Shown here: one piece after another, positions 1-64,000 of the stretch
How the letters are laid out: the number at the start of each line of letters is the position of its first letter
How positions within the stretch are numbered: position 1 is the stretch's first letter
NCBI GenBank assembly: GCA_016931175.1
Contig: JAFGFH010000026.1
Location: 1-64,000, forward strand
DNA length: 64,000 bases
DNA from: Nanobdellota archaeon
GTDB taxonomy: Archaea > Nanobdellota > Nanobdellia > Tiddalikarchaeales > Tiddalikarchaeaceae
Direction of reading: 5' to 3'
Notes under the pieces: model-generated
Database searches by the model: none
The model's input: the letters and a program-made list of their open reading frames with translations, nothing else
Told to the model about the DNA's origin: nothing
Program-made: the position numbers and the translations under genes

Positions 1-1
1 G

Positions 2-115
2 TTCATGCCTGCAGTTATTAATTTCCTGACAATGCTTGCAGGCACTTTCTTACTTTTATATTTCCTAATGCTTCTTCTGGAATTAATACACTTAACTGCA
101 TCCATTTGGTTTTAG
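2..115 (+). CDS. C-terminal fragment of a membrane protein (truncated by window start)
   Basis: Open frame from base 2 to TAG at 113-115, very hydrophobic (FLTMLAGTFLLLYFLMLLLELIHL). Confidence 0.35.
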   Translation, partial: FMPAVINFLTMLAGTFLLLYFLMLLLELIHLTASIWF

Positions 116-152
116 CAAGTTTTTTATTAAATAAAAAAGTTATGATTAGATT

Positions 153-551
153 ATGTGGAGATTGTACACGCTTCTTGCAGTATTATTTATGAGCTTTAAT
201 TCATTTATTGTAAAGATATTATCCAAGAAACAGAACCCTCTTGTAATCATGGTGTACCAGTTCGGGCTCGCAGCACCTTTAGTGCTCTCTTACTTGTTTT
301 TCTCAAAAGGTGATTTAAGTTTTAACCCCTTATTACTGCTAATAGGCGCGGGCTACTTTGCAGCACTGTCTTTATTTTACACTGCTTTAAAAAAAGGCAA
401 CCTCACAAAGGCAGGCCCGATATTCTCGCTTAACCTATTAGTAACTTCATTATTGGGTTTTATTGTATTAAACGAGCCTTTCAGCTGGAAAAGCGGTTTT
501 GGTTTATTCTTTGGAGTTTTAAGCATTTACTTTTTGAGGGGTGAAAACTGA
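153..551 (+). CDS. EamA/DMT-type half transporter (N-terminal half)
   Basis: 132 aa, about 4 TM helices, EamA-like; overlaps next ORF by 1 nt. Confidence 0.7.
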   Translation: MWRLYTLLAVLFMSFNSFIVKILSKKQNPLVIMVYQFGLAAPLVLSYLFFSKGDLSFNPLLLLIGAGYFAALSLFYTALKKGNLTKAGPIFSLNLLVTSLLGFIVLNEPFSWKSGFGLFFGVLSIYFLRGEN

Positions 552-961
552 TGGACTGGTTTTTTTACGCATTTCTGGCAACAATAATTCAGGGCCTTCT
601 CGTATTTACAATAAAGCCGTTATCATCGCTCTTTAATCCTTTAATGCTGCTGTTCATGCAGTATTTTGGCGGATTAATCTTTGCATTAATCTATGCTAAG
701 ATTAAGGGGTTTAATTTAAAATTGAATAAGAAAGAATTATTGCTGTCTCTGCTGTCAGGATTCTTGGTATCAACAGGCCTGTCCTTTTATTACTTGGCAA
801 TACAATTAGGGCAAATTTCAATTGTTTCACCCCTGCAAAGTGTTGGAATAATGCTGATGCACGCATTGCTTGGATTCGCAGTGCTGAAAGAGAAGCTGAG
901 ATTAAAAGTCGTATTAGGAATCGCATCCTCAATATTATGCATAATACTATTAACCATTTAA
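551..961 (+). CDS. EamA/DMT-type half transporter (second half)
   Basis: 136 aa, EamA-like (SIVSPLQSVGIMLMHALLGFAVLKEKL). Confidence 0.7.
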   Translation: MDWFFYAFLATIIQGLLVFTIKPLSSLFNPLMLLFMQYFGGLIFALIYAKIKGFNLKLNKKELLLSLLSGFLVSTGLSFYYLAIQLGQISIVSPLQSVGIMLMHALLGFAVLKEKLRLKVVLGIASSILCIILLTI

Positions 962-1272
962 CTCATGAACTTTGCTAATTCTTTGAATTTGCGGTTTATT
1001 CTCTCAACCTCTTTCAAGCCGTTCTTTGTAAGCTTGTAAATCTTCTTATACCTGCCGTAATCAACCACGGAATGGCCGAGAATTAAGTTATTGTCCTCAA
1101 GATCTTTTAGAATAGGATACATGCCTCCAATGCTTGGTTCTTTGCCCATTATCTTTCCCAAGTCTTTGGCTAATTGGTAGCCGTGCTTAGGAGACTTGGA
1201 TAAAGTCTTTAATATTAATTCCTTAAGTTCAAAAACCTGCGAAGCCACACTCAGATATATATCTATTTCCAT
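958..1272 (-). CDS. PadR-family transcriptional regulator
   Basis: LKTLSKSPKHGYQLAKDL...SIGGMYPILKDLEDNNLI...GRYKKIYKLTKNG is PadR-like winged helix. Confidence 0.85.
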   Translation of the reverse strand: MEIDIYLSVASQVFELKELILKTLSKSPKHGYQLAKDLGKIMGKEPSIGGMYPILKDLEDNNLILGHSVVDYGRYKKIYKLTKNGLKEVERINRKFKELAKFMS

Positions 1273-1278
1273 TAATAT

Positions 1279-1294
1279 ATGTTTCTGTTAACAT
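1279..1294. promoter_or_regulatory. Candidate PadR operator ATGT-N8-ACAT
   Basis: ATGTTTCTGTTAACAT just upstream of the padR start. Confidence 0.55.
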
Positions 1295-1321
1295 GTGTTA
1301 GCGAAACATTTATAAATAACG

Positions 1322-1352
1322 TTAATATGTATTAATTATAAATACATATTAA
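1322..1352. promoter_or_regulatory. Perfect 12-bp inverted repeat in padR/1354 divergent intergenic region
   Basis: TTAATATGTATT-aattata-AATACATATTAA. Confidence 0.6.
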
Positions 1353-1353
1353 T

Positions 1354-1851
1354 GTGAAAGCTATGTTTAACGTCATGTACAAATCGGACACAAATACGGA
1401 CTGCTTGGAGGCAGAACTAGTTGATGAACTTATGAGTATTAACCAATTTTATATGAACGAAGCTAAGTTCGCAGAGGTCGGTATGTCATACTTTGACAAT
1501 AAGGTCGGGCCAGCTATACATCCATTATTCCAAGACAGTTTTTCATCTTATAATCAGCAGGAATTAGTATTTGATTCATTAGACAGGGGCAGTCTTGAAT
1601 CCCCATGCAAGTCAGTCACTTTATTAAAAGCAGTTAAGGAAGAAGGGAAAGTAATCCTTGTTAAAAAACAAGTAGGGCATTACTATTTTGAGGTCAAGAT
1701 GCCGGATGAGAAGAGAGGGAATAAGGGAATGTTTTCATTAATAGTTGAAATGAGTGATGATGATAACTTATTGAAGGCAGAACCTCACTTGGCAAAAATG
1801 GTTAACGATTACAAGCAGGTAATAATGTCTCATTATGAGAAGAAAAAATGA
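1354..1851 (+). CDS. Hypothetical protein (start may be ATG at 1363)
   Basis: 165 aa ORF, divergent from padR. Confidence 0.7.
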   Translation: MKAMFNVMYKSDTNTDCLEAELVDELMSINQFYMNEAKFAEVGMSYFDNKVGPAIHPLFQDSFSSYNQQELVFDSLDRGSLESPCKSVTLLKAVKEEGKVILVKKQVGHYYFEVKMPDEKRGNKGMFSLIVEMSDDDNLLKAEPHLAKMVNDYKQVIMSHYEKKK

Positions 1852-1863
1852 GGAGGATATAAT

Positions 1864-2019
1864 ATGAGTTCAGCAGAGTCAAGAAAATCTTCAGCAATTG
1901 GCTTATTTGTTCTTAAAGAAAACTTGGACAGCAAGACGAGCCAGTATAATTCATTGTCAACCGAGTGCCACCAGAAGACTCTGGAGCTTCGCGACATAAT
2001 TAATAAATATAAGAGGTGA
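1864..2019 (+). CDS. Small hypothetical protein, 51 aa
   Basis: ATG at 1864 after aggagg, TGA at 2017-2019: MSSAESRKSSAIGLFVLKENLDSKTSQYNSLSTECHQKTLELRDIINKYKR. Confidence 0.55.
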   Translation: MSSAESRKSSAIGLFVLKENLDSKTSQYNSLSTECHQKTLELRDIINKYKR

Positions 2020-2025
2020 GATGGT

Positions 2026-2232
2026 ATGACTGAATCAATAGAAAAAGTAGTGGATTTCGAACTTGGCAGCTTTGAACAAGAAGAGGTAGTAACAGACCCT
2101 TTCTACAGAGCGCATAATGAGAGCATGTTAACAAAGAAATTCTTCTCAGGTCAAGAAAAACATTATTTCATTAACGTTCTTAACGAGCTTAGAATCAAGG
2201 CAGAATGCAGAAGAGAATACGGTTTGTTGTAA
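2026..2232 (+). CDS. Small hypothetical protein
   Basis: 68 aa, same orientation and tight spacing with upstream genes. Confidence 0.55.
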   Translation: MTESIEKVVDFELGSFEQEEVVTDPFYRAHNESMLTKKFFSGQEKHYFINVLNELRIKAECRREYGLL

Positions 2233-2258
2233 TCCAATAGTGGATACAAACCTTTTTT
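2221..2258 (+). terminator. Hairpin plus T-tract, candidate terminator of the 1354-2232 unit
   Basis: GGTTTGT...ATCCAatagTGGAT-ACAAACC followed by TTTTTT. Confidence 0.5.
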
Positions 2259-2284
2259 AATCTAATTTTTTTTAGCTTAAACTT

Positions 2285-2707
2285 ATGGAAAGAAAAAACG
2301 TTAAAAAAATAAACATCTTCATAACCGCTGATACTTTGTATGAAAATTCAAAGGTTCTGCCTGATCTAAATTCAGTACTATATACCTTGAAGATTCAGGA
2401 AGAGGGAGAGGAGAACTCTTTCAGCAGAAGAGTTGACAGTATAGGCGAGTTGGATAATGCACTGGTGAAATACACAGCTGATGAGTGCATCTCTGATATT
2501 CAGGGAATCGTAACTGGATTAGTTAGACTTGCTAAGGAATTGGATGTTGTTACAGAGCAGAAGGGAGGATGGTTCAGATTAACAGAAGGAATGAGCAAGT
2601 ATTACAGAACTTTAAGCAGGACAGAGATTGAAACAATAAAAAAAGAATCCAGCTTAGAATTTACAATAAAACCATACAGCCTTGATGCTGAAGAAAACTG
2701 CGAGTAA
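2285..2707 (+). CDS. Hypothetical protein
   Basis: 140 aa ORF with charged soluble composition. Confidence 0.6.
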   Translation: MERKNVKKINIFITADTLYENSKVLPDLNSVLYTLKIQEEGEENSFSRRVDSIGELDNALVKYTADECISDIQGIVTGLVRLAKELDVVTEQKGGWFRLTEGMSKYYRTLSRTEIETIKKESSLEFTIKPYSLDAEENCE

Positions 2708-2829
2708 GAACCCAGCTGAGACAGCGTCAAAATACTCACAAGAGCCAGTAAACACAATAACGAATAAGGAAGCAGCGCAGACGGCGCAGTATTGCAGGTT
2801 CAGAACCCAAAAGATAGGCGAAAAAGAAT

Positions 2830-4947
2830 TTAATCCGATTCCTCTCTTATCTTCTTTGCTATTCCAGGCCCAATTATTGCTGCAATCTTTTCAAACGGCG
2901 CCTTGATTACTTCCTGGAAGTTCTTGTAACCAGCATTGTATAATTTTCTTGCTCTCACGCGGCCTACCCCTTTAATACTAACCAGGGTGAAGAGTTCGTC
3001 CTTGATTCCGTAAGCGAACCTTGTTCTTAACCTCTTCGCGTAACCAACCATGTTCTTCTCGCCGAAGATGTTAGACAGCTCAACCATTGAGTATAGTAAC
3101 CAGTCAATAGAGTAGATGTAATTCCTCAAGTCGCCGGGGAAGACCTTATACGCTTCGCTAATAGATTGTTCGCTGTCTTCATTAATCCATGACTCGAACA
3201 TTAAACTAGTCTTAATGCTTCTCAAATAATTATCATACTCGTAACTGAAAGGATTAGGAACATCAATTAATAACTCACTCTCATCACCCAAGCCCACGAG
3301 TTTGCCTGCCTCTTTGCCGTTAATGCTTAAGTTTCTCACGCCGCCGCTGTAGCATAAGGCTTGGATAATAGTGAAACTGCTCGGCTTAATACGCTTAGCC
3401 TTGACAATGCTGCAGATTATATTATCCGCAACTAAAGGGTCAAGGTATAATTCACTAACCCTCCTGCCCAGAGCAGTTGCAGTAATAGTGTCCTTGTTCT
3501 TTTCAGCAAAGGTGAAATGAACGAGTTGGACAACAATGTTCTCAATTAACAAATTCAATTGTGACAAATTCTTGTACTGTTTTGCGAAAAAAGTATTCTT
3601 GAAAAAATTCTTCAAAGATTCAAAGCTTGTGCAGAAATTGTTAGCAATTAAAGCAAGCACGTGAGTTCTTAACGCAGGCTCCACACCTAATTTAGAATAA
3701 ACCGCTTCAACCTCGCCGTTAATGTATTCACTGAATATTTTCTCCTTGTCAGTCTCACTCTTCGCAATAGCCAATGCTTCCCCGTATTCCTCAAATCCGG
3801 GCCTGCCCGCCCTGCCAAACATCTGCTTAACCTCAAGTACTGGAATGAAGTAATTGCCCGTTGTCTGGCTGTACCTAGTCAAGTCTCTTACTACTACTCT
3901 GAAAGCTGGAAGGTTAACTCCTGCAGCAAGAGTTGGAGTCGCGCAAATAACTTTGAGAGTCCTGTCCCTGAACGCCTGCTCAACCAACTCCTTCTGGTTC
4001 TGGACTAGTCCCGCGTGGTGGAAGGCAACACCATTTCTTACCAAGTCGCTTAATAGTCTGCACTGTTCAGTCGGCTGCTCTAAAGAATACAATACCTTAT
4101 CCGCGATTATGTCAAGCCTTGACTTCAAATCCGGGCTTAAAAATTTTTCAACCAAACCACTTAACCTCTTAGCCAACCCCCTCGTGTTCCTCCTGCTAGC
4201 CATGAAGAATATTACCTGCTTATCCCTCACTAGAGTATCCTTTGTTATACTCTCCTCCTCACTCTTATAATCTTCAATAACGTAAGACTTGTCCTTGAAG
4301 AATAATTCACTGTTAAAGTATACACCCTCAAATAATTCAACAGGCCTGTAACTGCTCTTAACCAGTTCAGCATTAAGCCACTCGCTAATCTCGTAATCAT
4401 TATTAATAGTAGCGCTTAAGCCAATAATCTGAGCCTTCGGCAATAAGTGCTTCAAAGTAGTGATTAACACCTCGAGGGTGGGGCCCCTGTCAGCGTCATC
4501 CAGCAAGTGAATCTCGTCAATTACAACACAGGACACTCTTCTGATAAAAGCAGCGTTGTGTCTTATGAGACTGTCTGCTTTCTCACTCGTGCAGATTATT
4601 ACATCAAAGTTGTTCAAGTAAGGGTCCTGCTTGTCAAACTCTCCAATACTCAAAGCAACTCTTAACCCGTGCTTCTCGTACAAGGCTTTGAAGCTAGAGT
4701 ACTTCTCAGTTGCCAAACTCTTCAAGGGAACAATGTATAAAGTCTTGCCCTTGTTCTCAAAATGTTTAATCATGGCGATCTCAGCAACTAGGGTCTTCCC
4801 GCTGCTCGTAGGGCTGCTGATGATTAAACTCTTACCCTCAAGCACTCCTTTGTTAAGGCTTAAAAGCTGTGGAGGCCGAAGCTCAGTTATGTTCTTTTCT
4901 TTAAGGTTTTCTTTTATAATTTTTGGAAGCTCTTGCATAACATACAT
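2830..4947 (-). CDS. hel308: Hel308-type Ski2-like superfamily 2 DNA helicase
   Basis: SSPTSSGKTLVAE (Walker A), DEIHLLDD (DExH), SATINN, FHHAGL, ATPTLAAGVNLPA, QMFGRAGRPG, C-terminal HhH (VSIKGVGRVRARKLYNAGYKN). Confidence 0.92.
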   Translation of the reverse strand: MYVMQELPKIIKENLKEKNITELRPPQLLSLNKGVLEGKSLIISSPTSSGKTLVAEIAMIKHFENKGKTLYIVPLKSLATEKYSSFKALYEKHGLRVALSIGEFDKQDPYLNNFDVIICTSEKADSLIRHNAAFIRRVSCVVIDEIHLLDDADRGPTLEVLITTLKHLLPKAQIIGLSATINNDYEISEWLNAELVKSSYRPVELFEGVYFNSELFFKDKSYVIEDYKSEEESITKDTLVRDKQVIFFMASRRNTRGLAKRLSGLVEKFLSPDLKSRLDIIADKVLYSLEQPTEQCRLLSDLVRNGVAFHHAGLVQNQKELVEQAFRDRTLKVICATPTLAAGVNLPAFRVVVRDLTRYSQTTGNYFIPVLEVKQMFGRAGRPGFEEYGEALAIAKSETDKEKIFSEYINGEVEAVYSKLGVEPALRTHVLALIANNFCTSFESLKNFFKNTFFAKQYKNLSQLNLLIENIVVQLVHFTFAEKNKDTITATALGRRVSELYLDPLVADNIICSIVKAKRIKPSSFTIIQALCYSGGVRNLSINGKEAGKLVGLGDESELLIDVPNPFSYEYDNYLRSIKTSLMFESWINEDSEQSISEAYKVFPGDLRNYIYSIDWLLYSMVELSNIFGEKNMVGYAKRLRTRFAYGIKDELFTLVSIKGVGRVRARKLYNAGYKNFQEVIKAPFEKIAAIIGPGIAKKIREESD

Positions 4948-5039
4948 TATTAATATACTGTCTTTTAAATTGTTTCATAAATCGTCCGATATAACTGCTT
5001 GAAAACACTTATAAAATAAAGATTGTTATCTTTAATATT

Positions 5040-6206
5040 ATGAAGAGGGCTCAAACAGCAGTTCCAGCAGTTCTTTTAACCACTATGGCATTAATAATCT
5101 GGTACGTTCTCTGGTTATACCCTCAGCAAAGGTACGAGTTATTATTCGGAACAGAACCTGAAGAGGTTATTAGTGAAGGATTGTTAGACTCTAGTTTTCT
5201 TAGAACAACCGTTGGAGAGATTGGACAATCAAGCGGTGAGTTATTAGACACTCAAATCGTTAGCGATTTAAGTGTTTCCTACCCTGAGACGAGGAGCACT
5301 ATTTCAAGCTTTGACTCCCAGATAATTACTGCTTCAATTATTGCAAGTGGGCACAAAACCGTTGATTTAACAACGCTTGATTCTGACAAGGTAAACGTTG
5401 AAGTACTCGCGTCCTCAGTAGTTGGCAGTCCTAAACTACGAATCACACTAAACAATACACTAATTTATGATAATGAGTTAATAGCAGACTCTAAGACCAG
5501 CGTTGATATCTCAAAGGCAAGCCTTGAAACTTACGGCAGAATACTTAGAATTACTTGCCAGTATAACGGCTGGCAGTTCTGGACAACACAACAGTGCGGA
5601 TTCAACTCTATTAATGTTTATGATTACGTCTATGCTCCAGTGGACTTAACTGACTCTGACGTATTCTACTTAACACCAAATAGTGAGAATGCTGAACTCA
5701 TAGAGTTAACCTTTACTCCAACAAGAGTATCAGAGCACCAGGTTAGTATTCAAATAAACGGTGTTAACGTGTTCACCGGCGCTTTGCAGGCTGAAGAGAC
5801 GACTCTTAGCTTGGAAGGTGACGAAGTAAACCTCGGCATTGATAATAATATTACTCTGCTAGCACTTGAAGGTGCTGATTACGTCTTGACAGATGTTGGT
5901 ATGAAGTTTTACTCAGTTCCAAGCGGGTTAGCGGCGAAGTACTTAGTCTTTGACGTTCCGGAGAGGACTTTGAGAAGAGAGGACAGCGTGACATTAACTT
6001 TTGACTTGACAGGGATTGTGGAGCCCGGGGACGTAAATATTGACGTCTTAAACACTGGAGTTAAGTATTTACTTACACGGGATGAATTAGTTCTAGGAGC
6101 TAACAGGGTTGACTTGTTAACGAGTGACTTGGAAGAGTACGGTAATAACATTAAAATATACAGCACGAGTGGCAGATTAATAATAGGAGAGATAGTAATA
6201 GAGTAA
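5040..6206 (+). CDS. Surface-exposed protein with N-terminal pilin-like/TM segment
   Basis: MKRAQTAVPAVLLTTMALIIWYVLWLYPQQ, then beta-rich extracellular-type sequence. Confidence 0.75.
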   Translation: MKRAQTAVPAVLLTTMALIIWYVLWLYPQQRYELLFGTEPEEVISEGLLDSSFLRTTVGEIGQSSGELLDTQIVSDLSVSYPETRSTISSFDSQIITASIIASGHKTVDLTTLDSDKVNVEVLASSVVGSPKLRITLNNTLIYDNELIADSKTSVDISKASLETYGRILRITCQYNGWQFWTTQQCGFNSINVYDYVYAPVDLTDSDVFYLTPNSENAELIELTFTPTRVSEHQVSIQINGVNVFTGALQAEETTLSLEGDEVNLGIDNNITLLALEGADYVLTDVGMKFYSVPSGLAAKYLVFDVPERTLRREDSVTLTFDLTGIVEPGDVNIDVLNTGVKYLLTRDELVLGANRVDLLTSDLEEYGNNIKIYSTSGRLIIGEIVIE

Positions 6207-6237
6207 ATAGGATAAAAAAAATGAGGGTTAAATAATA

Positions 6238-6540
6238 ATGGTAACGGGCGAGGAGAAGAAACCAGGCATATTTTCAAGATTTCAAACAGCAATGCAGACA
6301 GAAGGTATAGACCCTCAGACTAAACAACCTATTATTAAAAAGAATGTTTTAGTAATGAATAGGAGAACGAAGGGTTTATTAGTTTTATGGGGCGTTTGCG
6401 TTGCTCTCTTCTTTTTCATATTTCCTTTAATGATTGGAATGGTTAGTTCAGGATTTGTAGACTTCAGCAACCCAATAACCATTGTTTTAGGAATCATTAA
6501 TGCTGCAATTCTTGTTGGAATAGGAGGTTTCGCGCCATGA
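6238..6540 (+). CDS. Small two-TM membrane protein
   Basis: 100 aa, two hydrophobic helices, overlaps next gene. Confidence 0.65.
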   Translation: MVTGEEKKPGIFSRFQTAMQTEGIDPQTKQPIIKKNVLVMNRRTKGLLVLWGVCVALFFFIFPLMIGMVSSGFVDFSNPITIVLGIINAAILVGIGGFAP

Positions 6541-8525
6541 GCAACGGTGATATTCCTGAACAGCAGGCAGAGGGCAGTGGAACCACGGAAGCTCAGGCTA
6601 AAAAAGCTATTTCAGATGATTTGAAAAAAACAAATGTAATATATGCCTTATTAGCGCTAATCATAGTATACGCGATAGTCATGGTAGGTTTTTTTCAAAA
6701 CCCTGCTGACGGCAACAGGATATTAATGAACGCAGCGTTCTTCACAGCAATAGGCGCTATAATATACATGGCCTTCTACCTCGTATTCGTAAGCTTTCGC
6801 CCAATGCCTGATACTGAGGCTATAGTGAATATTTTCAGGGTTACTTACAAGGTTGCGAGAATATTTTCAATCTCCACTTTCGCACTAGTTAATGCTTGGA
6901 TTTTATTCGTCAGCCCTTTCAGCTTCTTCGGAGGAAGCGTTTACGGAGGAATAATGCAAGGTATACTAATTCTCCCATTGCTCTTCTTACTCATTAATTT
7001 CTGGGTTAGCGGAAGCATTCCAGGATTAGTTCTTATAGGCGTAGCGTGCTGCGTGCTCTTCCCATTAAGCTTCATGTTCCCAACAATGTTTACAAACTTT
7101 TACGCCATTAGTACTGGCAGCAGCGCAGCAGCTGGAGGAACACTTATGAGCAACTTCGCAGTGGTTGACCCAATGAGTTATTACAGGAGCAGCATCTTAA
7201 AACAGGGCATAACAGAGCAGGTGACTGGACCAACCTTTGAAGAGATAACTGATGACGTAGTAGGCGTTGAAGTGGAGGTGGAGGGCAGAATGTGCGATGA
7301 CAGCGACATAGTAGCAACTGTGCGTTTAGACAACGAAGCCAAGTATAAGATAAGCAACGTCTACGTTCAACTCTCCAGCATTAAAGATATTTACGCCTCT
7401 TTCTTCACAGGAGGAGCAGTTCATTTTGACATCTGCGGTATAGACTTCGAGCCGTTAATACCAGGTCCGAACATTTACGCTGAACAATGGGTTAGTGACT
7501 TGCCTAAGGGAGCGCCCGCGACTGTAATTAAGACTTTCCAGGCGAGCCTGCCTCCAGACGTTTTGCAGCAGTACTGCGGTATAAGAACAGACGTTGTATT
7601 AAGTTATCATACTACGAGCGTTTTCCCATTAACTTTCATAGACAGCAAGAGTTACTTTTTAGAACCCGTTAATATTGGAAACCCTGGAAGCATTTCAAGC
7701 TTTGGAAAAGTGAGGATTGACATGGACGTTGGCCAGCAGCCCGTTCCAGTTAATGATTTAACAAAAATAAATGATACTATACTCTTAAAAGTGGGATGGC
7801 AGCCCAAGGATGAAGCGCTAGTAAGCAATCCCGAGCTTTACTTGTTCCTGCCCGGAGACTTAGGGGTTTGCCAGGACACCACACTTAATAGTTACGGAGT
7901 AGGCAATGGATTGTTCCAGTTCAGCGGAAGCGTAATACAGGACATTTATGACAAGAAGTCAAGGTTCAAGTTCCCTGACTTTGAATGCTATAATAATCTG
8001 GACATAAAAGAGTTCTGTAGTAATGAAACATTCTGCACTTTCACGAGGGAGAGCGTGAAGTACGGGTTATGCAGCACTTACCCTGATCTTAGTGATGAGG
8101 ACTACGATGAAGCGCTCGCATTATTCAACTCTTACCGCAGCAACCTATGCAGTGATACTAAGAACGCGATATGCAATAATTTACTGCCTATCACTTCAGA
8201 GATTAGCGTTAACGAGTTAAGAGCTGACCCGATGAAAGCGCTTACTTCATTCACCAACAAATCTGAGGTTGCTTCAGGCAGAAGTTTGAGAGTTCCCGGC
8301 GCTGAAGGAGTGTGCGATGAATTAGTTAATGAGATGAATTACTCAATATGCAAGGCCAGATTCAATCCAACAACTAATGAGGTATTATTCTGCACTCTCA
8401 GCCTTAAAGGAATCGACGTTTCAGAGGTTGACATGAACACTTACTTAGTAAGGGCTGACGCAGTTTATGACTTCCACGACGTGACTATTACGAACTTTAA
8501 CATTGATAATTGTGATGCGATATGA
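6537..8525 (+). CDS. Polytopic membrane protein with large Cys-containing extracytoplasmic domain
   Basis: N-terminal TM bundle, about 430 aa beta-rich C-terminal part. Confidence 0.75.
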   Translation: MSNGDIPEQQAEGSGTTEAQAKKAISDDLKKTNVIYALLALIIVYAIVMVGFFQNPADGNRILMNAAFFTAIGAIIYMAFYLVFVSFRPMPDTEAIVNIFRVTYKVARIFSISTFALVNAWILFVSPFSFFGGSVYGGIMQGILILPLLFLLINFWVSGSIPGLVLIGVACCVLFPLSFMFPTMFTNFYAISTGSSAAAGGTLMSNFAVVDPMSYYRSSILKQGITEQVTGPTFEEITDDVVGVEVEVEGRMCDDSDIVATVRLDNEAKYKISNVYVQLSSIKDIYASFFTGGAVHFDICGIDFEPLIPGPNIYAEQWVSDLPKGAPATVIKTFQASLPPDVLQQYCGIRTDVVLSYHTTSVFPLTFIDSKSYFLEPVNIGNPGSISSFGKVRIDMDVGQQPVPVNDLTKINDTILLKVGWQPKDEALVSNPELYLFLPGDLGVCQDTTLNSYGVGNGLFQFSGSVIQDIYDKKSRFKFPDFECYNNLDIKEFCSNETFCTFTRESVKYGLCSTYPDLSDEDYDEALALFNSYRSNLCSDTKNAICNNLLPITSEISVNELRADPMKALTSFTNKSEVASGRSLRVPGAEGVCDELVNEMNYSICKARFNPTTNEVLFCTLSLKGIDVSEVDMNTYLVRADAVYDFHDVTITNFNIDNCDAI

Positions 8526-11107
8526 AGAGAGTATACTTTTTTTTAATGATTGCAGTATTAATCCTGGGCTGCACTGCCCAGGAAGAGCCTGAAACTCAAA
8601 GCCAGACCTCTCTGCAAAGGGAGTCTAGGTGCGCGAGCAACGAGGACTTGTGTATTATAGGAACTCCTGGACTTCTTAACAGGGACGGTGTTTACAGCAG
8701 CAGCGACACCTTCTTCAGTTTAGTGTTAAGGAATAACTTGCAGGGCCAGGAGGCGAAGAACGTTGAGATTCAGTTAAAGAACGTTGGCCCTTTCAAGATA
8801 GTTGAAGGATTCACTGCAATAATAGAGAACGATAGTTGCAGGTTAGAAGTGGGAGTGTGGGGGCCCCACATTGAGAGGGATATTACTAACAGTCCTAATC
8901 CTCAATTCGTTGACGACTTAGGACTTCCTTTTGCCAAACACAAGCTTAACGTTATGTACCCCAACGAGGAGGTTGAGTTTACTTGGAGGCTTAGAGCGCC
9001 CTCATTCCAGGAAATCGCAGACGTTGCATACGAGCACAGCTTTGACTACGTTGTAAGTTATGATTACAGTTCAGGAATACTCCAAACAGTTTATGCAATA
9101 AGTGAGAGCGAGTACCAGAGGCAGTTAAGCATTACTGGAAACGAGCCTTCAACTACTGGAACAATAACGGGAAGCGTTGGAGCATTATCAATTGCGAGCA
9201 ATGTTCAGGAGCCTGTAAGGGTTCAAAACATTGGAAGCCAGTTCTCACTGCTTTACCAGATTCAGAACCAGAGAACAGGAACACCAACCAATCCTGCAAT
9301 GTTCTTGCTGCAATACCCTGAAGGTTTAAGATTCGTTGGAGACTTTGTTGGAACCACTTCTCTTGAAGAATTCGGCTACATTGACTTGATGAGTGCTGTA
9401 AGGTATTATAACGGTTCTGATGCTGGTTTTGAGGGAGGAATCTGCATACCAGTGGATTACGACGAGGACAGTGAAATAATTCCAAAAACTCATTATGATG
9501 GAGAGGGTTATACTATCTTTGGAAACCAGTTAGCAAATAATACCTGCTCACTAACATTTAAGTCAGTAACTCTTTCAAATCTGCTGGCTTACATTAGAGA
9601 GGAGTTTCCTGATTTAATCTTTGACGAGCAGCAGCCGAGGCTGGTTATTAAATTCTTGTACCCTAATGACTTAAAGGATGAAGTTAATTACTTATACTTC
9701 CCAATGGAAGTCAGGGAAACTATTAACATATCAAAGTATTACACGTTCAGGCTAAAGACTAAGTACAGGTACAGCTTCTCAGGAGAGGATGACATACTAA
9801 TCGTGCCTAATATTGCAAGCTTTGAATCAGAAACAGAGACTGGTGTTGGATTCTTTTGGGGAGACATGACTCCTAACCTCCAGTTCTTGGCGGACACTGA
9901 AAGGGCTGAAACTCCTGACAGGTACTTTTACGACTCAGGCTCTAATAGTTTAACAATAGACTTGAACACTCCAAGGGAGGATATTGAATTAATATCAAAG
10001 GTTAAAAGATTAGCTAATTACAACTTTTTGCATGTTATAAGCTTGAACAGCAACGAGGAGCCTAGGAGAATAAACTGCGAACAAGACAGTGACTGCGATT
10101 TGTTCTACTGCAACCCCTCTGATAATCTTTGCTACTTTGATGATGCTTACATCCGCGTAATAGAAGTTCCTAACGTTTACAGCATGGATGTAGGCTACTA
10201 TACAGGGGATTCAAGGATTAACAAGATACTGAGCACTGACGCTGATTATTACAAGATTGACGTGCGCCCGTTAGTTTTCTTTAACGAGTACCCATACCCT
10301 GGAGGGGATGAAGAAGTTGGAGCTCAAAGGGAATCAGTATCAGAGCACGAGTTAAGCTTCACAGTTTCAACCCTTGAAGACTTAGCAGAAAATATTGACG
10401 CTTTTGTTAAGAATAAGGCTTTCTTCGAGGTCAGGAACGCTGAAGGCATCATATTATCTGACAGCGACAAGATAGGATTCACGCTTGACACGGGAAGCTA
10501 CGAGAGGCAGAGGACTACAATACCTGATAACTTGAAAATAATAAATTACTACGACAACGAGACTTACTTTGAAAAGCTTCTGTCTAACGGCAACTCGATA
10601 ATTGGAGCTTACACTTCACAAACGAGCCTTCAAAGCAGCCAGTTACTGTTCTACTTCTTCAATAATGATGGTGTTAACCACTTCCTTGACTATAATATCA
10701 GCATGTTGAATGCTACAATAGAAGTGGGCAAAGTCAGAGTGACTCCGTTAAACATTGTAAGAAAGTACACTAACGCTTTCAGCGAGTCTTACTCAGCAGA
10801 GGATTACCCTTACACTAAGAACGCTCCAGCAGGTATGTACTTGTTAAAATCAAGAGATTTCGATTACGGCAGTGATTACTTAAACTGCGGAATTAATGGG
10901 GATAATATCAAGCCCGTTATTGTGATAAGCTACCGCGATGAGGTAAGGACAATTCCTTTCTTTGACGAGGTTGAATCTTACGAGGACGGCAGGATAATAA
11001 TAGGAGACTACGTTGATTGCGCGTCAATGAATTTAGTTTATGGTATAGGTTGCGACAAGGTTACATTCGTTAGGGGAGTGGTTAACTTATGCGCTGCGAA
11101 GGGGTGA
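8522..11107 (+). CDS. Large lipoprotein, CARDB-like N-terminal region
   Basis: Lipobox MIAVLILGC; FFSLVLRNNLQGQEAKNVEIQLKNVGPFKIVEG. Confidence 0.8.
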   Translation: MKRVYFFLMIAVLILGCTAQEEPETQSQTSLQRESRCASNEDLCIIGTPGLLNRDGVYSSSDTFFSLVLRNNLQGQEAKNVEIQLKNVGPFKIVEGFTAIIENDSCRLEVGVWGPHIERDITNSPNPQFVDDLGLPFAKHKLNVMYPNEEVEFTWRLRAPSFQEIADVAYEHSFDYVVSYDYSSGILQTVYAISESEYQRQLSITGNEPSTTGTITGSVGALSIASNVQEPVRVQNIGSQFSLLYQIQNQRTGTPTNPAMFLLQYPEGLRFVGDFVGTTSLEEFGYIDLMSAVRYYNGSDAGFEGGICIPVDYDEDSEIIPKTHYDGEGYTIFGNQLANNTCSLTFKSVTLSNLLAYIREEFPDLIFDEQQPRLVIKFLYPNDLKDEVNYLYFPMEVRETINISKYYTFRLKTKYRYSFSGEDDILIVPNIASFESETETGVGFFWGDMTPNLQFLADTERAETPDRYFYDSGSNSLTIDLNTPREDIELISKVKRLANYNFLHVISLNSNEEPRRINCEQDSDCDLFYCNPSDNLCYFDDAYIRVIEVPNVYSMDVGYYTGDSRINKILSTDADYYKIDVRPLVFFNEYPYPGGDEEVGAQRESVSEHELSFTVSTLEDLAENIDAFVKNKAFFEVRNAEGIILSDSDKIGFTLDTGSYERQRTTIPDNLKIINYYDNETYFEKLLSNGNSIIGAYTSQTSLQSSQLLFYFFNNDGVNHFLDYNISMLNATIEVGKVRVTPLNIVRKYTNAFSESYSAEDYPYTKNAPAGMYLLKSRDFDYGSDYLNCGINGDNIKPVIVISYRDEVRTIPFFDEVESYEDGRIIIGDYVDCASMNLVYGIGCDKVTFVRGVVNLCAAKG

Positions 11108-11116
11108 ATAAAAGAT

Positions 11117-12040
11117 TTGGAGAGTGATTTTAGTATGAGAAAAACATTGCATTTAATAGCGTTAATAGTCTTGCTTGCAGGGTGCACAGGAGGAGGGCAG
11201 GAGGTTGACACTACTCCTGCGGGAGGCACTCTGACAATGAACGTTGCAATCGATGATAATCTCATAGAACAGGGCGGTTCAACAAGCATTGATTTAAGCA
11301 TAACTAACATGTTCTCTAATGATATTGAGAATATTGATATTATCATGGAGCCAAGGACAACAGGCATATCCTACGTTGTTACAGGACCTGACAGTGTTGA
11401 AGATGGAGTTACTGAGGAGTGGACTATAGAGTTGTCAACCTCTGCAGGTTTAAACCCAAGGACTTACAACTTGTACCCAGTAATCTGCTTTGATTACACC
11501 CAAGAACACATAGGTTATTTCAGGGCATCAAGAGGCACGCCTTCAGACGGCGTGGATTACACACTATCAGACACTGGACCTTTAGACATAAGCTTTTCAG
11601 GACTGAGCTCTTTAAACTCTAATGAAGAGCAGAAAATGGATGTTTTAGTCTCCTTTGATTTGGGAAATAAGATATCAGGAGGTTCAAGCATTTACGAGGA
11701 TGAGAACGAGCTGAGCTTCGTATCAGGACAGTTCAAGCTTGACACTGTAGAACAGTCCTTAATCCTTAAAACTAACGAGGGAGGGGCTAATAATTACTTG
11801 AACACTGGCAGCGACAACAACTGCGTTGTCCAGACAGGAGGGGATTACATGGGCTACGCGGTGTGCTACTTCACTCCATCAGCAGGCTACGACGCGAGCA
11901 AAGACTTCGACTTTGACATAATCGTTAACAGGGACTTGATGAGCGAGATAGAGTCAAGCTTCTCAACAGAAGTAACTTACAGGTACTGCTTCAGGAGCAC
12001 TTCAACAGTTACCAGCATAACAGTGGAGGAGACTAATTAA
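11117..12040 (+). CDS. Lipoprotein, CARDB-like
   Basis: Lipobox LIVLLAGC; STSIDLSITNMFSNDIENIDIIMEP. Confidence 0.8.
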   Translation: MESDFSMRKTLHLIALIVLLAGCTGGGQEVDTTPAGGTLTMNVAIDDNLIEQGGSTSIDLSITNMFSNDIENIDIIMEPRTTGISYVVTGPDSVEDGVTEEWTIELSTSAGLNPRTYNLYPVICFDYTQEHIGYFRASRGTPSDGVDYTLSDTGPLDISFSGLSSLNSNEEQKMDVLVSFDLGNKISGGSSIYEDENELSFVSGQFKLDTVEQSLILKTNEGGANNYLNTGSDNNCVVQTGGDYMGYAVCYFTPSAGYDASKDFDFDIIVNRDLMSEIESSFSTEVTYRYCFRSTSTVTSITVEETN

Positions 12041-12041
12041 A

Positions 12042-13115
12042 ATGAAAAGAGTAGTATTCACCCTCCTGCTTGTATTAACTGTTGCAGGCTGCACCCAGCA
12101 GATTAACCAGTACAGCACCAGGGGAGTTTACCAGTCAGTTCAGACTGACTACGACCTTGACGTGTTAGTAACAGACGAGCTGCAGATAAGAAGAACCAGC
12201 CTATTCAGTGAGGAAATGACAAGGTTAACACTAAATCTTATCAACCTGGCAAATGTTGACTTCTCAAACGTTAAAGCAGTATTGATAAACGCTGATGACT
12301 TAAGTCCTCAAGCAACCTTTGATTACGCTCCTTTAATTGAATCAAATCATAGTGAAAGGTTCGAGTGGGACTTAACAGCGCCAGTACTAGGATTAGGAGA
12401 ATTATTAGTGCTTGACAACATACTCGTGCGCGTCTATTACGACGCTTACGCTGAAACGAGCAAGGCGATAATCTTGAAAGAAACTGGAGACAGGGCTTAC
12501 AGGGAAACTTACTCAGAGTCAACACAGGGCCCGGTAGCGATATACTTTGACACTAGTTACGAGACACTAACAACAGTTGAGAACAGAGTCAAGGACTTCA
12601 CAGTTAACCTGATATACTTCAATAATTACAGCGGAGTAGTTGATTATTATGATAATACTAACATTGATGATAATTACATGAAGATTTTAATAATAGGAAT
12701 AGACAAGACTCTAACGTTCTATAATTACCTGGATGAGGACAACCCGTGGACTAAGGTGGAAGAGACGTTTAGTGATGAACAATTAGAGGATTTAGGTTTA
12801 AAACGCGACGACTTAATCTTAACAGATTATTACTATCTGGAATACCAGACTCTTGAATCAAGAGGTTTTGACTTGTGCAATATTGAAACACTGCAGTTAA
12901 GCACTGAAGAGTACGAGGATTTGCAGAACACGCTAACAGAACAGCGCAGAGTCTTATGGATGACTAGCGGTTACACCAAAGTTAACGTTTTAAGACTTGG
13001 AGCGCCGACAGTGGAATCAGACACTGAAGTATTGCTCACAGCCAGGGTTGAATACTCTTACTCGCAGGATTACGGCGGAGAAGGCTTCGGAGCAGTAGTT
13101 TACGGACTAGGTTAA
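12042..13115 (+). CDS. Lipoprotein, CARDB-like
   Basis: Lipobox LVLTVAGC; MTRLTLNLINLANVDFSNVKAVLINAD. Confidence 0.8.
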   Translation: MKRVVFTLLLVLTVAGCTQQINQYSTRGVYQSVQTDYDLDVLVTDELQIRRTSLFSEEMTRLTLNLINLANVDFSNVKAVLINADDLSPQATFDYAPLIESNHSERFEWDLTAPVLGLGELLVLDNILVRVYYDAYAETSKAIILKETGDRAYRETYSESTQGPVAIYFDTSYETLTTVENRVKDFTVNLIYFNNYSGVVDYYDNTNIDDNYMKILIIGIDKTLTFYNYLDEDNPWTKVEETFSDEQLEDLGLKRDDLILTDYYYLEYQTLESRGFDLCNIETLQLSTEEYEDLQNTLTEQRRVLWMTSGYTKVNVLRLGAPTVESDTEVLLTARVEYSYSQDYGGEGFGAVVYGLG

Positions 13116-13873
13116 CCAATATACCTGCTCTTGTTGAACTCAGCTCTCTCTAATTGTTCCTTGTTTTGTTCAACCTTTTTAATTTCTTTGTTAATTCTTC
13201 TAATCTCCTTATTCAAGTCGCTTAAATCTACCTTGAATTTTAAATACTCACTTAAGAAACTAATAGCTTTCTTGCTCTCCTTGATGCCGAAATAGTTGGG
13301 ATGAGCCCAAGTGCTTACTAGTAAACAAAATCCTGGAATTTTTTTCTCAGCGCACTTGTCCAGCAATAATCCTGCACTGCCTATGATTAAACCCACGCTC
13401 TTGTTGCCGTCAAAGATTAAACCCATTTTTTCCAAACCCTTCTTCAACTTCTGGTCAGTTACTGCACCATGAAGTGTTATCTTGTCAGGTAATTCCTTGT
13501 AAGCAATGCCCGCAATAGTAATAACCTGCTTAATCTTGTTCTTCTTAACAAAATCTGCCAGGTAATTATTCGTCTTAAAACTGTAATACTCGCTTGTTGG
13601 AGGATAATTGTTCTTAACAAAGACTATCTTCTTATTCCCAACCTTTTTGAAGTAAACCGCGTAATGAGGAGGTTCAATGCTTGAATCCTCTTTTATTAAT
13701 ACAATATTAGGCAAATAGTCAGAGTATATCTTGCATATTAGTTCCGCGTTTAACTTATTAATCAAGTAATCAACAGTTATATGAGAAATGCTGCCGACTC
13801 CAGGAACTCCCTTAACCAGTACTGCATCATTAATGTCCTGCTTCTTAACAATTTTTATACTAAACTCTTTCAT
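13112..13873 (-). CDS. PAC2 family (proteasome assembly chaperone-like) protein
   Basis: VLVKGVPGVGSISHITVDYLI...ITIAGIA...SAGLLLDKC; sits next to nop10 and aIF2alpha. Confidence 0.85.
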   Translation of the reverse strand: MKEFSIKIVKKQDINDAVLVKGVPGVGSISHITVDYLINKLNAELICKIYSDYLPNIVLIKEDSSIEPPHYAVYFKKVGNKKIVFVKNNYPPTSEYYSFKTNNYLADFVKKNKIKQVITIAGIAYKELPDKITLHGAVTDQKLKKGLEKMGLIFDGNKSVGLIIGSAGLLLDKCAEKKIPGFCLLVSTWAHPNYFGIKESKKAISFLSEYLKFKVDLSDLNKEIRRINKEIKKVEQNKEQLERAEFNKSRYIG

Positions 13874-14019
13874 AAAAATCCCTTAACCTTTAACCTCTCT
13901 TTTGCATAATTCTTGTTCGGGTTGAACCGGGCAGGTTTCCTATTCACAGTCTTATTCCTGCACTTACTGCACACTTCTTTCAAAGTATACTCTTCGCACT
14001 TCTCACAATAATGTATCAT
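13870..14019 (-). CDS. nop10: H/ACA RNP protein Nop10 (not in ORF track)
   Basis: 49 aa MIHYCEKCEEYTLKEVCSKCRNKTVNRKPARFNPNKNYAKERLKVKGFL; ATGA overlap with the PAC2 gene. Confidence 0.88.
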   Translation of the reverse strand: MIHYCEKCEEYTLKEVCSKCRNKTVNRKPARFNPNKNYAKERLKVKGFL

Positions 14020-14798
14020 TCTATCAGGTTCACGTTAAAATCTTTGCTTAAATCCTTCATAACCTTTAACAATTTTTCAAGGAAATTATTAGCTTCCTTA
14101 TAATTCTTGCTGTTAACACTTGCAAGATACTCAGGAGAATTAATATAAATAATGCTGAAATCATTATCCTCTTCCTTAACTGATTTCTTAACCTCTTTAA
14201 TAAAATCCTTCAAGTCTTTCAAACCATTACTGCCTTCAGCGTAGAACTTAACAGGTTTCTTAACAGTGACCCTGCTCTTCTGAACCATTGATTCAAAAGC
14301 TTTCTTAATATCTTCTTTAACGTTCTGAGCTAATTCTAAATCATTAATGACGGATTCGTCCTCTTTGAAATTCTCGTAAAAATCAAACAAAGAACCGTAG
14401 TCTTCTAATATGGTATAACCTGTCTTTTCATAAAAATCCTTAAGTGTTAACTTGTTCTTCTGGCAAGCATATTCAATGAGTTTCTCTATCCTGTTCTCAT
14501 TCTTAATCTCATCCTTCTTATTCTTCTCCTGCCCGCTGGTAACCCTCTTCTTGCTTAAATCAATATAACCTTTTTCCTCATTAATCTTCTCAACCTTGCA
14601 GACTATTAACTTGCCGACGCTGACAACATCGTTTATGTTCTTAGTCCACCTGCTGCTAATCTCGCTAATATGAATCATACCTTCCTTATTATCATACTCT
14701 ATTAAGTCAGCGAATACGCTGTGAGGAAGTATTTTCTTAACCTTGCAAAGAATTATGTCCCCTTCTTTCGGGAATCCTGTTTTTTTGTAGAAAACCAT
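14016..14798 (-). CDS. Translation initiation factor aIF2 subunit alpha
   Basis: S1 domain FPKEGDIILCKVKKILPHSVFADLIEYDNKEGMIHISEISSRW. Confidence 0.93.
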   Translation of the reverse strand: MVFYKKTGFPKEGDIILCKVKKILPHSVFADLIEYDNKEGMIHISEISSRWTKNINDVVSVGKLIVCKVEKINEEKGYIDLSKKRVTSGQEKNKKDEIKNENRIEKLIEYACQKNKLTLKDFYEKTGYTILEDYGSLFDFYENFKEDESVINDLELAQNVKEDIKKAFESMVQKSRVTVKKPVKFYAEGSNGLKDLKDFIKEVKKSVKEEDNDFSIIYINSPEYLASVNSKNYKEANNFLEKLLKVMKDLSKDFNVNLIE

Positions 14799-14802
14799 TG
14801 GC

Positions 14803-14970
14803 TTACTCCAATACTTTCATGGACTTGGCATCAACTCGGACCTTACCGCCTGTTGACTTAGCTAAAGGAGTATTGCACACTAAACAGTTAACATCCTTGT
14901 TTGCTTTTTCGAAGATTATCTGTTCATTCTTGCACTTTTCACATTTTATTTTTAAAAACTTTGAAACCAT
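14803..14970 (-). CDS. rps27e: 30S ribosomal protein S27e (not in ORF track)
   Basis: 55 aa MVSKFLKIKCEKCKNEQIIFEKANKDVNCLVCNTPLAKSTGGKVRVDAKSMKVLE, C4 zinc ribbon. Confidence 0.9.
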   Translation of the reverse strand: MVSKFLKIKCEKCKNEQIIFEKANKDVNCLVCNTPLAKSTGGKVRVDAKSMKVLE

Positions 14971-14977
14971 AGTGTTA

Positions 14978-15289
14978 TCATACTCCTATTTTAACAATCT
15001 CGAATTTTTTAGCCCTGAAAGTATTCTTTAAAGCATTCTTTTTCTTGCAAATACTGCACTCGAAGCGGATATCAATCTTTTTGCTGGTCTTCTTCTTATG
15101 CTTGGAACTCTTCTCAAGCTGAGGTTTTGGGAATCCACCATAACCTTCTATGCCTCCACGCCTGTGGTGCCTTCTCTCACCTATAGTCATAGCACCCCTC
15201 TTTCTTCCAGTCTTGTTCTGAGTAACGTTTTGTAAGGTATGCTTCTTGCAGCTAGGACAATACCTTTTAACGCTTTTTGGCATTTTCAT
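14978..15289 (-). CDS. rpl44e: 50S ribosomal protein L44e
   Basis: MPKSVKRYCPSCKKHTLQNVTQNKTGRKRG...RFECSICKKK. Confidence 0.93.
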   Translation of the reverse strand: MKMPKSVKRYCPSCKKHTLQNVTQNKTGRKRGAMTIGERRHHRRGGIEGYGGFPKPQLEKSSKHKKKTSKKIDIRFECSICKKKNALKNTFRAKKFEIVKIGV

Positions 15290-15960
15290 TTCTTTGTTAC
15301 CTCGATTGCTTTCTTCTGATTGATTAATAATGTTCCCAGTTTCTTAGGCACGAAAACAGTATCTTCGACCCTGAAAGGGCCCATTTTTGTGTCATCCTCC
15401 CATTGGAAAGAAGGAACATCACTTGTAATCCGAATGAGTATTTTATCACTACCCAATTCTTTATTTAAAAAAGTTTCTTCTCTTTTTAAAACTTTGTGCT
15501 CCCCTGCTTCGTTTTCATTATCAGCAGAGCATACGGCATCAAAGACTGGTTTGTTATTCTTCAACACTGCAATAATACAGTTCTCATTATAATTATTGAA
15601 CAATTCCACTAATTGAGTGAATAATCTCTTCTCAAAGTAAAGCATGTTAGTCGTGTCCTTAATCTTAATATCATTCTTGGAGGTGTGAAAAGCCTTGTCA
15701 ATAATCTTCTTCTCCCTTATCTCGAAGATGTTTGCAATGCTCCTAATCGCGTTCTTCAACTCGTACTCAATCCTTGAATAAACGTCCTGACTGAATAAGT
15801 TGCTGTCATCCTTGTTCTTCTCCAGCATAGTCTTTTTCTCCTTCAAGTATATTTGTATTAGTTCAACAGCGTTGTCAGGCAGTTTAACCAGTATCGGCTT
15901 AGTCCTTTCCTCTCTCTGATACTCCCTAATCTTCGAATAAGTTATAATCTCACTGCTCAT
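15286..15960 (-). CDS. DNA replication GINS complex subunit
   Basis: Helical A domain plus C-terminal VEDTVFVPKKLGTLLINQKKAIEV B-domain; conserved position upstream of L44e. Confidence 0.75.
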   Translation of the reverse strand: MSSEIITYSKIREYQREERTKPILVKLPDNAVELIQIYLKEKKTMLEKNKDDSNLFSQDVYSRIEYELKNAIRSIANIFEIREKKIIDKAFHTSKNDIKIKDTTNMLYFEKRLFTQLVELFNNYNENCIIAVLKNNKPVFDAVCSADNENEAGEHKVLKREETFLNKELGSDKILIRITSDVPSFQWEDDTKMGPFRVEDTVFVPKKLGTLLINQKKAIEVTKK

Positions 15961-16052
15961 AATAATGCTTATAATAATTTCATTGTTTTTTAATCTTTTT
16001 TATATAGAACAATAACGTTTAAAAGCAGCAAAACTGAATAATACTACTTATT

Positions 16053-16126
16053 GGGCTTGTGGTCTAGCTTGGTCAGGATCCGAGGTTTGGGACCTTGTGG
16101 CCCCGGTTCAAATCCGGGCAGGCCCA
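16053..16126 (+). tRNA. tRNA-Pro(TGG)
   Basis: GGGCTTG/CAGGCCC acceptor, CGAGG-TTTGGGA-CCTTG anticodon arm, CCCGG-TTCAAAT-CCGGG T arm. Confidence 0.93.
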
Positions 16127-16185
16127 ATTATTCTATTTTTTTTAGCAAAGATTTTTTAAATAACAATTTTTTCCTTTTCAAAATA

Positions 16186-16917
16186 ATGAGTTTTGAAGAG
16201 ATTATGAAAGAGAATGGCTTAGATTTTGAAATAATTAAATCTGATTCTCTGAAAGCTTCAAAGTTTAACGTATATGACCGTGAGGGTTTAAAGGTTAGTT
16301 TCCTATTAAATAAGTACTATAAAAAACAAGAACGATTAACCATTGACGGTTTCAGAACTGAAAAAAGAGGCGCACTTACTAGTTTTGAGGTCTTTAAATC
16401 TTTTTACTCAACAATTATCAATAACAGTATTACTTGCATACTTTTCAGAGAATTCACAGGCAAGAACTTCCCTTTTAATTCAATAAAGTATAAGTATCTG
16501 GATAATGGTTTATTAAGGCAATTTTACAACTTCAAATACATGTCACTATTTTATATGAAACCTGACGCAGTAAGATTGTCAAAGAAGAAAGTAATAGGTT
16601 GTTTTTTTGGAAAAATAAATGGGATAGAACACTTAAAAGTATTTGACAAACAAGGATTCATAAGAAGTTATTTTTCAATACTGGACGACAGTTTCACCAG
16701 GTACGAGTTTGCCATAAAATTTGAAAAAGAAAGCTTCACTGGAAGATTTGATGAAGGCAGAGTAACTGGAAACTATTTCAGACAATCTTATTGCATAAAA
16801 GAATTTAACCCAAAGATTCCAATATCGTTAACTAATGCTGAAACAGACTCTTTTAATAATCTAAGTTTTGAAGAATTAGAGGAATTAGTAAGAACAGTAA
16901 CAAGATTAGAAGAATAA
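16186..16917 (+). CDS. Hypothetical protein (track start at 16051 lies in the tRNA; likely start ATG 16186)
   Basis: 243 aa from MSFEEIMKENGLDFEIIKSD. Confidence 0.65.
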   Translation: MSFEEIMKENGLDFEIIKSDSLKASKFNVYDREGLKVSFLLNKYYKKQERLTIDGFRTEKRGALTSFEVFKSFYSTIINNSITCILFREFTGKNFPFNSIKYKYLDNGLLRQFYNFKYMSLFYMKPDAVRLSKKKVIGCFFGKINGIEHLKVFDKQGFIRSYFSILDDSFTRYEFAIKFEKESFTGRFDEGRVTGNYFRQSYCIKEFNPKIPISLTNAETDSFNNLSFEELEELVRTVTRLEE

Positions 16918-16970
16918 AGGAAGCTTTACCTCTTTCCTTTTATAAACAAGAATCCAATATATGTCTAAGT

Positions 16971-17654
16971 ATGATAATCTTTTACACCCCCAACGTAGAA
17001 GAAGTAATACTGGCAAGCATAGTCAAGCACTTTAACCCTACCGCACTACTTCGAGAATACAAAGATAACAATGATATCATCAGCATAGCAACCATGCACG
17101 ATGATACTCATTTTATCAGAATTAAAGACTACAAGCTTGCAATACTCAACAAGTACGACTTTCCTGCCTGGATAAAGAATGATTCCAGGGTTAAATTCGT
17201 TGAATTAGTACTCGCCCATAGTAAGACGACCACTAATGAGGTCATAACTTACCTAGCTAAGTACTTATTCAACCCTGAACAATTATTCCACGGCTCTATT
17301 GATAAACTAGTGGAGTTCAAGAACCGCGCAGCGCAAGTCATTAATGAATTAAAAGTCTTTAAGAGAGCAGCGAAGCACTACAACAAGAAAGGAGTTAATT
17401 ATTACGAGATTAACCCCCACCATAAGATAACTCACTTAATGCTTAAGGAATTAATTGAAGAAAACCCTGAACCTGTAATTGTCTTGAACAAGGACGAAGC
17501 AGCAGCAGGCAATGCTGAACTCTTAGGTTTCAACAATAATATTGAGAACATGAACAGGTATGATGCCTTCAAGGTCAAGAAGACGGTGAGCATTAAACCT
17601 GCAGTGAAGAAGATTATTATACCAACCATTGCAAAGAGAATCTGCGAGTTTTAA
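16971..17654 (+). CDS. Hypothetical protein upstream of HerA-like ATPase
   Basis: 227 aa; 42 nt upstream of the HerA-like gene, same strand. Confidence 0.7.
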   Translation: MIIFYTPNVEEVILASIVKHFNPTALLREYKDNNDIISIATMHDDTHFIRIKDYKLAILNKYDFPAWIKNDSRVKFVELVLAHSKTTTNEVITYLAKYLFNPEQLFHGSIDKLVEFKNRAAQVINELKVFKRAAKHYNKKGVNYYEINPHHKITHLMLKELIEENPEPVIVLNKDEAAAGNAELLGFNNNIENMNRYDAFKVKKTVSIKPAVKKIIIPTIAKRICEF

Positions 17655-17696
17655 TCAAAGAATTTAAATAAAACTCATTAATCCAATAATAGTATT

Positions 17697-19697
17697 ATGG
17701 CTGAATTACTTGGTTGCGTGAGCGGCAAAATAAATACTCACTCTTTTTCCTTCACAGCTGAAGCTAAGGTGAAAAAATTCCAGTATATTAAATTATACCA
17801 TGAAGAGGTTGGATTCATCCTAGCCCAGATTGTAGAGTTAACCAATGAAGAGAATAAGATTACCTGCGATTGTGAGATTATTGGTTACAGGGACAGCAGG
17901 GACCTTCTTAGAACCCCTAATTCAACGATAAGCCATAATGTAGAGGTTTACAACGCTGACAGTGAGTTTATCAAAAAGATGTTAGGTTTAGACAAGCCAG
18001 AGGGCCTATATTTGGGCATTTTAGAAGAGTATAACATGATACCTATTCGTTTAGATGAAAAGAAGCTTGTAACTAAGCACTTGGCAGTATTAGCCAAGAC
18101 AGGAGCTGGAAAGAGCTACACGTTAGGTGTAATCGTTGAAGAGCTGCTTGAAGTGGGTGTTCCTTGTGTTATAATAGACCCTCATGGAGAGTATTCCAGC
18201 CTTAAATACCCTAATTCTAACAAGCAAGAGCTTGAACTCATGCACAGGTATGATGTTAAACCTAAAGGTTACTCTAATGTTATAGAATACAGTCCTAATA
18301 CTAGTATTAATCCTGATGCGAAGCCGTTAACTATTGGTTTCAAAAGCTTAACTGCTCAGGAGATATCAACACTTACACCTATAAAGGTTGGAGGCACCCA
18401 GTTAGGCATTCTCTATAATGTCGTTTCTGATGTTAAGAGCCAGGGCAACTACAGCCTTAATGATATCAGAAGCAGTCTAGACATGGTTAACTCAAATGCT
18501 AAGTACGGTTTGTACGCGTGCCTTGATTTTATTGAAAACGTTGGAGTGTTCAGCGACGACCCTGTAAGGGTTGAATCACTTGTTAATCCAGGCAAAGCCA
18601 CACTGATTAATTTGAAGGGTGTAGCGCCTGAGATTCAACGCATTATTGTTGCTAAACTCTGCCATGACTTGTTTGAGAAGAGGAAGAAGAACCAGGTTCC
18701 TCCATTCTTCTTAATAGTAGAGGAAGCGCACAACTTCTGCCCTGAAAGGAGTTTCGGTGAGAGCCCTTCAAGTTACATCCTTCGCAACATCGCAAGCGAA
18801 GGAAGAAAATTTGGTCTCGGACTCGGCATTGTCAGTCAGAGGCCTGCAAGAGTTGACAAGAACGTGCTCAGCCAGTGCAATACTCAAATAATTCAAAAGG
18901 TTACTAACCCTAACGATTTGAAGGCTATTGCCAGCAGTGCTGAGAATATTAACACGAGTGTTGTAGAAGATATTGCAACATTGCCTATTGGAACAGCACT
19001 AGTTATTGGAGCCAGTGCGAAACCAGTATTTGTTGACGTGCGCATAAAGAGAAGCGAGCACGGAGGCAAAAGCGTTTCTTTTAATTACAAAGAACAGCCA
19101 ATTATTAAAACAGAAGTTGTTGTTAAGAAGCCGGAGCCTGTTAAAAAGGTTGAACCAGTAATAACACAAACACCTGTTGAAAAACCAAAGATTGAAATTA
19201 ATTTCATACCAGTGAAAACACTTAACAGATTATACCCCTGCTACTTGGCGAACGTTAATTACAAGAACAAGAATTTTAACCTGCTTTTAAGCGAGGACAA
19301 CAAGATATTAAACAATAAAGCATTGCCTGTTTCCGTTCAAGAACCTGGCAGTGTTCAAAGCATTGGTTTGAAGGCTGAAACAGTTTTGAAGATTATTAAT
19401 GATAAGCAGTCAACGAGCGTGTCTTACTTGTTCAACGCTTTAAACTATTCATTCCAGGATATAGATTTCATATTAAGGGATTTAGAAAAAAAGGGTTTAT
19501 TGGTTATAGAAGGCAGCAAATTATTTGCCAAGACAAGTATTGATTATGCATCTTTTGCATTCAACCTTAATGTTGAGAAGAAATTATTTGACAAAGAGGA
19601 CGTTGCCGGCTTCAAGACTAATTCTTCAACTGTTAAGTCCTTCCTTGAATCCAAGGGTTTAATCGTTAATAATATTCTTAGCGTTTACGTCAAGTAA
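17697..19697 (+). CDS. HerA-like (DUF87/FtsK-HerA) ATPase with C-terminal extension
   Basis: LAKTGAGKSYTLGVIVEELL (Walker A), FFLIVEEAHNFCPE (Walker B), SQRPARVDKNVLSQCNTQI. Confidence 0.9.
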   Translation: MAELLGCVSGKINTHSFSFTAEAKVKKFQYIKLYHEEVGFILAQIVELTNEENKITCDCEIIGYRDSRDLLRTPNSTISHNVEVYNADSEFIKKMLGLDKPEGLYLGILEEYNMIPIRLDEKKLVTKHLAVLAKTGAGKSYTLGVIVEELLEVGVPCVIIDPHGEYSSLKYPNSNKQELELMHRYDVKPKGYSNVIEYSPNTSINPDAKPLTIGFKSLTAQEISTLTPIKVGGTQLGILYNVVSDVKSQGNYSLNDIRSSLDMVNSNAKYGLYACLDFIENVGVFSDDPVRVESLVNPGKATLINLKGVAPEIQRIIVAKLCHDLFEKRKKNQVPPFFLIVEEAHNFCPERSFGESPSSYILRNIASEGRKFGLGLGIVSQRPARVDKNVLSQCNTQIIQKVTNPNDLKAIASSAENINTSVVEDIATLPIGTALVIGASAKPVFVDVRIKRSEHGGKSVSFNYKEQPIIKTEVVVKKPEPVKKVEPVITQTPVEKPKIEINFIPVKTLNRLYPCYLANVNYKNKNFNLLLSEDNKILNNKALPVSVQEPGSVQSIGLKAETVLKIINDKQSTSVSYLFNALNYSFQDIDFILRDLEKKGLLVIEGSKLFAKTSIDYASFAFNLNVEKKLFDKEDVAGFKTNSSTVKSFLESKGLIVNNILSVYVK

Positions 19698-20393
19698 TTC
19701 CCTTATAGTATTATTGTTCTCTTTCGTGACAGCAATGCAGATGTTATTATTCTTCGCTATTCTCCTGGCAAGTGATGAGATTTTGAACTTGTCGCTTTGG
19801 AAGATTATGAGTTTAGGCAAATCTATCTTGTTTATCTTTGACAAGAGTTTAAGGGTAATTAAAGGTATCTTTCCGGATTTAACGCGTGAGAATATGTAAA
19901 CAATCTCATTGTTTGATTTTAAACTCTTTATTAGTTTCAGACTCGGCTGCTTGGTTAATATCTTGGACAAATTGTCTGAGAAGAATACGAAATCTTTGAA
20001 AAGTGACTGGTTCTCCTGCGAGATTATCTGAGTAGCCTTTAACAACTTTATTATTTGGGAATTGTTCATGCTCTTCTTGAAAACTCCTCTTAACAATTTA
20101 CTGGATTCCTTGTTTAATTCCAGTGATTCTATAACTGACTCGTACTCTTTCTTATTCTCTTTAGAGGCAATACTCACAATCCCTGTCGTATACTTTCTTA
20201 TAAACTCAATGCCTGGGCTTTTCCTCCTGTTGTTCTCGTAATCGCTTATAACACTCTGTTTAATCTTCAATTCCTTGGCAATCCTTGACTGTGTAATGTT
20301 GAATAATTCCCTCCACTTCTTCATAACTAACCCGTAATCCTCGTTCGCGGCGATATCTCCTAGAATAATTTGAATAAGCGACTGGTCCTTCAT
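19659..20393 (-). CDS. XRE-type HTH transcriptional regulator
   Basis: WRELFNITQSRIAKELKIKQSVISDYENNRRKSPG. Confidence 0.85.
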   Translation of the reverse strand: MKDQSLIQIILGDIAANEDYGLVMKKWRELFNITQSRIAKELKIKQSVISDYENNRRKSPGIEFIRKYTTGIVSIASKENKKEYESVIESLELNKESSKLLRGVFKKSMNNSQIIKLLKATQIISQENQSLFKDFVFFSDNLSKILTKQPSLKLIKSLKSNNEIVYIFSRVKSGKIPLITLKLLSKINKIDLPKLIIFQSDKFKISSLARRIAKNNNICIAVTKENNNTIRELLDVNAKNIIND

Positions 20394-20454
20394 GGTAGAA
20401 TAAGATATAATTTATGCTTGTTTTAAAAACTTGTTATTCGACGATTAACGAAGA

Positions 20455-21054
20455 TTACAATTTTCCGAGCTCGTCTTCAAGTTTTACACGTTTGACATTC
20501 TCTTCCTTTAAAGGATTCTTCGGAGCCTTCTGCTCCTCCATTGCAGCCAAAGCCTTCTCTGCCTGCGTTTTAATCTCAGGGCTGACCTTTATCTCCCCGC
20601 TCTTTATTGCCTTAAGCAGTTTAATCGTTGATTCCTGGAATGCTTTAACTATTATTTTCTGGTGCTCGTATAATTCCTGCTCATTAGTCTTGCCTTCAGG
20701 AATCTCTACTTTAACATTATCACCCGCGTACCTTGGTATTATCTCAAAACTAGCGTGCCCTATCTTCTGGCCAGCAGTGCTTCCCATGCTGTGGATTATG
20801 TTTATGCCAGGGCATTGAAGTATTTGCGTAAGAATAGCAGTAATGGCCTTCGCAGCCACCATTAACTGGAAAAGTATGTCTTCAGGAATTGTTTGTATAA
20901 ACGTGTGATGCTGTTTAGGTATTAGTATAACGTGCCCTTTCGTTGCAGGTTTAATGTTTAATACTGCAACCACTCCCTCGTTCTCGTAAATCTTAAGTGA
21001 AGGTATATTGCCTTTAACTATTTCACAAAATAAACACTTCTGCTCTTCTGTCAT
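20455..21054 (-). CDS. HIT family protein with C-terminal extension
   Basis: CLFCEIVKGNIPSLKIYENEGVVAVLNIKPATKGHVILIPKQHH; C-terminal acidic/helical tail; central region INIIHSMGSTAGQKIGHASFEIIPRY lacks the canonical HxHxHxx. Confidence 0.85.
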   Translation of the reverse strand: MTEEQKCLFCEIVKGNIPSLKIYENEGVVAVLNIKPATKGHVILIPKQHHTFIQTIPEDILFQLMVAAKAITAILTQILQCPGINIIHSMGSTAGQKIGHASFEIIPRYAGDNVKVEIPEGKTNEQELYEHQKIIVKAFQESTIKLLKAIKSGEIKVSPEIKTQAEKALAAMEEQKAPKNPLKEENVKRVKLEDELGKL

Positions 21055-21093
21055 GATAGTAAGAAAAAGGGATTTTTTGTTTTAAAAAACTAT

Positions 21094-21567
21094 CTATTCA
21101 GTGTTAAACAATGATTCCAAACCTTTGAAAGAATCAGGGTTTTCCAGAACGTTTTCAATGAATTCTTTTGTTAATTTAATGTAATCTTTAATTACTTTAT
21201 AATAATTAGAAGGGCTGAATCTTTCAATAATCCTCTCTCTTACGTCATAACCTGTTAATGTTTTTGTTCTAACAATCGCGTATCTGCTATTGGTATAAAA
21301 ATTGCCAACCTCTCTTTCCTTGAATACAACCCTGGTATTGCTTGGTGAATAAGTCTTTACAAGAAAGAATTCTTTTAAGTTCTCTTCTTCAAGAAATTTA
21401 TGAATCTCTAATAATGGACCTGGTATTATTATCTTGTTCTCTGCTGGTTTTTTCTCCCAATCTCTTTTGAATCGTATAATGCCATTATTATACAGTTTAA
21501 TATGAAGATTGTTGCTAGAATCATAAGATTGTCCTAACAATTGAGTTACTTCTTTAAACTTGGCCAC
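21094..21567 (-). CDS. Hypothetical protein
   Basis: 157 aa ORF. Confidence 0.6.
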   Translation of the reverse strand: MAKFKEVTQLLGQSYDSSNNLHIKLYNNGIIRFKRDWEKKPAENKIIIPGPLLEIHKFLEEENLKEFFLVKTYSPSNTRVVFKEREVGNFYTNSRYAIVRTKTLTGYDVRERIIERFSPSNYYKVIKDYIKLTKEFIENVLENPDSFKGLESLFNTE

Positions 21568-21631
21568 GTATTATATTATAGTTATTCACGATTATTAATC
21601 TTTTTATAATATTGATTCTTTTGATTAATTA

Positions 21632-22303
21632 ATGGATTATTCAGATATTATTAAGAATTTGAAGAGCTTGAAGAATGAGAAGAATATTGATGGCATGGCG
21701 CGTTTCGGAATCACTGGCAAGAAAGTGTTAGGAATCTCAATTTACGTGCTTCGCGATTTTGCCAAGAAGTTGGGGAAGAATCACGAGCTTGCTCTTAAGT
21801 TGTGGAAGAGCGGGTTTCATGAAGCAAGGCATTTGGCAGTCTTTACTGAAGAATTAGACAAGGTTACTCCTGAACAGATGAATGATTGGGTTAATGATTT
21901 TGAAGCTTGGGATGACACTGACCAGGCGTGCACTAGCTTGTTTGACAAAACCCCTCACGCTTGGAGCAAGGTTAAGGAGTGGAGTAAGAGTGATAAGGAG
22001 TTCGTGAAGCGTGCTGCTTTCTCACTCCTCGCTGGACTAGCAACTCATGACAAGACAGCTAAGGATGAACAATTTATTCAATTATTTCCTGTTATCAAGA
22101 AAGCTTCAACTGATGAGCGCAACTTTGTTAAGAAAGCAGTTAACTGGGCCTTGCGCAATATCGGCAAGAGAAACAAGAATCTTAACAAGAGAGCAGTTGA
22201 GTTCTCAAAGAAGTTACTTAAATCTAATTCTAAATCCGCTAAGTGGATTGCTAGTGATGCGATAAGAGAGCTTTCAAGTGAGAAAGTGCAGAAGAGACTA
22301 TAA
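21632..22303 (+). CDS. DNA alkylation repair (AlkD-like HEAT-repeat) protein
   Basis: ARFGITGKKVLGISIYVLRDFAKKLGKNHELALKLWKSGFHEARHLAVF...WDDTDQACTSLFDKTPHAW...FVKKAVNWALRNIGKRN. Confidence 0.9.
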   Translation: MDYSDIIKNLKSLKNEKNIDGMARFGITGKKVLGISIYVLRDFAKKLGKNHELALKLWKSGFHEARHLAVFTEELDKVTPEQMNDWVNDFEAWDDTDQACTSLFDKTPHAWSKVKEWSKSDKEFVKRAAFSLLAGLATHDKTAKDEQFIQLFPVIKKASTDERNFVKKAVNWALRNIGKRNKNLNKRAVEFSKKLLKSNSKSAKWIASDAIRELSSEKVQKRL

Positions 22304-22344
22304 ATAATAAGATTTATAATAAGATTTTTTTCTAGAACTTTTTT

Positions 22345-22812
22345 ATGCAATACTTGAAAGAGGCGCAGGTTAAGGGCAAGAAGTTTTTTTCTATAGAAGA
22401 AGTTTTCAACATAGGTGATGTTTTATTCTCTAAATTATGCAATAAATATTCAAGAAAGTACGGTTTTAGCGCATTGCCTGTGCGCACTAATTGTTATATT
22501 CTTAACGTTGTTGATGATTTAATGTTTTCTGACGAAGACTGCAGTAATGTTCCTGAATTGGAAGAACTCGTCTTTCAGAGGGATGTTTTCAAACGCTTGT
22601 TCCCTTCCTTCAATGATTATGTATGCTTTTACTGCGAAGAAAAGAGTCAGGAGTTTTTCCTAATAAGTCCTGGCATGGATTTAAGTTCTTTATACTTTGA
22701 GCTTCCCAAGAAGGTTTCTATGGCAGGATTATGCTCTCTTGATAACATGGGAATGCCTGTAATGCTTATTAGCAATAACCAGTTGGAGAAGAAGTTACAG
22801 GAACAGGTTTGA
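22345..22812 (+). CDS. Hypothetical protein
   Basis: 155 aa ORF. Confidence 0.6.
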   Translation: MQYLKEAQVKGKKFFSIEEVFNIGDVLFSKLCNKYSRKYGFSALPVRTNCYILNVVDDLMFSDEDCSNVPELEELVFQRDVFKRLFPSFNDYVCFYCEEKSQEFFLISPGMDLSSLYFELPKKVSMAGLCSLDNMGMPVMLISNNQLEKKLQEQV

Positions 22813-23343
22813 GATATCTCTTCTACTATTCTTCTCTGCAATCTCTTTGTCTTGTTTGATTGACTCTGCTATTTGAAGCATTGCTTGGTACTTCTCATCA
22901 AACTCTGTTTCTTTTAGTTTTTCTTCTCTTTCCTCATCCGTTAATAAGTGGCCGCTGCATAATATTTCGCATACTGGTGCTATTGTGCACGTCTTTGCTG
23001 TATCGTTTCGTATTCCTACAGGGTCGCATTCAACATCGTCATTATAAGGGCAGTAATTTTCATTAATGTACTTGTCTGCTTTTTCCCTGTTCACTGGATT
23101 GTCTAGTTTGAGCATTATTCTTATTAATTCGCTGACCTCTTCTGGTTGTATCTCGTTAAAATCTAATGTTTCATACTTTTTTATCAAGTAACATACTGGT
23201 TGGTTGATGCATCTTGTTTCTAAAGTGTTGCAGTATTCCATCCCTCCTTCCATGGGGCAGTTTTTGCTAACATCTTCTTTTAATTCTTCAGTGTTCTTTT
23301 TTATGTATTCAAATGTTTTTAGTATCTTTGATAATTTTTTCAT
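22795..23343 (-). CDS. Cysteine-rich protein with duplicated Cys motif
   Basis: NCPMEGGMEYCNTLETRCINQPVCYLI and YCPYNDDVECDPVGIRNDTAKTCTIAPVCEIL. Confidence 0.7.
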   Translation of the reverse strand: MKKLSKILKTFEYIKKNTEELKEDVSKNCPMEGGMEYCNTLETRCINQPVCYLIKKYETLDFNEIQPEEVSELIRIMLKLDNPVNREKADKYINENYCPYNDDVECDPVGIRNDTAKTCTIAPVCEILCSGHLLTDEEREEKLKETEFDEKYQAMLQIAESIKQDKEIAEKNSRRDISNLFL

Positions 23344-23384
23344 AACAGTTATTCTATGATTGTTTTAAGTATTTAAGTATTCGC

Positions 23385-23402
23385 ACAACTAATCGTGGTT
23401 GT
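23385..23402. promoter_or_regulatory. Palindromic site ACAAC-N8-GTTGT upstream of the parvulin gene
   Basis: ACAACtaatcgtgGTTGT, upstream of TTTATAAA. Confidence 0.65.
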
Positions 23403-23446
23403 AGCAGACATAGTTTTATAAAACACTCAGTGTTTCTCATTTAATT

Positions 23447-23725
23447 ATGAGTGACGAGATTAGTGCCAAGCACATACTGGTTGATAATGAGGAGGCTGCG
23501 AATTTTATTCTGAAAAAAATTGCTGAAGGCGAGTCTTTTGAAGAACTAGCAATGGAGTACAGCGCCTGCCCGAGCGGGAGAAGAGGAGGAGACCTCGGGC
23601 AATTCAGCAAGGGAATGATGGTGAAAGAATTCGAGGACGCAGTCTTTAGCCTAAAACCTGGAGAAACAACAAAAACACCAGTAAAAACACAATTCGGCTA
23701 CCACATTATCAAGAGAACTGGTTAA
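23447..23725 (+). CDS. Parvulin-type (PpiC) peptidyl-prolyl cis-trans isomerase
   Basis: SAKHILVDNEEAANFILKKIAEGESFEELAMEYSACPSGRRGGDLGQFSKGMMVKEFEDAVFSLKPGE...FGYHIIKR. Confidence 0.95.
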   Translation: MSDEISAKHILVDNEEAANFILKKIAEGESFEELAMEYSACPSGRRGGDLGQFSKGMMVKEFEDAVFSLKPGETTKTPVKTQFGYHIIKRTG

Positions 23726-23764
23726 TTGGGTTAATTTTTTAATGAGCTAATTTATTAATAGGTT

Positions 23765-23881
23765 GTGAATCGCAAGGGTTTAAATGGCAGGGATATAATA
23801 ATTATTGTAATAGTTTCTGTCTTAATCCTTTTTGTGTATTTTATTTACTTTTTCCCGCAAATAGTTAATAACTTAAAATAA
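23765..23881 (+). CDS. Possible 38-aa single-TM peptide
   Basis: GTG start; VNRKGLNGRDIIIIVIVSVLILFVYFIYFFPQIVNNLK. Confidence 0.3.
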   Translation: MNRKGLNGRDIIIIVIVSVLILFVYFIYFFPQIVNNLK

Positions 23882-23946
23882 GCCATTAAAAAAGTTTTTA
23901 AATACTTCTTTTTAATATTAGAAACTGCTAAGAAGAGTGGTATTAT

Positions 23947-24234
23947 TTGGCAAAGTTTGATTTCAATAATGGCTCGTTAAAAGAGGTTTTGGATTCTGTT
24001 AAAGCCGTTAAGTTAACTAAACCTATAGATTTTTGTGAATGCAATGATATTGTTTACAGCGGACGAGACCGTCTTAAGACACTTGTTAAAAATAAAGTGT
24101 GTGAGAAGGAAGACAGGCAGAAGATATATACAGAGATGAAGAATTTCAGCTTCTTTTACTGTTCAACATGTAAAAAGTATTACTGGATGCTTGATTCTGA
24201 GTTTGAAAAAAGAAAAACAAGCATTAATGGATGA
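23947..24234 (+). CDS. Hypothetical protein with Cys pairs (possible zinc binding)
   Basis: DFCECND ... YCSTCKKYYW. Confidence 0.6.
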   Translation: MAKFDFNNGSLKEVLDSVKAVKLTKPIDFCECNDIVYSGRDRLKTLVKNKVCEKEDRQKIYTEMKNFSFFYCSTCKKYYWMLDSEFEKRKTSING

Positions 24235-24449
24235 TTAATATGAACGCGTCTGAACTATTAGGAACATACTTGATGATTTCAGGCTTTGCGTCCATAATCA
24301 CAGGCATAGTTTACATGTCCTTAGGAGACCCTGCTGGAACTGCTTTAATAGCAGGTTCAGGATTCTTCTTATCAGGAGCAAAATACGCTTACACTTACAG
24401 TTCTGCAAAACAAGAATCCAGAAAAGGGTTGGAAAAAGAATTAGACTAG
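24231..24449 (+). CDS. Small membrane protein
   Basis: 72 aa, two hydrophobic helices, overlaps upstream gene. Confidence 0.6.
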   Translation: MINMNASELLGTYLMISGFASIITGIVYMSLGDPAGTALIAGSGFFLSGAKYAYTYSSAKQESRKGLEKELD

Positions 24450-25307
24450 TATTTCACTAGCTAATTCGAATAATCCCTGACTATTCTCTAACTCTTGCCC
24501 TTTCTCTTTCTTTCTGAAAGCGTAACTCGCAGCTTCAACTATTTCAAAAGGCTCAATACTTCTATTCACAAGGTATTCTCCTGCCTTCCTGCTGTACTCG
24601 TAACCCTTCCTAGTCTCATGCGTTGAAACGTAAGTAATGCACTGGATAGTGTCCCATAAACTATTGCCCTCAGGGTAATACTTGCTTAAAGCCTTGATGA
24701 TTAAATTATCCGTCTTGCCTAATGCCTGGATAATCATAGCAAGCTGCGTGCCTTCATCAAGAACTATTTCTTGCGCAGTTTCAACACTGTTAAGCACTAC
24801 TCCTAAATCATTGCTGACCTTCCTAATCTTATCCTTCAAATCAGCACTGTTAAGCCTGTGAATAATCTTCTCACCTACTCCTCCGTGAGTAACGATTAAG
24901 CCGTTGCTGCACACGAAAGCGTCATGATACACTCCCAGTTTTACTGCCATGCTTCCCAAGTTTGCAGGAAAAACAACCAAGGGATTAACTCTGCCAATAC
25001 TATTCTCTAAACCAGTATCGTAAACCCTTACAATACCTTCCCTGTAACTCTTCTCAGTAAAGTCAGTGCCGAACTCAGACTCGCACGCGTTAACTATTTC
25101 AGCAACACTAATTGGAGTGAATTGTTCAGACACTACTGTAACAATCCTGTCACCAACAATGCCGAAATACTTATCGCCTTTAATGCGCGAGTATTTAGCG
25201 CTGACATCCTTTCCTGCCTTGTAATTGCTGAGAACAACCTCTTCCTCCTTTTTCCATTCCAGACTGTTCTCAAAACTTACTAAATCATCTATTGAACTAA
25301 ACTTCAT
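24441..25307 (-). CDS. DUF932-like protein
   Basis: YFGIVGDRIVTVVSEQFTPISVAEIVNACESEFG...VFPANLGSMAVKLGVYHDAFVCSNGLIV...HETRKGYEYSRKAGEYL resembles the DUF932/phage-plasmid-like family. Confidence 0.55.
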   Translation of the reverse strand: MKFSSIDDLVSFENSLEWKKEEEVVLSNYKAGKDVSAKYSRIKGDKYFGIVGDRIVTVVSEQFTPISVAEIVNACESEFGTDFTEKSYREGIVRVYDTGLENSIGRVNPLVVFPANLGSMAVKLGVYHDAFVCSNGLIVTHGGVGEKIIHRLNSADLKDKIRKVSNDLGVVLNSVETAQEIVLDEGTQLAMIIQALGKTDNLIIKALSKYYPEGNSLWDTIQCITYVSTHETRKGYEYSRKAGEYLVNRSIEPFEIVEAASYAFRKKEKGQELENSQGLFELASEILV

Positions 25308-25363
25308 AAATCATTTCACCTCTAAGAAGAACTAATGCTTACAAAACCACTTATAAACTTAGC

Positions 25364-25381
25364 ACAACCTTTAATTGTTGT
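25364..25381. promoter_or_regulatory. Palindromic site ACAAC-N8-GTTGT upstream of the DUF932-like gene
   Basis: ACAACctttaattGTTGT, 6 nt upstream of the minus-strand TATA box (cttataaac on + strand). Confidence 0.65.
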
Positions 25382-25454
25382 AATTATTTAAGAGAATTAA
25401 CCAAGTCAATGAAATCCCTTTCTTCTCCCATAAAAAAATTATAAAAGTATCTAA

Positions 25455-27029
25455 TTAGGCTCTGTAAATTCTTTCCTTCTTCCTTCTCAGAATCTCTGAT
25501 GCTGGATTCTCTATCTCTTGTAACAGTATTGGGTCATCCAGTGCTGATTCAGGGTATACCATACTAGGTGTTACGTACTTATTATTAGCTTCCCTTAACT
25601 CTGTTAATAGAGAAGATGTTTGTTCCATACCCTTAGTTTCTTCAATCATCTCCTGACTTAATGGATTTATCTCATTCCTTTGACCCTTTACCTCAACACT
25701 TCCCTTAGGAAGCCTTATTTTGCTGACACTGCCTTGCTCATCCATATAATAAGTCATTGAAGTGCTAGCCTTCTCAGCAACATCTCTCAGCTTATTAACG
25801 CCGTAATAGGTTCCAGCAACTACTGCACCCACCGTTGCACCCGCAGCAAGTATTAAACCTGCTAATACGAGGGCGGGTATTGCACCTTCACCGTTAGCGC
25901 CATCAACACAACCTGCTGCAGCACTTCCTACTGCTTCAAAGAATCCCGCGATTCCCTCACCTATCATGGAGATTCCATCACTTATTGCATTTAAGGCGCT
26001 TACTGAGAAATCACCTATTACTTTACCTATCCCTTCAATACTCTTGTACAGGTTTACTCCAAGATTATACATTCCTTCAAAGACTACACTGCCGAACCTG
26101 TAACCATCTCCTAAGTACAAGTTGCCGCTTAACAAGTCAAGTCCGAAGGTTGTATGGTAACCTAATAATGAATCAAGCCCCGTATCTAATCCGGGTCCAA
26201 TAATAATTCCTCCATTTGGTCCAATACCAATATCAATAGACAAGACATTGTTATCAAGCAAAGCCTCCAAACAAGTTGAACCAAGTGAAGATTTCACCTT
26301 TTTATCCAAGGATTTTATGTCTTGTACGAACTCTTCCTTTCTCGCACCCTCCACCTTGCCAATGCCGTGCTTTAATACTTTTAAAAAGTCATTCTTTGCT
26401 TTAAACTCTGCACCAATTTTTTTGCCGTCATAGTATAATAATCCTAAATCCTTGCCGTCTTTAACGATGCTCATACAATAAACATCATTGGATGCGCGTG
26501 CAATCTCTGTAACACAATTCTTATACTTTGCGCTTATGGCATCAGCTAGTGTCTTAAGCTCTTCAGGCAATGGCAGACCTAACTGTTCATCCTTAACCGC
26601 GTCAGCAAGAACGGTCTTGCTTATAATATCCTCAATATGATCTTCTGCACCTGATTTGCCGAATATTTTTTCAAACTTCTTAGTTTGTTCATAAGAAGCA
26701 GTGATTATGACGTCATAGTAAGCATCTCTCTTATGATTCACGTTTTCTGTACTTATCTCACTCTCATATAACTTGTTGTCAATGCCTTTATTTACATCCT
26801 CTTTTATCAATAAGTGTGCAGTTTTAGTACTTCCTTTCCTGAACATCTTATAACAATTAGCAGGAGAGTACTTGCCTCTGCCAAGATTTACCTCATCCGG
26901 CAAAGATTCACACACTTGGTTCAGTGTGTACTTTTCCATAATGCTCCAGAAAGCAGACTCGAATCTTTGAGCCTCTTCCTTTGTTGCAAAACTCTTGGTT
27001 ATTGATTGTTTATCTTTCACTGACATCAT
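25455..27029 (-). CDS. Hypothetical protein with Gly-rich hydrophobic C-terminal half
   Basis: 524 aa; VLSIDIGIGPNGGIIIGPGLDTGLDSLLG... and IPALVLAGLILAAGATVGAVVAGTYYG. Confidence 0.7.
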   Translation of the reverse strand: MMSVKDKQSITKSFATKEEAQRFESAFWSIMEKYTLNQVCESLPDEVNLGRGKYSPANCYKMFRKGSTKTAHLLIKEDVNKGIDNKLYESEISTENVNHKRDAYYDVIITASYEQTKKFEKIFGKSGAEDHIEDIISKTVLADAVKDEQLGLPLPEELKTLADAISAKYKNCVTEIARASNDVYCMSIVKDGKDLGLLYYDGKKIGAEFKAKNDFLKVLKHGIGKVEGARKEEFVQDIKSLDKKVKSSLGSTCLEALLDNNVLSIDIGIGPNGGIIIGPGLDTGLDSLLGYHTTFGLDLLSGNLYLGDGYRFGSVVFEGMYNLGVNLYKSIEGIGKVIGDFSVSALNAISDGISMIGEGIAGFFEAVGSAAAGCVDGANGEGAIPALVLAGLILAAGATVGAVVAGTYYGVNKLRDVAEKASTSMTYYMDEQGSVSKIRLPKGSVEVKGQRNEINPLSQEMIEETKGMEQTSSLLTELREANNKYVTPSMVYPESALDDPILLQEIENPASEILRRKKERIYRA

Positions 27030-27154
27030 ACCCTATCCTTAGAATATTATACTTATAAACCCTTATTCGAGAAAAACAGGGAAATAGGGGATTTATTTCC
27101 AGAAAACAGAACAAAAACAGTAAAATTTCCCATTGCCTAACAAGATTTATAAAC

Positions 27155-27898
27155 TTGATACAACTAATAATGGTTGTTATGGAAGAATTGCTAAGGAAAC
27201 TGGGTTTAAATAAGTACGAGGCTGAATCCTATCTTGCATTATTAAATCTTGGTCCTAGCAGTGCTTTTAATATCAGCAAGAACGGTTCAGTTCCCTTCGG
27301 AAGAGTTTACGACAGTTTGAACAGTTTAGAGCAGAAAGGACTGGTCGAAGTAGTGCCAAGCAAGCCTAAAAAGTACAAAGCAGTGAGTCCTGAGACTGCG
27401 CTTAACGGCTTATTGGACGAGCAGCTGAATAATGTTAAGAAGATGCGCAGTGAAGTGGATACAGCTGTAAAGAGCTTTAAAAAGGCAGACAAGTCGGACA
27501 ATACTGTCAGCGTAAGCGAGGGCATGATTAACTTCGCGAAAGCAGTTACTGAACACTTACACTACAAGGGTGAGTACTGGGCAACAAGTGAAGGATTCAA
27601 GCTGGAAAAAAAGTACCCTGCTTTATGGAGGTACTTGGACGGCAACCCGAAGAAGAGGTATGTATTAGTTAACAAGGACAAAGTGGACAAGAAAAGAATA
27701 AAAGAGCTGCAGAGCTACGGAGTGAATGTTAAAAGCTATCCATTAGAGAACGTCAGATTTCTGGTAAGCGACGAGGAATTAGTAACAATATCACTCCAAG
27801 ACAAAGGCTTCACAAACATTCACATCAAGAGCAAAGCATTAGGAAAAGCGCTTACCAAGATGCTAAAAACAGTCTGGGAAAAATCTGAAAAAGTGTAA
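27155..27898 (+). CDS. TrmB-family transcriptional regulator (likely start ATG 27179)
   Basis: MEELLRKLGLNKYEAESYLALLNLGPSSAFNISKNGSVPFGRVYDSLNSLEQKGLVEVVPSKPKKYKAVSPETAL. Confidence 0.9.
   Translation: MIQLIMVVMEELLRKLGLNKYEAESYLALLNLGPSSAFNISKNGSVPFGRVYDSLNSLEQKGLVEVVPSKPKKYKAVSPETALNGLLDEQLNNVKKMRSEVDTAVKSFKKADKSDNTVSVSEGMINFAKAVTEHLHYKGEYWATSEGFKLEKKYPALWRYLDGNPKKRYVLVNKDKVDKKRIKELQSYGVNVKSYPLENVRFLVSDEELVTISLQDKGFTNIHIKSKALGKALTKMLKTVWEKSEKV
27160..27177. promoter_or_regulatory. Palindromic site ACAAC-N8-GTTGT at the trmB-like promoter
   Basis: ACAACtaataatgGTTGT between TATA (TTTATAAA, 27146-27153) and likely ATG (27179). Confidence 0.7.
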
Positions 27899-27947
27899 CC
27901 CTCAAAAAGTGACAATAATTATTTAAAACTAATATTTTAGAGATATC

Positions 27948-28616
27948 ATGGATATGCTTGGCAGTAAATGTTTTAATATTCCAGTTTATAGTAAGAGTGT
28001 GACTGGCTTTAATACAACAAGAGTTAAGAGCAATGTAAATTTTAATAAAAAATCTTATGCAGGATGGGAGGATTCTATTGAAAATTCAGTTCTTCAAGAC
28101 ATGTGTTTTGAAGAAAGAGATACTGCTTATGATTTAAGCCAGAAATTATATGTTTTAATGGAAAAAGAAGGGGATAAAAGCTCAAAAATATATGAAACTC
28201 TTAACATGGTTCATTACTTCTTGTTTAAAAAACCAATAAGCGTAATGCCTGAATTAGAACTTAATTCTTTTAATTCATCACTTTCACAATCTTTCAATCT
28301 TACTGGAACAGTTCTAAGATTAGATAATTACGAGCCGGCGATAGTGCTTGAGGAATTATTACATTACTCTTTACTGCATGAGTTCTTAACTCAAAGAACA
28401 GTCTCTCCTGAAGAGTTTGCAATATTCACATCAAGAACTGCTTCTTTCCCTCAACATTGGATAATAAGCTCAATAGTTAATATGATAATTCCTGAAAGGT
28501 ATGAGCAATTTCTTTCATGCAAAAAAGACAATGATTTCTTGGATTATATTGAAAAGAAACCTAACTTGTCTTTGAACCAGGTTAGAACCCTCGTAAATGA
28601 TTTAATCTCTTTTTAA
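27948..28616 (+). CDS. Hypothetical protein upstream of the C39-like giant
   Basis: 222 aa ORF, same strand, 35 nt before next gene. Confidence 0.6.
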   Translation: MDMLGSKCFNIPVYSKSVTGFNTTRVKSNVNFNKKSYAGWEDSIENSVLQDMCFEERDTAYDLSQKLYVLMEKEGDKSSKIYETLNMVHYFLFKKPISVMPELELNSFNSSLSQSFNLTGTVLRLDNYEPAIVLEELLHYSLLHEFLTQRTVSPEEFAIFTSRTASFPQHWIISSIVNMIIPERYEQFLSCKKDNDFLDYIEKKPNLSLNQVRTLVNDLISF

Positions 28617-28651
28617 CAAATTTTAAATATTCACATTAATTTAATCTTATT

Positions 28652-31600
28652 ATGTCCACGATGGCCTTAGATAAAGATGATTTTGAAGAATTTAAGAGAA
28701 TATTATTTTTTAAAAAATATGATGTTACAGTTAAAAATAAGACAGTTTGGGAGACAAGTGGTTATTGCGGCCTTGCAATATTAAGAGTAGTTATTAATAA
28801 CTATCTCAAAGATAAAGGTTTTGAATTCTCTAAACTAGTTAAGTATGTTAAAGAAAAATTCCCAGATGAACTAGCAGAATTAATAGACAGATTATACAGG
28901 GCAAGAAGACTTATTGAAGATCCAAGCGATAAGACTAAGGTTCTTGCAACCGATGAGACTAAGGTTCTCTTGCTCTTAGGCTGCGCACTTAGATTATACG
29001 ATGATGATATAGTTGTGAATTTGATACATAATGACGGTTGGATAACCAATGAATTCATAACATTAATATTATACTTGTTTGGTTTTGAAGTGCCAGGTGA
29101 TGAAGCGCATGAGTTTAAAGCCCCCAGTAAATTAGATGCTGTTATTAAGTTCTTAGCAACCATTAATCCCTCAGATGTTATTGTCTTAATCAATAAAGGA
29201 GGAGGCAATCATTGGGTCCTGCTTGAAAGAATAGAGAAAAAAGGTGACAAGAACTATTATGTTTATTACGACCCTGAAGGATACGAGAACTACGTTGAGT
29301 ATGATCCTCTTGACAATTTATACATTTATCACTTCAAAAAACCATTTAACATAGTTAATCAGGTGCTTCAAGAAAAGAAAGACTCAGAGATAAGAGATAA
29401 TTTAAGAAAATTATTCGCTACACAATTAACAGATAGTTATATTTCAAGTATTTTCATGGCACCACCAAGCAAATTACACCCTCCTGTTCCTGCTTCTCCT
29501 GATAAGATTGAGAATAAAAAAATAAATTTTACCCTTTTAGGAAGATTAGGAATCCCTGTTAATATAACCCAATTAAACGCGTCTAGTGCAGGCATTTATG
29601 GTATATTATTCCTACAACAAGACGAACAAGGCAATGTAATAAAGGCCTTATCAGTAAATATTGATAAAGGATTAAGCGAAAGAGGTTATGATACTCCCTT
29701 TGTTATTATTAATAATGTTAATCCTTCAAATAGTTATGAAAAAATATTCAAAGAACTAATCCCTGTAGCACCATCTTTGGTAGAAAAGCAACCAAATGGC
29801 AGTTATAGGGTTTGCATAATCTATGATACTGATAAAGAAGGTTTTGTAGATTATCATAAGATGTTAACCTCCCCAGAATCGAGATTCTTTGTTATTGAAA
29901 AAAAAGGCAACCTTGTGACAGTCAAGGATGATTCAAATTATAAAACCCACCATCTAGTGTTAAAGGGAAGTCTTTCTAAGGTTAACACATCTAAAATAAT
30001 TGATTACAGCAGCATTGAGTGTTCGGCTCCGTTATTGGATCTTAATGAGTATACATCTAATATTATGGCAACTTCATCAACAGTGGTAAATGTTAATCTT
30101 TTTTACAAATATAGTTTAGAGTCGCCTGATGTACTGCGTCCATCTTCTCAAGATTTTAAACCAAAGCAGAGTTTTTTAAACAATTTAGAAATACTGCTTA
30201 ACCGATTCAAATTGGCTTTAACAGTAGAAAAGGATAATGTCTTTGTAAAAGGATTCCTTAATGTGTTTAAGGCTGTTAATGAAAAAGTGGATTCCGAACC
30301 AGGTTTTTATGCAGACACTAATATTCCTAAACTATTAGAGGATATTCTTGCATTATTATACAAGTTTTTACACAATGAGTTGATAAATACTTATGACATT
30401 TATGCAAAACTGCGTGATACAATCAATAAATTCAATAAGTCTTACAAACCTGAGAAGAAAAAATGGGTTTATTTTGGAGAACGTAATGCTAAGAACAGGA
30501 AAAAAATATTTTTGGACAAGCTGAAAAATAAACTCTCATTACCTTATAAGCAATGGTTAGATTTGCATTATTTGAAAAAAGCAAAGGATGATGATGTTGA
30601 AAGGTTTATACAAGAGGATTACGCTGACAAGGTTCAGAATAGACTAAGAAAAGGTCTTGAACTTTTTCTGGAGTTCCAGAAATTATTTGGTGTGAATTCA
30701 AGCAAACAATTGTCTGCAAAGATAAGGCAGTTAGAAATCCAGCCTGATTATTATGAAACATTCTTTGCTTTCCTCCCGAAGGATGTTCTTTCCAAGCCCG
30801 GTTTCATGCCAGGTTTCAAAGAAGAAAATATAAACAAAATAATTGATGATCTAATGATTATGAATGAATTATTTGAAAGATTGGGAGAGGAGTTAGATTA
30901 TCAGGATATTAAAAAAGATGTTAAAAAGAATCAAGAAGAGCTTGACGAAATCAGGAATAATTTCAATAATGAAGCAGATGATGATATTTCTTTAAAAGAG
31001 TATGATATTTATGTACCTACTGAAGCTGACAAACAGGACAAGTTAATTACAGGTATGCAGGAAAAGAATGCAGAAATTGTTAAAAATCAATTGGTTGAAA
31101 TAAGGCAGGACCTTAAAAGCAAAGGTGTGAACCCAGAGAAAGAGCCTGAGAAAATAGAATACGAATATTATTATGACGATTGGTATGATGATGGTGGAGG
31201 AGATTGGGATGAGGTTATTCCAGATTATGATTTCCTAGATGCTATAAAAAGTATAATGGATTTCTTAAAGATCTCTGATGGATTTAATGTTAAAGAAGCA
31301 TATAAGAAAGGTCCTGATTATTATATTGATAAGTTTAAAAGAATATTTGAAAAAGGAGATTTCAGAGATAAGAGTTTGCTTATAGAATTCCTGGTTTTAG
31401 TATTATGCTTTGCTGAAGAATTATTACTTAGCATAAAAGAGAAGGCTAAAAATAAACCAATTAGGCTGAAAAAAGGAGGAGTTTTGATTATTAATAAATC
31501 AAACAAATCAGAATCTCATGGCAGTTCAAAATATTACTCAAAAGAAGATTTAGATAATGTAAAAAAAGTTATAGACCTTTTCTTAAGAAAGATAAGAGGG

Positions 31601-31858
31601 GATGAAATTACTGTTAAAGAATTATTTGAACAGATTAAGAATTTATATCTTGGATTTAATGTATTTGATTTGCCTTATGATGATAAGTATGAATGGTTTA
31701 TTAGGTGGGTTATTTACAGGATTTGGTTGCTGGTGAATTATAAGGAATTGCCTCTCTTTATTAATTCAAAAGATGTAAGTAGAGATTTATTAGAAGAAAA
31801 AATTAAGTTTGCTGAAGATGAAGCAATTGGTGCAGTAAATAGCTTAATAAAGCAATGA
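28652..31858 (+). CDS. 1068-aa protein with N-terminal papain/C39-like domain and C-terminal domain shared with 34483-35553
   Basis: ETSGYCGLAILR (Cys), GGGNHWVLLERI (His), YYVYYDPEGY (Asp) in correct order; C-terminal YDDKYEWFIRWVIYRIWLL. Confidence 0.7.
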   Translation: MSTMALDKDDFEEFKRILFFKKYDVTVKNKTVWETSGYCGLAILRVVINNYLKDKGFEFSKLVKYVKEKFPDELAELIDRLYRARRLIEDPSDKTKVLATDETKVLLLLGCALRLYDDDIVVNLIHNDGWITNEFITLILYLFGFEVPGDEAHEFKAPSKLDAVIKFLATINPSDVIVLINKGGGNHWVLLERIEKKGDKNYYVYYDPEGYENYVEYDPLDNLYIYHFKKPFNIVNQVLQEKKDSEIRDNLRKLFATQLTDSYISSIFMAPPSKLHPPVPASPDKIENKKINFTLLGRLGIPVNITQLNASSAGIYGILFLQQDEQGNVIKALSVNIDKGLSERGYDTPFVIINNVNPSNSYEKIFKELIPVAPSLVEKQPNGSYRVCIIYDTDKEGFVDYHKMLTSPESRFFVIEKKGNLVTVKDDSNYKTHHLVLKGSLSKVNTSKIIDYSSIECSAPLLDLNEYTSNIMATSSTVVNVNLFYKYSLESPDVLRPSSQDFKPKQSFLNNLEILLNRFKLALTVEKDNVFVKGFLNVFKAVNEKVDSEPGFYADTNIPKLLEDILALLYKFLHNELINTYDIYAKLRDTINKFNKSYKPEKKKWVYFGERNAKNRKKIFLDKLKNKLSLPYKQWLDLHYLKKAKDDDVERFIQEDYADKVQNRLRKGLELFLEFQKLFGVNSSKQLSAKIRQLEIQPDYYETFFAFLPKDVLSKPGFMPGFKEENINKIIDDLMIMNELFERLGEELDYQDIKKDVKKNQEELDEIRNNFNNEADDDISLKEYDIYVPTEADKQDKLITGMQEKNAEIVKNQLVEIRQDLKSKGVNPEKEPEKIEYEYYYDDWYDDGGGDWDEVIPDYDFLDAIKSIMDFLKISDGFNVKEAYKKGPDYYIDKFKRIFEKGDFRDKSLLIEFLVLVLCFAEELLLSIKEKAKNKPIRLKKGGVLIINKSNKSESHGSSKYYSKEDLDNVKKVIDLFLRKIRGDEITVKELFEQIKNLYLGFNVFDLPYDDKYEWFIRWVIYRIWLLVNYKELPLFINSKDVSRDLLEEKIKFAEDEAIGAVNSLIKQ

Positions 31859-31891
31859 TTAAATACTACAATCTTATTACTTTATTCTAAT

Positions 31892-33214
31892 ATGAAAACC
31901 AGTGAATTATTGAAGTATTACAACCAGGATGAGATTCTGGACGAGATACTCAGGGTTTGCAAGAACAGGGAGGTAGTGGCTAAGTTCGGGCAGGGCTTCT
32001 TCGGCGCCAGGCCAAGCACTATATTATACAAGAAGGACTTATTAGACTTAATTAGAAGGGGAGCGGTTAGTTTCCACATCAGTGTTGAACGATGGAGAAA
32101 CCCTTTAAGCCTTAACCAGACGAATACTAAGAAGGACATGGATGATTTAAGAACTGGATGGGATTTAGTGCTTGACATTGACACTAAAATCCTTGATTAC
32201 GCTAAAATCTGTGCCAAGTTACTAATTATGGCTTTAGAGTTCCATAACATAAAGAATTACTCCATCAAGTACAGCGGGGGCAGCGGTTTTCACATAGGAG
32301 TAGCTTACGAGTCCTTTCCTGACAACATTAACGGGGTTGAAACTAAGACTTTGTTTCCTGAAGCTGCGCAGTGGATAGCCTCTTATTTAAGCGAGATGAT
32401 TAAGGAGAAACTCGCAGAGAACATATTAATAATTAATTCCCTTGAGGCTATTAGTGAGAGAACAAGCAAACCAGCTGATGAATTATTAGAGGATGGCAAG
32501 TTTAACCCTTACTCTGTAATAGAGATTGACACTATAGCTATATCTCCCAGGCATTTAATTAGGATGCCTTACAGTGTTAATGAGAAAAGAGAAATAGTCA
32601 GAGTCTCATTGCCAATAACTAAAAAAGAATTAGAGGACTTCGACCCGGACACTGCAGTAATAGACAAGGCAGAGTTTAACCAACGCTTCCTGGATGGTTC
32701 AAAGAGCATGCCTAATGAGGCGAAAGAGTTATTCGTTCAAGCCTTTGACTGGCATAATAAGACTATTGAGAATATGGAGAGGTTGGAACAGCAGAAGAAG
32801 AAAACTAATTACAGCACAGGCACTTACACTAAGAGTTTTTACAAAATACCTGAAGAAGACTACCCTCCTTGCATTAAAATAATACTTAAAGGATTGGAAG
32901 ACGGCAAGAAGAGAGCTTTGTTTATATTAATTAATTACTTTAAGAGTGCTAATTACACTCCTGAAGAGATAGAAAATATAATAACTGAGTGGAATAAGAA
33001 GAACAAGGAACCATTAAGAGAGCAGTACATTAAGGCTCAATTGTCCTGGATTAACAAGAGGCAGGGGGAATACTTGCCTCCTAACTGCAACAGCCTCATG
33101 TACTATTCTGATTTAGGAATCTGCAAAAAGGACGAGATATGCGAAGAGATAAAAAACCCCTTGAATTACTCCTACAAGCACTACAAACGCACAAAGCATT
33201 CCAGGCAATCGTGA
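31892..33214 (+). CDS. Single-polypeptide archaeal primase: PriS catalytic domain fused to PriL C-terminal Fe-S-like domain
   Basis: GWDLVLDIDTK (DxD), IKYSGGSGFHIGV, IEIDTIAISPRHLIRMPYSVNEK; then YPPCIKIILKGLEDGKKRALFILINYF...YLPPNCNSLMYYSDLGICKKDEIC. Confidence 0.88.
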   Translation: MKTSELLKYYNQDEILDEILRVCKNREVVAKFGQGFFGARPSTILYKKDLLDLIRRGAVSFHISVERWRNPLSLNQTNTKKDMDDLRTGWDLVLDIDTKILDYAKICAKLLIMALEFHNIKNYSIKYSGGSGFHIGVAYESFPDNINGVETKTLFPEAAQWIASYLSEMIKEKLAENILIINSLEAISERTSKPADELLEDGKFNPYSVIEIDTIAISPRHLIRMPYSVNEKREIVRVSLPITKKELEDFDPDTAVIDKAEFNQRFLDGSKSMPNEAKELFVQAFDWHNKTIENMERLEQQKKKTNYSTGTYTKSFYKIPEEDYPPCIKIILKGLEDGKKRALFILINYFKSANYTPEEIENIITEWNKKNKEPLREQYIKAQLSWINKRQGEYLPPNCNSLMYYSDLGICKKDEICEEIKNPLNYSYKHYKRTKHSRQS

Positions 33215-33253
33215 TAATATATTTAAATCCTTAAAGAATCACTTTTCTCAATT

Positions 33254-34378
33254 ATGGAAGACTTAGACTATGAATTACTTGACCCTTCTAATTTAAAGGC
33301 TACTTTAGAGCAGCAGGGCAGGGCAGTTAAGCAAGCATTGGAAGAGAATGATGCAGTATTAAAGCAGACTGCTGTAAAGGTTAACCAGTTTGACAAGATA
33401 ATACTCAGCGGGTGCGGTGACAAGCACGTGGTTCCAATGATAACCCAGTACTTAACAGATGCTTTCAGCAAGAAACTAGTAAGGGTTATTCACTCAAGAT
33501 TGTTAGCAAATTATACTCCTGAATGGGTTGATGCCAAGACACTAGTAATCTTTCTCACAGCTAGCGGTACAACCAAGGACGTTATTGACGCGATTAACGA
33601 GGTTAAGAAGAAGAAGGCAGAGATTATAATACTAACACAGTTAAGTGATAATAAAAAGAAGGACTCAATCTATTCTGCTATTAAAGATTATCAAAATTCG
33701 CAAGTGATTATTCCACTAAAAGAGGGAGTTATTACTTGGCCTGCAACTACTACTTTCCACACCTTCCTCGCAGTACTAAACATGCTTTTCATTTACGTTT
33801 TAATGGAGAATAACACGCCTGTTGACGCGTTATTGAACCTTCAATACGTTGAAATACCTGATTATATTGACAAATTATGCAAGGATAAGAGTTTAATGGA
33901 GTGGTGCGCTGCAACTGCGAAGAAATTATTAGAGATGAAAGTATTAGGCTTCTACTTCCTCGGTGACGGGCCAAGATACGCTGCTGTAAGGAAAGGTGCA
34001 CTGGTTCACTTCGTTGAATCCTGCAAAGAGGACAGTTTCCCTATTGAAAACGAGGAGTTCATACACTTAGTTATTGAATCCCTCGCTGAAGAGCACGTTG
34101 AAGAGAACGTGTTAATAATAATGAAGCCGAGAGAGTCGTATATTACAATGCAGGCTTACAACCAGTACGAGTTAATCAAGTCATTGTGGAGGGAGAGAGC
34201 AGGCAAGGACAGAGTAATCACAGTAGACCCTTTCGAGTTCGTAGAACCCACAGGAGTAGGCAAGAAGAACGACATCCTCCTAACACCATTATACGTGATA
34301 GTACTGGAATGGCTCGCGTACTACTACGCGTTATACAAGAAAATAGACCCTGCAAAGATGCAATACATGAAAAAATAA
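33254..34378 (+). CDS. SIS-domain protein (sugar isomerase / GlmS isomerase-like)
   Basis: FDKIILSGCGDKHV...TLVIFLTASGTTKDVIDAINEVKKKKAEIIILTQ. Confidence 0.75.
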   Translation: MEDLDYELLDPSNLKATLEQQGRAVKQALEENDAVLKQTAVKVNQFDKIILSGCGDKHVVPMITQYLTDAFSKKLVRVIHSRLLANYTPEWVDAKTLVIFLTASGTTKDVIDAINEVKKKKAEIIILTQLSDNKKKDSIYSAIKDYQNSQVIIPLKEGVITWPATTTFHTFLAVLNMLFIYVLMENNTPVDALLNLQYVEIPDYIDKLCKDKSLMEWCAATAKKLLEMKVLGFYFLGDGPRYAAVRKGALVHFVESCKEDSFPIENEEFIHLVIESLAEEHVEENVLIIMKPRESYITMQAYNQYELIKSLWRERAGKDRVITVDPFEFVEPTGVGKKNDILLTPLYVIVLEWLAYYYALYKKIDPAKMQYMKK

Positions 34379-34482
34379 AAGAATCTTAGAAACTTTAAAA
34401 ACAAGCAAATTATAAAATATTACTATGAAGATCGGGTTTAATAAACCATCTGCGTATCCTATACTCTTACATGGTGATTTAA

Positions 34483-35553
34483 GTGAGAGGGCGCCGAGTT
34501 TTTGATAGATTCTTCGAAAAGAATAATTTAAGCAGTGTTCGAGAGGCGCGTAAAATATCAGTAATTACCAAAGACGTTAATGAGTATAAAAAGTTAGAAG
34601 ATTCAATTAATAACATGCTTAGTGAAAAGCAGAGTTTAAGCCAGCCAACAACTAGCAATACTGAATTTAGTTCAAGTATGTTTTTAACAGAATTGGATTT
34701 ATTTAAAGCAAAAGCTAAACACTCAGATATTAAAACTAATCTTAAAAGTTTAGTAGCTAAAACTCAAATTAATATATCAAACTTGTTAGGGGACAGTGAT
34801 GAGGAGGAATACAGTTTCGGCGCTAAAGAATCTGCGAAGAGCAAGTGTTATGTTGTAACGAGCGTAGAATTTAAAGAGGATTTCATGCTTCTCTTGTCTA
34901 ATCTGCTTAAGAGGTTAGGTTTTATTATCTTATTTGATAAAGGCCTGCCTTACAAGTCAAGGGTTGACAGGTTCCAAGACTTAATCCATAAAGTCTTAAA
35001 ATCAGGTGATTCGAAACTAGTTCTGGATACTTACCAATTGCTTCTAGTAACAATCAGCTTCTCAAAAACTCTTCTAAACCTAATAATGGAAAAGGTTAAG
35101 CCAAAGGGCAATATGATTATTTACTTGGGCAATGTAGTTATTAATAAGACAAACAAGTTGTTGGGAAGCTCTAAAACCTTCACTTACGAATACTTGGACA
35201 GGATTAAAAACTTAATGGATAATTTTCTGGACACGACCAATACTGAATTAAACGAGCCAGGCAAGTTCATAACAGAATTCCTGAACCTTTACAGCGGTGA
35301 TGAACTATTAGGGCATACAACTTATGATCAAAAATACGAGTTCTTCATAAGATGGGTTTTTTATAGAATCTGGCTCTTCAGCGAGTTTAAAGAGAACAGT
35401 TTATTACTATTCGAGGATGACAAGGAAAACGACTTGAATTCAATAATGCTACAAGAAAAAATTGAGAATAGTTATGCTTTTGCTAAGGACGCAGTGGAAG
35501 GAATAAAAAGTAAGAAGGAAAAATTTGACCTGAAGAAATTATATAGCAAGTGA
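34483..35553 (+). CDS. Hypothetical protein, C-terminal domain paralogous to 28652-31858 product
   Basis: YDQKYEFFIRWVFYRIWLF and GNVVINKTNKLLGSSK match YDDKYEWFIRWVIYRIWLL and GGVLIINKSNKSESHGSSK. Confidence 0.7.
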   Translation: MRGRRVFDRFFEKNNLSSVREARKISVITKDVNEYKKLEDSINNMLSEKQSLSQPTTSNTEFSSSMFLTELDLFKAKAKHSDIKTNLKSLVAKTQINISNLLGDSDEEEYSFGAKESAKSKCYVVTSVEFKEDFMLLLSNLLKRLGFIILFDKGLPYKSRVDRFQDLIHKVLKSGDSKLVLDTYQLLLVTISFSKTLLNLIMEKVKPKGNMIIYLGNVVINKTNKLLGSSKTFTYEYLDRIKNLMDNFLDTTNTELNEPGKFITEFLNLYSGDELLGHTTYDQKYEFFIRWVFYRIWLFSEFKENSLLLFEDDKENDLNSIMLQEKIENSYAFAKDAVEGIKSKKEKFDLKKLYSK

Positions 35554-35555
35554 TT

Positions 35556-36938
35556 TTAAACCTCTTCAGCGTAAAATATTGCACTGCTTACTGTGTCGCC
35601 GAGTCCTACAGTGTAGATTACTGGCACTTTCTTCTCGCTCATATTAGGCACTATGATTAAGTTGTAAGGAGTTTTATAACTCTTATTCGCTGCCTTTACT
35701 CCAACTGCACTGAAGGGCTGCTCGTTTATAGTCTTCAAAGTGTTCAGGAACTTCTCGCCCGCTAATGCTTTGCTGTTAACAACTCTCACACCGTAAATGT
35801 TAGCGTGCAGTAATTTCTCATTACTAATCGAGTAATTCTTTTCTGTGAAGAGCATAACGTATTCTAAGGTGTGAATGCTTAAGCGTTTGAAGTTGAATTT
35901 CTTCATCAAATAATTGCCTGCTTCTACCAAGTGTTCAGGCGAGTGGTTGGATTTAATAAGAGTATCATATAATTTCTTCTCTCCCAAGTACTTCATTAAA
36001 TTAGTGGTTTCAACCTCGTTGCAGCCAAAGCTTTGAACGTGCTTCAAGACCTTGAACAATTCATTGTTAAGCCATTTTTTGTGAATATCAACGTATTCAA
36101 CATGGATTAGTAATTCAGTATTAAACTGCTTTATCATCTTTAATTGGTAAACCCATTCCTTGAATACTTTTTTAACGTTCTTCTCCTTAACGTGGTGGTA
36201 TCCTGAGAAGAAGACTCTTTTCAAATCCTGAAACAATTCCTTGCGCAGCAAGGATTTAGGAAGCAATGGGTTGCTCTTATAAACAGGGCTTGAGATTATA
36301 AACCTGTTATTGCGCGGTATTGTTATAGTCTTATCTTTTAACTTAATCTTAGAGCCTTGCTTGTATTCTATAATGATATTAACCCTCGTATCATCGTTCG
36401 GGTTCCCGCACTCTATCGCCTTCTTAAACACTAAATTGTCGTCTTTAATTGAAGGGAACAAGACTTTATCATTAAACAATTCTGCCAAATCATTGCTTAA
36501 CAAGTTAGTAAAAACTATTACTTTCTGAACTCCTAAGTATGATAAAGTATTCGCGACTATACCCATCTGGCCTCCAATCCTCTTAGCCTTGAAATTCAAT
36601 TTTCTCCTTAATTCCTGGTATAATTCCTTGTTTTCAATCTTTAACTCGGAGGCTTTGCCGTAGACGAAAGAATGAACTAGTGCATTCTTCAAATCCTTCA
36701 AAGAATCTATGCTTGTAGGCATAATGCAATTGCTTTTAGTGTCATCAAATTTGTAAGGGAAACTCTTATCTAATTCTGTGATGATGTCAACGTTCGCGTT
36801 AAATGCTGAGAAACTTGATTTAACTGTTTTAAGATTATCTTTGAATATTGTTTTATTCTCCTTGAATAACTTCTTCCAGTCCTTACTTGTAGAATATGTC
36901 TTCAAAACTCTCTTCAACCTCTGGCGCTTTTTCTTCAC
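35556..36938 (-). CDS. ADP-dependent glucokinase/phosphofructokinase family
   Basis: FSAFNANVDIITELD, GNPNDDTRVNIIIEY, SFGCNEVETTNL, IYTVGLGDTVSS (GxGD active site). Confidence 0.88.
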   Translation of the reverse strand: MKKKRQRLKRVLKTYSTSKDWKKLFKENKTIFKDNLKTVKSSFSAFNANVDIITELDKSFPYKFDDTKSNCIMPTSIDSLKDLKNALVHSFVYGKASELKIENKELYQELRRKLNFKAKRIGGQMGIVANTLSYLGVQKVIVFTNLLSNDLAELFNDKVLFPSIKDDNLVFKKAIECGNPNDDTRVNIIIEYKQGSKIKLKDKTITIPRNNRFIISSPVYKSNPLLPKSLLRKELFQDLKRVFFSGYHHVKEKNVKKVFKEWVYQLKMIKQFNTELLIHVEYVDIHKKWLNNELFKVLKHVQSFGCNEVETTNLMKYLGEKKLYDTLIKSNHSPEHLVEAGNYLMKKFNFKRLSIHTLEYVMLFTEKNYSISNEKLLHANIYGVRVVNSKALAGEKFLNTLKTINEQPFSAVGVKAANKSYKTPYNLIIVPNMSEKKVPVIYTVGLGDTVSSAIFYAEEV

Positions 36939-37236
36939 CGAATAATCCGAACTCGTCAGGGGCTACGGTCTCCTTCTTACGGCCGCGTATAATGACTATG
37001 TACACTACTCCTCCAACAAATATTAAGTACATGAAACCTAGAACCCAAGGAAGAAGCTGGAAGACGTTAACGTAGTAATCAACTCTTTGAGGGTCGCTGC
37101 CCACTAACACTCCAATAGACTCTTCAACGCTTCCTACCAGAACAAGTGCTTTGAAGATTATAGCGAATACGAAGATTCCGACAAAGAATATTAACGAAGC
37201 ACCTATTATTAACCTGTCAGCGCTTATTTCAGCCAT
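36883..37236 (-). CDS. Small two-TM protein with acidic C-terminus
   Basis: 117 aa, two hydrophobic helices; overlaps N-terminus of kinase ORF. Confidence 0.65.
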   Translation of the reverse strand: MAEISADRLIIGASLIFFVGIFVFAIIFKALVLVGSVEESIGVLVGSDPQRVDYYVNVFQLLPWVLGFMYLIFVGGVVYIVIIRGRKKETVAPDEFGLFGEEKAPEVEESFEDIFYK

Positions 37237-37271
37237 AAATATTATATACTATTCCTTATTATTAAATCTTT

Positions 37272-37709
37272 ATGAAACGCGTTTTTAAGGACACTCCTTT
37301 GGATGAGATTACTTTAAGGCGCTTTGAAAGGCCTACTAATGAGGATTTAAAAGCTTTGTCCAGGAAGTTCTTAATATCAATAGGATTATTACAATCAGGC
37401 GACAGCAGGGATATAATAAGCGAGTTGTTTTACAGATTCCTGACAGCCTCCAAGAGGCAGGAATTCCTTGACCCTGAAACTATTATTGAAGAGTTTAAAC
37501 AAGTTGAAGGGGGGACTCCAAGCAATATCAGAAGGCATTTAAGAAGATTGAAGAGGTTGAATCTCGTAGAGAGAACAGCTTACGGTTATAGGATAATAGA
37601 ATTCATGCCTGTAAAGGAATTGTTCAAGACTCACATTATTGATTACTTAGTTACTCCTTCCCTGGACAGGATAATGGAATACGCTGAGAAGATGGATGAA
37701 TTAAATTAA
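37272..37709 (+). CDS. Winged-helix/HTH regulator-like protein
   Basis: TPSNIRRHLRRLKRLNLVERTAYGYRI. Confidence 0.65.
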   Translation: MKRVFKDTPLDEITLRRFERPTNEDLKALSRKFLISIGLLQSGDSRDIISELFYRFLTASKRQEFLDPETIIEEFKQVEGGTPSNIRRHLRRLKRLNLVERTAYGYRIIEFMPVKELFKTHIIDYLVTPSLDRIMEYAEKMDELN

Positions 37710-37987
37710 TCCTCGTGTATGTAAGTTATTAGCTTCTTTATAGTTTCTGCAATTTTTCTGCCCTTTTTAGTGAGTATAATGCTTTTTATTCTTCCTTTCT
37801 TCTCAAAATCTAAGAGTTTGTTCTTCTCAAGAATCTGGATTATTCTTACAGTATGGGAGTAAGTGCAGTCAACCTCTTTAGCAATAGTGCTGGCATAGCA
37901 TTTTTTGCTGCAGGAGTAAATCTTGATTAAAATAAAAGCCGGCTTGTTTCTTAAGAACAAATTAACTAAATCCTTATCTTCCCCCAT
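37706..37987 (-). CDS. Winged-helix DNA-binding protein
   Basis: CYASTIAKEVDCTYSHTVRIIQILEKNKLLDFEKKGRIKSIILTKKG. Confidence 0.8.
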   Translation of the reverse strand: MGEDKDLVNLFLRNKPAFILIKIYSCSKKCYASTIAKEVDCTYSHTVRIIQILEKNKLLDFEKKGRIKSIILTKKGRKIAETIKKLITYIHED

Positions 37988-38029
37988 GAAAACTTATTAA
38001 CTTTTGCGGATTTATATACTTTATTATAA

Positions 38030-38563
38030 CTATTCCTTTGAATATTTAGCCATGAGGTAAGATTGTGCAATTACGTGAACGCTCATCATCTGCTCTAACT
38101 CTTCCTTATCTGCTTCATCAGAGAGATTCAGCCTAGTATTCAAAGCGTAAATCTTGAAATAATACCTGTGAGTACCGTTTGGAGGGCAGGGTCCGCCGTA
38201 CTCTTTCTTACCCCAGCTGTTCTTCGCCTGCAAAGCACCAGCAGGCATACTATTCTCATTAATTTTTGAAGTATTTTTAGGAATATTATATAACACCCAG
38301 TGGTCCCAAACACCCATTGGGGCATCAGGGTCGTCTATTATTAAAACAAGAGTCACAGTATCTTCAGGAACATTCGTGATAATTATTTCAGGATTAATAT
38401 TATCCCCTTGGCACGTGTACTTAACAGGTATGGTTCCATTATGCTGGAAAGCAGGACTGGATATTTGAATACTGCCTATCTGGTTAATACCTGCCATATT
38501 ATTATTTTGAGTGCAAGCAGATATAAAATTTGTGAATAAAAGCAATAAAAACAGTTTTTTCAT
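38030..38563 (-). CDS. YbhB/YbcL (PEBP) family lipoprotein
   Basis: Lipobox TNFISAC; IPVKYTCQGDNINPEI...LVLIIDDPDAPMGVWDHWVLYNIP...YGGPCPPNGTHRYYFKIYAL. Confidence 0.95.
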   Translation of the reverse strand: MKKLFLLLLFTNFISACTQNNNMAGINQIGSIQISSPAFQHNGTIPVKYTCQGDNINPEIIITNVPEDTVTLVLIIDDPDAPMGVWDHWVLYNIPKNTSKINENSMPAGALQAKNSWGKKEYGGPCPPNGTHRYYFKIYALNTRLNLSDEADKEELEQMMSVHVIAQSYLMAKYSKE

Positions 38564-38663
38564 ATTTTTTTTTTATTAACTATTATCTTTTATAATTCTT
38601 GCAGGTTTCAAAGATTCTATGAAATAAAAAAGTAATTAAATCCTTAACTTTTTTTTAATTAGA

Positions 38664-39030
38664 AAAGGGTTTTGTTAAACTTTGCAATACTAATATTGTC
38701 TCTAGTAATGATAGGCTACGTTAGTGATAAATTAGTGACTTACGTGCTTAATTTATCAAATCATACTATTATCTGTTTCAATTTCCTTGCCTGAATTTGC
38801 AGTATCCGCAATAGCTTCATGTTCTCGGAGTATCTTCCTTACTGTCAACTTCAAGCATTAATCCATTATCTTTAGGAAACATAATGTTTTACGTACTGCT
38901 TTCATCTCTGACTTTATGGTATTTCATAAGCACGAGCAAGAAGATAGACAAGAAAAAGGCTGGAATCTTATTCATAATATACGTGTTGTTCATACTTCAA
39001 GAATTAGGAGTTTCAATATTCGTATTCTAA
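38664..39030 (+). pseudogene. Remnant of a CaCA-family (Na+/Ca2+ exchanger-like) transporter
   Basis: Three frames: NFAILILSLVMIGYVSDKLVTYVLNLS / SLPEFAVSAIAS / NPLSLGNIMFYVLLSSLTLWYFISTSKKIDKKKAGILFIIYVLFILQELGVSIFVF*. Confidence 0.65.
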
Positions 39031-40332
39031 TTACCAAACCTTTCCTTCATAAATCATCTCATCAATTATTAGGTTATAAACACAAGTATCTTTCTTTGTC
39101 TGGTCGTTTATTATTAAGTCGCAATAATCTTCAGGGTAGCAATTGTAGAAATTACCCTGGCAGTAATTCACGTAAGAAGTAGTGCAGAAATTTCTCTTGC
39201 TCTCACTGCTTATATAATTGCAGTAATCAGGCTCCCTAAACCAGTAACCTATTGTATAGAAACAATCGTCTGAACTGCTCGCCTCTCTGCAAAGATTAGT
39301 GTTATTATAATAATACATCATATTTGCCAAACACCAGTCCCTGTTTGTGCCACTCAAATCATAACAATAAGACAAGTTATAGTTAACAATCGCGTTGCAA
39401 TCATTCCTGAACCATGAAGGAGTGGTGCTGCAAACACTAGCATCTTCCAGCTTATTTATGTGGTAAACGTAGCAAGCTCTTACAGTTTGGTATAAACTTG
39501 TTGCTTCAGAATCATACCATAAATTTGTACAATCACTTATGTTATTCTTGTACGTAGAGTAATAATTATAATTAGAATCTGCAAGGCAGTCGTCCATTAT
39601 ATCCTCATCCTCTATGTAATTACAATATGTAGGGTTCAGTTTCTGAGAAGCTAGAGTCACATACATGTAATCAACTAAAGGATAACAATCATCCCTGTAC
39701 TCTGGAGCTAAGACGTTGCAAGCCTCCCTGTTCAAACCAGCTCTTGCCTTGCAAATATTCCTGTTATAAGAGTCATTAATCAAGTTGCAGGCAGCAGTAG
39801 TCAAATAGTGCTCTGCGTGCTTAAATAAACAAGTTGTCTTGTCTTCTTCATTTGTAAGCATGGAAACACACTTATTGTAATCATTCAAGACTATACTGTA
39901 ACATTGTGCTTTCTTCAAAACGTCTACAATCTCATCGCAAGGATTGACAAAAGTGCAGGCCCTGCTTAGTGCTGGAATATTAACTATTAAATTGCACGCG
40001 TTATTATCAACGCACTCCCTTGTTTGGAATCCCGAGCTTCTGCAATTGCTCCATTCACCGCAAACCCATTCCGGCTGGCAGGAAGGCACGCAGTTCCTAA
40101 TCTCTACCTGCTGAAAAATTGAACCATTAATGCAAGAGGTTATAGTATTAATCCTTGGCTGAATGCCTGAAGAGTCGCAGAAACCCCAATCCCCGTAAAT
40201 TATAGTATCCTCGCATTCTTGAACAGTTTCATCACCTGTTAGGGTATTTATTAAATCATCTCTTAAAGTGCAGCCTGAGAATATTATTAAAGCCGTTGTT
40301 AGAACTGCGAGCAACCATTTATCCATAAACAT
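39031..40332 (-). CDS. Cys-rich lipoprotein with TSP1-like segment
   Basis: Lipobox ALIIFSGC; CQPEWVCGEWSNCRSSGFQTRECVDNNAC; many regularly spaced Cys. Confidence 0.75.
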   Translation of the reverse strand: MFMDKWLLAVLTTALIIFSGCTLRDDLINTLTGDETVQECEDTIIYGDWGFCDSSGIQPRINTITSCINGSIFQQVEIRNCVPSCQPEWVCGEWSNCRSSGFQTRECVDNNACNLIVNIPALSRACTFVNPCDEIVDVLKKAQCYSIVLNDYNKCVSMLTNEEDKTTCLFKHAEHYLTTAACNLINDSYNRNICKARAGLNREACNVLAPEYRDDCYPLVDYMYVTLASQKLNPTYCNYIEDEDIMDDCLADSNYNYYSTYKNNISDCTNLWYDSEATSLYQTVRACYVYHINKLEDASVCSTTPSWFRNDCNAIVNYNLSYCYDLSGTNRDWCLANMMYYYNNTNLCREASSSDDCFYTIGYWFREPDYCNYISSESKRNFCTTSYVNYCQGNFYNCYPEDYCDLIINDQTKKDTCVYNLIIDEMIYEGKVW

Positions 40333-40362
40333 TAAACAATACTGAGCGAATTAAAAAACTTA

Positions 40363-40740
40363 CTAATCAATTACTGCAAACCATAAAGGCATCCTACTAT
40401 TAGGGTCTCCCTTATAATTAATCCTTATCTCCTCACCTGATTTTATAGGCTTAATTGCTTCAACTATCATTAACCTCTTTTCTAGGAAAGCTGCATAATT
40501 AGCATTAGGAGTGTAGGAGTGATTGTAGAACATGCCGCAACCTCCAGGTATTGCAGCTCTTCCATCCGAGAGTTCGAAATAGTAATTATCCAAAATGGTT
40601 GCCTTAATCAAGATTCTATCTTCAAGACCAAGCATGAGTAAAGGGCATTCTTCAATAATATCCCCTGTTTTAATATCTTCAAGCGCGAAAACTCCCCTGT
40701 CTAAAGGGTAAGCTTTATCAACCTTTATACTCTTAACCAT
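40363..40740 (-). CDS. SET-domain protein
   Basis: RGVFALEDIKTGDIIEECPLL...MFYNHSYTPNANY...EAIKPIKSGEEIRINY. Confidence 0.88.
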   Translation of the reverse strand: MVKSIKVDKAYPLDRGVFALEDIKTGDIIEECPLLMLGLEDRILIKATILDNYYFELSDGRAAIPGGCGMFYNHSYTPNANYAAFLEKRLMIVEAIKPIKSGEEIRINYKGDPNSRMPLWFAVID

Positions 40741-40811
40741 GTCTTATTTTATGAAAAAAATCTCTTTAAAAAACTTATTAATTTAAAAAAAAAATTAGAA
40801 AGAAAACAAAA

Positions 40812-41126
40812 TTATTGTTTGAACAAGTCTGTTAACCCCTTGCCGAACTCGTAAGCGACTGGCAGTTTAGTCTTCTTGCCCATCATTGCCTCAACAGCAT
40901 AATAAGCTAGTATTACAGCTATTAATCCATTCACTGGCAGTATGAATCCGAACAGGAAGAATACTCCCAGTAATGCGCGGATGATTAAGAAGATTATCAA
41001 AGCTCCTGTTGCTTGCATTGCGTGAAATCTTGCAAACGCGTCCTTCTTCTCCTTAATCAACACGATTGGTGCAATGATTAAACTATAAGACAAAGTCGCC
41101 ATTAAAGTATTGTCTTTTGCAGCCAT
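40812..41126 (-). CDS. DUF4870/Tic20-like small membrane protein
   Basis: TLMATLSYSLIIAPIVLIKEKKDAFARFHAMQATGALIIFLIIRALLG. Confidence 0.7.
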   Translation of the reverse strand: MAAKDNTLMATLSYSLIIAPIVLIKEKKDAFARFHAMQATGALIIFLIIRALLGVFFLFGFILPVNGLIAVILAYYAVEAMMGKKTKLPVAYEFGKGLTDLFKQ

Positions 41127-41197
41127 TAAACCTCTTCACCCCCCTATATTCTAGTTCTTATTTAAAATAAGAGCTAATTAAAAAAACTAACTATTAA

Positions 41198-41271
41198 TGC
41201 TCGGGCCGGGATTTGAACCCGGGTCTAAAGGTCCGCAACCTCTTGTTCTATCCAAGCTATACTACCCGAGC
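41198..41271 (-). tRNA. tRNA-Arg(GCG)
   Basis: GCTCGGG/CCCGAGC acceptor; AGAGG-TTGCGGA-CCTTT anticodon arm; TTCAAAT T loop. Confidence 0.9.
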
Positions 41272-41362
41272 AATAGTATTATTGGAGTTTTTAGATTTTT
41301 TAATTGTAACTATTCAATAGTTGTTCAAAACGCTTAAAAAAGCAGGGTATTGAGGATTTATA

Positions 41363-41776
41363 ATGAGTGAAAATTTCAGTAATTTCGGGTGCGCGGATGA
41401 ATTATGCAATAAGTTGAATGATATAAGGCGGGGCAGTACTAGTGAAGTTATTGAAAAATTAGACAAGTACATTGACGACGTCATGCTCCCTTCTCTTGAA
41501 ATAATATGGATTAACTACGATATTAAAATGGCTAGCATAAGGACGGAACTGGAAAGTATTGAGAACAAGATTAACTACTTGAACGTTTCAGCACCAGTGC
41601 CTGCGATTACAACAAGTATTGCACCCGCAGGGAACTTTAATGCTCCTCCTGGATTCAACCCTCCTTTAATACCAGGCAATGTGATGAAACCAAGCAAGCC
41701 TTCTTCTGAGCCCATGAACTTTAAGAGCGAGCTAGAAGAAAAGGTTGCCAAGAGGAAGAAACAGATAGGAGATTAA
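41363..41776 (+). CDS. Hypothetical protein with Pro-rich C-terminal linker
   Basis: 137 aa ORF; APPGFNPPLIPGNVMKPSKPSSEP. Confidence 0.6.
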   Translation: MSENFSNFGCADELCNKLNDIRRGSTSEVIEKLDKYIDDVMLPSLEIIWINYDIKMASIRTELESIENKINYLNVSAPVPAITTSIAPAGNFNAPPGFNPPLIPGNVMKPSKPSSEPMNFKSELEEKVAKRKKQIGD

Positions 41777-41780
41777 CTAA

Positions 41781-42215
41781 TTAGTTTTTCTTTATCTCTT
41801 CCGCGAGTTTTTCCAACTCTTCCTTGCTGGCGTCGAATTTTCCCTGAATCATCCTGCCAAGTATTGGGTACTCTAACCCGTCTTTGAAGAAGAAGTTATC
41901 CTTATTCTTATCCTTATATCTGGGTATCAAGTGCCAGTGAAGGTGAGGCCAGTAATTGCCCATTAAAGCATAATTCATATGGTCAGGCTTGAAAGTTTTC
42001 TCAAGCATTTTCGCAACTTTTACAACACTATTCATCAAAGCGTTGCGTTCTTCATCGCTTAATTCAGAAAACTTAACCGCGTGCTTCTTGTAATACACAC
42101 TAGTCTTGCCCTTAGTGACTTGTTTAGGTCTCAGCATTGCTATAACTAAGTCGTCCTCGTAAATAACAACCCCTTCTCTATTTTTAACTCTCTTTTCGCA
42201 GATTTCGCAATACAT
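41781..42215 (-). CDS. HIT family protein
   Basis: MYCEICEKRVKNREGVVIYEDDLVIAMLRPKQVTKGK...NYALMGNYWPHLHWHLIPRY (HxHxH). Confidence 0.9.
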   Translation of the reverse strand: MYCEICEKRVKNREGVVIYEDDLVIAMLRPKQVTKGKTSVYYKKHAVKFSELSDEERNALMNSVVKVAKMLEKTFKPDHMNYALMGNYWPHLHWHLIPRYKDKNKDNFFFKDGLEYPILGRMIQGKFDASKEELEKLAEEIKKN

Positions 42216-42250
42216 TAATTAAGAATAATAAATGAAGTAGTATAAAAGAA

Positions 42251-42466
42251 TTACTCTTTCTTGTACTCTTCATGAATATTCTTCAAAAGATTCCAGTACT
42301 CTTTGTTAATGCTCTGGAAGGTTTTTCTAATTCCTTTAATTACTTCAACACCAACACCTTCCTTAATCAATTGGATTTCTAAACTGTTAAACTCTGTCTC
42401 TTCCATACTTTTCTCTTTTTTTGCATTGTAACTAACCGTCATGATTAAAACTTCACCCCAAAACAA
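42251..42466 (-). CDS. Small hypothetical protein
   Basis: 71 aa ORF. Confidence 0.45.
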   Translation of the reverse strand: MFWGEVLIMTVSYNAKKEKSMEETEFNSLEIQLIKEGVGVEVIKGIRKTFQSINKEYWNLLKNIHEEYKKE

Positions 42467-42587
42467 TTTTTTTTAGAAAAGGCGAAGCTAAACTATTACT
42501 CCAACACGACTACAATAATCTGTTGTGAAATGTTTAGCCTCATAATCTTTAGAATATAGATAAAAATTTGTTTTTTTAAATAAGTTT

Positions 42588-42660
42588 TGGACTTGCCGGG
42601 GTTCGAACCCGGTGCCTCCGCGTTGCGAACGCGGCACTCTACCAAGTGAGCTACAAGCCC
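42588..42660 (-). tRNA. tRNA-Ala(CGC)
   Basis: CCGCG-TTCGCAA-CGCGG anticodon arm; CCGGG-TTCGAAC-CCCGG T arm. Confidence 0.9.
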
Positions 42661-42662
42661 AT

Positions 42663-43787
42663 TTACTTCAAATGCTCTTTTAGTCTCTCGAAGAATCCTT
42701 TTCTTGGTTTTACCTTAGTATCTTCCATCTCTTTTAATTCTTCTATTAACTCCTTCTGCTTCTTTGATAAATTCTTCGGAACCTTAACGTCAATCTTTAC
42801 CATTAAGTCGCCGTAAAATGATGAGTTAAGCACTGGAAGCCCCTTGTTTCTTAATCTGAATACTGTATCCGGCTGTGTTCCAGGAGGTATTTTCAACACT
42901 ACTTTCCCGCTGAAAGTCTCAATACTAATACTGTCTCCTAAAACTAGTTGAGGATAAGTTAAGTCAACTGTTGTTAACAAGTTCTCCTCATACCTTTCAA
43001 AAGTTTCGTGTTCTTTAACATTAACGAAGACGTACAAGTCACCAGATGGAGAATTATTGAATCCAGCATTGCCTTTGCCTTCAATTCTTATCCTCATGCC
43101 GTCACTGATTCCTTTAGGAATCTTAACCTTTAACTTCACTTTTTCCTTAATCCTGCCTTTGCCGTCACACTTGCTGCACTTTTCTCTAATGTATTTTCCC
43201 TGCCCATTGCATGCCTGGCAAACTGAACTATTTCGCATCCTAATAGGTCCGAGCATCACGTCTCTAAAGACTTGGCCCTGGCCATTACAGTTAGAACACG
43301 TCTCTATACTATTCTTACTCTTAGCTCCTGAACCGCCACACTTGCCGCATTCAACAAAGGCGTAATATTCAACGTCTTCACTAACTCCCTTGTAAACATC
43401 CTCTAAAGTAATACTAACCTCAACCTTTAAATCCTCACCCCTGGAATCCTCCTTATTCCTTGCTCTTCTATTGCCAAACCCGAACAAGTCAGTGAATAAG
43501 TCCTCAAAACCTCCGAATCCCTCAAATCCCTGGAAACCTTCGAAACCATTAAAGCCTTGGCCGCCGTATTGTCCAGCAGTTGTGCCAAACATGTCATACT
43601 GCTCCCTCTTTGAGCGGTCGCCTAAGACGCTGAAAGCCTCATTAACTTCTTTGAACTTTTCCTCAGCGCCGGATTCCTTGTTAACATCAGGATGATACTT
43701 TCTAGCTAATGTTCTGAAGGCTTTCTTAATCTCTTTCTCGTCAGCGTCTTTGCTGACTCCTAATACTTTGTAATAATCCTTTGCCAT
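42663..43787 (-). CDS. dnaJ: Molecular chaperone DnaJ
   Basis: J domain with [15 protein letters not shown] / CSNCNGQG / CQACNGQG / CSKCDGKG zinc motifs. Confidence 0.97.
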
Positions 43788-43821
43788 AGTTTTAGAAAAT
43801 AAAAAAAGTTAAGGAAAAGTT

Positions 43822-45741
43822 TTATTTCTTTTCCTCATACTCTCCATCAACTACTTTCTCCTCTTTTCCCTTTTTAGGTTTTTCAGGAGGTTTCTCTTTC
43901 TTCTCAGCTTGCTGCTGGGCTGCTGCTTCCTGATACATCTTGGTAGTGAATTTCTGAATCAATTCCTCTAATTCGTTCATCTTATCAGTTAACTGCTGCA
44001 CGTTCTCATTAGGCAGTAACTTCTTCAATTCCTCACTCTTCTCTTCAAGCTTTTTCTTAGTGGCTGAGTCCATTTTTTCGCCAAATTCTTTAATAGTCTT
44101 CTCAACAGTGTAAACCATAGTCTCTGCCTTGTTGATGACTTCAACCTTTTCCATCTTCTGCTTATCCTCTTCCTCGAACTTCTTAGCAGCTTCCTTCATC
44201 TTCTCAACCTCTTCATCACTTAAACCAGTTGATGATTTGATGCTGATAGCCTGCTGCTTGCCTGTTCCTAAATCCTTAGCGCTCACGTTGATTATCCCGT
44301 TAGCGTCGATGTCAAATGTTACTTCTATCTGAGGAATTCCTCTCGGAGCTGGAGGTATGCCTACGAGGTCAAACCTGCCAAGAGAATGGTTGTCCACTAT
44401 CATCGGCCTCTCTCCTTGAAGCACGTGAATGCTTACTGCAGGCTGGTTGTCAGTTGCAGTGCTGAAAACCTTGCTCATCTTAACAGGTACTGTAGTGTTT
44501 CTCTCAATCATCTTAGTAAAAACACCTCCAAGTGTTTCAATACCAAGACTTAATGGAGTAACGTCTAGCAAGAGAACATCCTTTATCTCTCCTCCTAAGA
44601 CTCCTGCTTGAATCGCTGCACCTACTGCAACAACCTCGTCAGGATTAACACCTTTGTTAGGTTCTCTGCCAAAGAATTGCTTCACTCTGTCATAAATGGA
44701 AGGTATCCTGGTTGGACCTCCAACTAATACTACCTCATCAATGTCTTTAATTGATAGTTTAGCATCCTTTAACGCCTTCTCACAAGGAGGTATCGTCTTC
44801 TCCAGCAAGTCCTTAGTCATCTCTTCAAACTTTGCTCTTGTAAGAGTCATGTTCACGTGAACAGGCAGGCCTTCGTTCATTGTAATATAAGGTATATTAA
44901 TCTCAGTCTTAGTAGTGGTTGAGAGCTCAATCTTCGCCTTCTCAGCTGACTCCTTAAGTCTTTGAAGAGCAGTCTTGTCCTTGCTTAAGTCAATACCATG
45001 CTCTTTCTTGAACTCAGTAAGAATCCACTCCATTATCTTCTGGTCCCAATCAGCACCGCCCAAATGAGTGTCACCATTAGTGCTCTTAACCTCGAAGACT
45101 CCGTCGCCTATTTCAAGAATAGAGATGTCAAAAGTTCCGCCTCCTAAGTCGTAAACTGCTATTTTCTTGTCTTCTTTCTTGTCCAAACCGTAAGCTAAAC
45201 TGCTTGCTGTTGGCTCGTTAATAATCCTGAGAACCTTAAGCCCTGCTATCTCACCAGCTGATTTAGTTGCCTGCCTCTGGCTGTCATTAAAGTATGCAGG
45301 AACAGTTATTACAGCACTATCCACTGTCTCATTAAGGTAAGCTTCAGCGTCCTTCTTCAATTTCTGCAAAAGCATTGCACTAATCTCAGGAGGTGAGTAA
45401 GTCTTGCCGTTTAATTCAACACGGACGTCACCGTTTGAAGCCTTAGTTACCTTGTAAGGCACGTGCTTCAAGTCGTACTCGATTGCCTTATCATTATACT
45501 TCCTGCCCATGAACCTTTTAATGTGAAAGACTGTGTTCTCTGCATTAACAACAGATTGTCTTTTAGCAGGCAAACCAACCAGCCTCTCATTATCTTTAGT
45601 GAACGCTACCATGCTAGGAGTTATCCTGTCACCTTCAGCGTTAGGAATAACCTGCGGGCGTCCGCCTTCAATAACTGCCATGCAGCACTTTGTTGTTCCC
45701 AAATCGATTCCAATAGTTCTACCCATATTATTATCACCCAA
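43822..45741 (-). CDS. dnaK: Molecular chaperone DnaK (likely start at [10 protein letters not shown], 45726)
   Basis: [61 protein letters not shown]. Confidence 0.98.
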
Positions 45742-45769
45742 AATCGTTAGTATTTAACACCAACAATTT

Positions 45770-45800
45770 ACAACTTTATAAATGTTGTGGTATCATACCA
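45770..45800. promoter_or_regulatory. dnaK promoter: ACAAC-N9-GTTGT around TATA, plus TGGTATcATACCA palindrome
   Basis: acaacTTTATAAATgttgt at 45770-45788 and tggtatcatacca at 45788-45800. Confidence 0.55.
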
Positions 45801-45806
45801 ACAGAT

Positions 45807-46304
45807 TTATGAGAATATGTTGCCATTAGTATTGCCGTTAACAAGAAGCTTGTCCTCAGGAGTTGGGTCTGCAAACTCGCAGTCTGTAAGAATATGATAC
45901 ATTTCAACAATTAAACCCCTAGTAACAGGCTGGGATATGTTAATCTCTTTTCCATGCTCGTAAATTAACCTGTTAATCTCGTACTCGAAGTCTTGAGTGA
46001 AATCTTTAGGCCTCATACTCATAAAAGACTTGTTCGTTTCAAGCTCATTGCACTTTTTCAGGTATAAATTATACTTATTAGTATCAGCGGAAACGCATTC
46101 TGCTCTTTTGCTGTTAACAAAGTCTTGAACCAAACAGTAAGCATTGTAAAAGTATTCAATGAAAGGCCTCGGGTTTCCTGTAATATTCATCCTTCTTCTC
46201 ATTAGAATAATAACAGTATTCATCTCTTCCTTAGTTACTGGATTAACCTCTTTGCCTGCTTTTTTGATTAAACTGTCAAGAGTTTGTTTTTTAAACCATT
46301 TCAT
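45807..46304 (-). CDS. Hypothetical protein in hsp70 operon, paralog of 46340-46831 product
   Basis: EINRLIYEHGKEINISQPVTRGLIVEMYHILTDCEF aligns with the neighbour. Confidence 0.7.
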   Translation of the reverse strand: MKWFKKQTLDSLIKKAGKEVNPVTKEEMNTVIILMRRRMNITGNPRPFIEYFYNAYCLVQDFVNSKRAECVSADTNKYNLYLKKCNELETNKSFMSMRPKDFTQDFEYEINRLIYEHGKEINISQPVTRGLIVEMYHILTDCEFADPTPEDKLLVNGNTNGNIFS

Positions 46305-46339
46305 GAGAAGAAATTAGATAATGTTGTATTTTTAAGCTT

Positions 46340-46831
46340 TTAGATAAACGCGGATTCGAAGTTTCTAATCTTTTTAATCTTATCAAAACTAATATACTTA
46401 AAACCAGTTAGTAAATGGTAAGAGTTTATCATGAAGAAGTAAGCAAAGTGAGGATCCGGCACTTTATCAGAGTTTTCTAATGCGAAGTGATTAATCTCAG
46501 CAACTAAATCCTCAGGAATATTCTTTTTAATCAAATCAGTGTTTTTGCTTTCTAAAGAATCACTGAATACTTGCTCGTACTGCATCTGTGTTGTTTCATT
46601 AATAAGATTAATACTGTGGCGTATGCTGTTGTTAATCAGATAAGCTTTTGTAATGCAGAAGGTTGCGTAAAGAAAATGGAAATAATTCTTTGTTAAAGCA
46701 GTGTCAACCCCATCTCCTTCCTTATTCCTGGGTCTTGTTCGAATATACATCATTATTAAATTAGTTACCTTATCATTCTTTTCCTTATCCGAGGCAATGT
46801 CTTTAATAACGGATTCAAGCGACACGTTCAT
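46340..46831 (-). CDS. Hypothetical protein in hsp70 operon, paralog of 45807-46304 product
   Basis: EINHFALENSDKVPDPHFAYFFMINSYHLLTGFKY. Confidence 0.7.
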   Translation of the reverse strand: MNVSLESVIKDIASDKEKNDKVTNLIMMYIRTRPRNKEGDGVDTALTKNYFHFLYATFCITKAYLINNSIRHSINLINETTQMQYEQVFSDSLESKNTDLIKKNIPEDLVAEINHFALENSDKVPDPHFAYFFMINSYHLLTGFKYISFDKIKKIRNFESAFI

Positions 46832-46856
46832 ACACTTTTGAGATATTCTTCCTCTT

Positions 46857-47303
46857 TTAAGCCTTTTTATTAACTACGACCTTGGAATGTCTGAGAATCT
46901 TATTGTTAAAAACGTAGCCAGGCTCTACCTCTTCAACTATAACATTATCTTCGCCTTTTCCAGTAACAGTTAAAACTGCCTCGTGCAGGTTAACGTCAAA
47001 CTTTTTGCCTGCTGTTCCAATCCTCTTCAAGCCCTGTTTTTGAAGAGTTTTCATAATATTCTTATAAATTAACTTAACTCCTTCATCATGTATTAATGGA
47101 ATCGCCTTCTCGAAAGCGTCTATCTCAGGCAGCAAATCCTTAACTAATTCAGCTTTGGCAGAATCACTTAACTGCTGCTTTTCCTTGTCAACCCTTTTCT
47201 TGTAATTATCAAAATCGGCCTGCAATAGTTTTAACTGGTTGGTTAAGACTTGAACGTCTTTCTTTAAATTCTCGCATTCATTGCACTCTTGTTTTTTTGA
47301 CAT
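46857..47303 (-). CDS. grpE: Nucleotide exchange factor GrpE
   Basis: LQADFDNYKKRVDKEKQQ...LLPEIDAFEKAI...FDVNLHEAVLTV...VEEVEPGYVFNNKILRHSKVVV. Confidence 0.95.
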   Translation of the reverse strand: MSKKQECNECENLKKDVQVLTNQLKLLQADFDNYKKRVDKEKQQLSDSAKAELVKDLLPEIDAFEKAIPLIHDEGVKLIYKNIMKTLQKQGLKRIGTAGKKFDVNLHEAVLTVTGKGEDNVIVEEVEPGYVFNNKILRHSKVVVNKKA

Positions 47304-47385
47304 TGAATTATAGAGTGCCTTAAGTTGTTTAAATAATTTTTCTTATAGAAAGTTTTATATTAAGATTCATTTAAGCAAATAAAAT

Positions 47386-47883
47386 ATGAATATTAAGGAT
47401 TATTTAGAGTGCGAATCACTTCTTTTGAAGATGTTTAAAAACCTTGATTTCTGCTTTAAATCCTGCAGCACAACTAACAAGCACGGTTTCATGTCATTAT
47501 GCACTGATAATTCAAATTATTACGACATATACATGGATAAGGACACTGTAGGAGAGGTTTCTAAAGAATTCATAGCTGAACGCGTGAGTATTTACGGTAA
47601 ACCTGTGAATCAAACTCCTAAATGCGGTTACTTGGGAGAGAAGGGTTGCAGATTAGAAACTCACAGGGGTCCTATGTGCACGGGTTTCGCTTGCTATCCT
47701 TTAGAAGCTCATCTCAGATTTGTTTACTTTATCAATTACGATACTGATGAAATGATACAATCTTTAAGCAATGTCTTAACAGGGAAGATGACAGGCAAAG
47801 ATTTAAACAACTTCAAGAAAGAATTAAAATTATGGGTTGAGAAGACTGAGAAGAAGACCAAAGTATTAGAATGCGTTGTTTAA
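47386..47883 (+). CDS. Cysteine-rich hypothetical protein
   Basis: FCFKSCSTTNKHGFMSLC...KCGYLGEKGCRLETHRGPMCTGFACYPLEAH. Confidence 0.65.
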   Translation: MNIKDYLECESLLLKMFKNLDFCFKSCSTTNKHGFMSLCTDNSNYYDIYMDKDTVGEVSKEFIAERVSIYGKPVNQTPKCGYLGEKGCRLETHRGPMCTGFACYPLEAHLRFVYFINYDTDEMIQSLSNVLTGKMTGKDLNNFKKELKLWVEKTEKKTKVLECVV

Positions 47884-47897
47884 TTAAGAAAAAAAAA

Positions 47898-47970
47898 GGG
47901 CCTGCAGGGATTTGAACCCTGGTTAACGGTTCCGAAGACCATTGTACTATCCAGACTATACGACAGGCCC
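47898..47970 (-). tRNA. tRNA-Arg(TCG)
   Basis: GGGCCTG/CAGGCCC acceptor; ATGGT-CTTCGGA-ACCGT anticodon arm; CAGGG-TTCAAAT-CCCTG T arm. Confidence 0.87.
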
Positions 47971-48036
47971 GATAAAGATTAAAGAGGGTTTTGTTATTAA
48001 AAAACTTTATAACAAGCACTTTTTCAATTATAACTC

Positions 48037-48696
48037 ATGAGTGATGCATTAATAATATTTATAGTATTAATTTACGTCTTTTCTGTAATAATCTTCTCAA
48101 TGCTTCTTTACTACAATAAATTAGTGTCCAGCAGGACTTGCAGGAACATGATACACTTGTTAACTGGTTTGTCAATCTTCAGCCTTTTCTATGTTAGTAA
48201 TAAGTATTTTCTTTTATTAATCTCCGTATTAATGACTGTTCTATTATTCATGTCAGGGAAGAAGACTCCAATACTTAAGCACTTATATTCTGCTATTGCT
48301 GAAAAAGAAGAAGGTCCGTATTTGCAGGGCCCTTTACTTTACGGTTTCTCAATAACAATTTTAATCACATATTCAATAATAACAGGCAATAATATTATAC
48401 CTGTCGCCAGTGCTCTTGTTATGATAATAAGCGACCCTGTTGCTTCCTTTATTGGAAAGCGTTACGGCAGGCATAAGATATTCTTATCTTATACTGGAAC
48501 AGTTAGGAGTGTTGAAGGCTCGATTGCAATGCTTGCTTCAAACATTATTATTCTTTCAATTTTTTTTTCATCCAATTGGACAATTGTAATAATTAGTTTT
48601 TTTATAACAATTGCAGAACTTGTCAGTGTAAGCAAAGCTGATGATTTAATACTTCCATTAACAACAGTTATATTATTAACAAATAGTTACATGTAA
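48037..48696 (+). CDS. SEC59/dolichol kinase or phosphatidate cytidylyltransferase-like membrane protein
   Basis: Multi-TM; MIISDPVASFIGKRYGRHKI...TGTVRSVEGSIAM. Confidence 0.75.
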   Translation: MSDALIIFIVLIYVFSVIIFSMLLYYNKLVSSRTCRNMIHLLTGLSIFSLFYVSNKYFLLLISVLMTVLLFMSGKKTPILKHLYSAIAEKEEGPYLQGPLLYGFSITILITYSIITGNNIIPVASALVMIISDPVASFIGKRYGRHKIFLSYTGTVRSVEGSIAMLASNIIILSIFFSSNWTIVIISFFITIAELVSVSKADDLILPLTTVILLTNSYM

Positions 48697-48866
48697 TTTG
48701 TTATAAAATAAATCACTGCTGAAACAGCTAATGATAACAGCAAACCGTTTATTATCGCCTTCTTAGCCTTCCTGCTGTCGTACCACATAAGGTATGCTGA
48801 AGCTGCAAAGGTTGCTAAGAAGATGAATATTATTATTAATAATCCGTTGGTTAATTGAATCGCCAT
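48687..48866 (-). CDS. Small two-TM protein (not in ORF track)
   Basis: 59 aa, MAIQLTNGLLIIIIFIFLATFAASAYLMWYDSRKAKKAIINGLLLSLAVSAVIYFITNYM-like. Confidence 0.5.
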   Translation of the reverse strand: MAIQLTNGLLIIIFIFLATFAASAYLMWYDSRKAKKAIINGLLLSLAVSAVIYFITNYM

Positions 48867-48869
48867 GTT

Positions 48870-49229
48870 TTAACACAAGTCATAGTTAGTATAATAATCT
48901 ATTGGTTGCTCGCATATCATCCTCGCACCCTTGCCGTCCTTAACGCAGCTCGTGCATAGTTTAGCGCAGTATTCCAAGTTGCCGATTACTCCATTATTAT
49001 TCAAGTCACTGGACGCGCAGCAGAATCCTTTCCTTGTCATCTCAGTCTGCGAGACTGTGTAAATAGTGAACTTGCTCCTGCAAATATTCAACAAGTCAGC
49101 CACGAGAACATCCTCAATTGTGGGCTCCGCGTAATTAGAAAGCATTAAGACAGCACCGTAACCAACAGCTATGAGAAGCGCTAGTATGCAGAAACCAAGT
49201 ACTGCAAGAACTGCCATCTTCAACTCCAT
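48870..49229 (-). CDS. Small secreted/anchored Cys-rich protein
   Basis: N-terminal TM, then CRSKF...GFCCASSDLNNNGVIGNLEYCAKLCTSC. Confidence 0.65.
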   Translation of the reverse strand: MELKMAVLAVLGFCILALLIAVGYGAVLMLSNYAEPTIEDVLVADLLNICRSKFTIYTVSQTEMTRKGFCCASSDLNNNGVIGNLEYCAKLCTSCVKDGKGARMICEQPIDYYTNYDLC

Positions 49230-49285
49230 AATAGTTAAGATACTGTTCAGGATTTTAATAAGGTTTTGAAAAAAAAAAGATTAGA

Positions 49286-49336
49286 GAGGGAATAAAAACA
49301 AAAAGGTTTTGACGCCGATTTTATTCTTATTCCCTC
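49286..49336. other. Inverted repeat (10-bp arms), possible ncRNA/terminator hairpin
   Basis: GAGGGAATAA ... TTATTCCCTC in a 180-nt gap. Confidence 0.45.
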
Positions 49337-49408
49337 AAATATAATGTATAGGCAAACATTAATAAAATGTTCTATTAATAGAAAGACTTAAAAAGATAAT
49401 ATAAAAAG

Positions 49409-49550
49409 CGAGCCGGAAGGGATTTGAACCCTCGACCTACAGCTGTCTCCAATATCTGAGTAGGTCAGTCTCATCACGAAGTCAGAGACCTTCTCTTTAT
49501 CATCATCTATTTAGGAGGCTGTCGCTCTATCCAAACTGAGCTACCGACCC
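49409..49550 (-). tRNA. Intron-containing tRNA-Arg(CCT)
   Basis: GGGTCGG/CCGGCTC acceptor; ACAGC-CTCCTA|intron|A-GCTGT; GAGGG-TTCAAAT-CCCTT T arm. Confidence 0.88.
49445..49511 (-). other. 67-nt intron at tRNA position 37/38 with BHB-like splice sites and C/D-box-like motifs
   Basis: CTCC/GGAG 4-bp central helix; AATA/TATT inner helix; ATGATGA ... CTGA ... GTGATGA ... CAGA. Confidence 0.7.
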
Positions 49551-49634
49551 AATTAATATTATTAAGGACTGGTTCTGTTTTTAAAAGTTTTTTAAACGAT
49601 AAGTTTATAATCATAAATATTTATTTTAGGTTTT

Positions 49635-50126
49635 GTGATTAAAACTCCAGATCCTAAAATAATCTGCCGTGAACTGCAATTATTGAAGGAGATTAATAAC
49701 AAATACGCTGAGGGTTTTTTCACAGAAAGATTCATAAAAGTAGATGATTGCAACAAGCATGAATGGATGGGTTATGAAAAGGGCTTGGACAACCCCAAAA
49801 AAGTATACATAATATATGGCTCGCGATTATTCGATTTTGTTGAAAGAGATGATGATTTTGCTCTTGTTGTAAGGAAGAGTTTAATGAAGCATGAGGTTTT
49901 GGAGGCATACTTGGATGAGAAGTCAAATCAACTCCAAGTCCATAATGAGGCGAATAATATTCTAAAATCAGAAGTAGATTTGCCAGGCCAGGCTGAAGAG
50001 TTCTTGTTCGAAAAAGTGCCTGAGTGGAACGAAGTAAAAACATTAATAGAATGCATCTCCAGAGTTTCAGGTGCCAATTTAGAAAAGGCATCAGATTATT
50101 TCTTTCCAAGAGCAATCGTTAAATAA
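49635..50126 (+). CDS. Hypothetical protein
   Basis: 163 aa ORF with GTG start. Confidence 0.6.
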   Translation: MIKTPDPKIICRELQLLKEINNKYAEGFFTERFIKVDDCNKHEWMGYEKGLDNPKKVYIIYGSRLFDFVERDDDFALVVRKSLMKHEVLEAYLDEKSNQLQVHNEANNILKSEVDLPGQAEEFLFEKVPEWNEVKTLIECISRVSGANLEKASDYFFPRAIVK

Positions 50127-50182
50127 AAACATTTATAAAGAGAATTTCTTCTTAATATTGTCACTAATGAGGGGTTACAAAT

Positions 50183-50527
50183 ATGAGTTTACAATTAATT
50201 AACGCATTAAACAAAAACAAAGGTTTAGAGCAAAAGATTGCACCAGTAAGTCAAGAGCTGGAAACTTTTGAAGTAGGCAAGCCTGTTGACAGGATGAGTG
50301 CTCAAGAGTTTGAAAGATATATTAAGAATGAGGCAATGGAGCAGTTCGGACAAGGCACTTACACGGATATAAGTTCACAAAACATTGGTGACGCGTTTGA
50401 CTTAAACGCTACGAGAGTTTATAAGGTGCTTAAGAATGGAGTGCCGGTTGTTGATGTAATGTATTCAGCCAAAAATGGCAACGTAACTGTTGATGTTGAA
50501 AACCGCAACTGTCCTAAATTCAGGTAA
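50183..50527 (+). CDS. Hypothetical protein
   Basis: 114 aa ORF. Confidence 0.6.
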   Translation: MSLQLINALNKNKGLEQKIAPVSQELETFEVGKPVDRMSAQEFERYIKNEAMEQFGQGTYTDISSQNIGDAFDLNATRVYKVLKNGVPVVDVMYSAKNGNVTVDVENRNCPKFR

Positions 50528-50572
50528 GCCCTTCAATAATCTTTTTAATCTAAACCTTTCTATATATTCTTT

Positions 50573-51064
50573 ATGGATTTTAATGAGATTGCTGAGTCTT
50601 GCGAGATTCCCGTTGCTAAGTTCAGTATTAAAAACAAGGGAAGTGTTGTCAAGCTTGGAACTTACTATGCTGAGCTTTATAATGCATTGATTGAAAAGTG
50701 GAATCTTATTTGTAAAGAGACTCGCTACGTTCATAATGAGATTAGCGCTGACGGTGCTACGGCTGTTGAGTGGGACTGGGTTGCTTACAAAACTTTAGAT
50801 AATTTTTCCAGGTTAAGGTTTGACTGCAGCACGCTTACTTGGTACGTTAAAGGTGACAAGGCAGCGGGAAAATTCTCAGTGAAATACACTATCGAGTTGG
50901 ATTATAATAAGACTTGGAGGAACAGCATGCTTTTGAAGAGTTTCCTGCCAAATTATTTGAAACTATTCTACCAGAATACAATTCTTCAATGGATTGACAG
51001 GTACTTAGAGGAATTGAACGGCATAAAAGAAAAGGTTAACGAGTTGTTAAACATTAACGTTTAA
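50573..51064 (+). CDS. Hypothetical protein
   Basis: 163 aa ORF, convergent with acyltransferase. Confidence 0.65.
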   Translation: MDFNEIAESCEIPVAKFSIKNKGSVVKLGTYYAELYNALIEKWNLICKETRYVHNEISADGATAVEWDWVAYKTLDNFSRLRFDCSTLTWYVKGDKAAGKFSVKYTIELDYNKTWRNSMLLKSFLPNYLKLFYQNTILQWIDRYLEELNGIKEKVNELLNINV

Positions 51065-51764
51065 TGGATAATTTCTTCTTTAAGATTGCAGGGCTTCCAG
51101 CGTATAAACTATTCTTTTTCAAAACACTGTCCTGTTTGACAAAGCTTCCAGCGCCGACGATTACATTGTCTTCAATCGTTACTCCTGGACTTATTATTGA
51201 ATTAGTGCCTATGGTAACATTATTCCCTATCTTCGTCTTCTTCAAATAAACCGTGTCATTAACTATGAAGTGCGCGAGCACTAAAGCATTCTTGCCTATT
51301 ATAACATTGTCTCCTATCTCTGTAAGATAAGGGTCGTTTAAAGGGGTGGAGAACATGATGCCTTTGCCTCTTTTAAGCCCGAATAAGTTAAATAAGAATT
51401 CTGCAATCATTCCTTTAGGTATTAACAATTTGTCAAGAAGTGATTCTATCATCCTGTTCATTATATCATTAAAGCTGAACTGGAAAGTGGCTGGAGTGAT
51501 TTTGTCAAACTTGAATAATCCCTCCTTAATCTTATGATTTAGTATGTTTTCAGCTATCTTAGCTTCAATTATGAATATTGCAACATATAACAAGTACAAT
51601 GATAATGCTACTAGTGGCATGAATATTAAGAAAAAAGGCATGGCAACTATTTTGTAATAAATGTAGAATAAGTAGAAGATTAAGTATAAGGGTATGAGTA
51701 TTAATAAAAAGAATCCTAAAAATGCAATTATTAAAGAACTGTTCCTTAATCCTGTCTTTATCAT
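51054..51764 (-). CDS. Membrane-anchored hexapeptide-repeat (left-handed beta helix) acyltransferase
   Basis: VIIGKNALVLAHFIVNDTVYLKKTKIGNNVTIGTNSIISPGVTIEDNVIVGAGSFV. Confidence 0.85.
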   Translation of the reverse strand: MIKTGLRNSSLIIAFLGFFLLILIPLYLIFYLFYIYYKIVAMPFFLIFMPLVALSLYLLYVAIFIIEAKIAENILNHKIKEGLFKFDKITPATFQFSFNDIMNRMIESLLDKLLIPKGMIAEFLFNLFGLKRGKGIMFSTPLNDPYLTEIGDNVIIGKNALVLAHFIVNDTVYLKKTKIGNNVTIGTNSIISPGVTIEDNVIVGAGSFVKQDSVLKKNSLYAGSPAILKKKLSIKR

Positions 51765-51767
51765 ATT

Positions 51768-51842
51768 GACCCGGAAGGGATTTGAACCCTCGACCTCCTG
51801 CTTAGAAGGCAGGCGCTCTATCCAAACTGAGCTACCGGGCCG
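51768..51842 (-). tRNA. tRNA-Arg(TCT)
   Basis: CCTGC-CTTCTAA-GCAGG anticodon arm; GAGGG-TTCAAAT-CCCTT T arm. Confidence 0.9.
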
Positions 51843-51913
51843 TAATAATATTTAAGGTGGTTTTAGTTTTTTTAAAGGTAATGTTTTAAAACTATTGGGT
51901 TTTACGATTATAC

Positions 51914-52540
51914 ATGCTCAGTTTAAGCAACTCTTTAAGATTCATGAAGACGCGGGGTTTCAACGTTGTCCGCTTCTACGAGTGCAAGAACAAGAACGAG
52001 TTCTTAAGCGCTTTTGACAAGCTTGACAAACCCATTGTTATGAAGATAGACAGTGAAAAATACACACATAAAACTGAAGTCAGCGGGGTTGTAATGAATA
52101 TTACAGACAAGAGAGAGGCTTTAATGCAGTTCAACAGGTTAATGCTTTTAGGAGAGAGCGTAGTTGTTCAGGAACAACTCAAAGGTGTTGAATTAATACT
52201 TGGAGTAACGAATGACACCTCTTTTGGAACGCTTATAATGTTCGGAATGGGAGGAGTTTTTGTTGAATTATTACAGGACGTTAGCTTCAGAGCATGCCCT
52301 ATCAACTTACAAGACGCTGAGGAGATGATTAATGATTTAAAGATGAAGGAATTGCTTAACGGGTTCAGGAACCAGCCAAAAGTGAACAAGACACTGCTTA
52401 AGAGGTTACTGGTTAAATTATCAAAGTTCGCAGTAGAGAATAAAGTATTAACACTTGATTTGAACCCAATAATCTTTGACAAGAACAATTATTACATAGT
52501 AGACGCTAGGATGGATACTTTAACTAATACTGAACATTGA
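51914..52540 (+). CDS. acdB: ADP-forming acyl/acetyl-CoA synthetase beta subunit (ATP-grasp)
   Basis: PIVMKIDSEKYTHKTEVSGVVMNI...QEQLKGVELILGVTNDTSFGTLIMFGMGGVFVELLQDVSFRACPI. Confidence 0.9.
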   Translation: MLSLSNSLRFMKTRGFNVVRFYECKNKNEFLSAFDKLDKPIVMKIDSEKYTHKTEVSGVVMNITDKREALMQFNRLMLLGESVVVQEQLKGVELILGVTNDTSFGTLIMFGMGGVFVELLQDVSFRACPINLQDAEEMINDLKMKELLNGFRNQPKVNKTLLKRLLVKLSKFAVENKVLTLDLNPIIFDKNNYYIVDARMDTLTNTEH

Positions 52541-53653
52541 ATAATAATCGTTCTGCCATACGAGAATATGATTCTCTTCAAGCATTTCCTTCTCATTGCT
52601 TTGAGGATTGCACATCTTGCAGAATAAGACGTAACTAATATTCTTGCCTGTTAAGAAATCATCATAGTCTTGGACAGTGTCCCAGTAAGTCTTAACCATG
52701 TGCTGAGGATTATTCTCCCTGAAACTGCCTGCTTCAAGATTATAACCCTGGTAAGGGAGGACGAAAACGCTTGGCAAGTATAAGTAATCAACCACTCTTA
52801 ATGTGCCGTTAATTACTGGGATTCCTTCAAACATTGTAAAATCAACAACGTTTGTCGGCTGGAAGACTAGAACGTAAATAGTTAGAGTTATCAGAATAGG
52901 AATGCATATTAATAATATTATCAATAATGTTGGTATTGTAATCTTGTACTGAGTAATGTCCCTGACAATCTTGTAATCTTTAATGTTTATCTTATTATGC
53001 GCTGTTAAGATTAGTATGGGAAGCAAGTTCAACACTACCCTTGCAACACCCATGAAAATAGTATAGATTGGAATAAATATTCCTTGCGTGAATACTTTGC
53101 TTGCTATTATGTAAAAAGAGAGTATTAAAGCTTCAGGAATTACTAAAGCAGGAACTTTTACAACGAAGAACAAAGAAGATATTAAAGTGTAAGGGTGATT
53201 AAATGCTGAGATTAGCAGTGCTACTGGCCACCAATTCTTCTTGTTATAATAAGCATAACTGGCTATCCAGAACAAGAAGTTGCTGAAATGAGCAGGGTAA
53301 GCGTCAAATATTGTGAAGAAATAATTCAAAAATATGAGGCAGCTGACCCACCTGTCCTGCTTGAACCATTTAATTAAGATAATATAAGTGATTATTAGCA
53401 TTAATGCTTGTATTACACTAATACTGTGTATGTCGAAAAAGAACCATAAAAGTCCTGCTAGTGCGTAAGCAGGTATTCCATAAGCGTAAGTTATCTGGCT
53501 TCCAAAGTAAGGGTCCTGGCTCATGTATCTCCCTTCTTTTATCATCTGGTAATATAACCAGCCGTTATGAGCGTGATGCGTGAAGTCTAATCCTGTAAAG
53601 AATATAGAACCTACTACTATTAATAAGAAGATAAAGCTTATTCTGAATTTCAT
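52520..53653 (-). CDS. Polytopic membrane protein, GT-C-like
   Basis: FTGLDFTHHAHNGWLYYQMIKEGRYMSQDPYFG plus multiple TM helices. Confidence 0.6.
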   Translation of the reverse strand: MKFRISFIFLLIVVGSIFFTGLDFTHHAHNGWLYYQMIKEGRYMSQDPYFGSQITYAYGIPAYALAGLLWFFFDIHSISVIQALMLIITYIILIKWFKQDRWVSCLIFLNYFFTIFDAYPAHFSNFLFWIASYAYYNKKNWWPVALLISAFNHPYTLISSLFFVVKVPALVIPEALILSFYIIASKVFTQGIFIPIYTIFMGVARVVLNLLPILILTAHNKINIKDYKIVRDITQYKITIPTLLIILLICIPILITLTIYVLVFQPTNVVDFTMFEGIPVINGTLRVVDYLYLPSVFVLPYQGYNLEAGSFRENNPQHMVKTYWDTVQDYDDFLTGKNISYVLFCKMCNPQSNEKEMLEENHILVWQNDYYSMFSIS

Positions 53654-53679
53654 TAACTTAATACTTTAATACTAGTATT

Positions 53680-55011
53680 TTAAAAACTTACTAGTTTAGA
53701 CACTAGTCTTGCGAAATCATAAGGTTCTTTGAAGTTGATAATGTTACTATTATTAAGAATTGCTTTCGCCTTTTCCACTCTTTCCCCTCCCATAAAGCAA
53801 GCGAAAACGGTTTTATCCTTTTCCTTGTTAGCGTATTGTACGAGTGCTTCAGCAGTCTCTTCAGGCTCAGTCATGTCCTGAGGAGTTAATATGCAGAATA
53901 ATATGTCAAAAAAGTTCTGTTTTGAAAGAATTGATAACACACTCTTGTACCTGTCACTTTTAGCATCTCCTATAACATCAATAGGGTTGCTCTTACTCCA
54001 ATTGCTTGGAAGAACAGATTCAAGCTTTTTCTCAACAGGTTTAGGCAGTCCAGTCAATTCTAAACCTTTCTCTTCGCAGCTGTCGCTCGCTAATACGCCA
54101 GGTCCTCCAGCATTAGTAAGCACACATACCTTATTCGAGTTAGGCTTCTTAATCTTCCTTAACAAGTCTGCAAGGAAAAACATCTCTTCAATATTATCAA
54201 CTGTGAAGACTTTGAACTGTTTGAAAACCCCGTTATAAACCTTATTGCTTCCAGCAAGACTGCCAGTATGGCTAGTTATTGCCTTCTCACCACTCTTAGT
54301 CCTGCCTGCCTTTAATACAATAACCGGCTTCTTAACGTGTTTAACAACTCTTAAAAACTGCTTACCTTTCTTCAAACCTTCAACGTATAAGCAGATAACA
54401 TCTGTTTCAGGATCCTGATTCAAATACTCTACTATCTCGTAAAAGTAAGTGTTTAACATGTTGCCAACGCTTACGAATTTGCTAAAACCCTTGCCTTCCT
54501 TAATCGCCTGGTCCAAGACTGCAACCCCTAAAGCTCCTGATTGGCTTACGAAGGCTACTTTGTCATAATTAGGAGTTCCATTGAAGAAGCTCGCGTTGAG
54601 CTTGTTCTTTGTATTAATTACTCCTAAACAATTAGGACCTAACACTTCAATTTTATAATCAGAGCATATCTTGCAAATCTTGTCATCTAATTCCTTGTTC
54701 CCAACCTCTCCGAACCCAGCGCTTATTATAATAACTGCTTTAATACTCTTCTTGCCGCAGTCTTCCAAAGCTGCTGGAACGAACTGGGCAGGAATGCAAA
54801 TCACTGCTAAGTCAACATCACCTTTATAATCCGTTACTCGCTCGTAAACCCTTACTAATCCTATTATCCTGCTGTTAATATTAACTGGAATAACCTTGAA
54901 ACTATTGCCTAAGAGGTTGTTGTAAACAACGTTGCCTACTTTTCCTTTCTTAGCACTGGCTCCTATAACTGCAATAGTGCCTGGGTTAAATAAGGCGTCA
55001 AAAAAGTGCAT
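53680..55011 (-). CDS. acdA: ADP-forming acyl/acetyl-CoA synthetase alpha subunit
   Basis: FNPGTIAVIGASAKKGKVGNVVYNNLL...LGPNCLGVIN...SQSGALGVAVLD...SHTGSLAGS...TNAGGPGVLASD. Confidence 0.95.
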   Translation of the reverse strand: MHFFDALFNPGTIAVIGASAKKGKVGNVVYNNLLGNSFKVIPVNINSRIIGLVRVYERVTDYKGDVDLAVICIPAQFVPAALEDCGKKSIKAVIIISAGFGEVGNKELDDKICKICSDYKIEVLGPNCLGVINTKNKLNASFFNGTPNYDKVAFVSQSGALGVAVLDQAIKEGKGFSKFVSVGNMLNTYFYEIVEYLNQDPETDVICLYVEGLKKGKQFLRVVKHVKKPVIVLKAGRTKSGEKAITSHTGSLAGSNKVYNGVFKQFKVFTVDNIEEMFFLADLLRKIKKPNSNKVCVLTNAGGPGVLASDSCEEKGLELTGLPKPVEKKLESVLPSNWSKSNPIDVIGDAKSDRYKSVLSILSKQNFFDILFCILTPQDMTEPEETAEALVQYANKEKDKTVFACFMGGERVEKAKAILNNSNIINFKEPYDFARLVSKLVSF

Positions 55012-55091
55012 AGATAAATGAATTACTCTATCATTTTAAAACATTACTTCTAATACCCTGCTAAAAAACACAAAAAAAAGAATTACAATTA

Positions 55092-55253
55092 TTAAAAACC
55101 GAATATGTTCGTTAAGCGAAGCATAACGACTAGTATTATTAAAACAAGAGTTAAGACTATCACCTGGTTAGGTGTTAAGTTAGTCTTTGATGCAGTATCA
55201 TCAAAGTATTGCACTATGCCTCCTGAACTAACAGGCAAATTAGTCTTCTTCAT
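55092..55253 (-). CDS. Sec61 beta / SecG-type translocase subunit (not in ORF track)
   Basis: 53 aa MKKTNLPVSSGGIVQYFDDTASKTNLTPNQVIVLTLVLIILVVMLRLTNIFGF. Confidence 0.85.
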   Translation of the reverse strand: MKKTNLPVSSGGIVQYFDDTASKTNLTPNQVIVLTLVLIILVVMLRLTNIFGF

Positions 55254-55256
55254 ATT

Positions 55257-55445
55257 TTAATATTCATCTCCGAAGTCGTCGATTGAGTCGTCATCATTCT
55301 CATGCTGTTTGCACATATCGCAGACCTTGCTTGCAGTGTCCCCGCAGAACTCGCAGAACTCTACGCCGCATTGCGAACAAACAACTGTGTCCTCTACTTC
55401 CCTATCGCAAATTTCACATATTGCCATAAGTTCAAAACTTACCAA
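55257..55445 (-). CDS. Small zinc-finger protein with acidic tail
   Basis: ICEICDREVEDTVVCSQCGVEFCEFCGDTASKVCDMCKQHENDDD. Confidence 0.75.
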   Translation of the reverse strand: MVSFELMAICEICDREVEDTVVCSQCGVEFCEFCGDTASKVCDMCKQHENDDDSIDDFGDEY

Positions 55446-55507
55446 TAGTGTATTTTAAATCTATCGGTGAGAAAAGTTTTTAAAGAGAAACGCTTATTGT
55501 AAGGCTC

Positions 55508-55963
55508 ATGAATCTCGTGGACTTTATAAAATTAGAAGGAATAAATGTTATACCTAAAGGGAATGAAATCAGCACTACTGGAGTAATCAAATTTCTTGAG
55601 AAACAAGACGTTTCTAATCCTAAAATTAGTGTTCTACCTGCAGTGCACTACTTTAAGGTTGGAGGTTTTATGCAAGAGTTTTCACCTACTTTTAACAATG
55701 GGGCATGCTACCAGATAGGATTATTTTTCAAAGGAGTATTATATGAGATAACAGAGTATGTAAGGTTAAAGATGTCTCAGGAAAATAAAGAAATAATAAA
55801 ATTTTCTGGAAAGTTTAATCAAGACGTTTGTGTTGAAGATTTAAAACATTATATTACTAATATATCTACAGAAGGACCGTTCCTAACATTAAATGTAAAT
55901 AATTTAACCTTATTGGATCAGTTAGGAAACCCTATTCAAACGATTAAATTCGGACAAGAATGA
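55508..55963 (+). CDS. Hypothetical protein
   Basis: 151 aa ORF. Confidence 0.6.
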   Translation: MNLVDFIKLEGINVIPKGNEISTTGVIKFLEKQDVSNPKISVLPAVHYFKVGGFMQEFSPTFNNGACYQIGLFFKGVLYEITEYVRLKMSQENKEIIKFSGKFNQDVCVEDLKHYITNISTEGPFLTLNVNNLTLLDQLGNPIQTIKFGQE

Positions 55964-56004
55964 GAAAAGTTTTTAAAAGAATAATCGTTCTTCCATAGTT
56001 AAAT

Positions 56005-56442
56005 ATGGTAAATGTTTACGATGTAGAACCGGAAAAGCTGATTAATGGCTTAAAAGAAGAATTGAAGAAGAATCCTTCAATTAAGCCTGAAGATTGGAGC
56101 AGATTTGTTAAGACAGGTATGAGCAAGGAGATGCCTCCAATACAGGAAGATTTCTGGTACATCAGGGCTGCTAGTATTCTAAGAAGCTTGTACGTTCACG
56201 GGCCTAAAGGTGTTCAAAGATTAAGGACTAAATACGGCGGAAGGAAGAACAGGGGAGTTGTTCAGGAGAAGGTTTTCAAAGGCGGCGGGAAGATTATAAG
56301 AACTATTCTTCAGCAATTAGAGAAGGAAGGCATGGTTGAACATATTATGAAGAACGGCAAGAAAGGAAGGCAATTAACTCCTAAGGCTGTTAAATTATTA
56401 GATAATACTGCTTATAAGGTGAGTAAGGTTGACAAGAAATAA
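56005..56442 (+). CDS. rps19e: 30S ribosomal protein S19e
   Basis: VYDVEPEKLINGLKEELKK...FWYIRAASILRSLYVHGPKGVQRLRTKYGG. Confidence 0.95.
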   Translation: MVNVYDVEPEKLINGLKEELKKNPSIKPEDWSRFVKTGMSKEMPPIQEDFWYIRAASILRSLYVHGPKGVQRLRTKYGGRKNRGVVQEKVFKGGGKIIRTILQQLEKEGMVEHIMKNGKKGRQLTPKAVKLLDNTAYKVSKVDKK

Positions 56443-56614
56443 GGTGTCCAGTCTTAAAACTAAACTAGTGAGTGCTAAGAGAAGTTACAGAGTAGCTCCG
56501 AGGTGGATTGTTTTAAGAAAGTATGGCGGGTTGAAGAGGAGCATGCACGTTTCAAGCTGGAGAGTTAATCCTAAGATGAGAAGGCATTGGAGAAAAAAGA
56601 AGATAAAGGTGTAA
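56429..56614 (+). CDS. rpl39e: 50S ribosomal protein L39e
   Basis: APRWIVLRKYG...SWRVNPKMRRHWRKKKIKV; start may be internal. Confidence 0.8.
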   Translation: MTRNKVSSLKTKLVSAKRSYRVAPRWIVLRKYGGLKRSMHVSSWRVNPKMRRHWRKKKIKV

Positions 56615-56618
56615 ATTA

Positions 56619-57107
56619 ATGGTTAAAGATTTTGAAATTAGAAGGTATAATATTCATTTGACTAAGGATGTTTCAAGAGTTCCTATTAACAGGAAAGCTA
56701 GCAGGGCAATAGTTACTATCAAAAAATTTATTGAAAAGAACACTCGTGCTGAGAAAGGCAGCGTGTTAATAGGCAATGAGTTAAACGAAGCATTATGGAA
56801 CAGGAGCAGAAGCAGGCCGCCAGCGAAGGTCAGCGTCTTTGTTCAAAACCTTAAAGATGGGAAAGTCTTCGTTAACTTGGAAGGAGCACCTCTTTACGTG
56901 AAGAAGGAGAAGAAAGAGAAGAAGGAGAAAGAGGATAAGAAAGGCAAAGGTTTGGAAGAATTAACTGAGGATTTCAAGACGGACAAGGAAAAAGAAGAAG
57001 GTAAAAAAGACAAGAAGAAAGAGTCTGAGAAGAAAGAAAAAGTTGCTGTTAAAACAGAGAAGAAGTCAGAGCCTAAAAAGAAAACTGCTAAGCCTAAGAA
57101 GAAGTAA
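56619..57107 (+). CDS. rpl31e: 50S ribosomal protein L31e with long Lys-rich C-terminal extension
   Basis: RRYNIHLTKDVSRVPINRKASRAIVTIKKFIEKNTRAEKGSVLIGNELNEALWNRSRSRPPAKVSV then KKEKKEKKEKEDKKG... Confidence 0.92.
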   Translation: MVKDFEIRRYNIHLTKDVSRVPINRKASRAIVTIKKFIEKNTRAEKGSVLIGNELNEALWNRSRSRPPAKVSVFVQNLKDGKVFVNLEGAPLYVKKEKKEKKEKEDKKGKGLEELTEDFKTDKEKEEGKKDKKKESEKKEKVAVKTEKKSEPKKKTAKPKKK

Positions 57108-57117
57108 AAGTATAGTC

Positions 57118-57774
57118 ATGCAATTAATTAATTTTTACAATAACCCTAATGTTGGTTTGTTCTTTTACACAACAGACGAGATTACAATAGTGCCCACGAT
57201 AACGTCTGAAGAGGTTAAGAAGATTATTAAGAAGGAGTTGCAGACTGAGATAATAGTTTCTAATGTTTACAGCTCAAACGTTTTAAGCATATTCTTGAAC
57301 GGGAATAACAAGTTCTTGTTCGCTCCTGATATAATAAATGAGTCTGAAAAGAAGACATTATCCAGTATTAAGGGTTTAAAGCTCGTAATTCTTAAGACCA
57401 GGCTTAACGCTTTAGGCAATAATATGTGTTTCAAGGATGACTTGGTCGTGGTGAATCCTAATTTTGAGGAGGAAGTAATTAAGCAGTTAGAGTCATTAAA
57501 GTTTAAGGTGTTAAAATCCTCTGTTGCAGGAGTAGGTACTGTCGGCGCTAACCTCGTAATTTTTGGAAAGAAGGCGATTGTTAACCCTGCTATTAAGCCA
57601 AAGGAGAGGGAGGAGATTACTAAATTCTTGGGAGTAGAGTTAGAATCTGCCACTGTTAATAATAAGAGCAATATTGTTAAAGCTGGGTTAGTATTTAATA
57701 AGAATGGGGTTATTGTGTCAAACGCTATGACAGGTCCTGAAATGATGGTTATAGAAGGTGCTTGGAATGAGTGA
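57118..57774 (+). CDS. Translation initiation factor aIF6
   Basis: NNPNVGLFFYTTDEITIVP...DLVVVNPNFEEEV...VGTVGANLVIFGKKAIVNPAIKPKE. Confidence 0.92.
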   Translation: MQLINFYNNPNVGLFFYTTDEITIVPTITSEEVKKIIKKELQTEIIVSNVYSSNVLSIFLNGNNKFLFAPDIINESEKKTLSSIKGLKLVILKTRLNALGNNMCFKDDLVVVNPNFEEEVIKQLESLKFKVLKSSVAGVGTVGANLVIFGKKAIVNPAIKPKEREEITKFLGVELESATVNNKSNIVKAGLVFNKNGVIVSNAMTGPEMMVIEGAWNE

Positions 57775-58204
57775 TATGGATAAGGAAAAGAAGCAACAGT
57801 TATTGCAGCAGTTAGGTTACGAGTTTGAAGGTTTAAGGCAGCAATTAGCAGGCATTGATGCTGAACTTCAAGAGCTGAACTTGCGAATATCAGAGTTTGA
57901 ACGCGCCAAGGAGACTTTATCTGCTTTAAGCAATAGCAAAAAGGATGAGGAGATGCTCGTGCCTTTAAGCGAGGGATTATTCATTAAAGCTAACATTAAG
58001 AATGTTAAGGAAGTACTTGTTGGTGTTGGCAGCGGCGTAGTCGTAGGAAAAGATATGATGAAGGCTAAGGATTACGTTCAGGAAAGGATTGACGAAGCGG
58101 ATAATTTGATTAACAGGTTGAATAGTAATGCTCAATACTTCGTTGCGAGGATGCGCGAGTTAGAGCCTGAATTGCAGAGATTAACTCTTGAACTTAGAAG
58201 GTGA
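57758..58204 (+). CDS. pfdA: Prefoldin subunit alpha
   Basis: Coiled coil; MLVPLSEGLFIKANIKNVKEVLVGVGSGVVVGKDMMKAKDYVQERI. Confidence 0.9.
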   Translation: MLGMSDMDKEKKQQLLQQLGYEFEGLRQQLAGIDAELQELNLRISEFERAKETLSALSNSKKDEEMLVPLSEGLFIKANIKNVKEVLVGVGSGVVVGKDMMKAKDYVQERIDEADNLINRLNSNAQYFVARMRELEPELQRLTLELRR

Positions 58205-59108
58205 AATAGTCTTGTTTGATTTCTTAAAGAAGAAGATTGAAAGCGTTTTCAAAAAAGTTGAAAAAGTAGTTACTGAGAAGACCTTGGACCAGAAGAGTTT
58301 TGACACCATATTCTGGGAGTTTGAATTATTACTATTGCAGTCCAATGTCAGTGCTGAAGTAATCAGTAAGGTAAAGGAGGAATTAAGCAGTGAATTAGTA
58401 GGCAAGAGTGTTAAGAGGAACTTCAAGCAAGTAATCAGTTCAGCTTTGCGTAAGGCGTTCAATGACGTATTAATTGAAGTTAAGGAGACTGATTTTTTGA
58501 AGAGTATTAAAGCTAAGAAGCCTTTTATTATAATGATTGTTGGTGTTAACGGGAGCGGGAAGACTACAACGATTAGTAAATTAGTGCAATATTTTAAGAA
58601 GAACAAGTTATCCTGCGTCTTGGCTGCTGGTGATACTTTCAGGGCTGCGAGCATTGAACAATTGAAGCACCACGGTGACAAGTTAAGTGTTCACGTAGTA
58701 GCTGGCGGTTACGGGAGTGACAGTGCGAGCATTGGTTACGACGCTGTTAAGTATGCTGAGAAGAATAAGACTAATGTTGTACTCATTGACACTGCAGGGA
58801 GGTTGCATTCTAATACTAATTTAATGGACGAGTTGCATAAGGTTAAGAAGGTGAACAATCCTGATATTACAATCTTCGTTGCTGACGCGTTAACAGGCAA
58901 CGACGTCGTAGAACAGGCGAAGAAGTTCAACGAGCAAATCAGGGTAGACTATGTAGTTTTAACGAAGACTGACGTGGATGATAAGGGAGGAGCAATACTA
59001 AGCGTTGGTTACACTATTAAAAAACCAATACTGTTCCTCGGCACAGGCCAAGAATATAAGGACTTGAAAGTCTTCACAAAAGAAGACGTATTAAAGAAGT
59101 TGTTTTAA
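58188..59108 (+). CDS. ftsY: Signal recognition particle receptor FtsY
   Basis: IVGVNGSGKTTTISKLVQYF, AAGDTFRAASIEQL, VVLIDTAGRLHSN, VLTKTDVDDKGGAILSV; real start near 58212. Confidence 0.95.
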   Translation: MNLEGEIVLFDFLKKKIESVFKKVEKVVTEKTLDQKSFDTIFWEFELLLLQSNVSAEVISKVKEELSSELVGKSVKRNFKQVISSALRKAFNDVLIEVKETDFLKSIKAKKPFIIMIVGVNGSGKTTTISKLVQYFKKNKLSCVLAAGDTFRAASIEQLKHHGDKLSVHVVAGGYGSDSASIGYDAVKYAEKNKTNVVLIDTAGRLHSNTNLMDELHKVKKVNNPDITIFVADALTGNDVVEQAKKFNEQIRVDYVVLTKTDVDDKGGAILSVGYTIKKPILFLGTGQEYKDLKVFTKEDVLKKLF

Positions 59109-60763
59109 GGGTTCATTGTTACATCTGCTGATATTGAGAAGTTACCTGTTGTGAAATCAGCATCTGAGTTATCCTGCAATTTCTTAAGCAAGTATAATGC
59201 TTTGTACGCTTCGAATACTTCTTTTCTCTGCCTATCAACCTTGTCGCGAGCTAGGTCATCCAACCACCCGTGCTTGAATGTCTTTGTTGCATCTCTTGGA
59301 GTTACTTGCTGCGGGGTTTGAGGCAGGTTATGATTTGATCTAATATAATTTAATAAGTTTTCATCTAGTGCGAATGAGCCTGCATAAGTATCGTTCTTTG
59401 AACACTTTACGTCTGATGCTCTGTTAGGCATTATTAATGCCCCTATGTAATGAAATGCTTGAGCAATTGAGAAAGTATTGTTATTTACTGCTTCATCAAA
59501 TATTGCATTAAATACTGGGAACAAATCGTTTACTAACATATCCAAGGAGTATTTTAGTTTTATAATTGGAGTGTTGAAGTAATTGCCGTGTGTTTTACTC
59601 TCATGGTCTTTGTCAATGGATAATATGTCCTGCAGTTCTTGAGGAGGTTTTGATTTAAGAGATGTTAAGTGGTCGATTATGGATTGTGTTGATATCTCAA
59701 CTTCATGCTTTTTATCAAACATTAGTGTAATATTATCTATTTGAAGACTACTATTATAAGTTAGTGTTTCTAAGACTTCTCCTGGGTTTAATTGTCCTTG
59801 AATTAAGAATTCAGGAACTACTTTGCCAACGTGGTCTTCTCTTAATACTTGGTCCCCATTTTGGAAGAAATAGGATAAATTATCTCTTGGCTTTAAATTG
59901 CCGTTTACTATAACTCTTTGCGGGAGAATCATCATTGAAGCTCCTGTGGATGATACTGTTCTATTGGTTCCTGCACTCCTTCTACCGCTTCCTTGTGCTA
60001 AATTGTCTAATTTTTGTTCTATGTTGTCTATTTTTTTAAAGGCTGTAGCAAGTTCTTTTTCTATTATGCCATTGGGTTTTTTAGGGTTGAACCTGTCGCC
60101 TTCAAATTCTTCGTAGTTTTTGAAGTCATCTTTTTCTAATAGTGTAATATACTCTTTAATTAATGCAATTTGTTCGTTAAATGCGTCCCTTAAATATTCA
60201 TACTCTTCTAAGTTATTGTCCGTTAATATCCTGGTTACATGTTTTGTAATGTTGGAATAAACCTTGTTTCTAATCCTTCTCAAATCAAAATCAAGTGATT
60301 TATCTGCTGACGTGAATGCTTGCTGGATTTCATCCTCTAAGCTTTTCATTTCAGGAGTTAAACAATTCTTAATATCATCATATGTTACTGAACCTAATCC
60401 TTCGTAAATGTCATAAAAGCTGACATTGTCTAGGCTGAATTCTGAATCGCTTGTTCTGCTTGTAGCTTTTTTCAAGAAATCTATTAAGTCCGTATAGTCT
60501 ATCTTAACAGGAGCAGAAGTAATAATAGGAGCAGATGGTTGAACAATTACAGGAGTAGGAGCAGGTGCAGGACTAGAAGGCTGGTATTTATTAACTAATG
60601 AATCAGCGTATATGAGAAGGGATCCTAAAGCAGTATTCAAATCCATCACCGGATCATTTTCAACCTCTTGCTTAAAGTATTGAATAAAACCCTTAATATC
60701 TGTAATCCTTCCCTTAAATCTTTGCTCTAATACCTTATCTAAGACATCTGATTGAACACTCAT
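59105..60763 (-). CDS. Hypothetical 552-aa protein with Pro-rich linker
   Basis: PSSPAPAPTPVIVQPSAPIITSAP linker; abuts upstream gene. Confidence 0.7.
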   Translation of the reverse strand: MSVQSDVLDKVLEQRFKGRITDIKGFIQYFKQEVENDPVMDLNTALGSLLIYADSLVNKYQPSSPAPAPTPVIVQPSAPIITSAPVKIDYTDLIDFLKKATSRTSDSEFSLDNVSFYDIYEGLGSVTYDDIKNCLTPEMKSLEDEIQQAFTSADKSLDFDLRRIRNKVYSNITKHVTRILTDNNLEEYEYLRDAFNEQIALIKEYITLLEKDDFKNYEEFEGDRFNPKKPNGIIEKELATAFKKIDNIEQKLDNLAQGSGRRSAGTNRTVSSTGASMMILPQRVIVNGNLKPRDNLSYFFQNGDQVLREDHVGKVVPEFLIQGQLNPGEVLETLTYNSSLQIDNITLMFDKKHEVEISTQSIIDHLTSLKSKPPQELQDILSIDKDHESKTHGNYFNTPIIKLKYSLDMLVNDLFPVFNAIFDEAVNNNTFSIAQAFHYIGALIMPNRASDVKCSKNDTYAGSFALDENLLNYIRSNHNLPQTPQQVTPRDATKTFKHGWLDDLARDKVDRQRKEVFEAYKALYLLKKLQDNSDADFTTGNFSISADVTMNP

Positions 60764-61782
60764 TATCTATTCGCCTCTTTTTGAGCCATTGCCCATACAA
60801 ATTTTTCAAATTCCTTCTTTGACTTACCTAATCTCTGATTAACCATATTAGTTAGGGAGATTATCTCATTTTTAAGACTTTCCTCTAATCCTGGCATTTT
60901 CAATATTTTCTGCTGTTGTGCACTATAATAGTTGTGGTAAAAAGTGTTCGCCTTCTCCCTCTCACCAGTTAATAATAAATTATTATACATTTTGCTGACT
61001 TTAGTCCAGTAATTGAACTCTATGTCCATTGCCTGCTTCCAATTATTAAATGAGGCTTCATCAAAACCGTTAACTGCTTCATCGGATTTCTCTTTAAAAT
61101 AATTTTTAAAGTTGTTTATAAAATCAGTGAATGATTGATAAGGTTCTGGTTCATTCATTAATCCATTAACTTCAGTGAAAACCATTTCAAAATCAAGTGT
61201 TACTTCATTAAAGTAAGCCTCTAAATCAGACTTGTCCGTGAACTCGAACTTTTTCTCCTTTATCTTTTCTTCGTATATTTTTTTGATTCCAGGCTTCTCA
61301 GTAAAATTGCCCATCCCATCACTTACCAAGTAAGTGTTTAAAACATCATCCAATGCTTGGGGAACAACGCTCTTCTCACTCTCTTCTCTTCTTATTTGAA
61401 TAGCTTTAAACATTAGTTCTTGTTTGAAATCCTTCATATCAGCAGGGTCAGTAGTGCCGGCATTGTGCTGATTAACCTCATCGTATACTTGTTTGATTAT
61501 TTTATTGGAAAGAACTCTCGCTTCTGCATTCAGCTTAGCGTAAGGGAAAATTACTGCAAGCATTCCTTTATTCCCGTTCTCATGTTCAGCCCAAGACTTC
61601 AACTCTTCTTTTGCTTTCGGGTCTAAGTATTTAATCTCTAAATCGTTTAATATCACAAAGCACTCGAACATGTTATTGTCTAATGTGGAAACATTTCCTC
61701 CATTATCAGGCATCTGGGTAAGAACATATTCTATGAATTGTTGAGAATACTTGGTTTCAAGCTTAACATTATCAAGCGTCAT
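60763..61782 (-). CDS. Hypothetical 339-aa helical protein
   Basis: ATGA overlap with upstream ORF. Confidence 0.7.
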   Translation of the reverse strand: MTLDNVKLETKYSQQFIEYVLTQMPDNGGNVSTLDNNMFECFVILNDLEIKYLDPKAKEELKSWAEHENGNKGMLAVIFPYAKLNAEARVLSNKIIKQVYDEVNQHNAGTTDPADMKDFKQELMFKAIQIRREESEKSVVPQALDDVLNTYLVSDGMGNFTEKPGIKKIYEEKIKEKKFEFTDKSDLEAYFNEVTLDFEMVFTEVNGLMNEPEPYQSFTDFINNFKNYFKEKSDEAVNGFDEASFNNWKQAMDIEFNYWTKVSKMYNNLLLTGEREKANTFYHNYYSAQQQKILKMPGLEESLKNEIISLTNMVNQRLGKSKKEFEKFVWAMAQKEANR

Positions 61783-63635
61783 TCATCCTCACCCATTACT
61801 TTTTTAGTCAAGCCTAACAATATTAATGAATTATTCGTCTGATAACCATCTACCTTATCTTCCACTTCCTTAATTTTTTCATCAAACTCTTTTTTAGTTA
61901 ATACTCCACTGCTTGCTATTGATTGTTTTACAGTATTATCAATCATTGCAGGGTCGATTGTTACGTTCTGCAGATTTTGTAACTGCTGGATTAAGTCATC
62001 AGGTATCTTGGCTCCTGCTGTCTTTAACTCTTCCATCTTCTCATCAAGTTCTCTTAAATGAGTAGTTACTGATTTGTAGAATCCTATCATACTAGCATCG
62101 TAAAAGTCTTTGAAAGGAGCAATCATCTTGTTATTTTTAATTTCTAATTTGTATCCTGATATTAACTTATTACTCAACAATATCTCGTCTATTAAGTTTT
62201 TAACGTCCTCCATTTTCTTAGTCTTGCTGAAACTCTTCTGGATTGATTTAAGAACAGGCTTCAAATCCTTAACATCTTCAAAGGCTTCACTTATTACTTT
62301 CTCAACATCTCTTAATTGCTTCTTTGAAAACTTGTTTCTAATATAGAACTTGTCATTATTGAACTCGTACTTGCCCAACTCCTCTAATGCATCATCCATC
62401 ACTCCTTCCTTGAAGTATCCCGCGCTTAATGAGTTTAAGAAATCCGTTGTTGTTTTAAGAATATCAGAATAATTTATTCTTTTTGTAACATTATAGGACG
62501 AGTAAGTTGAACCTCCCCAGCTTTTATTTAAATTATTAATCCATACCAAGTAGTTCTCAAAATCTTCCTTCTTACTTGGAGGGTATTTTATCTCTGAAAA
62601 CATTGTTTTTAACCTTTTAAGGTCCTTATTTTTCAGAACTTCACTAAATTCTTTCTTTTGAGGATCAGATAAGAATAAATTATTCAGCATAGAATCTACT
62701 TTGCTTTCAACATCTTGCAACTCTTCAGGCTTTGCTTGAAAGAATTTATCAGCCCCTTCTAAATTTAATAATCCAAAGTATTCATTTATTTTAGTAACAT
62801 AATTAGTTACTTCTACCTTCCTAACTAATTCCCTTAAGTCCTTTAAATTATTAAAAGAGTAATCGAATTCGTAAAACTGCTGTTTAACACTGTCTTCTAA
62901 GAAGAGTTTATCAAGATTTTCAATAAAATATTTTTTTAATTCTTCAGGCGTGTTAAAATAACGAATATTCTTGTCTCTGTACACCAATCTCTCAGGCACA
63001 CTGCTCGTTGCTGGTTCAATACTTGACTCAGTTAAACCCTTTAGCGTCTCATAATAACTATTTTGATTTCTGTACTGGACGTTCTTTAAAAGAGTTTCTT
63101 TAATATTCTTGAAAGTCTTCAATAATTGCTCCGGACTAACTTCACTCATCTTGCCATTGTTTAGGTAGAACCTTTGTAAAACAGCAACAGACCCTCCTGT
63201 CTTCTCTAATAATTCATCAAGAGAATTACAAGCCTGAACAACCTCAAAATTAGTCTTAAACTCTTCCTCCTCCCTCCTAGTGTTATGGTTCTTAATAGAA
63301 TTATTCTGGTCAATGATAATATTATTCTGATTAACAATAACATCTAGTTGTTCTTGAGTAGAATTTTTTGTATTGTTAAAGTTTAAATATAAAAAAGCAG
63401 CATCTCTTGAAATAATAGATAAATCTAGATACTTTCTCGCTTCTGTTTCTGTTAAATTATATTCCTTTTTAATCTCTTCTAAACAAATCTTCTCAGCAGC
63501 ACTAAAGTAATCTAATCCTTTAATATTTACTTTAGAAGCATCTTCTAGCAAGTATATAGACTTATCATCAGGTATTTTTTCCTCTTTCAAATTAACACTG
63601 CGCCCCTTAAATTCAAAGGATTCTGCATTTATCAT
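61779..63635 (-). CDS. Hypothetical 618-aa helical protein
   Basis: Coiled-coil-rich ORF in co-directional operon. Confidence 0.7.
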   Translation of the reverse strand: MINAESFEFKGRSVNLKEEKIPDDKSIYLLEDASKVNIKGLDYFSAAEKICLEEIKKEYNLTETEARKYLDLSIISRDAAFLYLNFNNTKNSTQEQLDVIVNQNNIIIDQNNSIKNHNTRREEEEFKTNFEVVQACNSLDELLEKTGGSVAVLQRFYLNNGKMSEVSPEQLLKTFKNIKETLLKNVQYRNQNSYYETLKGLTESSIEPATSSVPERLVYRDKNIRYFNTPEELKKYFIENLDKLFLEDSVKQQFYEFDYSFNNLKDLRELVRKVEVTNYVTKINEYFGLLNLEGADKFFQAKPEELQDVESKVDSMLNNLFLSDPQKKEFSEVLKNKDLKRLKTMFSEIKYPPSKKEDFENYLVWINNLNKSWGGSTYSSYNVTKRINYSDILKTTTDFLNSLSAGYFKEGVMDDALEELGKYEFNNDKFYIRNKFSKKQLRDVEKVISEAFEDVKDLKPVLKSIQKSFSKTKKMEDVKNLIDEILLSNKLISGYKLEIKNNKMIAPFKDFYDASMIGFYKSVTTHLRELDEKMEELKTAGAKIPDDLIQQLQNLQNVTIDPAMIDNTVKQSIASSGVLTKKEFDEKIKEVEDKVDGYQTNNSLILLGLTKKVMGEDE

Positions 63636-63649
63636 TCCTTAAGCACCTT

Positions 63650-64000
63650 TTACATTTTTTCCACTATTTCAGTTAATGATGCATCTATACCTTTTCCCAT
63701 TCTGCCAAGTGCTAATTCCTTACTTATAATTGCTCGACTAACTGGGTTTTCAATTTTTATGTATAATGCCATTGCTTCTCTTCTTATCATTTCTGGTTCA
63801 ACTAATGCTGCTGCAGCTGCTCTGTTTGGTAGTTCAAACTCATACATAGCTTCCAATTCTACTAACTCTTTTGCTGCATTAATATAAGTTTGGCCTGCTA
63901 TCAGTACATCTGTTCCTCCTGGGGCTGCTGGTCCAACATGCTCATTTGGTGTGCCTAGAGGAATAGTATACACTGTTACATCTGTTCCTGCTGCTCCTGA
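63650..64000 (-). CDS. Hypothetical protein, N-terminus truncated by window end
   Basis: Frame stays open to 64000 (SGAAGTDVTVYTIPLGTPNEH...); the annotated GTG start is probably not real. Confidence 0.6.
   Translation of the reverse strand, partial: SGAAGTDVTVYTIPLGTPNEHVGPAAPGGTDVLIAGQTYINAAKELVELEAMYEFELPNRAAAAALVEPEMIRREAMALYIKIENPVSRAIISKELALGRMGKGIDASLTEIVEKM

Follow-up and report, generated by a model that had tools for sequence, protein, structure and literature searches.

The whole 64-kb stretch of DNA analysed here (the window) carries three exact copies of the palindrome ACAAC-N8-GTTGT, at positions 23385-23402, 25364-25381 and 27160-27177, as a sequence-only reading of this DNA had claimed, and a search over its full length returned no fourth exact copy. 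The first copy (operator 1, ACAACTAATCGTGGTTGT, 23385..23402) is located between a minus-strand gene for a 182-aa Cys-rich protein (22795..23343), preceded by the TATA-like element CTTAAATA (23370..23377, minus strand), and a plus-strand gene for a 92-aa parvulin-type peptidyl-prolyl isomerase (23447..23725). The second copy (operator 2, ACAACCTTTAATTGTTGT, 25364..25381) lies 6 nt upstream of the TATA element TTTATAAG (25350..25357, minus strand) of a gene that encodes a DUF932-like protein of 288 aa (24441..25307, minus strand). The third copy (operator 3, ACAACTAATAATGGTTGT, 27160..27177) separates the TATA element TTTATAAA (27146..27153, plus strand) from the start codon of a likely leaderless gene for a TrmB-like regulator of about 239 aa (27179..27898, plus strand). 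A gene for a 524-aa Gly-rich protein (25455..27029, minus strand) lies between the regulator and the DUF932-like gene. When up to one mismatch to the palindrome was allowed, the window contained six matches versus 1.7 expected, a number that none of 100 shuffled sequences attained.

The regulator matched PF01978 with an E-value of 5.5e-23 and a score of 81 bits (curated cut-off, 25.6), which assigns it to the TrmB family of winged-helix proteins, and the Pfam search gave no domain besides this one; in particular, no sugar-binding domain was recognised. The recognition helix of the winged helix-turn-helix (wHTH) reads VPFGRVYDSL and has a Tyr-Asp pair matching Y50/D51 of TrmB, which is also found in the homologous proteins of three of the genomes compared below (G004, G002 and G066). 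Matches to the NCBIfam TrmBL1 and TrmB models were confined to residues 4-110 and amounted to 74 bits versus 650, so that the protein does not classify as a sugar regulator of that type. Its profile aligned over the full length to TrmBL2 structures (5bpd: residues 3-241 to 7-264, E-value of 4e-17), beside an NCBIfam TrmBL2 score of 47 versus 530. Regarding the start codon, aligned orthologs begin one base past the palindrome, and therefore we placed it at the ATG at 27179. With this start all three palindromes are intergenic, as had been stated; with either alternative start, the TTG at 27155 that opens the longest ORF or the ATG at 27170, the gene would overlap the site at 27160 and the statement would hold for the other two copies.

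Five genomes of the family were compared, namely this genome (G000), G001 from the same genus, G002, G003 and G004. Orthologs of the regulator with 54-55% identity are present in G004 and G002, and in both of them an exact palindrome with a different N8 stands one base before the start codon. The layout at the regulator genes is TTTATAAA, 5-6 nt, palindrome, 0-3 nt and ATG, with the TATA element at equal distance in the two relatives. Neither a regulator ortholog nor an exact palindrome was found anywhere in the genomes of G001 and G003. This distribution indicates that the palindrome is conserved along with the TrmB-like gene and supports the link between the two that was at first proposed from the window. 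The placement between TATA and ATG, noted earlier as the position expected for autorepression, is kept in G004 and G002, and the position of operator 3 predicts that the regulator would repress its own gene. G004 has two more exact palindromes away from these genes, one within an rRNA-like region and the other intergenic, before a 156-aa ORF that has no homolog in the window. When 378 sampled genomes of the class were screened, the regulator, the DUF932-like and the Cys-rich genes had close orthologs together in the same three genomes.

The DUF932-like protein shares 50-52% identity with its counterparts in G004 and G002. Its score against PF06067 (DUF932) was 17.8-20 bits, under the gathering cut-off of 23, hence the name DUF932-like; the weak match covers the central part of the protein and a CSNG motif is present. 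The predicted structure had a mean pLDDT of 57.6 with a middle part of low confidence. All three close copies of this gene among the 378 class genomes are in genomes that also encode the regulator. In G004 and G002 the two genes are divergently oriented across a single palindrome, with the small Cys-rich gene following the DUF932-like gene, and neither direction of the pair has a good TATA element other than TTTATAAA. The promoter of the DUF932-like gene has the same layout in the three genomes (palindrome, 6 nt, TTTATAA, leader with AGGTGA, ATG), the portion GTTGT-6 nt-TTTATAA being constant. Both the spacing and the divergent pairing with the regulator support this gene as a likely target, as had been suggested. 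No match to the protein was found in phage or viral collections; a viral origin of the module was rejected as there were no relatives among viral contigs or phage records, and a defence system was likewise discarded since PADLOC gave no match of note.

The 524-aa gene, listed at first as a possible further target, is unsupported as such, given that it has its own TATA at about 27052-27059 without an adjacent palindrome and that neither relative has it between the divergent genes, its presence there being peculiar to this genome. The window has GTTGTAATTATT in its DUF932-like promoter, and the counterpart at the regulator start of G004 is GTTGTAATGAGT. This likeness would fit a divergent pair in the ancestor that was later split by the 524-aa gene, after which the regulator and the DUF932-like halves would each have retained their own copy of the palindrome.

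Genome-wide site counts were obtained by pattern searches together with selected stretches of the 887-kb genome (26 contigs). The exact palindrome occurred four times, versus once in all for the reversed control pattern, and three of the four copies adjoin gene starts within 3.8 kb. The fourth copy falls within the intron of a tRNA-Tyr gene and was for this reason rejected as a regulatory target. Sites with one mismatch were not enriched genome-wide (16 further sites versus 25 for the control) and 9 of the 11 inspected were within ORFs, which led us to reject a larger regulon with degenerate sites. Since the exact copies are clustered and no wider degenerate set exists, the signal consists of the three exact copies, each at a gene start, and of the regulon originally claimed what stands is a local set of two or three targets. 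An RNA element was also considered for these sites: Rfam returned no match at them, and those upstream of a TATA element are presumably not transcribed from these promoters. On these grounds we rejected that reading; a DNA operator is the better fit.

In Pyrococcus TrmBL1, the closest mechanistic model for this system, binding downstream of TATA interferes with the recruitment of polymerase; in vitro, all nine templates of this kind were repressed, and two out of three with a site upstream of BRE/TATA were activated (PMC4706686); for Tgr, its Thermococcus counterpart, autoregulation has been proposed (PMC4158304). By the same positional rule, autorepression is predicted at 27160, where the site is downstream of TATA, and activation at 25364 and 23385, where it is upstream. 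From the sites and their positions we infer that the product of the gene at 27179-27898, a short winged-helix protein of the TrmB family, probably binds ACAAC-N8-GTTGT (18 bp) as a dimer, represses its own gene and activates the DUF932-like and Cys-rich genes. At its own promoter the bound protein would occupy the gap between TATA and the leaderless start and block RNA polymerase, so that the regulator would cap its own synthesis. In front of the other two genes, DUF932-like and Cys-rich, the site, 6-7 nt upstream of TATA and beside the BRE, would favour activation, as for TrmB-family proteins. In the relatives, both directions of the divergent pair may share a single palindrome and a single near-symmetrical TATA box (TTTATAAA), and one binding event could lower the regulator and raise its DUF932-like partner.

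Activation is the less certain half of this model. Its direction had been proposed earlier for two sites upstream of TATA, and what the present analysis retains is their position, 6 nt at the DUF932-like gene and 7 nt at the second gene, which is here the Cys-rich and not the parvulin gene; the direction itself is deduced by analogy. A live rival is a pure repressor that, bound at the shared divergent region, would lower transcription in both directions until an effector releases it. Pyrococcus TrmB does repress at sites over BRE/TATA (PMC4158304), and a palindrome just 6 nt from TATA may hinder TFB at the BRE; the activation that TrmBL1 exerts from upstream sites argues in the opposite direction, and we regard a pure repressor as a possible but somewhat unlikely reading.

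The activator model includes operator 1, which the sequence-only reading had assigned to the parvulin gene, overlooking the Cys-rich gene that sits across the site at the canonical distance. The parvulin itself is well defined (PF13616, E-value of 1.3e-24, 87 bits versus a cut-off of 22.5, which identifies a rotamase domain), and operator 1 lies 11 nt upstream of its good TATA element (TTTTATAA), with a leaderless-type start. On the other side the palindrome is separated by 7 nt from CTTAAATA, a TATA box weaker than the other TATA elements. An assignment of operator 1 to the parvulin gene, which would bring a foldase into the regulon, is nevertheless unlikely, since the parvulin orthologs in G001 and G004 are devoid of the palindrome, no parvulin was found in G002 (a genome 81% complete), and the spacing of 11 nt departs from the conserved 6-7 nt that the Cys-rich side satisfies. 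Moreover, the gene that co-occurs with the regulator is the Cys-rich one, not parvulin: the C-terminal part of the 182-aa protein is homologous to the product of the small Cys-rich gene in G004 and G002, with CP..CDP..AK.C..C..DEERE conserved in the alignment, and homologs were found in G000, G002 and G004 only, out of 378 genomes. By this co-occurrence and by the canonical distance from site to TATA, we prefer to assign operator 1 mainly to the Cys-rich gene, with the parvulin gene as a possible, non-conserved target, as a divergent promoter at this position could serve both.

Homologs of the regulator beyond these three genomes were also analysed. In G066, which belongs to another family, the regulator (34% identity) has the same site just before its ATG except for GTTGC instead of GTTGT; G233 carries ACCAC-N8-GTGGT at the equivalent place, and the exact site precedes further regulators in G340, G242, G342 and G192 (second copy). 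Taken over 42 closer homologs, exact ACAAC-N8-GTTGT was present in 7 of the 42 upstream windows (3,990 bp) and absent from the remaining 110,622 bp of the loci. When any half-site was allowed, 13 of the 42 had a perfect 5-8-5 palindrome directly next to the ATG, its end lying between -2 and +4 nt, compared with a mean of 0.95 and a maximum of 4 in 300 shuffles. Other spacers were near chance, save 6 and 10, where most hits were these palindromes again, and a small number at 5 and 7. The half-site follows the recognition helix of the adjacent protein: P[FYHQ]G[RK]xY goes with ACAAC, PHG[RK]TYE with ACTCC, PPTSVYRN with ATTAG(T/C), PPTAVY with ATTAAT and PQSKIY with TTTAAC, a grouping seen in the same data and thus not an independent test. 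In front of the start of the G214 homolog stands TACTC-N10-GAGTA, which resembles the operator of VNG1451C (below).

No excess of spacer 8 (2 versus 1.1) was seen in a further set of 60 TrmB proteins of greater distance, most of which carry other recognition helices, and an extension to all TrmB proteins was rejected; the start-abutting architecture is therefore confined to the closer subfamily. We tentatively envisage a nanoarchaeal subfamily with a start-abutting palindrome of 18-20 bp and an 8-bp core spacer, in which the half-site would follow the helix; in a divergent pair the bound regulator would determine which way transcription runs from a single symmetrical TATA box, a toggle with one TATA and one operator.

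The same comparison bears on whether a different DNA-binding protein uses the palindromes to control the regulator gene and its neighbours while the TrmB-like protein binds elsewhere. A further TrmB-family gene is present in the genome (C14:39072), and its relatives occur in G001 and G003, yet these two genomes have such a protein and no exact site. Recurrence of the palindrome before TrmB-like genes in unrelated neighbourhoods, and the variation of the half-site with the helix of the adjacent protein, likewise make a different binding protein improbable. Chance palindromes, conceivable for 5-bp arms in AT-rich intergenic sequence, can be practically dismissed, as about one exact match is expected per genome against the three concentrated here at gene starts, and their position is conserved in relatives despite a changed N8.

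The published TrmB operators are TACT-N3-AGTA, TATCAC-N5-GTGATA and TACT-N7-8-GAGTA (PMC4158304). Neither the half-site nor the spacing of ACAAC-N8-GTTGT matches any of the three, and a literature search for the literal motif gave no match. TrmBL1/Tgr of Thermococcales resembles the window regulator in its Pfam wHTH family, in its palindromic operator (the TGM, TATCAC-N5-GTGATA), in repressing from downstream of TATA and activating from upstream of BRE, and in the autoregulation proposed for Tgr (PMC4158304, PMC4706686); it differs from the protein studied here, which has an ACAAC half-site with N8, no recognised sugar-binding domain, likely targets that are not sugar genes and a regulon that is local instead of global. 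TrmBL2 of Thermococcales (PDB 5box, 5bpd, 5bqt) shares the full-length profile alignment and a short C-terminal part without sugar-binding domain, but has been described as a chromosomal protein bound to both coding and intergenic DNA (PMC4158304), whereas the sites here are few and placed at promoters. VNG1451C of Halobacterium (TACT-N7-8-GAGTA) also has a long-spaced palindrome, activating upstream and repressing downstream (PMC4158304), and differs in half-site sequence, effector domain and its global metabolic regulon. The system would work as known TrmB regulators do, and its novelty lies in the operator, the partners and a possible toggle with a shared TATA box.

To our knowledge, transcription control in DPANN archaea is almost entirely inferred and few operators are known. 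In the present case, comparative evidence alone suffices to name a regulator, its operator and the likely targets in such an archaeon. In addition, the homolog set provides natural helix/half-site pairs that can be used for reading the DNA-recognition code of TrmB proteins, and two proteins of no known function, the DUF932-like and the Cys-rich, become tied to one predicted switch. As a separate observation, a remote DUF932-like protein in G118 (E-value of 5e-4, 20% identity) is encoded divergently from a TrmB-family gene, and the DNA that separates the two holds an 18-bp palindrome (TGGTGATATAAATCACCA), an arrangement that, on marginal homology, is suggestive of a relationship to the pair formed by the DUF932-like gene and the regulator.

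The third exact ACAAC-N8-GTTGT site of G004, a family relative in which the regulator ortholog is divergent from the DUF932-like gene, is intergenic and located upstream of an ORF of 156 amino acids (L028:1501-1518; G004:C4:100267). The spacing at this site resembles that of the DUF932-like promoter, and the ORF may be an additional target in the G004 genome. The fourth exact site of the genome under study (G000) was found inside the intron of about 68 bases that follows the anticodon in the tRNA-Tyr(GTA) gene (L004:1440-1582; G000:C12), where its occurrence is probably a coincidence.

Among the other genomes compared, G118 carries another TrmB-family gene divergent from a remote DUF932-like gene (L066:1180-2980; G118:C17), both separated by the 18-bp palindrome TGGTGATATAAATCACCA; this arrangement possibly represents an independent case of the same pairing. 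Two tandem ACAAC-N7-GTTGT palindromes were observed upstream of a TrmB-like gene of G247 (C23; L046:1344-1403), and the spacer variants N7 and N4 were seen again close to other homologs (L039, L048, L054, and L062). As for a second group of TrmB-like genes (L056, L059, L061, L069, L070, L072, and L080), palindromes of the CAACC/CCACC type are placed upstream of TATA and not at the start codon, as if they served autoactivation or a divergent gene.

Within the window, the 524-aa Gly-rich protein (25455-27029), which sits between the regulator and the DUF932-like gene in this genome only, matched phage tail families only faintly (E 0.02-0.04). Judged by eye, the N-terminal part of the 1068-aa ORF (28652-31858), with YCGLAILR...NHWVLL, looks like a papain/C39-type cysteine peptidase.
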